Assembly (NCBI GenBank): GCA_913055895.1
Contig: CAJXLE010000007.1
Location: 1-36,269 of the forward strand
Source of the DNA: an uncultured Bacteroidota bacterium
GTDB lineage: Bacteria; Bacteroidota; Bacteroidia; Bacteroidales; UBA12077
DNA: 36,269 nt
Direction of reading: 5' to 3'
Shown here: piece after piece, positions 1 to 36,269 of the stretch
How the letters are laid out: each line of letters starts with the position of its first letter
Position numbering within the stretch: the first letter of the stretch is position 1
Program-made: the position numbers and the translations under genes
Notes under the pieces: model-generated
The model's input: the letters and a program-made list of their open reading frames with translations, nothing else
What the model was told of the DNA's origin: nothing
Database searches by the model: none

Positions 1-3000
1 CCTCAAGCTCTTGAAGCCGGTGACCGTGGATATTTCAAAAAACTATACGGTTACCCTGATGCCGGCTGATAAGAGAGGAAAGAAAGATAAAAAGGCTACC
101 TATCTGAATTTTGACTGTGAGGGTTTCCGTGATGTTCAGGCCTACGGCATGGTTAAGTTTTCGAGGAATCTGGTTAAACCCATGAACAAGAACGGTAAGG
201 TCAGTCAGCAGGATACTCTGGCGGCTACTTTTTCAACCGCTTTTAAGAACTGGGATAATTGGGTAGCCAAACTGGATTTTTCTTCCCTGCCTGCCGGAGT
301 GAACGCTACCAAAAAGCTGGCAACCCAAAAGTTCGGTTATGTCAAGCTGCCCGGTTATACCTTCAACGTTCAAACGGCTTACCTGGATCATTCCTCCAAA
401 GAAGATATGTTCAAGAAGGCCGGCGGCGGGAGTAGTCCGGCTGGTCTGAATGCAGGTGCCGGATGGCAGGGTGTATACCTGAGCAGCGCCGATGTATGGT
501 TGCCACAGTTCTTCAGCAAAAAGAAATCGAACACTAAAGGATCGGGCGGCAGTTCATCCCAGAACTCTTCCGGAAAAAATGACCGCATACGCATCACCGG
601 CGATCAGCTGGCCATTGGTGCGGGCGGTGTGAGCGGTCACATCTTTGCCACCGATCTGATCGACCAGGGGTCCCTGGACAACATGCCGGTCTCCATCGAT
701 ACCCTGGATGTGAAGGTAGAAAAGAACATGCTCAGGACGGCCAGGATGACCGGTGGATTGACCATCCCTTCTTTTAAAGATCCACTGGGTTATGAGGCCG
801 ATATCACCTATGTCAACCAGCAGGCCTCCTACAACTTTTTCCTGGAGACCAGGAACACCATGCGGATTCCCATGTGGCTGGTTACGGCCAACCTGAATCC
901 CAACTCTAGGGTTACTCTGAACATCCAGGGCAACAACGTGGATTTTCAGGCGGTGCTTAATGGTAAGTTTTCTTTCGACCGCAGCCTTGGTAAAGTGCCA
1001 GGTGTTGCTATGAATGATCTCAGGTTTCAAAATTTTAAAATTACCAACCGCGATCCGTACCTGGACATCAACAATTTCGGCATTAATACCAACGCAAAAG
1101 CCCCGAAAGTAGTGGGATACCCAACCGACCTGAAAAATATCGATGTTCAGTTCGGTCAGCAAAAATACTATGCCAACCTGGGTTTTGATCTGCGCTTCAA
1201 CCTTTCCAAAGGGCTGAACCAGGTCTCCGGTGAATCGGAAGTAAGGCTTTACAGTGAGATCAGAACCAATCAGAATCAAGGTGGAACGTCTATCCCGGAA
1301 TTCAAATTCAAGCGGGCCGAGATTGACTCCATCAAGCTGAACGCCCAGTTTGGGCCCATGAAGATACTGGGTTCGCTCAACATGTACAAGAACGATCCCA
1401 CCTTTGGAATGGGCTTTGACGGCGACCTGGAAATGAATGTGTTCGGCACCCAAAACTTTAAAGGCAATGCCCTTTTCGGGCGCAAGATGCAGGCCAACAA
1501 CCAGGAGCTTCGTTACTGGTATGTCGACGGCATGGCCACGTTTTATCCCATGGGGATCCCTTTTGCCAAACCCCTGGCTTTTTATGGTTTTGGCGGAGGG
1601 GCCTATTTCAACCTGGTCCAGAAATCGCAGGTGAGCTCCTCCAAACTCAAGAGCAAGTCGCTTACTCAGAATCCCAACGTGCGCCAGCGCTACAAACCCC
1701 AGAAGAACACCCTGGGCATGAAAGCCTCTACGGTTATCGGCCTGGAAGGTGAGCCTTTCATTCTGAATGCCGATGCCACCCTGGAGGCAGCCTTCAGGCG
1801 CAATCCTTTTGGTGTGAAATCCCTGGGCTTCACCGGCGATGCCTATGCCCTGACCGGGGTCCGCAAAAGGGGCAACGCTCCGGTCAAAGGCTCTGTTTCC
1901 GCCGAATATTTGAACAACATCTTTGATTTTCAATCTTCTTTCGATGTGCGCATACCTTACGGAACGCCAGTGGTAAAAGCCAACGGCGACCTGCGTTTTC
2001 ACCTGAATGGCAATACCAATTACTGGTACCTTCATTTTGGAACTCCCAACAACCGGGTAGGCTATTCGCTGGGTCTTGGAAAGCTTCAAATCGCTAAGTC
2101 TTCGGGCTATTTAATGGCCGGGGAGAAACTTCCTTCGCCCAGCATACCCAATAAGATCAGCAATTACCTGGGTGGATATACTTCCAGCCTGAACCAGGCG
2201 AACCTGGTGGGCAAAGGATCCGGGGTAGCTGCCGGACTGAAGTTTGAATCCGGGTTTGATCTGGGTGGCAAAGTAGCCCGCGTAGAGGGCGACATCATTG
2301 CCGGTGCCGATATCACCCTGACCAAATATGATCCCTCGGTATTGTGCAATGGCAACAGCGACTTCGGACTGGATCGTTGGTATGCCATGGGCCAGGGTTA
2401 TTTCTACGGCAACCTGGGCTTTTTCGTTGCCCAAAAGGAGATCCTGGGCACCACAGCAGGATCGGTGGTTGAAGTCGGCCTGCCCGATCCGGTGGGCGTA
2501 AAAGGTCAGATTAAGGCCGACCTGGTCGTTCTTGGCAAGTCGCTGGTCTTTAATCAGAAATTCACCATGGGCAGTATCTGCGATTTTAATGTGAAAGGGG
2601 GCGGATCGGTTTCGGTCAGCTCGCCTGTCGAAAGGATGCAGTTCATCTCTTCCGTCACACCCAAAGATCATCAGAAGGGCGTAGGGCTGTTTGTCGAGCC
2701 CACCATCACCTTTAACCGGGGTATCTACCACGATTCTAAGATGAGTTTTACCTACTCCGATGGCAAAGGTGGAACGAAAAAAGCCACTTACCGCTTTGAT
2801 GTTTCCTATACCTGGGAGAAAGAATATCAGCCGGGCAGATGGACCGATATCTACCGGAACCTGGATGATCAGATCATGGAAGACTACGACAGGAATAGCG
2901 AGATGCTTACTCTGACGCTCAAAGAGAATGTGGGTTCGTTGGCTTCCAGGGATTACCGGAAAATTATGCTGGAAGGCAATACCCGTTACCGGTTGAAAGC

Positions 3001-4354
3001 CACCGTGACGGTTGAAGAAAAAACAGGGCCCAATACCTGGAAAACCGCAACCTATAACGTGGATTCCTTGAAAGGCCAAAAGATTCAGCATGTGGAAACC
3101 CATACCTTTACCACCGGCGGCACACCGAAAAGCATTCCGGAACAGCAGGTGGTGGATATTATTCCTACTCCCCGTCGCCGTTATTTCACTCAGGATGATT
3201 ATGATGAGGGATTCATGCGGTTTAATACCGATATCTCCGCTGTCTGGGACAGCCTGGAGACCGAGGGCTATGATCTGAAAGCCCGTTTTGAACCGATCAA
3301 CAGCAGCGGCACTGAGGATGAGATCCTTCAGAGTGTTCGAAAAACCAATGATGGGCGACTGGTAAAATATGATATCCCTACCCTGGAGCAGCAAACCATT
3401 TATCGGCTGGAGCTTATCGCCACACCGCCTGAAGAAGAATCCTCTCAATCGGGTGGCCTGACCGGCAAGGATAAGAGCCCGGGTAAGAGCATCTGGGGGG
3501 ATGACGACTCCGATAAACCGGTTACCAAAATGGCCGGAAAGGCGCAAGAAGGCGCCAAAAGCATGGGAAGGCGCCTGAACACGGAGGTGCTGTATACCAG
3601 CTATTTTCGCACCAGCCAGTTCAATACCATGAAGGCCAAGATCAACGCCTTATCGGCAGGTAACAGCAAGGTCGTTTCCAAACAGGCCAACCGGGCCAAA
3701 CAACCTCACCTGGAAAAATTCAACACCTACGATGTGGTTCAGATAACCCTTAAGGGGCCGGAACCGTTTGGCTATTATGATCTTCAGCCTGCCAATTCGC
3801 GCAATGCTTCGCATGTGGATGTTGAGACACCCAACAGCAAAAGTCAGTGGCAGCTGAAGATGGAAAAAATGATCGATGGGGATGATTTCTGTATCAGTGC
3901 CCCTGGCCGGATAACCCCCGCCATGCGATTGCCCGCTTATGATATCGACTCCTGGGCTTTTGCAGAAAAATCGCCTTCTGCCGTCTGGTCTGCCTCGGGA
4001 GGCAGCAGTTACAAGCATGTGGACAGCCCTCTGAGCGATTCCGAAGTGGGCATCGACCAGTCATCAGGCAACAGCAATGACAATACCTATTTCCTTTTGC
4101 CTGTTGATTTCCAGTCGGGCGGACAGCAAAACAACCAGGATGTGCTGACTGTTAGTCATATGGATGATTACCGGGGCAGGCTGAACCACGAAAAGCTCCG
4201 TGAATGCCCCAACTTCCAGTCGGAAAATCCTGGCTTGAGCCCTTATCCTGCTATTCAACAAGGAACAAAAATAAATATGGAAATTCAGGGAGCTGTGGGA
4301 ACCAAGATCCAGGGCAGTGGAGCCCAAAATTTCACCATAACTCTAAGTCCCTGA
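1..4354 (+). CDS. Very large beta-rich, probably extracytoplasmic protein of unknown family (5'-truncated by window edge)
   Basis: Open frame from the window edge (frame open through bases 2-10, the ORF track start is a TTG) to a stop at 4354. About 1450 aa, Gly/Ser-rich linker (KGSGGSSSQNSSGKN), alternating polar/hydrophobic beta-like segments, no motif I recognise. Confidence 0.85.
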   Translation, partial: LKLLKPVTVDISKNYTVTLMPADKRGKKDKKATYLNFDCEGFRDVQAYGMVKFSRNLVKPMNKNGKVSQQDTLAATFSTAFKNWDNWVAKLDFSSLPAGVNATKKLATQKFGYVKLPGYTFNVQTAYLDHSSKEDMFKKAGGGSSPAGLNAGAGWQGVYLSSADVWLPQFFSKKKSNTKGSGGSSSQNSSGKNDRIRITGDQLAIGAGGVSGHIFATDLIDQGSLDNMPVSIDTLDVKVEKNMLRTARMTGGLTIPSFKDPLGYEADITYVNQQASYNFFLETRNTMRIPMWLVTANLNPNSRVTLNIQGNNVDFQAVLNGKFSFDRSLGKVPGVAMNDLRFQNFKITNRDPYLDINNFGINTNAKAPKVVGYPTDLKNIDVQFGQQKYYANLGFDLRFNLSKGLNQVSGESEVRLYSEIRTNQNQGGTSIPEFKFKRAEIDSIKLNAQFGPMKILGSLNMYKNDPTFGMGFDGDLEMNVFGTQNFKGNALFGRKMQANNQELRYWYVDGMATFYPMGIPFAKPLAFYGFGGGAYFNLVQKSQVSSSKLKSKSLTQNPNVRQRYKPQKNTLGMKASTVIGLEGEPFILNADATLEAAFRRNPFGVKSLGFTGDAYALTGVRKRGNAPVKGSVSAEYLNNIFDFQSSFDVRIPYGTPVVKANGDLRFHLNGNTNYWYLHFGTPNNRVGYSLGLGKLQIAKSSGYLMAGEKLPSPSIPNKISNYLGGYTSSLNQANLVGKGSGVAAGLKFESGFDLGGKVARVEGDIIAGADITLTKYDPSVLCNGNSDFGLDRWYAMGQGYFYGNLGFFVAQKEILGTTAGSVVEVGLPDPVGVKGQIKADLVVLGKSLVFNQKFTMGSICDFNVKGGGSVSVSSPVERMQFISSVTPKDHQKGVGLFVEPTITFNRGIYHDSKMSFTYSDGKGGTKKATYRFDVSYTWEKEYQPGRWTDIYRNLDDQIMEDYDRNSEMLTLTLKENVGSLASRDYRKIMLEGNTRYRLKATVTVEEKTGPNTWKTATYNVDSLKGQKIQHVETHTFTTGGTPKSIPEQQVVDIIPTPRRRYFTQDDYDEGFMRFNTDISAVWDSLETEGYDLKARFEPINSSGTEDEILQSVRKTNDGRLVKYDIPTLEQQTIYRLELIATPPEEESSQSGGLTGKDKSPGKSIWGDDDSDKPVTKMAGKAQEGAKSMGRRLNTEVLYTSYFRTSQFNTMKAKINALSAGNSKVVSKQANRAKQPHLEKFNTYDVVQITLKGPEPFGYYDLQPANSRNASHVDVETPNSKSQWQLKMEKMIDGDDFCISAPGRITPAMRLPAYDIDSWAFAEKSPSAVWSASGGSSYKHVDSPLSDSEVGIDQSSGNSNDNTYFLLPVDFQSGGQQNNQDVLTVSHMDDYRGRLNHEKLRECPNFQSENPGLSPYPAIQQGTKINMEIQGAVGTKIQGSGAQNFTITLSP

Positions 4355-4395
4355 TATAAATCGAATTTTATTTGAAACCATTGATTAAAAATAAG

Positions 4396-6525
4396 ATGAC
4401 CATGCGATATTTCACCACAATTTTCATCCTTTTGCTTTTAGGTGGCTGGAGCACATTACCTGCACAGCAAACCCGTCCGGACCTGCCGGAGGAACTGCAG
4501 CAGGATACCGGCAATACCGGTGATAACAGCCTGGGAATTAAAATTCGTAAGCATCAGGGGGATGTACTGATCAAGATCGTCCCCCGTCAAACCGATGCCT
4601 TCATGCATTTCAAAGAAAGCGGCTGGTTGCTGGAGCGGGCTACAATCCGGGAAGGCGACACCAGTGATTTTGAGCAGCTGAATGATGAACCCATCCAACC
4701 TGCTTCAAAAGAAAGGTGGCAGCAGATGGCACAAAGCAATCAGGCCGCCGGAGCCATCCTGGAGGTATTATACCCGGATGTGCCCGATGAGCAGCCCCAA
4801 ACGTTTATGGGGCAGCTGGAATCTCATGATGAACTGAACAACCGGCATTTTTTCTATCTTTTTCTTTCTGCCGACAGCCGGTCTGTTTCGAAGGCTTCCG
4901 GGTTGGAGTTCAAGGATGAATCGGCAGAACGTGGGGCAGAGTATGTATACCGGGCCTTCATCGATGGTTTTGAAGATACCACCGGTCACAGCGGTACCAA
5001 AATTGCAGCGTTGTCCTTCATCCCAGAGCAATACAGAGCTCCTGAACTGGAAGGAGGAAGCCTGGATTCTGCTGCCTTGCTGACGTGGAATCACACCAAT
5101 TACGATCAGGTTTTTGTTTCTTATGATCTGGAAAGATCTCAGGACGGGGAAGGCTACCGGCAGATCACCGATGTGCCGCTGGTGTATAATCAGCAGACCC
5201 GCCCTTCCGATACTGCAGAGGGAAACATGTACCATGTGGATTCACTCGATCAGAATGGCGTGAGCCATCAATATCGGTTGGTGGCCCATGATTATTTCGG
5301 CCTGTCCTCCGAGCCTTCCAATGAAGTAGAGGTGGAAGGACGTGACCAGACGCCGCCGCCTGCTCCGGTCAGGCTGCGCGCCCAACCCACCAGCCAGGGT
5401 GTTGAGGTAGTTTGGAAGTATCCCGGGGCTCCTGACGACCTGGCCGGGTTCTATGTGGTGCGCTCGGGCCGTTCCCTGAGTGGCCCCTTTAACCGGTTGC
5501 ACAACGAGTTGTTGTCGCCCGATCGGATGCATTATACCGATGAATCCGCATCCACCGGGAATGGGCGCTATTATGCCGTTGCCGCTTTTGATGAGGCCGG
5601 CAACTACCGGATGAGCCGGGGAGTCAGTGCCGCCGTGCGAGATACCGTACCTCCCCAAGCCCCCGATGGGTTGGAGGCCCGACTCGATTCTTCCCGCGGT
5701 CTGGTAGCCCTGAGATGGGACCTGGGAGAAACCGACGATATTACCGGTTATCGGGTGTTTCGCTCCGTCAACCGGGATTACGAATTCATCCAGGTGACCG
5801 ATACCCCAACGGTCTATAACGGTTTTGTGGATACACTCAACCTGGCTTCTCTCGACAGCAAGATCTTTTATAAGGTGGTGGCCGTGGACGATCAGTATAA
5901 CCATTCGGGGTTTTCCGATGTTTTAGAGGTCAGCCGTCCCGACACCATCGCACCCACCAAGGCCTTGCTCACCAGGGCCGATTATAGCCAGGGCAGGGTG
6001 CACCTGCAGTGGGAGCCCAGTTCCAGCCGGGATGTGGAAAAGCAATACCTGATGGTTCGAAGTCAGGGTCAACAACCCTGGCGCGTCCTGGATTCGCTCC
6101 AGGGCAGTGAAAATGAATATTCAACGCCTTGGCCCGATACAACCAGATCCTGGCAATTGGCCATCCAAACGGTCGATGACAATGGACTGCGTTCTGGTTT
6201 GTCCAATATTCAAAAGGTAGTGGTGGAGGATTACAACGCTTTTCCCTCCCTGGCATCCCTGGAGGCAAATGAATCCGGGGAAGAAGGGGTGAAACTCAGC
6301 TGGAATCAACCCAACCAACAAACCGAATACCGGGTTTTGATTTATCGTGCTCAGGGAGAAGAGACGCCATTGCTTCATGAATCCATCGACGCCGGAAAAT
6401 CAGAATATACCGACACCGAAATTTCAAGGGATACCATCTACCAATACCAGGTAGCACTAAAAAGAAAATCCGACGGGGTGGTCTCGCAACGGAGTGAATC
6501 TGTACGCATAGACCTGGGCCGGTGA
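4396..6525 (+). CDS. Secreted protein with about five fibronectin type III-like domains
   Basis: ATG at 4396 gives MTMRYFTTIFILLLLGGWSTLPAQQ, a signal peptide. Repeated FN3-like blocks follow (PPPAPVRLRAQPTSQGVEVVWKYPG..LAGFYVVRS; PPQAPDGLEARLDSSRGLVALRWDL..ITGYRVFRS). The ORF track uses an upstream TTG at 4372. Confidence 0.88.
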   Translation: MTMRYFTTIFILLLLGGWSTLPAQQTRPDLPEELQQDTGNTGDNSLGIKIRKHQGDVLIKIVPRQTDAFMHFKESGWLLERATIREGDTSDFEQLNDEPIQPASKERWQQMAQSNQAAGAILEVLYPDVPDEQPQTFMGQLESHDELNNRHFFYLFLSADSRSVSKASGLEFKDESAERGAEYVYRAFIDGFEDTTGHSGTKIAALSFIPEQYRAPELEGGSLDSAALLTWNHTNYDQVFVSYDLERSQDGEGYRQITDVPLVYNQQTRPSDTAEGNMYHVDSLDQNGVSHQYRLVAHDYFGLSSEPSNEVEVEGRDQTPPPAPVRLRAQPTSQGVEVVWKYPGAPDDLAGFYVVRSGRSLSGPFNRLHNELLSPDRMHYTDESASTGNGRYYAVAAFDEAGNYRMSRGVSAAVRDTVPPQAPDGLEARLDSSRGLVALRWDLGETDDITGYRVFRSVNRDYEFIQVTDTPTVYNGFVDTLNLASLDSKIFYKVVAVDDQYNHSGFSDVLEVSRPDTIAPTKALLTRADYSQGRVHLQWEPSSSRDVEKQYLMVRSQGQQPWRVLDSLQGSENEYSTPWPDTTRSWQLAIQTVDDNGLRSGLSNIQKVVVEDYNAFPSLASLEANESGEEGVKLSWNQPNQQTEYRVLIYRAQGEETPLLHESIDAGKSEYTDTEISRDTIYQYQVALKRKSDGVVSQRSESVRIDLGR

Positions 6526-6766
6526 AGCTTAGATTTGTACCGGCTAATAACTAAAAATGGACAGAAGAGCGAATGGATTGTTTTTTACCTTGTATCCATT
6601 TTTTACAATACTTCCTTCACGCTGTTTTGTATCTTAAATCCACTTTTTTGGGCGGAGACTGAATGGATAATATCCGAGCTGCTCTAGCTATGGATCTATT
6701 AGGATAACGCTGCAACGCTTCTTTTTATCTGGCTCCATATAGGGCCAGATTTCAACTGGTAAAGAA

Positions 6767-7268
6767 ATGGCAAAATATGTATGTTGGCTGACTCTTTGGG
6801 CTGGTCTTTTTTTTTCATGAACCCGGTTTCGCGCAGAATGGCGGTACAATTAAGAATACAGTATACATTGAGGTTCTGGACAATGGAGATTTGTATTCGT
6901 TGAATTATGAGAGGAATATTGGACCAAATCTGTACGGACGGATGGGATTTGGGTATTGGAGTTCGGGTTTTATGGGCCCTGAGACATCTGTCACCACGCT
7001 TCCTTTTATGTTACATTAGATCCGGGGGGATCATCATAACCATTTTGAGGTTGGGCTGGGATGGGTGATGGGTGCCATCAGCGGGACCGAGCAAACCAAT
7101 TCGATTTTCAACGTAACTTCTTTCCTGGGATATCGCTATCAGGCACCTACTAAGGGAATCATATTAAGAATCGGGTTTACCCCTTTTTACTCGCTGGATA
7201 AAAGGGCCAATTATCCGGGAGATACATTTTTTCCTTCAGCAGGGATGGGAGTAGGATATCATTTCTAA
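6767..7268 (+). pseudogene. Remnant of a small outer-membrane beta-barrel-like protein
   Basis: ATG at 6767 starts MAKYVCWLTLWAGLFF. Removing one T from the T9 run at about 6807-6815 restores ...HEPGFAQNGGTIKNTVYIEVLDNGDLYSLNYERNIGPNLYGRMGFGYWSSGFMGPE...LPFMLH. An in-frame TAG at 7017-7019 is then followed by IRGDHHNHFEVGLGWVMGAISG...GVGYHF to a stop at 7268. Confidence 0.72.
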
Positions 7269-7344
7269 AAACCGGGATGGTTCCGCGACGTTTCGTCGGG
7301 CAGGCATCCACCCATCCACTCATTCACTCATCCACCCATTGTCT

Positions 7345-8499
7345 TTAGTCTGTTCTGAACCGTGGTATATCCTCGGGCAGGCGGGTCAGCAGCTCGTAGT
7401 TCATGCTGTTGTTCATATCGCTGAAGGAGCTGACCGTGATCGTATTGTTGCCCTGCCGGCCTATGAGCACCACTTCATCGTTGACCTGTACGTCGGGGAT
7501 GTCGGTGACGTCGATGACCATCATGTTCATGTTTACCGTGCCCACTACCGTGACCCGCTTGCCTTTGACCAGTACGTGTCCCAGGTTGCTCAGGTTCCGG
7601 CTGAATCCATAGCCATATCCCACGGGGACAACACCGATCAGGCTGTCGCGGTTGGTCAGGTAACTGGTCCCATAGCTCACATATTCGCCTTCCGGCACAT
7701 GGTTGACGCTCATAATCTTGCTCTTCCAGGAAAGCACCCTTTGGAGGGGATCCTTGGGAATCTCGCCATTTTTACGTAAATGAAGCATGCGGGTCTCCTC
7801 GCTGGGCCAGAAGCCATAGTTGGCGATGCCGATGCGCACCAGGTCGAGGGCTGAATCCGGAAAATTTAAAAGGGCTGCCGAACAGGCTATGTGGCGAAAG
7901 CGGGGTTTGAGACCAAAATTGTGAAACCAGGTGCACCTTTTGCGAAAACGCTCCAGCTGCTTGCCGGCCCGGTCGAAATTGGCCAGGTGCTCGGCACCGG
8001 CCAGGTGCGTGCAAATACCCTCGAGAAAAACAGTTTTGTCATTTTTGGTGAGGATCTCGGCTACCTCGGTCAGCTCGTGGGGCAAAAAACCGGTGCGGTG
8101 CATCCCCGTCTCCAGCTCTATATGGATCCGGGCCGGCTTGCTGGTTTTTTTGGCTGTTTTTTGCACCGCCCGCAGCCGTTCCATGGTGAAGACATAAAAA
8201 GATACGTCATGTTCAATGGCCCACTCCAGGTATTCATCATCGATAAAGCCCATGACCATGATCTCACAGTGCTCCTGTTTGATCTTATGGGCCCGCATGG
8301 CTTCATCGACGCTAAAGACAGCAAAATGATCGACGCCTGCCTCCTCAACCATGGGCAGGATGCTTTCAATGCCATGGCCGTATGCGTTTCCCTTGATCAC
8401 CATGGAATAGCGAACACCTGGCTTCAGCCTGCCCTTCAGGAATTGCAGGTTGTGGTTCAGGGCTTCTTTGCTTAGTTCAATGTAGGAAGTATGCAGCAT
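7345..8499 (-). CDS. alr: Alanine racemase
   Basis: PLP lysine motif VIKGNAYGHG, GICTHLAGAE, RIGIANYG, VPVGYGYGFSR and C-terminal YELLTRLPEDIPR; 384 aa. Confidence 0.93.
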   Translation of the reverse strand: MLHTSYIELSKEALNHNLQFLKGRLKPGVRYSMVIKGNAYGHGIESILPMVEEAGVDHFAVFSVDEAMRAHKIKQEHCEIMVMGFIDDEYLEWAIEHDVSFYVFTMERLRAVQKTAKKTSKPARIHIELETGMHRTGFLPHELTEVAEILTKNDKTVFLEGICTHLAGAEHLANFDRAGKQLERFRKRCTWFHNFGLKPRFRHIACSAALLNFPDSALDLVRIGIANYGFWPSEETRMLHLRKNGEIPKDPLQRVLSWKSKIMSVNHVPEGEYVSYGTSYLTNRDSLIGVVPVGYGYGFSRNLSNLGHVLVKGKRVTVVGTVNMNMMVIDVTDIPDVQVNDEVVLIGRQGNNTITVSSFSDMNNSMNYELLTRLPEDIPRFRTD

Positions 8500-8574
8500 A
8501 CGGATGATTTTAAACGCGGATTCAGGTGTCTAAACTAAGAAAGATCACCCAACTTATCAAATGGTTCAATCGAA

Positions 8575-9303
8575 TTATAACTGGGAAACCAGCAGGGCCA
8601 GAAATATGGCCATACCAAAGCTCAGAAGGGTGCCCACCAGCACATATTCCGATTGTTTGGTGTTGCGGAAGCGGAGAATGGATTTGGCTGCGATGATCAG
8701 TCCCACCGCACCGTACTGGCCAAAAAGAACCAAGATGAATGCCAGCAGCCGTTCGGTGATACCGATGAGCTTGCCCGCATTGGGCAATCCCCTGGAGTCT
8801 TCTTCCAGGGGTTCGCGGCCAGTATGATGGAAGGGTTCACCTGGGGCTTCAATATGGAAGATATCCAGGATATTTTTGATGATGATGTTGGCTGGTTTGA
8901 GGCATAAGAGGAGGGAGGAGGCGATGGCCAGGGTACGAAGGCTCACCTCAAAGGGCATGGTATATTCCAGATAATGATGGTAAGCGATGCTGATTCCGGC
9001 CAGTATCATGAGATGAATCAGCTGATCGGTGAAAAACCAGTTTTTATCTGTTCTGATTTTTATATTGCTTTTCAGCATATCCTGGCCCAGATGAAGGAGG
9101 GCGATCAACAGGGCAGCTACCCAGAAACCCGTATCGAAAGATAAAAGAAAGGAAAGACCAAAGACAATGAGTGTATGCCACATGTGATAATGGGTGAAGG
9201 ATCGGGATGCTTTCCGTTGGCTCCAGCGCTGTCCCTGAAATATAAAGTCCGCCAGTAAATGGGCTGTGAACTGTAATAGGAGCAGTTGATACAGTGCAAT
9301 CAT
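8575..9303 (-). CDS. DUF3307 family integral membrane protein
   Basis: Multi-TM protein with QFTAHLLADFIFQGQRW..K..SRSFTHYHMWHTLIVFG, typical of DUF3307. Overlaps the upstream SatD-like gene by 4 bp. Confidence 0.82.
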   Translation of the reverse strand: MIALYQLLLLQFTAHLLADFIFQGQRWSQRKASRSFTHYHMWHTLIVFGLSFLLSFDTGFWVAALLIALLHLGQDMLKSNIKIRTDKNWFFTDQLIHLMILAGISIAYHHYLEYTMPFEVSLRTLAIASSLLLCLKPANIIIKNILDIFHIEAPGEPFHHTGREPLEEDSRGLPNAGKLIGITERLLAFILVLFGQYGAVGLIIAAKSILRFRNTKQSEYVLVGTLLSFGMAIFLALLVSQL

Positions 9304-9989
9304 TGGATTCGGTTTTCAAAATGGTCTACGGCTGTTTTGATGGCAAGCCAACCGGCAGCTGTCGAATGTTCATTGATGGTCGAGCGGTATTTGTTGAGCT
9401 TTTCAGCGATGGCTCCCTCATCATAACCCATCAGCTTAAGATAAACTACCTGGCATTGCTTGGCGGTGCATTTGGATAGCAGGGTATCCAACAAGGCAAA
9501 TACCGGCTGGAACTGCTCTTCTGTTTCCGGCTCTGAAGCCCGGAAAAAAAGCGTCTTTTTGATGATGATGTTTTGCTTTCCGGAAGTATCCTGACTCTGT
9601 ATGGTCCGTCCCGATAATTGAATGGCCTCTCCATCGATGATCCCCGCTTGCGGATCGAAAGCCTCAAGCGGGGCAACAGCAGCCGCCAGTCTGGCACCAT
9701 GTTCCTTAAAAAGATGCAGGCGTTTGTCTTTAGTTGATCCTTCCGGTATGCCGAGTGACTTGATATAGGTTTTCAGCAGCAGGACCGTCCGTAATACCTG
9801 CCGCGGTTCCATGAATGCGCATTCAATGTGATCACCCTGTACAAGGCGTCCCAGGAAATTATCTTTCCCGAGCTGGTGGCTTAATTCAGATAACAAGCCT
9901 TGAATGGCTTCTTCAAGTTTTCTCTTGTCGTTGACTGTCAATGATGTATACGAGATGATATCTCCGGATATGGTTCCCCTGTTTATCAT
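9300..9989 (-). CDS. SatD family protein (cyclase-like N-terminal region plus C-terminal HTH)
   Basis: ATG at 9989 gives MINRGTISGDIISYTSL. C-terminal HTH-like segment CTAKQCQVVYLKLMGYDEGAIAEKLNKYRSTINEH. SatD + DUF3307 gene order. The ORF track extends to a TTG at 10019. Confidence 0.78.
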   Translation of the reverse strand: MINRGTISGDIISYTSLTVNDKRKLEEAIQGLLSELSHQLGKDNFLGRLVQGDHIECAFMEPRQVLRTVLLLKTYIKSLGIPEGSTKDKRLHLFKEHGARLAAAVAPLEAFDPQAGIIDGEAIQLSGRTIQSQDTSGKQNIIIKKTLFFRASEPETEEQFQPVFALLDTLLSKCTAKQCQVVYLKLMGYDEGAIAEKLNKYRSTINEHSTAAGWLAIKTAVDHFENRIQ

Positions 9990-10035
9990 GGTGTTTTCAT
10001 TCTTTTTATAAATATACAAAAAAAATCATGAATAA

Positions 10036-10096
10036 TTCGGCTTTAATGCCGAAAAAATATAAAATTCGTTAAATAAGCCGAAAAATATATAAATTC
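10036..10096. promoter_or_regulatory. Putative operator cluster upstream of satD-like gene (three GCCGAA half-sites)
   Basis: Perfect inverted repeat TTCGGC-TTTAAT-GCCGAA (10036-10053), and direct repeats GCCGAAAAAATATAAAATTC (10048-10067) and GCCGAAAAATATATAAATTC (10077-10096) at 29-bp spacing. Confidence 0.5.
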
Positions 10097-10252
10097 CCTT
10101 TTTTTTACGAATTTTGGTTCAGTGGGAGTTGGTCTCCAACGGGAACCTGGATTTTTAATCGGGAAATTCCGGCAAGGGTCATTTTGGTTTATTCACGTAT
10201 CCAGATATTTTGTACCTTGTACGTTGTTGAATCATTAATACAAATTCCGGCC

Positions 10253-10735
10253 ATGAAAGAGATCAAATATCACTCAACTGTTGTGTTTGTTAAAGATGTG
10301 GGAGCCTCTAAAAAATTCTATACCAAGATTTTAGGACAGGAAGTGGCTTTGGATTTTGGCAAGAATGTGATTCTAAGATGTGGCGTTACTTTATGGGAAG
10401 TGGATCCGGATCACATCATTCCCGAAAAGCTTGGAGCAAATAAGGTGGTGGACACGAAGGCCAATTGCTTTGAGCTTTATTTTGAAACGGAGGACATTGA
10501 AAAAGTATTCAGGAAACTCAGCGAAAAGGGCATTGAGATGCTGCATGCCCTTCATGAGGAGCCCTGGGGGCAGAAAACCATGCGTTTTTATGATCCCGAC
10601 CGCCACCTGATCGAGGTGGGCGAGAAGCTGGAACATTTTGTCCGCCGGCTGCACCTGGAAGGCAGAACGCCCGAGCAGGTGGCAGAGAAGACTTCCATCC
10701 CGCTCAATGACGTAAGGGATTGGATCCATAGGTGA
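10253..10735 (+). CDS. VOC (glyoxalase/bleomycin resistance) family protein with short C-terminal HTH-like tail
   Basis: MKEIKYHSTVVFVKDVGASKKFYTKILGQEV...PWGQKTMRFYDPDRHLIEVGE is a typical VOC layout. The tail RRLHLEGRTPEQVAEKTSIPLNDVRDWI resembles an HTH. Confidence 0.88.
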   Translation: MKEIKYHSTVVFVKDVGASKKFYTKILGQEVALDFGKNVILRCGVTLWEVDPDHIIPEKLGANKVVDTKANCFELYFETEDIEKVFRKLSEKGIEMLHALHEEPWGQKTMRFYDPDRHLIEVGEKLEHFVRRLHLEGRTPEQVAEKTSIPLNDVRDWIHR

Positions 10736-10742
10736 TGCAAGC

Positions 10743-10783
10743 AAAACAGCCCTGCTTTGGATTTAGACAGGGCTGTTTTGTTT
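10743..10783. terminator. Bidirectional intrinsic terminator
   Basis: Perfect 12-bp stem AAAACAGCCCTG (10743-10754) / CAGGGCTGTTTT (10768-10779) between two convergent genes, with T-rich tails on both strands. Confidence 0.8.
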
Positions 10784-10854
10784 GCAAGATGTTTTCCATT
10801 GGTTCAAAGAATCCGCTCCCGGAAGCGTTTTATTTGTTGTTGAGGCTTGTCAGT

Positions 10855-13239
10855 CTATAGCATGTTGCCTATTCGGATCCCGAAATGAATGGTACGGGGT
10901 TCGGATGGGCCATATATGTAGCCCGGGTCGCGGTCGATGCCCCGGTCGAAATCGCCCTGGTAGGAGTTGAACATGTTTGCTATACCTGCCGAGAGCTCCA
11001 TATTGGTCTCTTCGTTGATGCCTACCGTGTAAGTCAATTTGAGGCCCAGGTCAAAGAATCGGGGTGACCTGCGCAGGGTGCCTTCTTCAGGGTTGGCCAG
11101 TTCGTTGCCGAAATAGGGCACAAGCATCCGGCCGGTATAGCTTCCCGAGGCGGAGATGCCCAGCTTTTCGGTAGGATCCCAATCCAGGTTCATGTATCCG
11201 TAATCATCGGGTGTGCGGAAGAAAGCCTCCTTGTTGAAGGCATGGGGGCTCTGGTAATCGCTGGTCTGGATGGTGAAGCCACCAGTAAAGGAGACCTCGC
11301 CGGCCGGCACCAGGTTCATCTCCAGGTTGACGCCCTGCACCACGGCGCCGTTGTCGGAGTTGATGCGGGTATAAACCACCGTCCCGTTCTCATTGGGTGA
11401 GCCAAAATCATTGACAAAAGCATCTTGCAGGTGGGTATAGAAGCCTTCCACCAACAGGCCCAGATAGGTGCTGCCCAGCTGGGCGTTGTAGTCGAGTGAA
11501 GCCATGTAGCTGTGGCTGGTCTCCTGGATCAGATCCGAAGCGTTGCGGTGGATGACCTTGCGGGCCCCGGAGGTTTCAATGTGCAGATCTTCATCGTAAA
11601 TTTGGGGAGCCCGGTAACCCTGGGAGTAGCTAACCCGGGCCTGGAGCGATTCCCTGACGTCGTACTTCAGGGTGAGGCGAGGGCTCAACACATTGCCGGA
11701 TACGCCACCGCCATCTTTTTTCTGGTCGGTTATCCGGTAATGGTCGTACCGCAGACCGGCCGATATTTTCCAGTTGTCCCAGGAGTATTTGTACTGCGCA
11801 AACATACCCAGGGTGTTGGTGACCTGGTCGGCAATAATGCGGTCTTCGGTATAGGGAATGCTCACTGTGGAATCGGCAAAGTTGATCTCGGCATTGTCTA
11901 TATCCGGATACCCCATCTTGCGGTCTTCGAGCCAGGCTCCCTTGTCCTCTATGCCCAGGATGAGGTTGGATTCCCCCAGCGAAGCATTGTACTGGGCTCC
12001 CACGCTGAAGGAGAAATCCTCCGTCCGGCCATAGTCGCTCAGCGATCGGTTGGCCCCGTAGTACGAGTCTCTATCCACCCGCTGACCGGAGGCATACACC
12101 GAGAGCTTGTCCTTTTCCCGGAAGAACCGGTCGTAGGTCAGGGCCCCGGTGGTGATGTTGTGGGTGAGGGCTTCGGCTATGCCGGCCATGTGCGGCAGGG
12201 CTTCATGTTTGTTGCCGCCCCGCCGCTCTTCGTTGATGTGGAAGAAGTCGGCCGTCAGCTTTTGCCGGGCACCAAAACGGTGAAACAACCGGGCGCCGGC
12301 GGTGATGTTCTTCAGGGAGGTTATCTCAGAGAAGCCGTCGCCGTTGGCATCGAAGGGTTGGCGGTCGCGGTAGAACCCATAAAGGGCCATGCCCGATTTG
12401 TTGTCGGAGGAGACCAGCGAGGTGTTGAACGTGGCACTGTAATCAGAGGCAGGATCGCCCGGGCCATCCAGCCCGATGCCCGTCGATCCCCCGTCGATGC
12501 CAAACTCATAAGCATTGTTGACGGGGTCCTTCAGGATCAGGTTGATGGTCCCGGCAATGGCGTTGCTGCCATAGAGGGCCGAACCGCCACCGCGGATCAC
12601 CTCTACGCGCTCTATCATGTTGGAGGGAATCAGTTCCAGTCCATATACCCCGGCCAGGCCGCTGAAAATGGGCCGGCTGTTGATCAGGATCTGTGAATAG
12701 GGTCCTTCCATGCCGTTCATCCGAACCTGTGTGAAACCACAATTCTGACAGCTGTTTTCCACCCTTACACCGGGGGTGAAAGTCAACCCCTCGCTGAGGG
12801 TCTTCGATTGTGTGGTTTCAAACAACTTGGGCTTAAGGGAGTTGACTATTACAGAGGATTTTTTCCGGGGGGTGCCGGTGCGGTCACCGGTGACCACCAC
12901 TTCCTCCATGTTGAGTACATCTTCCTCCAGCTTGAAATTGATCTCTTTCTGCTGGCCCCGCTTGATTTCTATTTGGGTGCTTTTGGGCCGGTATCCCAGG
13001 CTGTTGGCCTGTAACACATGGCTCCCCTCCGGCAAACCGGTCAGGGTATAATGACCCGACTCGTTGGTGATGGTTCCAATGGTGGTCCCTTCCACCGTCA
13101 CCGAAGCAAATGGAATGTGTTCGCCTTTCGAATTGACAATGTTTCCTTTTATCAGTATGTTGGTCTCATCGCCGTCAGCAAGTGATAGGTTGGGTAGGGA
13201 TAATATGATGGATATAAGTATGATGGTTATGCGCTTCAT
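10855..13239 (-). CDS. TonB-dependent outer-membrane receptor with carboxypeptidase-like regulatory domain
   Basis: Signal peptide; N-terminal GNIVNSKGEHIPFASVTVEGTTIGTITNESGHYTLTGLPEGSHVL; plug ENSCQNCGFTQVRMNGMEGPYSQILINSRPIFSG..IERVEVIRGGGSALYGSNAIAGTINLI; beta-barrel. Confidence 0.95.
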   Translation of the reverse strand: MKRITIILISIILSLPNLSLADGDETNILIKGNIVNSKGEHIPFASVTVEGTTIGTITNESGHYTLTGLPEGSHVLQANSLGYRPKSTQIEIKRGQQKEINFKLEEDVLNMEEVVVTGDRTGTPRKKSSVIVNSLKPKLFETTQSKTLSEGLTFTPGVRVENSCQNCGFTQVRMNGMEGPYSQILINSRPIFSGLAGVYGLELIPSNMIERVEVIRGGGSALYGSNAIAGTINLILKDPVNNAYEFGIDGGSTGIGLDGPGDPASDYSATFNTSLVSSDNKSGMALYGFYRDRQPFDANGDGFSEITSLKNITAGARLFHRFGARQKLTADFFHINEERRGGNKHEALPHMAGIAEALTHNITTGALTYDRFFREKDKLSVYASGQRVDRDSYYGANRSLSDYGRTEDFSFSVGAQYNASLGESNLILGIEDKGAWLEDRKMGYPDIDNAEINFADSTVSIPYTEDRIIADQVTNTLGMFAQYKYSWDNWKISAGLRYDHYRITDQKKDGGGVSGNVLSPRLTLKYDVRESLQARVSYSQGYRAPQIYDEDLHIETSGARKVIHRNASDLIQETSHSYMASLDYNAQLGSTYLGLLVEGFYTHLQDAFVNDFGSPNENGTVVYTRINSDNGAVVQGVNLEMNLVPAGEVSFTGGFTIQTSDYQSPHAFNKEAFFRTPDDYGYMNLDWDPTEKLGISASGSYTGRMLVPYFGNELANPEEGTLRRSPRFFDLGLKLTYTVGINEETNMELSAGIANMFNSYQGDFDRGIDRDPGYIYGPSEPRTIHFGIRIGNML

Positions 13240-13363
13240 GGTAAACTCGCGTATCTGTTTTCAGGTAGACCGGGAATTGGTATTGATGGTGTTTTTTCAT
13301 CCCTGGTTTATCCTAATTGATTGGAAAAAAATGATTTGAAGGGGTGGGTGGATAATGATTTGA

Positions 13364-13720
13364 TCAGCAGATAGGAGGATCGCGGCCCTGGTGGCTGAAA
13401 AGGGCGGCCGAATAAATGGGTATGATGTTGTGCAACGATCTTTTTACCGGACCAAAGACGGGTAAGGTGAGAAGGGCCAGGAAGATTAATGGAAACAGCA
13501 CTTCCAGGATATTCAGGAATGCAATCTGCGCTTTGCTGTGTTGGTGTGTTTGGGAGGGCTCATCATCTGATGAAGTGTTGTAGGGATGGGAATGGGTAAC
13601 AGAACGTCCGTTGATATGGTGGGTGTGCTTGTATACGGCTTCATTGGTCACCAGCAATCCCACAAACAGGATGAGCAGCAGGGCAAAACCTTTTTTTGTT
13701 ATTTTGTTAACATCCGTCAT
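13364..13720 (-). CDS. Small His-rich membrane protein, putative metal-associated
   Basis: ATG at 13720 (MTDVNKITKKGFALLLILFVGLLV...). His cluster YKHTHHINGRSVTHSHPYN...QTHQHS, second TM segment, RDPPIC tail. Lies upstream of the TonB receptor on the same strand. Confidence 0.7.
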   Translation of the reverse strand: MTDVNKITKKGFALLLILFVGLLVTNEAVYKHTHHINGRSVTHSHPYNTSSDDEPSQTHQHSKAQIAFLNILEVLFPLIFLALLTLPVFGPVKRSLHNIIPIYSAALFSHQGRDPPIC

Positions 13721-13903
13721 CGCTTGCAAATATAAAATCTTTTTGGAAATCTTTGCCTCCCCAGATGTTGGGATTTTACTGGAAAGCTTTTTCAGCTTAA
13801 CAGCCAGAATTCTTTTTTCTGCCTTTAGAGCCATACAATGATTCAGGATGGGGGCACTGGTTTAAAATCCCTCCCGCCGTTTTGATGGAGACCTTTTGTT
13901 TGC

Positions 13904-14659
13904 TTAATCTAGACGGACGATTTTCACCAGTTCAAACATGGCAAGTTGTTTGCTGATCCGGGGCAGCCACTGGTCTATTTGTTTTATCATGGGATAGAAA
14001 AAATCGGGGAGCAACTGGCGGTAGGAAACTCCGCCACTGAGCAGGTAAAGCAATGGATTGCGGTAGCTGATCGTTTCCAGGCTCAATTGTGGGAACTGTT
14101 TGGTGAAGATTTGATGGTCCCGTTCAAATACAATCCAGGGGAGGGCTCCGTTGGCTCCGGAGAGTGGACCTGTAGATGGCAGGGTCCATCCACCTTCGGG
14201 ATCAAAGGGTTCGTGGTGGAAGTTTTTATAAATAAACCGGCCCCACAGGGTGTTGGCAGGTTCGATCATGATCATTTTGCCTCCCCGGGCAAGTACCCGT
14301 GCTACTTCCTGAAAGAAACGATGCATGTCGGGGATATGGTGCAGGGTATCGACCATGAAGATACCACCTACCGAATGGTCATCCAGCGGCATTTCCAGGG
14401 CCGAAAAAGTCATGTCGTTGTCCGGCAGCTCAAGGATGTCGGTACATAGTACGCGGGGTTCCAGCTTTTTTAAAAACCCTCCGCCCGAGCCCAGCTCAAT
14501 GAAGGTGTCATTGGGCAGGTTGGGAATTTCCCGGATGAACTCCTGATACCACTGTTCGTAGAGTTTGCGGAGAAATTTCTTTTCCCGGATCAGCTTTCCA
14601 TGCCACAGGGTTCTTTCCGGAGCATCCAGGGGCTGATCATATGGATATTTGATGTACAT
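13904..14659 (-). CDS. SAM-dependent class I methyltransferase
   Basis: FIELGSGGGFLKKLEP (motif I), VDTLHHIPDMHRFFQEVARVLARGGKMIMIEP. The ATG at 14659 (MYIKYPYDQ) is preferred over the ORF-track start. Confidence 0.85.
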   Translation of the reverse strand: MYIKYPYDQPLDAPERTLWHGKLIREKKFLRKLYEQWYQEFIREIPNLPNDTFIELGSGGGFLKKLEPRVLCTDILELPDNDMTFSALEMPLDDHSVGGIFMVDTLHHIPDMHRFFQEVARVLARGGKMIMIEPANTLWGRFIYKNFHHEPFDPEGGWTLPSTGPLSGANGALPWIVFERDHQIFTKQFPQLSLETISYRNPLLYLLSGGVSYRQLLPDFFYPMIKQIDQWLPRISKQLAMFELVKIVRLD

Positions 14660-14832
14660 ATCAGGTGTAAGGCCGGGTTGGCATTCATTATTGACTGCCT
14701 GCCGAGCAGGCGTCCGGTTGCTGTCAGAAATGACAAATATAGCATAATCATGACAATTGGTCATCAAAGGTGGATCGAAAAGTAATTCCTGACGGCATGG
14801 TCAGAATCATCAGGCTTTCTACCACCGAAGTC

Positions 14833-16290
14833 TCATCCGTTGAAAAATATCAACAAATACCCCAAAATTGTGCTGATAAGCGATGTGAGGAGTACCGGCA
14901 CCAGGTTCTTTTTCAATATACCTTTGAAGTTGCTGATGCCGGCCACGGCCGCTGCGGCTATGATGTTGAAAAGGCAAACGGCATTGCCCAGGGAGGCACC
15001 GGCCAGTTGCAAGCCCAGGATGATCTCCGGCTGGATGTTCAGGCTCATGGCTGCGTTGTACTGCACCGAGCCGAAAATGATGTTGGAAACCGTGGTACTG
15101 CCGGTGACAAAGGCTCCGATGATCCCTATCAGCGGACTGAAAACGGGATAGGTGTCTCCGGCCTGAACAAATACACCAGCCAGGGAGTCGATCATCGATG
15201 GCATGTCATTGCCGCTGTTCAGCATCAGTTGCGTGATGCCAAGGGAGGGGAAAAGCACCAGGAACACGGCTGTGGTCTTGGACACCACCGGCTTGAGGTT
15301 GACCGTGTAACTTTTTGCCCGGTACAGGGCAAAAGCCGCTGCGATTATAAAGGGGATGAGCGGAGAGCGGAAAGGCTGAAGAGAAGCCTGTACGTCTGTA
15401 CCAAAGATGGAAGATAAGTTCATCTCGTAGGCCAGCATATCGCCCAGCCCTGGAAAGACCTTGGGAAGCAGCAAGAGTCCCACCAAAAGCATATAGGGGA
15501 TCCAGGGCCTCCACTGAAACGATTTTTCCCTGAAAAGGAACAGGTAGGCGAAGGCAGCCATGACAACCGAAGCTATGATTCCCGTAAGTTCCCTGAAAAA
15601 GTAGGAAGCCAGCACATAGGGAACGATGATGGCCAGGTAGAGTACCCAGCCCGAGGGGGTGATCCGGGAGCCGGTTTCTTTCCTGAGGTAGTGGTAAATG
15701 AAACCAATCACGACGAATCCCGAGAGCAGGATGGCCAGAGAAGCATAGAGATATACACTGCCTATGGTGGGCCCATCCAGATTAAGGGGGATCTCCAGGC
15801 CGGCGATCACCGGGGTGCCCACCGCCCCGGATATGGCAAAGAAGCCATCGATCAGCAGGACGGCCGCAATTGACAAGACCGGCGAAAAGCCAATCGAGAT
15901 CAGTATCAGCGGCACAATGGCTCCAGGGGTGCCGAAACCGGCCACGCTCTCGAAAAAGGCCGTCAGGAACAAGGCCAGGAAGAAGAAACGGAAATTCTTA
16001 TCCGGATGGATTCGGGATAGCGATTGCTTGATGCCATCGAGGTATCCCTTTTGTTCCATGATGTGGTAAAGGAAAACAGCACCGAATATGATCATCAGAA
16101 TGTTGATCGTACCCACGAAAGCACTGACCAGGGATGCCAGGTAAGTGACCAGCTGACTTTCCATCACAAAGAAGATCACCGTGGTGACAATAAAACCTAC
16201 ATATATTCCTGTTCTTACACCTCTCCAGAGGCTGAGCACCAAAAGGGTAAGAATGGGTAAAAAAGAGAGGGTATTGTAAAGTGTATCCAT
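14833..16290 (-). CDS. L-lactate permease family transporter
   Basis: Multi-TM, 485 aa, AFFESVAGFGTPGAIVPLILISIGFSP and QLAGASLGNAVCLFNIIAAAA are typical of the LctP family. Confidence 0.9.
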   Translation of the reverse strand: MDTLYNTLSFLPILTLLVLSLWRGVRTGIYVGFIVTTVIFFVMESQLVTYLASLVSAFVGTINILMIIFGAVFLYHIMEQKGYLDGIKQSLSRIHPDKNFRFFFLALFLTAFFESVAGFGTPGAIVPLILISIGFSPVLSIAAVLLIDGFFAISGAVGTPVIAGLEIPLNLDGPTIGSVYLYASLAILLSGFVVIGFIYHYLRKETGSRITPSGWVLYLAIIVPYVLASYFFRELTGIIASVVMAAFAYLFLFREKSFQWRPWIPYMLLVGLLLLPKVFPGLGDMLAYEMNLSSIFGTDVQASLQPFRSPLIPFIIAAAFALYRAKSYTVNLKPVVSKTTAVFLVLFPSLGITQLMLNSGNDMPSMIDSLAGVFVQAGDTYPVFSPLIGIIGAFVTGSTTVSNIIFGSVQYNAAMSLNIQPEIILGLQLAGASLGNAVCLFNIIAAAAVAGISNFKGILKKNLVPVLLTSLISTILGYLLIFFNG

Positions 16291-16506
16291 AAAATTGTTT
16301 GTTTCCGGTATAATACCTGACCTTTTCCTTTATTTTCTCATCCGTTTATATCTCCGGCCTTCTTCTACAAAATTTTGGCCAAGTAGGTTGACCAGGTAGT
16401 GGTCTGAAAGGTGGTTTTTTTTATTTTTTTCGAATAAATAATTGGTAATTTGAGTTTTGTTGACAGTTGGATGCGCCGCTTCATGTTGCCCTTCGGGCTT
16501 GTTGAA

Positions 16507-16542
16507 AACAAAAAAGCCGGTATCCCAAAAGGAACACCGGCT
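16507..16542 (-). terminator. Intrinsic terminator for the AhpD-like gene
   Basis: Stem AGCCGGT (16515-16521) / ACCGGCT (16536-16542), extended by TCC/GGA. An A-run on + becomes a T-tail on the minus strand. Confidence 0.75.
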
Positions 16543-16566
16543 GATGACTATGATAAGTGGTTTTTC

Positions 16567-16929
16567 TTACATCATCTCCTGCATGGCCTCGTAAGCTTTG
16601 TTGCCATATACGATGGAGGGCCCCCCGCCCATGAGAACGGAAACACCAATGGTCTCGACGATCTCATCCTTGGTGGCGCCGGCTTTGATGGCATCCTGCA
16701 CATGGCAGGCAATGCATCCTTCGCAGCGAATGCCAATGGCAATGGCCAGGGCCTGTAGTTCCTTATGCTTCTTGGTCAGGGCACTGTCCTGTCCTGTTGC
16801 CTTGTGCATGGTGACAAAGCCTTCTGCAATCTTGGGCTGCTCTTTGGAAAGCTTGCCTATAAAATCAAATACTTCTTTTGCTTGTTCGGTGTAGTTACCG
16901 TTTACCTGGGTTTCTTGATGGTTACTCAT
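16567..16929 (-). CDS. Carboxymuconolactone decarboxylase / AhpD-like family protein
   Basis: CEGCIACHVQDAIKAGATKDEIVETIGVSVLMGGGPS: the CxxC..H motif and helix pattern of CMD/AhpD proteins. Confidence 0.9.
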   Translation of the reverse strand: MSNHQETQVNGNYTEQAKEVFDFIGKLSKEQPKIAEGFVTMHKATGQDSALTKKHKELQALAIAIGIRCEGCIACHVQDAIKAGATKDEIVETIGVSVLMGGGPSIVYGNKAYEAMQEMM

Positions 16930-17228
16930 AACGACTCCTTTGTTTATTTAGTTTGAATTAAAATAACTTCAATTGTTATAACGCTAACAAGAACGCTTTG
17001 GTTTTATTTGTTTTGATGATTATTTTCATGTTTCCGTATGTTGAAGAACAGTTGGTGTCGTACAATAGAGGATGCCGGGCACTGGAATGACCCCGACATT
17101 ACCACCGGGGCAATGAAAAGTATACCCATAGAATACATTCTAAGACCTATGTGATGAATAATCCGTAGGGACCTCCTTCATGATTATGAAGGATGCCTGG
17201 TTAATAAATCTGCAGAGATGTTCCGGTG

Positions 17229-17262
17229 TAAAAAAAACCATCCCTCAAAAGAGAGATGGTTT
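17229..17262 (-). terminator. Intrinsic terminator for the NiSOD gene
   Basis: Stem AAACCATC (17235-17242) / GATGGTTT (17255-17262), with an A7 run on the + side giving a U-tail on the minus strand. Confidence 0.7.
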
Positions 17263-17299
17263 GCGGAAAATGTTTAAAGGACATCCGGTAAAAAAGACC

Positions 17300-17782
17300 C
17301 TAGTCATGCGGATGCTTGTGGAAATAGGCATCCGCAAACTTGTCCACCGTATCCCTTAGTTTTTCAATGTACTGCAGGTCGGTGGTTTGCTTGGCCTTCA
17401 TGGCATACACCTGGATCTCATGCAGCAGCTTGAGACGGGTCACGTACTTCTCATGGGCCTCCTCGTTTTCTGGATCAACCGGCTTGATGCGCTGATGCAG
17501 GAAATACTGGCTGACGATGTCCTGTATTTTTACCGCGTGGTCTTCTTTGTTGGTGATCCACCTGACCAGCTGGTTGTAATTCTTGTCTCCTTCCCGGGAA
17601 AGCTCTTTTATTTGATTCATGGACTTTTCCAGTGTCCTGATGTGCTCTTCGATCTGTTCGATCCTCAGCGAATCACCATAGATGCCGCATGGAATCTCAC
17701 AGTGTGCTTGTGCGGGCTTGTTCTGTGCCATGAATAAAATGGCGGACATAACCAGTGTGAAAACAATGTTTTGAATTTTCAT
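17300..17782 (-). CDS. sodN: Nickel superoxide dismutase, with Sec signal peptide
   Basis: MKIQNIVFTLVMSAILFMAQNKPAQA|HCEIPCGIYGD. This matches the NiSOD hook HCxxPCGxY, followed by a helical domain with LVRWITNKEDHAVKIQDIVSQYFLHQRIKP. Confidence 0.93.
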   Translation of the reverse strand: MKIQNIVFTLVMSAILFMAQNKPAQAHCEIPCGIYGDSLRIEQIEEHIRTLEKSMNQIKELSREGDKNYNQLVRWITNKEDHAVKIQDIVSQYFLHQRIKPVDPENEEAHEKYVTRLKLLHEIQVYAMKAKQTTDLQYIEKLRDTVDKFADAYFHKHPHD

Positions 17783-17971
17783 AGCTTGATCTTTTTGAGG
17801 TTCATATAGATTTACGAGTTGATTTTTTTTTAAGCCTTTGCCCTGTGCAAATTACTATGCCGGGACCATCATCTCCCTTTGTGATTTGGGTGATTATTTG
17901 TCATAGAAGCTTTACCATTTTTACATAACAAATCAGAATCCAAATGGTTTGAATAAAAGACGACGGGATTT

Positions 17972-17992
17972 TATCTGCCACCGGTACAGATA
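17972..17992. promoter_or_regulatory. Inverted repeat in the sodN / DUF6599 divergent intergenic region
   Basis: TATCTG-N9-CAGATA (17972-17977 / 17987-17992) with an internal ACCGGT palindrome. Confidence 0.3.
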
Positions 17993-18165
17993 GGAATACC
18001 AGCCAGGACAGTTGGTTTTGCGGCACTATTTTGTTTTCGGAGTTTTATGTCTTTTTCTCTTGCCTGGTGGTTGGTTTTTTAATATTTTTATTACGATGTG
18101 ACGTCGCTCTGTTATGATCGAATTCAACTGTATTTATCCTTTGTCAAACCAACATCCTGTCAGTT

Positions 18166-19071
18166 ATGAAACACCAGGCGCTGATCATGATCTCTACTTT
18201 GTTGTTCATCGCAGCAGCAGGACATGCCATGAATGAGGACAGCCTTTTGATGGATCACCTGCCCGGCAGCCGGGAGAACCTCCAGGTGGAATCGGAAGAG
18301 GTGATCGTGAAGAAGGAAGATTTTTACCGCTACATCAATGGTGGTGCCGAACTTTACCTGAACTACGGTTTTAAAAAGCTGGCCAAGAGAAATTACCTGT
18401 TCAGAGGCTCCCATCAATTGAAGGCGGAAATCTTTGACATGGGCACTCCTGCCAATGCCTTTGGTGTCTTTTCCTACTCCAGGGATACGGTGAACATCGA
18501 TGTCGGCCAGGGCGCACAATATATGGGAGGGTCTTTGATCTTTTGGCAGGACCGTTATTTTGTCTCCATTTTTGCCCACCAGGAAAACGAGGAGGTGCGT
18601 CGGCAGCTGGACCAGATGGCCCGGTATATCAGCGATGCCATTGGCCAAAGGGGACAATTGCCTGGCATTTTTGATGCCATTCCCCAGGAGTCACTGGTGC
18701 CGACAAGTACCTTTTATTTTCACCATCATGCCTGGCAAAACAGGTACCGATACATTTCCAACGCCAACATATTCAACATCGATGAAAATGTCCGTGCCCT
18801 GCTCAACAAATACAAAGCTGCCCGGCAACCCCACTACCTGATGATGCTGGAATACCCGGATGAAAAAAAGGCCAGGAAAGCCTACAAAAAGGCAACCGGC
18901 AAACTGGTGCCCCGGCTGAGAAAGGAGAAAGCCTTGCAGGATGAGCAAGGCCTGTGGATGGGCTGCGACCGTAAAGGCCGTCTGCTTTTGTTTGTGTTGG
19001 ACGCCCCGGGGCGGGAAGAGACCTTTTACCTTATCAACCGGGCTGCTGAAAAATACCGGCAAATCAATTGA
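18166..19071 (+). CDS. DUF6599-like exported protein
   Basis: Signal peptide; YRYINGGAELYLNYGFKKLAKRNY and GTPANAFGVFSYSR pattern as in DUF6599 proteins; followed directly by a DUF362 gene. Confidence 0.75.
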   Translation: MKHQALIMISTLLFIAAAGHAMNEDSLLMDHLPGSRENLQVESEEVIVKKEDFYRYINGGAELYLNYGFKKLAKRNYLFRGSHQLKAEIFDMGTPANAFGVFSYSRDTVNIDVGQGAQYMGGSLIFWQDRYFVSIFAHQENEEVRRQLDQMARYISDAIGQRGQLPGIFDAIPQESLVPTSTFYFHHHAWQNRYRYISNANIFNIDENVRALLNKYKAARQPHYLMMLEYPDEKKARKAYKKATGKLVPRLRKEKALQDEQGLWMGCDRKGRLLLFVLDAPGREETFYLINRAAEKYRQIN

Positions 19072-19103
19072 TCATTTTGCACACATCCATAAAAGCCTGA
19101 ACC

Positions 19104-20000
19104 ATGACAATAAAAAAACTATCCCGACGAGAAGCATTAAAAAGGCTGGGACTTGCTGCAGCCGGAAGCTTTCTTCTTGGCAGCCTGCCTGGCCGTTTGT
19201 TTGCCCAGGCTCACCGTGAGAAATCCAGGGTGGTGCTGATCCGGCACAAAGACCTGACCGATGGCTCCGGACAGGTCAACAGGCAGGTTCTTGCCTCGGT
19301 TTTCGACCGGGCCCTCACCACACTTACAGGCAAGAGCCAGGTGGAAGAAGCCTGGCGCCGCATCATACAACCCGATGATGTGGTGGGCGTCAAATCCAAT
19401 GTATGGAGCCACCTGCCAACACCGCCCGAGCTGGAAGAGCTGATCGGGGAAGGCCTCAGAGGTGTTGGTGTGAAAAAGGACAACATCAGTGTCGATGACC
19501 GGGGTGTCCTGGACGACCCCGTCTTTCAAAATGCCACCGCACTGATCAATGCCCGGCCCATGCGCACCCACGACTGGTCGGGTGTGGGATCGCTGATCAA
19601 AAACTACATCATGTTCCATCCCCGGCCATGGGATTACCACCCCGACACCTGCGCCGACCTGGCCAAATTATGGGAGAAACCCATGGTCAAAGGCAAGACA
19701 CGTTTGAACATCCTGGTCATGCTCACCCCCCTGTTCCATGGTGTGGGCCCGCACCATTTCAATAAGAAATATACCTGGCGGTACAATGGCCTGATCCTTT
19801 CTTTCGACCCGGTGGCAGCAGATGCAACAGGCCTGCGCATCATTGAAGCCCGGCGAAGGGAGTATTTCGGAGAAAAAAGACCGGTCAGCCCTTCTCCCCA
19901 TCATATCCGGCTGGCCGACACAAGGCATAACCTGGGCAATGCCCATGCCGATCGTATTGAACTGGTGCGCCTGGGTTGGCAGGATGGCATCCTGATCTGA
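19104..20000 (+). CDS. DUF362-like protein with Tat signal
   Basis: Twin-arginine N-terminus SRREALKRLGLAAAGSFLLGSLPG; DDVVGVKSNVWSHLPTPPELEELIGEGLRGVGVKKDNISVDDRG; FDPVAADATGLRIIE. Confidence 0.78.
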   Translation: MTIKKLSRREALKRLGLAAAGSFLLGSLPGRLFAQAHREKSRVVLIRHKDLTDGSGQVNRQVLASVFDRALTTLTGKSQVEEAWRRIIQPDDVVGVKSNVWSHLPTPPELEELIGEGLRGVGVKKDNISVDDRGVLDDPVFQNATALINARPMRTHDWSGVGSLIKNYIMFHPRPWDYHPDTCADLAKLWEKPMVKGKTRLNILVMLTPLFHGVGPHHFNKKYTWRYNGLILSFDPVAADATGLRIIEARRREYFGEKRPVSPSPHHIRLADTRHNLGNAHADRIELVRLGWQDGILI

Positions 20001-20244
20001 CGGATCATAACCTGTTTGGTGCCTCTAGATGATCTGCCCGTAAGGTTAAGTGCGCCGGACCACGCTTTTGTCATGTAACCGGGGGAGGGTTCTTTTTCAC
20101 ACCACAACCTCCGGCATTGGATTTTTCATGGTTTTTTATCATCTTTGTTGTCGGGCTGTTCGCAAAACCAAATTATTCCCTTTCACGGCCACCGTCGTCG
20201 CGGGATAACCTGAATGGGATGAATCAATAAATATACATTACCAG

Positions 20245-21342
20245 ATGAAGAAATTTTTGAAGGTTTTCCTGTACGGGCTTCTGATTATTTTGGGAATCAT
20301 CCTGCTTCAGTTTGCCTATAATGAATACCAGGTACATGTGTTCGACCAGTCTTACCAGGAAAAAACACTCTCTTCCAAAGACCGGGCTACCCTGAAAGAG
20401 CTGGATACCCTGAAACAACAATATGGTGGGGTGATCTGGCCGTCTTTTGACAGCGCCGACATTCCTGCCGTCCTTTACAACGACCGGTATGAATTTATGA
20501 GCGGGCCTTCTGTTGACCCTGATGGATGGCAGCGTGTTAAAGATACAGCATCATCGGGAATTGTCTATTACCGTCGCCAGGCCGATGATCCGCAAGCTTT
20601 TGCTGTTGAGACCAGTGCCGGTTGGGCAGGCAGGTTTTCCATACTGGATATGCTCAACCGTGATCTGTTGATGAACCTGCGCCGGGATTTGCCATCCCCA
20701 CTGAACAGGATACTGCCATCACAGATGATCATGAAATCCAATGATTTCCACATAGCTGCCCTGTTTCATGAGATGTTCCATGCCCACCAGGCCAACCAGG
20801 CCCCCGAAAAATTTGCCCAAAGCAATGCCCTGGCCCATCTGACCAATCAATATCCATACCGCAAAGACACCCTGAACAACCTTTATTCCCTGGAAGGCCG
20901 GTATTTGCGATCTGCCCTGCGGGCAAAAAAGGCCGGGGAAAAGAAGGCTTTGTGCAGGAAATTTTTCCGTACCAGGGAGAAAAGACGTCAATTGCTGCCC
21001 GAGAAAATGGTGGAGTTTGAAAAACGCTATGAGTGGCTGGAAGGTCTCGCCAAATATGTAGAAATGCAGGTTTACCGGGTGGCAGCCGATCATTCCGAAG
21101 ACTTGAGCTTTGATTACAGCGAGGAGATGCCCCACTGGCAAACCGACATGAACAATATGCAGGACCTGGGAGGTGTTGACGGCTCCACCCGCTTTTACCT
21201 GAGCGGCATGGCCCAGGCCCGTCTGCTCGACCAGCTCTCCGAAGAATGGAAAAGTCAGGTTATGAAGCCAGGCATTTACCTGGAGGACCTGTTGATGGAA
21301 AAAGCAGGAATACAGGCAATGAACCTGAAAACCAAACATTGA
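20245..21342 (+). CDS. Membrane-anchored putative zinc metallopeptidase (HExxH)
   Basis: N-terminal TM segment FLKVFLYGLLIILGIILLQFAY; FHIAALFHEMFHAHQANQ (HEMFH); downstream YEWLEGLAKYVEMQVYRVA resembles a gluzincin Glu helix. Confidence 0.65.
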   Translation: MKKFLKVFLYGLLIILGIILLQFAYNEYQVHVFDQSYQEKTLSSKDRATLKELDTLKQQYGGVIWPSFDSADIPAVLYNDRYEFMSGPSVDPDGWQRVKDTASSGIVYYRRQADDPQAFAVETSAGWAGRFSILDMLNRDLLMNLRRDLPSPLNRILPSQMIMKSNDFHIAALFHEMFHAHQANQAPEKFAQSNALAHLTNQYPYRKDTLNNLYSLEGRYLRSALRAKKAGEKKALCRKFFRTREKRRQLLPEKMVEFEKRYEWLEGLAKYVEMQVYRVAADHSEDLSFDYSEEMPHWQTDMNNMQDLGGVDGSTRFYLSGMAQARLLDQLSEEWKSQVMKPGIYLEDLLMEKAGIQAMNLKTKH

Positions 21343-21357
21343 GCAGAACCCATTGAA

Positions 21358-21404
21358 CCAATCAGCCAATCAGCCAATCAGCCTTTTAACCTTTTAACCA
21401 TTTA
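21358..21404. repeat. Short 8-bp-period array with a motif switch
   Basis: (CCAATCAG)x3 at 21358-21381, then (CCTTTTAA)x2, then CCATTTAA. CC recurs every 8 bp. Confidence 0.85.
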
Positions 21405-21441
21405 ACGTCAACATTCAACCCATACCATCCCATCAAATTCT

Positions 21442-21936
21442 ATGAAAACAGCCATTGTTTACTCATCGAATCACGGCACAACTGCAAAAGTGGCGCGCCG
21501 TATACAGCAGGGCCTTGGAGAAGACAAGACCCGGCTGTTCAACCTGAAAAACGTCAGGCGAATCGATCTTTCACCCTATGAACGGGTCCTGATAGGAGGA
21601 TCCATCCATGCAGGCTCGGTACAGAAAAGGGTGAGGAAATTTATGGACACCCACTTCCATGAACTGCTTGAAAAGCCCCTGGGATTGTTTCTTTGTTGTA
21701 TGGATGAACAGCGTGCAGAATCGGAATTTGAAAATGCCTTCCCTGAGGCCCTCCGCTTTCATGCCATCAGCCGCAAGATCATAGGGGGCGAATTCCTCTT
21801 TGAGAAGATGAACATTATTGAAAAAGCCATGGTGAAAAAGGTGGCCGGGGTCGAATCATCCGTCTCGAAGATCAACGACCACAAAATCGACGAGCTGGTG
21901 GAGGAGATGAACCATGCCATGGAAGATGAAAGGTGA
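21442..21936 (+). CDS. Flavodoxin-domain protein
   Basis: MKTAIVYSSNHGTTAKVARRIQQGL is an FMN-binding P-loop; YERVLIGGSIHAGSVQKRVRKFM; HemG-like layout. Confidence 0.85.
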   Translation: MKTAIVYSSNHGTTAKVARRIQQGLGEDKTRLFNLKNVRRIDLSPYERVLIGGSIHAGSVQKRVRKFMDTHFHELLEKPLGLFLCCMDEQRAESEFENAFPEALRFHAISRKIIGGEFLFEKMNIIEKAMVKKVAGVESSVSKINDHKIDELVEEMNHAMEDER

Positions 21937-21993
21937 TTTGACGGGAAAAATACCAATCCACCTGACCATATAACCTTATTAAAATACCACCAA

Positions 21994-22830
21994 GTGAGAA
22001 ACATGATACTTATTGCAACAATCATCCTGTTAACCCTGGTTGTTCTAACACCCCTGGCTGGCAGGGCCATGCTTGATAAAAGGACTGATGGAGAAGTTCG
22101 CGAACTTTTTTATCAGTCACAATCCCTGGAAGGCAAAATATTTACCCATGAGCAGCTCCGGGGTTTGCCCAACCCGGTAGAGGAATATTTCAAACATGTC
22201 CTTGATGAGGGACAGCCCTACATCAGCTATTTAAGACTCCGGCATGATGGCTGGTTCAAAACAGGGCCCGACAAAAAAGCCATGAAGATTCGGGGCGAGC
22301 AATATTTTACCGCATCGCGCCCCGGTTTTATATGGATAGGAAAAACCAGGCTCTTTACGGCCCGCGACATCTACCTAAAGGGTAAAGGAAGGCTTGTGGT
22401 CTCATTGCTTTCCTTATTCAAAGTGGCCGACCAACAGGGTCCCGAAGTCGACCAGGCTGAATTGCTTCGATGGCTTGGCGAGAGTGTGTGGTTTCCCACC
22501 AACCTGTTGCCCAGTGAAAACCTTCAATGGTCGGCCATAGACTCCTCTCACGCCAGGCTTACCTACACCCATAATGGCTTATCCGTCTATTATGTGGTTA
22601 CCTTCAACGAAAAAAATGAGATTACTCAGATGGCGACGCAGAGACACATGGAGGACCGAGGCTTACAGCCCTGGGTGGGTAAAGTGGGTGAATACCGGGA
22701 GGTCGATGGCGTTCGTGTTCCCGGTGTGATTGAAGCTTCCTGGGACCTTGAAGAGGGGCGCTACACCTATGGGCGCTTCAAAGTGCAGCAGTTTGAATAC
22801 AACATCCCCGAAAAGTTTAACGCGGACTAA
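21994..22830 (+). CDS. DUF6544-like protein
   Basis: One N-terminal TM; LPNPVEEYFKHVLDEGQPYISYLRLRHDGWFKTGPDKKAMKIRGEQYFTASRPGFIW; RYTYGRFKVQQFEYN. Recalled DUF family. Confidence 0.65.
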   Translation: MRNMILIATIILLTLVVLTPLAGRAMLDKRTDGEVRELFYQSQSLEGKIFTHEQLRGLPNPVEEYFKHVLDEGQPYISYLRLRHDGWFKTGPDKKAMKIRGEQYFTASRPGFIWIGKTRLFTARDIYLKGKGRLVVSLLSLFKVADQQGPEVDQAELLRWLGESVWFPTNLLPSENLQWSAIDSSHARLTYTHNGLSVYYVVTFNEKNEITQMATQRHMEDRGLQPWVGKVGEYREVDGVRVPGVIEASWDLEEGRYTYGRFKVQQFEYNIPEKFNAD

Positions 22831-23860
22831 AAACCCGGATGCGTGTCGATTTGCCTTTAAGGGACAGTTCTTTCACAAAACGGTAATCTTCCGGCTCTTG
22901 AAGCCTGCCGATCGTGTCTTCGCTGATGAGTATCTGCCCGGGCTCAGTGGCTTCCTCAATGCGATAGGCGGTATTGACCACATCTCCAACTACGGTCCAG
23001 TCCTTGCGGTCCTCCGAACCAATGTTTCCCTGTATCAGGTTGCCCGTATTGATGCCTATGCGCAGGTTGATGGTGGGAAGCTTGCGAAATTGCAGTCCAC
23101 GGTTCAAGGTCTTTAACCCCTCGGGCAACATGTCCAGTGAAGCTTTTACTGCATCGGCCGGCTCTTCGAAGATGGCCATCACCCCGTCGCCCAGGAACTT
23201 GTCGATGTCACCCCTGTTCTTTTGAATGACCCTGGATGTTTTGGTGAAATAAACATTGAGCATGTCCACCACCTTCTCGGGCGGCAACTTTTCCGAGAGG
23301 GCGGTGAAACCCACAATGTCCATGAAAAGTATGGTCAGGTTCCTGTTGTAGGCTTTGATGCCATAATCCCTGCTGTTCACTGCCCTGACAACCTCCTTGT
23401 AGGTGGTCTCCGAGACAAACTGCCGGACAACCTTCTTGTAACGGTTTTCTATTTTTTGGACTTTTTCTTCGATGGATATGTCTCGGAAAACCTCAAACAA
23501 GCCGGTAATCTTACCCGACTCATCTGTCATGGGGTGGATGTAAAGGGATACCGGGAAGGAGTAACCCAGCCGGTGGGTGTAATAGACTTTGATTTCATTG
23601 GCGATACCGCTGGAGAGAACCGATTCGAGGTGCTGATTGTCGGGATACAACGGTTTACCCTTATCATCGCTTATCTCAGGGAAGCTTTTGTCAGGAAGGT
23701 TTTGGGTTATCTCTTCCGCCGAAAAACCGGTTATGTTTTCTGCCCCTTTATTCCAGAAAAGCAGGTTCATTCGCCTGTCCAGAATGCGAATGCCATCGTA
23801 AATGGCATCCAGCCATTTCTGTGTTTCGGGCGAAACCGTATGATCTTTATTATCTGACAT
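22817..23860 (-). CDS. PAS domain plus class III adenylate/guanylate cyclase
   Basis: PAS: DAIYDGIRILDRRMNLLFWNKGAENITGFSAEEI. Cyclase: LFMDIVGFTALSEKLPPEKVVDMLN, IDKFLGDGVMAIFEEP, RIGINTGNLIQGNIGSEDRKDWTVVGDVVNTAYRIE. Confidence 0.93.
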   Translation of the reverse strand: MSDNKDHTVSPETQKWLDAIYDGIRILDRRMNLLFWNKGAENITGFSAEEITQNLPDKSFPEISDDKGKPLYPDNQHLESVLSSGIANEIKVYYTHRLGYSFPVSLYIHPMTDESGKITGLFEVFRDISIEEKVQKIENRYKKVVRQFVSETTYKEVVRAVNSRDYGIKAYNRNLTILFMDIVGFTALSEKLPPEKVVDMLNVYFTKTSRVIQKNRGDIDKFLGDGVMAIFEEPADAVKASLDMLPEGLKTLNRGLQFRKLPTINLRIGINTGNLIQGNIGSEDRKDWTVVGDVVNTAYRIEEATEPGQILISEDTIGRLQEPEDYRFVKELSLKGKSTRIRVFSPR

Positions 23861-24128
23861 ATAAGCTTTCTTGGGGATGAAAATAACAAAATTCTTTTTT
23901 TTAAGGTCGTACGGGTGTGATTTTATTTTTCGGGAGGTGGCGGATGTTGCTTTTGCTGCCTGTGCCCATAATTTGTCCCGATAACCCCTGATGTTTTGTT
24001 AAAAAATGACTATCTTTATTTAAACAAATCATCGCCGTTGGTGAACCATTACCTGACCATGGTCCAGTCTCGGAGAGGAAAGGCTTATATATTTTTTGAA
24101 ACAGTTACACCATTGATATATTTTGAAA

Positions 24129-24569
24129 ATGAAACCAAAAAAAATCCTTACCGCCATCGTTTTTTCCGTTGTTTCTTTATCGGCCAGCGCCCAGTTTGGA
24201 GTGAGCTACCACGAGTCAAGCATGCCTTTGCTGGGATTTGGTTATGAACTTGAAGACAGGTATTTTGCTGAATTGCGGGTGGGGACAAACAACTATTTTG
24301 AAAATTTGTCTTTTGAGCTGACCGCCAATTACATTTTTATAAACGAAGACGACTTTGATTTTTATGGTGGGGTGGGAGGCCGAACAACAGACTTTTCAGG
24401 TTTGGTGATTCCCGCAGGTGTCAATGTTTATCCTTTTGAAAACAAGCGTTTTGGAGTGCACATGGAGGCAGCCGGTTTATTTGGCGAAACAGCTGTCTTC
24501 AGAGCAAGTTGGGGCATACGTTACCGTTTTGGTACGGGCCGTGATGCAGATGACTCACCTGGCGAGTGA
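24129..24569 (+). CDS. Small outer-membrane beta-barrel-like protein
   Basis: Signal peptide MKPKKILTAIVFSVVSLSASAQ; alternating beta strands ending RASWGIRYRFGTG. ATG at 24129. Confidence 0.72.
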   Translation: MKPKKILTAIVFSVVSLSASAQFGVSYHESSMPLLGFGYELEDRYFAELRVGTNNYFENLSFELTANYIFINEDDFDFYGGVGGRTTDFSGLVIPAGVNVYPFENKRFGVHMEAAGLFGETAVFRASWGIRYRFGTGRDADDSPGE

Positions 24570-24603
24570 TATAGGGTGCATTTGCCTTTTTGCCACTGTC
24601 TTA

Positions 24604-25029
24604 TCAGGTGTATTTTCTGAAGCTGTCCAGCAGGTAGACAACCTGTTGGGTACTGGCCCTGATGGTCTCTACAGGTTTTTCACGTTGAAAGAAATCAGAA
24701 AAACCGGGAATATTTGATGACTGCTCACTGCTGATTCTCTGAAAGCCCATCGACCAGTCGGGAAAGGCTCTTTTATCAATGGGTTCTTCCAGGAGCTTGA
24801 CCACATTGGTGTGCCTGGAATCTTTTTCTATCGTGTTGAAAAGATGCTGAATGGTCTTTCTCATGCCCTCTATCACCTGGATGAAACTCCCGTCGTTGTA
24901 TAGCAGCAAACCGGTGACATCCCGTGCGTGGTTTTTGGCACGTATCTCCTGCAGGAGATCGTGGAGCTCTTTTTCCGAAAGATTGCGCTTGGCAAAACTC
25001 ACATAAACGATGTGTATAAGTTCATACAT
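24604..25029 (-). CDS. BLUF-domain blue-light sensor
   Basis: MYELIHIVYVSFAKRNLSEKELHDLLQEIRAKNHARDVTGLLLYNDGSFIQVIEGMRKTIQHLFNTIEKDSRHTNV...RAFPDWSMGF. Retains the BLUF Tyr, Asn, Gln and W-x-M positions. Confidence 0.93.
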   Translation of the reverse strand: MYELIHIVYVSFAKRNLSEKELHDLLQEIRAKNHARDVTGLLLYNDGSFIQVIEGMRKTIQHLFNTIEKDSRHTNVVKLLEEPIDKRAFPDWSMGFQRISSEQSSNIPGFSDFFQREKPVETIRASTQQVVYLLDSFRKYT

Positions 25030-25093
25030 TCCTGGCGATGTTAAAATGGTTTTGATCTGTAAACCTGTTTTTCAGTCGTTTGTTCAAAAAAAT

Positions 25094-25101
25094 TATCTTT
25101 G
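25094..25101 (+). promoter_or_regulatory. Bacteroidetes-type -7 element-like TATCTTTG
   Basis: Exact match to TAnnTTTG upstream of the aldolase gene. No convincing -33 element at the expected spacing. Confidence 0.3.
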
Positions 25102-25255
25102 TGGGAAATTTTGAGTGTGAATTGGGAATGTAGGTTCATATACCGGTCATCGAGGGTCTGAATTATTGGCATTGTTCTTTTTGCACTAAACCTTTTTAAA
25201 TAAATAAAGTCGTTGTAATAGAGAAATAATCTTTGGTATATTAAATGAAGCCGAT

Positions 25256-26146
25256 ATGTTTAGCCTGGAAGGAATCATCCCACCATTGCCCACCTCTTTC
25301 GACCACCATGAAGAACTGCTGCCAGGCAAGATGCAGCAAAACATAAAGCGCCTGGCCGATTACGGTCTGGCCGGCTTTCTTGTTCTGGGCTCCAATGGCG
25401 AACAGGTAAATCTTACTGAAAAGGAGCGGCGCATGGTGTGTGAGAAATCCAGGGAAGCCATCCCTGACGGCAAAGTTATGCTGGCAGGCACCGGCTGCCA
25501 GTCGACCCGTGCCACCATTCGTGCTAGCCGAGATGCTGCACGGGCAGGGGCTGATGGTGTCCTTGTTTTGAACCCGTCTTATTATAGAGGTTTGATGAGC
25601 CGGGAGGCCCTGGTGGCCCATTACCGTAAGGTAGCCGATGCATCTGAAGTGCCGGTTGTTGTATACAACATGCCTGCCAACTCAGGTCTTGACATGGATG
25701 CACAGACCATAACCGAGATAGCCGTCCATGACAACATTGTGGGTTTAAAAGATTCAGCAGGCAACCTGGTGAAAATGGGAACCATCATACAACAGGCACC
25801 TCATGGTTTTCAGGTGATGGCAGGTTCGGCAGGCTTCCTTCTCCCCGCACTCTCCATTGGGGCTACCGGGGGTATACTCGCCCTGGCCAATATAGCCCCG
25901 GCCGCTTGTCTGGCTGTCAGGCAACGTTTTCTGGAGGGCAGGATAGAGGAGGCCAGGAGAATTCAGCTGGAGATGATTCCGTTGAATACGGCTGTCACCC
26001 GACAATGGGGCGTTCCTGCCCTGAAGGAAGCCATGGATTACATGGGTCTCTATGGTGGACCCTCGCGAAGCCCCCTCATGGCTGTTTCCAGTGAGACACG
26101 CGAGTGTCTCCATCATATGTTGAACGAGAGAAATCTGCAATTATAA
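25256..26146 (+). CDS. DHDPS/NAL-family aldolase, most like 4-hydroxy-2-oxoglutarate aldolase (HOGA1 type)
   Basis: GSNGE (not GTTGE), VMLAGTGCQSTRAT, PSYYRGLMSREALVAHYRKVADASEVPVVVYNMPANSGLDM, NIVGLKDSAGN (Schiff-base Lys), FQVMAGSAGFLLPALSIGATGGILALANI, NTAVTRQWGVPALKEAMDYMGLYGGPSRSPL. Confidence 0.85.
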   Translation: MFSLEGIIPPLPTSFDHHEELLPGKMQQNIKRLADYGLAGFLVLGSNGEQVNLTEKERRMVCEKSREAIPDGKVMLAGTGCQSTRATIRASRDAARAGADGVLVLNPSYYRGLMSREALVAHYRKVADASEVPVVVYNMPANSGLDMDAQTITEIAVHDNIVGLKDSAGNLVKMGTIIQQAPHGFQVMAGSAGFLLPALSIGATGGILALANIAPAACLAVRQRFLEGRIEEARRIQLEMIPLNTAVTRQWGVPALKEAMDYMGLYGGPSRSPLMAVSSETRECLHHMLNERNLQL

Positions 26147-26159
26147 AATCATAACCGTC

Positions 26160-27329
26160 ATGAAGTCACGAAAACTCCTGATGATCCCCGGCCCTATAGA
26201 ATTTGAACCTGAGGTGATGCAATCTCTTGCCGAACCCACCACCAGCCATATAGCTCCTGATTTTGTGGAGTCGTTTGGTCACGCCCTCGAGATGATGCGT
26301 GAGGTGTGGTTGGCCCCTTCCGCCCAGCCTTTTGTAGTGGCCGGATCCGGTACCCTGGCCATGGACATGGCAGCTTCCAACCTGGTGGAGCCTGGCGACC
26401 GGGTTCTGGTCATCTCTACCGGCTATTTTGGGGAGCGTTATGCCGACCTGCTCAGCCGTTATACCCGGCATGTGGATGTGCTGCGCCCGGAGCGTGGGCA
26501 GGCTGCCAATAGTGACCAAATAGAGGGAAAACTGCAGTCGGCCGATTATAAACTTATGACCTTCACCCATGTGGACACCTCCACGGGTGTGATGAACGAT
26601 CCGAAGGCCATCGCCGAGCTGGGCAGGCGTTATGGCGTGCTGACCGTGCTGGACGGGGTTTGTTCCCTTGCCGGTGAACCCATGCGCCAGGAGGAGTGGG
26701 ACATCGATGTGGCCTTCACAGCCTCCCAGAAAGCCATTGGTGTGCCGCCGGGCCTTGCTTTATTGATGGCCTCCCCGCGTGCCATGGAGGCATGGAGAAA
26801 CCGCACATCCCCGGTTCTTAACTATTATGCCGACTGGACCAACTGGTTGCCCATCATGGAAGCCTATGCCAATCGCAGACCGGCCTATTTTGGTACCCCT
26901 GCCGTCAACCTGGTGAAAGCCCTGGAGACAAGTCTGGAGAAGATTCTGGACGAAGGTGTGGACAAGCGTTTCCTGCGTCACCGGAGAATAGGCAAGGCTT
27001 TCCGTTCTGCCATGAAAGCTGCAGGACTGGAGATGATACCATCCGACGAGGCGGCAGCGGCCAACACCATGTCGGCCGTCTATTACCCTGATGGCATTGA
27101 TGATCAGCGATTCCGGCAGACGGCCAATGCTGAGGGCGTCATCCTGGCCGGCGGTCTGCTGAGTGACATCAAAAAAAGATATTTCAGGGTAGGGCATATG
27201 GGATCTACAGGTGCAGGTGATTTGCTGGCTACAGTAGGAGCTGTGGAATCAGCCTTGCGTAAGACAGGATACTCCATAGAACCCGGTTGTTGCCTCAGGG
27301 CTGCCCAGGAAGTGTTAGGAGCCCAGTAG
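26160..27329 (+). CDS. Class V aminotransferase, alanine-glyoxylate / serine-glyoxylate type
   Basis: LLMIPGPIEFEPEVMQSLAEPTTSH, GSGTLAMDMAASNL, HVDTSTGVMNDPKAIAELG, VLDGVCSLAGEP, TASQKAIGVPPGLALL (PLP Lys), YFRVGHMGSTGAGDLL. Starts 13 bp after the aldolase stop. Confidence 0.9.
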   Translation: MKSRKLLMIPGPIEFEPEVMQSLAEPTTSHIAPDFVESFGHALEMMREVWLAPSAQPFVVAGSGTLAMDMAASNLVEPGDRVLVISTGYFGERYADLLSRYTRHVDVLRPERGQAANSDQIEGKLQSADYKLMTFTHVDTSTGVMNDPKAIAELGRRYGVLTVLDGVCSLAGEPMRQEEWDIDVAFTASQKAIGVPPGLALLMASPRAMEAWRNRTSPVLNYYADWTNWLPIMEAYANRRPAYFGTPAVNLVKALETSLEKILDEGVDKRFLRHRRIGKAFRSAMKAAGLEMIPSDEAAAANTMSAVYYPDGIDDQRFRQTANAEGVILAGGLLSDIKKRYFRVGHMGSTGAGDLLATVGAVESALRKTGYSIEPGCCLRAAQEVLGAQ

Positions 27330-27443
27330 GGTGCGTAACCTCTTACTGACAAAAAATCTTTATCCTGCGAGGGTATGCCGAACCTTTATCATGGGATGGA
27401 TAAAACCTCAGAGGGCTGAATCCGTATGTGAGAAAAGCAATTT

Positions 27444-28649
27444 ATGCTTGTGATGAGATGGATGTTTCTTCTACTACTTGTTGCGCTGGTTTTCTCCTGT
27501 GAGGTATTACAAAAAAGTATCGAGATGAACCAGGGCGGTCCCATGGCAGCAAATTACCAGGATACCGTCGAGGTGGAGGTGGTAAGGGATAAGGTGATTC
27601 TTCCCCTCAGGGTCAATGGAGAAAACAAAAGGTTCATATTTGATACCGGTGCCCTCACTGTTGTTTCCCGGTCGCTATACAGGGAGATGGATTACCCGGT
27701 CGTGGGCCGTGATCATTTTTTCGATGTACATGGCAACCGCGAGACATCCAAAGTGATTCGCACCGGTGAGATGAGGCTGGGCAACGTGGCTTTTCAGGAT
27801 GTCCCGGCCCTGGTATATGACCTCAACAAGCTTCCCTGGAAGTGCTTCCAGGTGGATGGCATCATCGGAAGCAACATGTTGCGCCATTCGGTAGTGCGGG
27901 TCGACCTGCGCGACAGTGTGCTTATCCTCTCGGATGATGCCAGAGAATTGAATATGGCTTCGGACAGGACTGTCCGCATGCAACTCGACAAGCAGGGCGC
28001 TCCCTATGTGCCGATCCGCCTTGGTAATCAACCAGGCCAATTCTTCCTTTTTGACAGCGGCCGGGAAGGACTGATCAATGTAGAAAAGGAATATTTCTCT
28101 TCCATGGAACAGGATATCAACTATCAGGTCGAAAAAACGGGAAGGGGTTCGGACGAAATGGGCATGATTGGCACGGGCAAACAAGAGCAGGTCTACCAGA
28201 TAGCCATGGATTCTTTGTTTTCGTCAGGGCATCCTTTACACGAACCTGTGATAAAGGTCACATCCAGTGTTTCCAGCGTGGGCCAGGAGTTGTTCCGTTA
28301 CGGACGCATCACAATGGATTTCAAACGTCAACGTTTCCTGATGGAACCTTACAACGATTCCCTTGTTTATCAAAGATCACAAAATATGGGACTGGGATTC
28401 AGTCCTGTGATAGAACGAGACACTTTTCGTGTGGGGCTGGTGTGGCAGCATTCCCTGGTCGACAGCCTGGGACTCGAGCCAGGCAACAGGATATTGAGAA
28501 TCAATCAGTACAACTATGCCGACTCCCTGGAAGAGTCCTTTTGTGAATCCTTCCTGAACCAGTCCCTTGATAAGGCCAGGTCCATTGAAATGATATACCA
28601 GGACCGCAAGGGACATTATAAAAGGGTTAAGATCCGAAAAAAGCAGTAA
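27444..28649 (+). CDS. Lipoprotein with two retropepsin-like aspartyl protease motifs and C-terminal PDZ
   Basis: Lipobox-like FLLLLVALVFSC; KRFIFDTGALTVVS and QFFLFDSGREGLINV; PDZ-like LVDSLGLEPGNRILRINQYNYADS. Confidence 0.8.
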   Translation: MLVMRWMFLLLLVALVFSCEVLQKSIEMNQGGPMAANYQDTVEVEVVRDKVILPLRVNGENKRFIFDTGALTVVSRSLYREMDYPVVGRDHFFDVHGNRETSKVIRTGEMRLGNVAFQDVPALVYDLNKLPWKCFQVDGIIGSNMLRHSVVRVDLRDSVLILSDDARELNMASDRTVRMQLDKQGAPYVPIRLGNQPGQFFLFDSGREGLINVEKEYFSSMEQDINYQVEKTGRGSDEMGMIGTGKQEQVYQIAMDSLFSSGHPLHEPVIKVTSSVSSVGQELFRYGRITMDFKRQRFLMEPYNDSLVYQRSQNMGLGFSPVIERDTFRVGLVWQHSLVDSLGLEPGNRILRINQYNYADSLEESFCESFLNQSLDKARSIEMIYQDRKGHYKRVKIRKKQ

Positions 28650-28663
28650 ATCAAAACGTCCCC

Positions 28664-29563
28664 TTAAAACTGGTGAAAGCTTTTCCCGATGAATTTCAGT
28701 CCATCGATAAGTGAGCTTCGCCAATAGGGCCATGAATGGCTGCCGTCTCTTACCCTGTATTCATGAGGTATTTCATATTTCACCAGCAGGTTGTGAAACT
28801 TGTTGTTGGCCACGGATAGTTTGTCGTCATCCCCGCAATCCAGGTAGTAACGGACGGATTTGATTTGTGCCCGATCGCCTTCCCTAACAAGGTGAAAGGG
28901 ATTGTTATCGAGAAAGTGCTGCGTGATGCGTTCCTCTCCTTCAAGGTTCGGTCCGTACAGCAAACTTTCGGTGTTTTCCCATCGTTTTTTGCTAAAAGTT
29001 TTTATTTGCTCGCGGGTGTAGATGGCTGCACTGAAAGCGGCACAGGCTGAAAACATGTGGTGGTGTTTTAGAGAATAAAGCAATGCCCCATATCCGCCCA
29101 TTGAAAGACCTGCTATGCCACGGTATCTTTTTTCTTTCCTGATGCGGTAGTTTTCCTCTATATGGGGAATGAATTCCTGAAAGAAGAAATCTTCATAGGG
29201 AACCGACCCATCATGGTTGTTCATATACCACGAGACACCGGCATCAGGCATTACAAGTATCATGGGTGGTATCTCCCCTGTGGCAATGGCCCGGTCGGCT
29301 TTCATATGTGCCTCACCAAACTGAATCCAGCCCATGTCGTTGTCGGTATAACCATGCAACAGGTATACCACCGGGTAATGGCGGTTGGAACTCTCATAGT
29401 CGTAAGGCAGGTAAACCGTATAGCGGACCTTTTCGTTCATGATGTCACTCTCCAGGGTGAGTCCTTCGACAACCCTGCCCCTGGAGACCTGTGCCGTAAG
29501 ATTTAAGCCTGATCCAAGCAATAATGCCAGCAAGGCGATTTTTAGGATGTGGTGTTTTTGCAT
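28664..29563 (-). CDS. Exported alpha/beta-hydrolase esterase (esterase D / feruloyl-esterase type)
   Basis: Signal peptide; YTVYLPYDYESSNRHYPVVYLLHGYTDN; GIAGLSMGGYGALLYSLKHHHMF; C-terminal GSHSWPYWRSSL with catalytic His. Confidence 0.9.
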   Translation of the reverse strand: MQKHHILKIALLALLLGSGLNLTAQVSRGRVVEGLTLESDIMNEKVRYTVYLPYDYESSNRHYPVVYLLHGYTDNDMGWIQFGEAHMKADRAIATGEIPPMILVMPDAGVSWYMNNHDGSVPYEDFFFQEFIPHIEENYRIRKEKRYRGIAGLSMGGYGALLYSLKHHHMFSACAAFSAAIYTREQIKTFSKKRWENTESLLYGPNLEGEERITQHFLDNNPFHLVREGDRAQIKSVRYYLDCGDDDKLSVANNKFHNLLVKYEIPHEYRVRDGSHSWPYWRSSLIDGLKFIGKSFHQF

Positions 29564-30105
29564 GGTTCTTTTTTTAGAAGGTTCGTATCATCCGTTCTTC
29601 CCGATGCATTTTCGTTTTTGGATATCCTTTTGTATAAAGGCACAAAGTAATCGTCCTTTTTGGGAAAACCTGTATAAATATACCGAAAATTGTCGATGAC
29701 ACTATTAGCTGTACAAGAGAACTGACCGCAATGTTTTAAGTAGAAATACTGAAATTACCTTTTGATGGGGCTTTTAAACCTCAATACCGTTTGGCTGGTC
29801 AGAAAAAATATTTAGAAAATTTTGAAAAAATCTGTCATACAGGCTGACAATTTAACATAAACCCGTTGAAGCGCTTTGACCCGTTTAACGGGGAATTTAT
29901 AAGAATGAGTCTTGCAGTACCTTTTTTGGTGAGTTGGATGAATCTTGGTAGTTACGTATAAACACGTAGGATAAATGCCACGATGTCTGTAACCCTGTTT
30001 CTTCCTTTTTTGTAAAAATCATTAAAGATGTTATATTTAAACCAGGTATTTCGACCCAAACAGTGTTTTTTGCCGCATCATTAGTAACGGATTAAAGTAC
30101 CGTGT

Positions 30106-32697
30106 ATGCATCTATCAATAAGGGCTTTGTTTGTTTGGGTCATGTTGAGTTTTTCGCTTTCTCTCCATGCCCAAAAACCTTCCCCCGACAGTTTGAAGGA
30201 AACCCTTAGTTTAAAAGAAGGAGTGGAAAGGGCTGATGCCTTGCAGCAACTTGCCCGTGCCCTTAAATATGAAGATCCTTCCAGGGCCAAATATTATGCT
30301 GATAAAGCCCTTGAGGTTTTGGACACTTTTCCGGATAAGGTGCTCAAGGCCAAAGCCCTGGGTCGTCTTTCCAGGATAAACCAACTGACAGGCAATTACG
30401 ATACGGCCCTTATCTATGCACGACGATTTTTGGATAGTTCCAGTGTGGTCGGGGATACGTTCCTGATTGCCAACGCCCATAATTACATGGGCATTGTTCA
30501 GCGTTACCTGGGCAATCATACCAAAGCCGTCGAACATTTAAAAAAATACATCGACCTTACCGGTAAACTCGACAAGAAGCATCATGTTGGTATGGGTTAC
30601 AACAACCTGGGGAACACCTATTATCGCCTGGGCGATTACGACAAGGCCCTGGAATATTACATGAAGTTTCTCAGGATTGCAGAAGAACTCGAGTTGAAAA
30701 AAGACGGCATCTCCATTGCTCTTTGTAATATGGCCCTGATATACATGAACATTGACAGCCTCGATCGTGCCCTTGATCATCTTTACCGGGCCGAGAAAGT
30801 CTCTCGCCAGGTCAACGACCAGGTAAGCCTGTCCACCATATACGCCAATATTGGCGAAGTGATGGAAAAAAAGGGTAGATGGCAACGGGCCAGGAAATAT
30901 TATCAGTGGTCGCTTAATCAGAACAGGAAGCTCGAACGACAACACGGGATGGCTTCTGCCTATATCAACCTGGGCAATCTGAGGAACAAACAGGACCAGT
31001 GTAATGAAGCCATGGATTGGTACAGGAAGGCCCTGGGTATCTACAGCCGGATAGAACATTCCAACGGGCGGATGAATGCCCTGTACCGCATAGGTAAGTG
31101 TTACCGCAATGACGGGAATCCGGATTCTTCACGTCTTTATTTGCACAGAGCAATGAAGAGGGCACAGGATCAGGGAGACAAGGTCATGTTGCGTGATTGT
31201 GCCCGTGAACTCTACCGTTTATATGAAGATGCGGATGATCCTGCCATGGCTTTGAAATGGTACAAGACCTACGACCGGTATGCCGATTCCATCTATTCGG
31301 AGAAAAGCGCCGACAACATTGCCAAATGGCAGATCCGTTATCAGAGCGACCAAAAACAGCAACGCATTGAACTGCTTGAGACACAGCATAAACTACAGCA
31401 AGCCCGGATATCGCGTCAAAACATGTTCTTATGGGTGCTGGTCATTGGTTCGGGCCTCATACTGTTTCTCTTATTCCTGCTCTACCGGGTCTATCGCATG
31501 AAGCGGAAAACCAACCACCGCCTGTCTGAACAAAACAAGAAAATCAGGGCTCAGAACAGCGAGATAGCTGCCCAGTCGAGAAAACTCAGTGAGGCCAACG
31601 AACAGCTCCGCAAGCTTTCCATCGTGGCCAGTGAGACCGACAACCTGATTTTTCTGGCCGATCCAGCAGGCCGGATCGAATGGGTGAACCACGCTGCCTC
31701 GCGTCTCTATGGAAAAAAAAGGAAGGATTTTGAGGGGAAAAATCTCTTTGACATGATTTCCCATGAAAAAAGGGATGGTTTGTTACATGAGTTCTATGAC
31801 AAGAAAGAGTCCATCAATTATGAATCCACCCTGAAGGGAGCTAATGGCAAGCTGTATTATTTCCAGACCACCTTGACGCCCCTTGTCGACGGGCAGGGTA
31901 AGATAGAAAGGATCATTGCCGTGGATTCTGATATCACCCGCATCAAGGAAGTTGAAAATGACCTGGTTCAAAAGCAGCAGGAACTGAAACAGGCCAATGC
32001 TACCAAGGATAAGTTTTTCTCGATCATATCGCACGATTTGAAGAATCCTTTTAACTCCCTTCTTGGAATGACCGATTTGTTGGTGCGGAGAGGCGAAAAG
32101 ATGAGCCCCGAGCGGGTGCGCACTTTCCATCAGTCGCTGCACACCACCACCCGACAAGCCTATGAGCTCCTTTCCAACCTGCTGCAATGGTCAAGGTCGC
32201 AACTGGATAAGATCACCGTCAATCCCGAATCTTTTGATTTCTCGGGCCTGGCAGAACAAAATATCCCCTTGCATGAGCAGAGGGCCAGGGAGAAAGGCAT
32301 CGACCTGATCAATCATCTTGAAAACAGAGAAATACCTGTATATGCCGATTATCAGATGATCACCACGGTCTTGAGAAACCTGCTTTCCAATGCCATCAAA
32401 TTTACTGGAAATGGCGGAAGCGTCTCTCTGGATGCTGTGGAGAGGGATCGTTACTGGGAGTTCCAGGTTAGCGACACCGGCATGGGCATCCCCGAAGAAC
32501 GCGTTGACAAACTCTTCAAGCTGGGAGAATCATACAGTGCACCTGGAACGGATCAGGAGACAGGAACGGGCCTGGGACTGGTCTTGTGTAAGGAATTTGT
32601 TGACAAAAACGGGGGGACCATCGATGCCTGCAACAAACAGGGAAGCGGCAGCACCTTTTCCTTTACCCTGCCCAAACCGGGCAGCAATCATGAATAG
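30106..32697 (+). CDS. TPR-PAS sensor histidine kinase
   Basis: Signal peptide, TPRs (YNNLGNTYYRLGDYDKALEYYMKFL), TM MFLWVLVIGSGLILFLLFLLY, PAS, HisKA SIISHDLKNPFNSLLGMTDLL, HATPase NLLSNAIKFTGNGG, DTGMGIPEE, GTGLGLVLCKEFV. Confidence 0.95.
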   Translation: MHLSIRALFVWVMLSFSLSLHAQKPSPDSLKETLSLKEGVERADALQQLARALKYEDPSRAKYYADKALEVLDTFPDKVLKAKALGRLSRINQLTGNYDTALIYARRFLDSSSVVGDTFLIANAHNYMGIVQRYLGNHTKAVEHLKKYIDLTGKLDKKHHVGMGYNNLGNTYYRLGDYDKALEYYMKFLRIAEELELKKDGISIALCNMALIYMNIDSLDRALDHLYRAEKVSRQVNDQVSLSTIYANIGEVMEKKGRWQRARKYYQWSLNQNRKLERQHGMASAYINLGNLRNKQDQCNEAMDWYRKALGIYSRIEHSNGRMNALYRIGKCYRNDGNPDSSRLYLHRAMKRAQDQGDKVMLRDCARELYRLYEDADDPAMALKWYKTYDRYADSIYSEKSADNIAKWQIRYQSDQKQQRIELLETQHKLQQARISRQNMFLWVLVIGSGLILFLLFLLYRVYRMKRKTNHRLSEQNKKIRAQNSEIAAQSRKLSEANEQLRKLSIVASETDNLIFLADPAGRIEWVNHAASRLYGKKRKDFEGKNLFDMISHEKRDGLLHEFYDKKESINYESTLKGANGKLYYFQTTLTPLVDGQGKIERIIAVDSDITRIKEVENDLVQKQQELKQANATKDKFFSIISHDLKNPFNSLLGMTDLLVRRGEKMSPERVRTFHQSLHTTTRQAYELLSNLLQWSRSQLDKITVNPESFDFSGLAEQNIPLHEQRAREKGIDLINHLENREIPVYADYQMITTVLRNLLSNAIKFTGNGGSVSLDAVERDRYWEFQVSDTGMGIPEERVDKLFKLGESYSAPGTDQETGTGLGLVLCKEFVDKNGGTIDACNKQGSGSTFSFTLPKPGSNHE

Positions 32698-32734
32698 CCG
32701 GCCTTCACCACACTTGCTTGCAGGACTTCTAACC

Positions 32735-33268
32735 TTATCGGGGTTGTGCGCCATCGCTTCTGGTTACCGCTCTTATCAGGCAGTTGGTTCCTTCTGAATA
32801 AGAAAAATTCTGCACCCGGTATTTGTTCATCGCCATAGTGCTGTCGGTGACGTAGTGGAATGAATCTGTGCCGGTGGCGTTGTTGGCATCCTTCTTTCTT
32901 TTTTCTTCTTCGGCCTGTTTTTTACGATAATCGGCATGTTCCACCTCGAAGGCGCTGCGCATGTACTTCAGGGCATCCCTGAAATACCCCATCTCATGAT
33001 GAAGCAGGGCCATCTGGCGAAGGTACAGGGGATGCCGATGGTGTATGATGGCTTTTTCATAATACTTATAGGCTTCGGCCGGTTTTTTCCTGGCGTGATG
33101 AATCAGGGCCCACTGAAAATAATGCCGGGCTTTGGCCCTGGGATTGCGAACCGGTGTGGCCCACTCAAACCAACGGGTATGATAATTGCTTTGGGCCTGG
33201 GGTTGGATCTGTATGAGGTCCTGAAGCATGTCGACTCTTTTTGTTGAATTGGTATAACGCATCACCAT
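32735..33268 (-). CDS. Small TPR-like protein
   Basis: ARHYFQWALIHHARKKPAEAYKYYEKAIIHHRHPLYLRQMALLHHEMGYFRDALKYMRSAFEVEHADY. Confidence 0.7.
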   Translation of the reverse strand: MVMRYTNSTKRVDMLQDLIQIQPQAQSNYHTRWFEWATPVRNPRAKARHYFQWALIHHARKKPAEAYKYYEKAIIHHRHPLYLRQMALLHHEMGYFRDALKYMRSAFEVEHADYRKKQAEEEKRKKDANNATGTDSFHYVTDSTMAMNKYRVQNFSYSEGTNCLIRAVTRSDGAQPR

Positions 33269-33336
33269 CGATGCCTATTGCAAAAATATGAAAAAAGCAC
33301 CGTCAAACCCTTCCCTGTGGTCGTAAAGAATTAACA

Positions 33337-33483
33337 AACCCCTCCTGCATCCAAAAGGCAGATTGCCGGCGGGGAAGATAAAAGAAGACAACATTGGTGG
33401 AGGCGAAGAATCCTGTAAAGCCAGCCTTCCGAGGCAGCCTTTGGAAGAATGCTGCGCTTTAACAGAGCAGGGGAAGGGACCAA
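33337..33483. ncRNA. Candidate structured RNA (rod-like fold, strand unresolved)
   Basis: Nested complementarity in an intergenic stretch: CCTCCTGC (33341-33348)/GCAGGGG (33467-33473); TCCAAAAGGC/GCCTTTGGA; TGCC/GGCA; CGGGGAAG/CTTCCG. Folded by eye only. Confidence 0.25.
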
Positions 33484-33557
33484 TACACAGCAAAAAGCAC
33501 CTTACATCCCTCTGAAATTCTTTTGTTGGCATCGGTTCCCATCTGAACAATGGCGCT

Positions 33558-33770
33558 TCATGGGCTGATGTCTTCAAGGTTCAGATCCCTGTTCTTATCG
33601 TTCTCGTCGGTATAATGTACGCTACAGCGATGAAGATATTCAGAAACCTGCATTTGATCATTGTCTGGTGCTCCCAGCATTTCACCTGTTTCGGGATTCA
33701 TGTATTCCCTTCCGTTGAGCTTTCCGCGATCGTCATAAACGGATCCCGACTCGTTAATGATTATCCTCAT
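33558..33770 (-). CDS. Small hypothetical protein (about 70 aa)
   Basis: ATG at 33770: MRIIINESGSVYDDRGKLNGREYMNPETGEMLGAPDNDQMQVSEYLHRCSVHYTDENDKNRDLNLEDISP. Coherent hydrophilic composition. Confidence 0.5.
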   Translation of the reverse strand: MRIIINESGSVYDDRGKLNGREYMNPETGEMLGAPDNDQMQVSEYLHRCSVHYTDENDKNRDLNLEDISP

Positions 33771-34026
33771 GATCCTTGTCTGTTTTTTGTTTGATTGCTG
33801 TTCTGTTTTTACTTTATCGTTTTGTTTTCGCAGGTCAACAACATTCAAAAAGAATTTATAATTTTAACCCGACCTTCGGCTTTGTTGACCCGCACAAAAC
33901 TAATGGCATCACCACAACTGGTAAAATCAAAATGAAAAGATGTTACGACAGCTAACAACCGCATTGTTTTTACCAGCTGGCTGGATATCAGTAAAATGGT
34001 GTGGAACATCATAATCCCAAAATACA

Positions 34027-35601
34027 ATGCCCAAACAGCAAACAGATCATTTGTTCCAACTGATAAAATCGTTATCCAAATCGGAGAAACGCAATTTCCG
34101 GTTGTATGTGAACCGCATGAGAAGCGGGGAAGGGGCTAAATTTCTCCAATTATTTGATATACTCGACAAGCAGGAAGAATACAACGAGAAGGCTGTTTTG
34201 GAAAAATCAAAAGACATCAAGCCCCAGCAACTTTCTAACCTTAAGGCCCACTTGTATAAGCAGTTGCTTAAGAGCTTGAGGTTGAAACAGGTGGCTTCCG
34301 ACCCGGAAATAAGCATCCGCGAGACGATCGATTATGCGCGGGTTTTATACAACAAAAGCCTTTACAGCCAGGCTTTGAAATTACTGGAGAAAGCCAGGTT
34401 GCAGGCTGAAAACAACCAGCGGCACATCCTGAAAATGGAGATCATTGAGTTTGAGAAAAATGTTGAGATGCAATATATCACAAAAAGCTTGGACAACCGA
34501 ACTGATGAGCTGATAGGTGAATCCCTGGAAACCGCACATCAGATAGCCTCCTCACAGAAATATTCAAACCTTGCCCTGAAATTGTACAGCCTTTACCTGA
34601 AGATAGGTTCTGCAAGGAACAAAAAGGACATGCTGGCGGTCAGCAGTTTTTTTAATTCCCGTTTTGAGCCACCTGACGATATCAGCAAATGCAGTTTTTA
34701 CGAGAAACTTCATATTTATCAGTCATATGTCTGGTATTACTATATCATCCAGGATTTCCTGATGTGTTATAAATATGCTGCAAAGTGGGTGGAACTGTTT
34801 CGTGAAAATCGGGGTATGATTTCTTTGCAGACCGACATGTACCTTAAAGGGATGAACAATTTGCTGGGCGCCCTCCATATGCTGCGTTACCACAGCAAAT
34901 TTGAAGCCGAGCTTGAGCACCTGAAGGGCTTGACCAGCGATGAATCCATATCCTTCAACGACAACAATACGATGCTGTATTATATGTTCAGCTATACCCA
35001 CAGCATCAACCACCATTTTTTAGAGGGAACGTTTGATGAAGGCTTAATGCTGGTTGACGACATCAGCCATTTCATCTCTCTTTATTCCAGGAACCTGGAC
35101 AACCACCGGGTACTGGTGTTTTACTACAAACTGGCCTCCCTCTATTTCGGCAGCGGAGACTTCCGGTCTGCCCTGAGGTATGTAAACTATGTGCTGAACT
35201 ATAAAGACATTTCCCTGAGGGGCGATATACACAGCTTTGCCAGGTTGCTCAACCTGGTCACCCATTTTGAGCTTGGCAACGACGAGCTGGTTGAATACCA
35301 GGTCAAATCGACCTACCGCTTCCTGTCGAAAATGGAGAACCTCCAGGAAGTGCAGCGTTATATACTGGACTTTCTCAGACGTTTGAGGCAGGTGCGTGCC
35401 GACCAGCTGAAAGATGAGTTTGTGAGGCTAAAGGACAAACTGATGGGGCTAGAGTCGAACCCCTTTGAAAAACGGGCTTTTCTTTATCTCGACATCATCT
35501 CCTGGCTGGAAAGCAAAATAGAGGAAAGACCCGTCCAGGATGTCATCAGGGAGAAAGCACTGAAAGAAAGGCAGTCGGCCAGGAGTTACCCCACCAAATG
35601 A
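34027..35601 (+). CDS. Alpha-helical repeat (TPR-like) protein of unknown function
   Basis: 524 aa, helical throughout (YSQALKLLEKARLQAENN; FGSGDFRSALRYVNYVLNY), no signal peptide. Confidence 0.8.
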   Translation: MPKQQTDHLFQLIKSLSKSEKRNFRLYVNRMRSGEGAKFLQLFDILDKQEEYNEKAVLEKSKDIKPQQLSNLKAHLYKQLLKSLRLKQVASDPEISIRETIDYARVLYNKSLYSQALKLLEKARLQAENNQRHILKMEIIEFEKNVEMQYITKSLDNRTDELIGESLETAHQIASSQKYSNLALKLYSLYLKIGSARNKKDMLAVSSFFNSRFEPPDDISKCSFYEKLHIYQSYVWYYYIIQDFLMCYKYAAKWVELFRENRGMISLQTDMYLKGMNNLLGALHMLRYHSKFEAELEHLKGLTSDESISFNDNNTMLYYMFSYTHSINHHFLEGTFDEGLMLVDDISHFISLYSRNLDNHRVLVFYYKLASLYFGSGDFRSALRYVNYVLNYKDISLRGDIHSFARLLNLVTHFELGNDELVEYQVKSTYRFLSKMENLQEVQRYILDFLRRLRQVRADQLKDEFVRLKDKLMGLESNPFEKRAFLYLDIISWLESKIEERPVQDVIREKALKERQSARSYPTK

Positions 35602-36131
35602 ACGGCTTTTTTAAGATGACACAACGTCTTTTTCTGACAGAACCTTCTGAAGAATTGCGGGATGGATTCCTGAAGCTGGTGGACGACTATTTGCAGTCGA
35701 AAGAAAGTGTCTACCTCAACCTGTACCGACCCGCCCTGAAAGATTTTTCACGTTACATACAAAAACTGGAGCAGCACAGGCAAGGCAGGATGCTGCCCTA
35801 TCATGAAGTACCCTACTCCACTTTCTGGCTGACGGATGAAACAGGAGATGTCTATGGCAACCTGCGCATACGGCATAAGGCACTGCCTGTATACGGCAAT
35901 ATAGGTTATGACATAAGGCCCTCCAGCAGGGGACAGGGATTGGGTAAGGTTATGCTGTCCCGGGGGTTGGAAAAAGCCAAAAACCTGAACTTTCAGCGTC
36001 TAAAAATTGCCTGCGATGAAAACAACCATGCTTCCATATCGATCATCCGGGCCAATGGCGGAGCGTTCCTGGAGCGGGTCTACGACCGGAGAACCCGTCT
36101 GTATGTGATGCGCTTTATCATTGAGCTGTAG
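35598..36131 (+). CDS. GNAT family N-acetyltransferase
   Basis: GNIGYDIRPSSRGQGLGKVMLSRGLEKAKNLNFQRLKIACDENNHASISIIRANGGAFLERV. 4-bp overlap with the preceding gene (ATGA). Confidence 0.9.
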   Translation: MNGFFKMTQRLFLTEPSEELRDGFLKLVDDYLQSKESVYLNLYRPALKDFSRYIQKLEQHRQGRMLPYHEVPYSTFWLTDETGDVYGNLRIRHKALPVYGNIGYDIRPSSRGQGLGKVMLSRGLEKAKNLNFQRLKIACDENNHASISIIRANGGAFLERVYDRRTRLYVMRFIIEL

Positions 36132-36170
36132 GCCCTTGAAAATAGGGCAGGGAGTATGTCGAAAGGTTGA

Positions 36171-36269
36171 TTACTCAGGCATCTTGTAAACGATGGCATT
36201 GATGTTCATGCCGGCCCCCACCGAAACGAACGTGATGTGGTCGCCGGGTTCGATGTATTGGTTTTCCAT
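36171..36269 (-). CDS. C-terminus of 3-oxoacyl-ACP synthase III-like protein (truncated by window edge)
   Basis: Minus-strand translation ends MENQYIEPGDHITFVSVGAGMNINAIVYKMPE*, typical of the C-terminus of KAS III (FabH-like) enzymes. Confidence 0.65.
   Translation of the reverse strand: MENQYIEPGDHITFVSVGAGMNINAIVYKMPE

Follow-up and report, generated by a model that had tools for sequence, protein, structure and literature searches.

The window, the whole stretch of 36,269 nucleotides analysed here, comes from an uncultured Bacteroidota bacterium and carries a gene of the sodN type on its reverse strand (Table 1). The encoded protein is matched by the Pfam family Sod_Ni (PF09055) with 108 bits (E = 6e-31; gathering cut-off, 25), and the source genome (3.3 Mb, 94% complete) has no other Sod_Ni gene. 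Downstream of the stop codon, a terminator-like hairpin hints that the gene is transcribed on its own; the consensus scan for terminators found three sites, against 2.0 expected in shuffled sequences.

An operon or conserved partner was considered and rejected. The neighbouring genes (DUF6599, DUF362, a His-rich membrane protein and a TonB receptor) are common to the two nearest relatives only, the TonB receptor also occurring in L046, and an AhpD-like gene adjoining sodN is kept at only one distant locus. The small His-rich protein (HTHHINGRSVTHSHP...HQH) has no Pfam match and lies beside the TonB-dependent receptor; L032 and L033, the two nearest relatives, have retained both genes, which may serve in metal uptake. 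A search of phages gave no match. Weak Sod_Ni-like matches of 22–24 bits, under the cut-off, occur in four genomes of one genus, within open frames of 389–418 aa, covering profile positions 12–123 with the hook not included.

Table 1. Positions of the features discussed, in window coordinates or, with a prefix, in those of other contigs and loci.
Feature	Position	Strand	Basis
sodN-type gene, 160-aa precursor, ATG start	17300..17782	(-)	ORF and PF09055 match
Sec-type signal peptide, 26 residues, MKIQNIVFTLVMSAILFMAQNKPAQA	17705..17782	(-)	Sequence and geometry in 82/83 relatives
Nickel hook HCEIPCGIY, mature residues 1-9	17678..17704	(-)	Invariant residues in 57 aligned proteins
Mature enzyme, 134 residues, four-helix bundle	17303..17704	(-)	AlphaFold2 model and PDB structure matches
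Terminator-like hairpin, 3' of the stop codon	17235..17262	(-)	Consensus scan
His-rich small membrane protein	13364-13834	(-)	
TonB-dependent receptor	10855-13239	(-)	
Superoxide reductase, leaderless, one copy (outside the window)	G000:C26:16185-16526 (L117:1480-1926)		
Spacer-type NiSODs	L056:5492-6022, L057:5860-6396, L063:597-1169, L078:5887-6411, L102:1080-1637, L104:5875-6399		
CPC-type (copper-like) P-type metal ATPase adjoining a spacer-type NiSOD	L056:3154-5289, L057:3445-5610, L063:1383-3575, L104:3461-5581		
Weak Sod_Ni-like matches	L022-L025, match 1501-1824		

Nickel hook and fold

The window protein contains an HCxxPCxxY hook with the predicted nickel-ligand positions of NiSOD (His1, Cys2 and Cys6). 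In an alignment of 57 proteins, H1, C2, P5, C6, G7, I8 and Y9 are invariant. The AlphaFold2 model of the mature part (mean pLDDT 91.5) is a four-helix bundle with a floppy N-terminal hook, and its top 16 PDB structure matches are all NiSOD at a probability of 1.00, with TM scores of up to 0.67 (query) and 0.77 (target). A PDB sequence search with the single window protein found no NiSOD, and a profile search against the PDB matched only the hook region of 1q0d.

The NCBIfam sodN equivalog TIGR02753 was not reached (41.4 bits versus a cut-off of 90; the Nonomuraea SodN scores 163). The position of Asp3 in the Streptomyces enzyme is occupied by Glu in 54 of the 57 aligned proteins, including that of the window, while Arg39 and Tyr62 align to the invariant Arg48 and Tyr67 of the signal-peptide type. 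Glu17 and Arg47, which hold His1 in the Streptomyces NiSOD structure, align to Ile18 and to the invariant His56; as the alignment is uncertain at such a distance, a changed second shell around His1 is only a lead.

This distance from characterised NiSODs (the missed sodN cut-off, Glu3 and the altered His1 partners) counts against reading the window protein as an exported NiSOD. The cut-off and Glu3 would equally suit a protein that is exported and cut at His1 but is not mainly a nickel SOD, being instead a periplasmic metal binder or an enzyme of another metal on the NiSOD fold. Such a role could also draw on the failure to find nickel importers of the NicO/CbiM family in the genome, on the CPC-type ATPases adjoining the subgroup of relatives with a spacer before the hook, and on exported N-terminal-His proteins of other folds that, according to PMC12537917, bind Ni or Cu for transport. 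However, the invariance of the three ligands together with Pro5, Gly7 and Tyr9 in the 57 proteins, and the retention of the NiSOD fold in both the model and the PDB matches, make this reading unlikely.

The leader and its junction with the hook

The original prediction, made from the window alone, had described a hydrophobic signal peptide ending in AQA and followed immediately by HCEIPCGIYGD, and both are present in the frame. The leader MKIQNIVFTLVMSAILFMAQNKPAQA consists of an n-region (MKIQN), a hydrophobic core (IVFTLVMSAILFMA) and a c-region (QNKPAQA) that directly abuts the hook, with the predicted cut AQA↓HC falling between positions 17705 and 17704. Two criteria were used to place the cleavage site, the (-3,-1) rule for signal peptidase I and conservation among relatives. 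Within the c-region the rule is satisfied at AQA↓HC only, the alternative cuts after FMA and KPA placing a bulky or charged residue at -3. A lipoprotein was rejected, as there is no lipobox and the Cys comes after QAH; an internal start at Met12 or Met18, which would leave 15 or 9 residues, was likewise discarded, since kin keep the full leader. Across signal-peptide proteins generally, His makes up 2.6% of residues at mature position 1 (PMC12537917).

A scan with one genome per species returned at least 541 relatives, from which 80 loci were kept; together with a set from the same order and one plasmid hit, these gave 89 distinct proteins. Because the scan favoured HCE[IV]PCGI proteins resembling that of the window, the share of the signal-peptide type among all NiSODs is not deducible from them. 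The leader directly abuts the hook in 83 of the 89 proteins, from about 15 phyla. All 83 leaders are hydrophobic (the weakest core averages 2.2 on the Kyte-Doolittle scale) and, counted as kin rather than as independent observations, 82 of them combine A, S or G at -1 with A, S, G, T, V, L or I at -3. Position -2 and the core vary freely while -1 and -3 are fixed, which is the pattern predicted for a signal-peptidase site; judged by sequence, this geometry is not chance. Of 393 genomes of the same order, 20 had a sodN match above the cut-off in a profile search independent of the N-terminus, and in all 20 a leader of this type abuts the hook. The best signal-peptidase site of the window protein does leave His as residue 1, one of the two points on which the original prediction would stand or fall, and it is kept in 82 of the 83 relatives.

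In the remaining six proteins (L056, L057, L063, L078, L102 and L104), some 15–27 residues separate the likely cut from the hook, for example MLKKSFLFVLFSILSLGLAHA↓QSLQNNNTTISELQHQINALEEM-HCEVPCG. Their hosts are Chitinophagales, Saprospiraceae, Flavobacteriaceae and unclassified Bacteroidota. In the tree, a loose group takes in five of these proteins, and the sixth is placed elsewhere. With such a spacer before His1, signal peptidase alone cannot free the hook, implying either a second protease or a nickel site that would do without the N-terminal amine. A CPC-type ATPase gene is adjacent at four of the six loci, divergent in three and in tandem in one, and at about 75 other loci it is within reach only once, three genes away.

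These six relatives count against the preferred reading of the window protein in that export and His1 exposure can apparently be uncoupled. They also lend themselves to a scheme in which the leader is only an export signal that is cut elsewhere, a second periplasmic protease then trimming the protein to His1, for the spacer forms need such a step or must forgo the N-terminal amine. For the window protein and its nearest kin, however, AQA or ADA stands directly before His1, and the alternative cuts after FMA and KPA violate the -3 rule, so that trimming by a second protease is very improbable there.

SodX and the site of maturation

No S26-type SodX gene lies in the window, as had been stated, and none was detected elsewhere in the source genome, of which 6% is missing. 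The SodX model TIGR02754 has a single, weak match there (19.8 bits), to the signal peptidase I that the genome encodes. A profile search found no SodX in the 19 other sodN genomes of the order, some of which contain short and very weak matches to the model (155–211 aa, at most 22 bits). Nor was any found in 49 named relatives, where only two matches reached E ≤ 1e-5; both have the architecture of signal peptidases, and the one that was family-scanned also belongs to that family. In all, no convincing SodX was found in 69 sodN genomes, the source genome included, and no SodX-like gene adjoins any of the signal-peptide sodN genes examined.

As a control, the model picks up the protease adjoining sodN in Nonomuraea (53.9 bits) and Novosphingobium (41.3 bits), both under the curated cut-off of 63.25. 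Since genuine SodX beside sodN scores 41–54 bits, this cut-off is too strict to use alone, and each match was assessed on its architecture and on the rival score it earned as a signal peptidase. Surveys relying on it would undercount SodX.

A very divergent SodX could have been missed by the search, and this bears on the possibility of a cytosolic NiSOD, whose leader would be the propeptide of an unrecognised SodX-like protease or would contain the true start of translation. SodX is a relative of signal peptidase I with similar site preferences, the propeptides of Nonomuraea and Novosphingobium end in ASA and AQA, and even genuine SodX falls under the curated cut-off. Nevertheless, the hydrophobic core present in every relative here is absent from SodX-type propeptides such as MLARLLRPKHVASA, the starts at Met12 and Met18 would leave the short remnants already described, and no sodN gene of the set has a SodX-like neighbour. 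A cytosolic enzyme seems extremely improbable.

We consider it probable that the window protein is an exported NiSOD whose His1 is freed by the housekeeping signal peptidase I, which the source genome encodes, and without SodX. The nickel site needs the free amine and imidazole of His1. For the window protein we infer export, the position of cleavage, nickel loading outside the cytosol and SOD activity. Sec would carry the unfolded precursor over the inner membrane, and signal peptidase I would cut after AQA, leaving His1-Cys2-Glu-Ile-Pro-Cys6 at the N-terminus, so that a single cut would both deliver the enzyme and create the two His1 groups of the nickel site. As Sec exports unfolded chains, nickel would have to be loaded after export, outside the cytosol. 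Counting against this reading, the two free thiols of Cys2 and Cys6 would have to escape disulfide formation in an oxidising compartment, the step that is hardest to account for.

That one cut exports the enzyme and makes the nickel site, as originally proposed, is thus supported for the window protein, although the spacer forms indicate that His1 exposure in this way is not universal. The proposal of an exported NiSOD without SodX is supported as well but is not peculiar to the source genome; the window gene adds to a widespread NiSOD subgroup that has been little described. Of the nickel uptake genes, whose genome-wide search had been suggested alongside that of sodX, two importer families (NicO and CbiM) were looked for and not found, an absence of little consequence if the enzyme receives its nickel after export.

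Neither an Fe/Mn-SOD nor a Cu/Zn-SOD was found in the source genome. It encodes a superoxide reductase and may have no SOD other than the NiSOD. The lack of a leader on the reductase fits a division of labour in which the NiSOD would dismutate superoxide in the periplasm and the reductase would guard the cytosol. Among the 20 sodN genomes of the order, 17 have an Fe/Mn-SOD and two of the remaining three a superoxide reductase; among 20 sister genomes without sodN, the numbers are 15 and the other five. The persistence of these enzymes beside sodN indicates that the NiSOD in this order is an addition, not a replacement, as expected for an enzyme acting outside the cytosol if, as we infer, the usual defence is cytosolic.

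Lineages of NiSOD and known systems

In a tree of 60 proteins, a very long branch (support 100/99) parts 57 of the signal-peptide type from only three of the SodX type. The former come from 14 phyla, or 15 with Ilyobacter; many are metagenome-assembled, so that single phylum assignments may be wrong, and the inner branches are mostly weakly supported. With about even confidence, we propose that NiSOD comprises two deep lineages, one cytosolic and cut by SodX, the other exported, processed by the general signal peptidase, given its nickel outside the cytosol and spread over some fifteen phyla, together with a Bacteroidota branch whose exported propeptide would need another protease.

Should this maturation route hold, NiSOD can do without a dedicated protease, and in many anaerobic or marine lineages the SOD of the periplasm would be a nickel enzyme, not a Cu/Zn-SOD. 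Missing sodX in some cyanobacteria has been read as casting doubt on whether their NiSOD can be used (PMC8346466), an interpretation that would then not extend to signal-peptide forms. The route also raises the chemical question of how two thiols remain reduced and acquire nickel in the periplasm. Further work would be best spent on the maturation split and on the spacer type.

The combination of signal peptide and NiSOD is not new in kind. In the accessible text of PMC12537917 (Nat Commun 2025), the signal peptide and His of the planctomycete Roseiconus lacunae SOD_Ni served as a search seed that retrieved many NiSODs; no discussion of SodX, phylogeny or activity of the exported NiSOD was found in that text, and earlier descriptions of signal-peptide NiSOD may exist. 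The proteins of R. lacunae (WP_230780104.1) and Ilyobacter polytropus (WP_013389192.1, 53% identical to the window protein) belong to the same Pfam family and have a Sec-type leader ending in A or S that abuts the His-Cys hook, so that, other than in phylum, they differ from the window protein in nothing essential.

The Streptomyces coelicolor SodN (PDB 1T6U, 1Q0D) shares the hook residues His1, Cys2, Cys6 and Tyr9 and the four-helix bundle. However, it is only about 19% identical over the structural match, is separated by the deep branch, and has a propeptide, short and not hydrophobic, that is removed by SodX; no SodX was detected in the source genome. The ubiquitin-NiSOD fusions of algae (PMC6332867) likewise have a removable N-terminal part and no described SodX, although that part is ubiquitin and the hosts are eukaryotes; by analogy, removal of ubiquitin would expose His1. 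Finally, in the exported N-terminal-His metalloproteins LPMO, CopC and DUF4198, as presented in PMC12537917, a signal peptidase cut likewise creates the His metal ligand, on folds and for functions unrelated to those of NiSOD.

Follow-up and report, generated by a model that had tools for sequence, protein, structure and literature searches.

In this work, we asked whether two adjacent genes of an uncultured Bacteroidota bacterium could form a bacterial version of the animal route from hydroxyproline to glyoxylate and glycine. Hydroxyproline is catabolized by a glyoxylate route in mammals and by an alpha-ketoglutarate route in bacteria (PMC5144071), and the animal pathway comprises PRODH2, P5CDH, AspAT, HOGA1 and AGT (PMC8779045). 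The window (the entire 36,269-nt stretch that was analysed) is part of contig C7 of genome G000, a metagenome-assembled genome (MAG) of 3.3 Mb in 285 contigs that is 93.8% complete. A first-pass annotation had described two same-strand genes 13 bp apart, an arrangement confirmed here from the sequence (Table 1), and all the motifs it quoted are present in the translations. The aldolase ORF is a full-length member of PF00701 (195.6 bits) and the aminotransferase ORF a full-length member of PF00266 (75.4 bits). Promoter and terminator scans returned nothing useful, and no terminator-like site was called in the gap; the two genes are probably cotranscribed as one operon.

Table 1. Features of the gene pair in the window
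Feature	Position	Strand	Remarks
HOGA1-like aldolase gene (predicted 4-hydroxy-2-oxoglutarate aldolase, PF00701)	25256..26146	+	296 aa, ATG start
Intergenic gap, 13 bp	26147..26159	+	Stop of aldolase ORF to next ATG; putative cotranscription
Alanine:glyoxylate aminotransferase-like gene (class V, AGX1/archaeal branch)	26160..27329	+	389 aa, ATG start

Judging from sequence, homology and gene context, we put at roughly 70% the probability that the pair is the operonic end module of an animal-type hydroxyproline pathway, in which 4-hydroxy-2-oxoglutarate (HOG), most likely derived from hydroxyproline, would be converted to pyruvate and glyoxylate, and glyoxylate to glycine. According to this model, a HOGA1-type class I aldolase would form a Schiff base with HOG through K165 and cleave it to pyruvate and glyoxylate. 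A PLP-dependent aminotransferase would then move an amino group, probably from alanine, onto glyoxylate to yield glycine, so that the net reaction would be HOG + alanine to glycine + 2 pyruvate. It is plausible that the putative pair keeps glyoxylate from accumulating in free form. HOG itself would most likely come from the hydroxyproline of collagen-type peptides, which would pass, as it does in animals, through PRODH, P5CDH and a transaminase of the generic aspartate aminotransferase type; this upstream portion is modelled on the animal pathway and on operons of related Bacteroidota.

Identity of the aldolase and its partner

When the window aldolase was searched against all solved structures, the top match was human HOGA1 (3s5n/3s5o; 266.9 bits, 44% identity over 283 aa), followed by a functionally uncharacterized Thermus protein (144 bits) and then by DapAs. 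The reverse search with a segment of human HOGA1 gave 641 bits for HOGA1 vs. 141 bits for DapA structures. In HOGA1, K196 and Y168 act in catalysis, S77 in proton relay, and N78 and S198 in substrate binding, while N173 occupies the position of Arg138 in DapA (PMC3188589). Equivalents of S77, N78, Y140, Y168, N173, K196 and S198 are all found in the window aldolase, where K165 is the counterpart of K196. Five of these positions (S77/N78/Y168/K196/S198) are invariant in 28 bacterial HOGA rows of the alignment; the 19 DapA-type rows read T/T/Y/K/A there and carry R at position 173. Among bacterial HOGAs, only the Bacteroidales clade of the window has N173 as in the human enzyme, the others having F, and this clade also has Y140 in common with the human enzyme. 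Since the Thermus protein 2pcq has the same GSNGE and KDS motifs, and hence part of the HOGA residue pattern, though it falls outside the HOGA clade, the substrate cannot be assigned from these residues alone.

Phylogeny pointed the same way in two trees, each with human HOGA1 as the only animal sequence. A quick tree (50 rows) split bacterial HOGAs and human HOGA1 from DapAs with an SH-aLRT of 96, and a careful tree (34 rows) separated a group of 20 HOGA-type proteins, among them that of the window and human HOGA1, from DapAs and an LhpC-like deaminase by a branch supported at 98/97. The earlier proposal that the aldolase lies nearer to HOGA1 than to DapA is therefore borne out by structure scores, active-site residues and this branch, and the placement in a DapA or sugar-acid clade that was looked for did not come out. 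In the 34-row tree, human HOGA1 groups with the Bacteroidales HOGA clade (97/85), although a bacteria-only HOGA clade, tested against the one animal sequence, was not rejected by the AU test (p 0.149). The window aldolase reached none of the NCBIfam equivalog cut-offs. DapA itself was rejected as a candidate: the TIGR00674 score was 165 bits vs. a cut-off of 206, the active site has SN and the N173 counterpart instead of TT and Arg138, and a separate DapA gene lies on another contig of the genome (G000:C16). The window protein is most probably a HOGA1-type aldolase that would cleave HOG to glyoxylate and pyruvate.

For the window aminotransferase, the top solved matches were Sulfolobus AGXT (3zrp; 252 bits, 36% identity) and yeast AGX1 (2bkw; 244 bits, 40% identity), while human AGXT scored about 131 bits (28% identity). 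Catalytic equivalents of D183/Q208/K209/T263/R360 are present, and the Schiff-base Lys and the carboxylate-binding Arg are conserved. The first-pass annotation had called this protein an AGT-type partner; its membership of the AGT-like class V enzymes stood on both residues and placement, but the branch is not that of animal AGXT, as the tree put the protein in one clade with AGX1 and 3zrp. The amino donor of the window protein may be alanine, serine or aspartate. The best NCBIfam match was BhcA, the aspartate:glyoxylate aminotransferase of the beta-hydroxyaspartate cycle, yet with 227 bits it fell far below the NF045640 cut-off of 650, which excludes a BhcA identity. The protein is probably a glyoxylate-to-glycine transaminase with alanine as the likely donor.

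Recurrence of the pair and hydroxyproline operons in relatives

Of all lines of evidence, the comparison among genomes speaks most strongly for the proposed module. The distribution of HOGA is patchy. Strong matches occurred in 3 of 59 relatives, not counting the window genome; with it included, 3 out of 395 genomes from the class had a match at E<=1e-60, and for the phylum the figure was 24 out of 396. When neighbourhoods were inspected in 33 HOGA-bearing Bacteroidota genomes, an AGT gene lay downstream of HOGA in 21: the window genome, a congener, four other Bacteroidales (L033-L036) and 15 further Bacteroidota. Conservation of the pair across the phylum, which the first-pass annotation had named as a check, is thereby supported, and adjacency is not peculiar to the window genome. 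The two proteins of the congener are 65% and 75% identical to those of the window, the named relatives with the pair are Bacteroidales MAGs, and the 15 further pairs have a more distant AGT. Two Bacteroidales groups have only the pair in common and differ in flanking genes. Recurrence on this scale indicates that the genes are not chance neighbours. At least two of the HOGA genomes without an AGT neighbour have a contig end just past HOGA. A pattern scan of genome contigs yielded only five loci because the patterns had been built from a single sequence.

In the tree, the AGT partners of HOGA from other Bacteroidota group with Anabaena and animal AGXT. Since the branches separate the two AGT types, the HOGA-AGT pairing arose at least twice independently. 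Genome G056 has yet another arrangement, in which a GhrA-like glyoxylate reductase gene (212 bits, under the equivalog cut-off of 403) lies about 20 bp upstream of HOGA in place of AGT (L040:7229-9085). Animals likewise possess a glyoxylate reductase, GRHPR (PMC8779045). All three HOGA arrangements, i.e., the two AGT branches and the GhrA-like one, have glyoxylate as their connecting metabolite.

Outside Bacteroidia, HOGA sits in operons with the gene order [HypD activase-HypD]-XaaPro peptidase-(racemase)-(POT)-PRODH-HOGA-AGT-P5CDH. In four non-Bacteroidia families (f52, f62, f66, and f70), PRODH adjoins HOGA in 18 loci, and nearby genes include Xaa-Pro peptidase (13 loci), type-1 P5CDH (12), HypD (6 within the stretches read), and a racemase-type gene and an oligopeptide symporter (5 each). 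PRODH, P5CDH, HOGA and AGT are clustered, for example, in L069, L070, L072, L073, L077, L078, L079 and L082. Neighbour identities were confirmed by profile match on one representative of each gene type. Scores exceeded the cut-off for P5CDH (TIGR01236, 804 bits vs. 614; ALDH4-class), HypD (NF043068, 1327 vs. 1100), PRODH (PF01619, 100 bits) and POT (261 vs. 130), and lay under it for the Xaa-Pro peptidase (209 vs. 465). For the racemase-type protein, the best models were trans-3-hydroxyproline dehydratase (403 vs. 540) and 4-Hyp epimerase (299 vs. 376), both under cut-off. Outside the order, each of the 19 HOGA-positive genomes tested gave a P5CDH-type match, over the type-1 cut-off in 15 of them, and such matches were also present in HOGA-positive Bacteroidales (G019, G056, and L033-L036).

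A Peptidase_S37 protein recurs beside hydroxyproline genes in several Bacteroidota (L072:11149-12450, L152:1705-3018) and is perhaps a secreted proline-peptide peptidase.

Source of the substrate and alternative readings

The hydroxyproline role first suggested for the pair thus has the operon context of relatives in its favour, but no linkage in the window genome, where PRODH, a proline or hydroxyproline dehydrogenase (PF01619, 265 bits), is on contig C130 and the pair stands alone on C7. No TIGR01236 match to P5C dehydrogenase was found in the window genome, which at 93.8% completeness does not prove absence, nor was the enzyme found in the HOGA-positive congener G003 (~94% complete); two HOGA-negative congeners do have it. 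The aldehyde dehydrogenases of the window genome and G003 are of the L-piperidine-6-carboxylate type (over cut-off) and lactaldehyde-dehydrogenase-like. The window assembly yielded neither HypD nor a hydroxyproline racemase. Incompleteness of a MAG could explain a single P5CDH absence, but with the gene missing from two genomes, real loss is a serious possibility. For the window genome, therefore, the end of the pathway is well supported and its beginning is not, the route upstream of HOG being hypothetical.

These gaps give some weight to a different reading, in which the pair makes and consumes glyoxylate but has been decoupled from hydroxyproline in this genus, with HOG or 4-hydroxyglutamate arriving from outside or by another route and the module serving mainly in glycine supply or glyoxylate removal. 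The closest characterized AGT, yeast AGX1, is indeed a glycine-forming enzyme. We regard such decoupling as unlikely, since genes may have been missed in both MAGs, G003 does encode HypD with its activase, an Xaa-Pro peptidase and a racemase-type gene beside peptidase genes, and P5CDH occurs in the other HOGA-positive Bacteroidales listed above. The co-occurrence of HypD and HOGA within the family is itself weak evidence, because HypD is also present in 21 of 44 HOGA-negative relatives of the family. In one HOGA-negative congener, a proline-racemase-family gene is broken by in-frame stops (G001:C122, L127/L130), and it is possible that this is a decaying hydroxyproline gene.

It is far less probable that the aldolase acts on a 2-keto-3-deoxy sugar acid, or is some other pyruvate aldolase, with the aminotransferase a coincidental or differently linked neighbour. 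The DHDPS superfamily does include sugar-acid aldolases (KDG aldolase, YagE, and NanA), and a distant Citrobacter relative (32% identity) sits among genes that look sugar-acid-related, as named from reading their translations. However, that protein falls outside the HOGA clade, gene neighbours in relatives are proline and hydroxyproline genes rather than sugar genes, and all sugar-acid models scored far under their cut-offs (KdgD, 94 vs. 374; archaeal KDG aldolase, 90 vs. 390; NanA, 102 vs. 382). Among solved structures, YagE scored 106 bits and 3qfe 118, against 267 bits for HOGA1. The Citrobacter phylum, sampled with 399 genomes, gave 10 weak matches, DapA-like where the reading frame was recovered, with the exception of L148 (G1146), a DHDPS-family protein that has 34% identity to human HOGA1 and is possibly a HOGA relative outside Bacteroidota.

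Hardly credible is an identity as LhpC-type (pyrroline-4-hydroxy-2-carboxylate) deaminase: LhpC too is a DHDPS-family enzyme tied to hydroxyproline, but G056 carries both an LhpC-like gene, which at 22% identity to the window aldolase and at a separate locus argues that HOGA is not this deaminase, and a HOGA gene of 57% identity, the two types part in the careful tree, and HOGA is partnered by PRODH/P5CDH/AGT rather than HypE/D-Hyp dehydrogenase/KGSA dehydrogenase. The LhpC-like gene of G056 lies apart from HOGA in a cluster (G056:C85:33000-44000, L151) with genes for a 4-Hyp epimerase (557 bits, above cut-off) and for D-amino-acid dehydrogenase-like and aldehyde-dehydrogenase-like proteins, and this is an ordinary bacterial hydroxyproline locus of the alpha-ketoglutarate type.

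Relation to known pathways

The likeness of the window aldolase to human mitochondrial HOGA1 comprises overall identity, every reported catalytic and substrate residue and a common clade; the difference is that it is bacterial and stands in a putative operon with an AGT. Operons of other Bacteroidota match the animal pathway in grouping PRODH, type-1 P5CDH, HOGA and an AGT of the AGXT branch, and they differ from it in being bacterial, operonic and accompanied by the anaerobic HypD, while the window genome has no detected P5CDH. The bacterial Lhp/Hyp pathway (PMC5144071) starts from the same nutrient and likewise employs a DHDPS-family enzyme, but has another enzyme set and end product, and in G056 it coexists with HOGA.

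The full hydroxyproline/proline operons of relatives suggest that the animal-type glyoxylate route, as yet described for mammals, also operates in some bacteria. On balance, we favour, with some reserve, the broader proposal that Bacteroidota possess an operonic counterpart of the mitochondrial hydroxyproline-glyoxylate-glycine pathway, that glyoxylate disposal was recruited to it on at least three separate occasions (twice as an AGT branch and once as a GhrA-type reductase), and that the Bacteroidales HOGA clade is the one nearest to the animal HOGA1 lineage. The reactions themselves have been described in animals; what appears to be new is their bacterial, operonic form and the recruitment, more than once, of partners that consume glyoxylate. 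No description of a bacterial HOGA-AGT operon was found in the open-access literature, to which the search was confined, and with subscription journals and preprints outside its scope, priority is uncertain. If true, a bacterial glyoxylate route would change the annotation of collagen-degrading communities, in which enzymes of the HOGA and AGT types are now likely labelled as DapA-like proteins and generic aminotransferases. It would also make simple bacterial relatives available for HOGA1 and AGT, which are defective in primary hyperoxaluria type 3 and type 1, respectively, and bacterial HOGAs raise the question of the origin of animal HOGA1.

Another feature of the window, upstream of the pair, is a BLUF blue-light sensor gene (24604-25029) near a gene with PAS and nucleotide-cyclase domains (22817-23860). 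The same arrangement is found at the congener locus (L038), which suggests light-controlled cyclic-nucleotide signalling.
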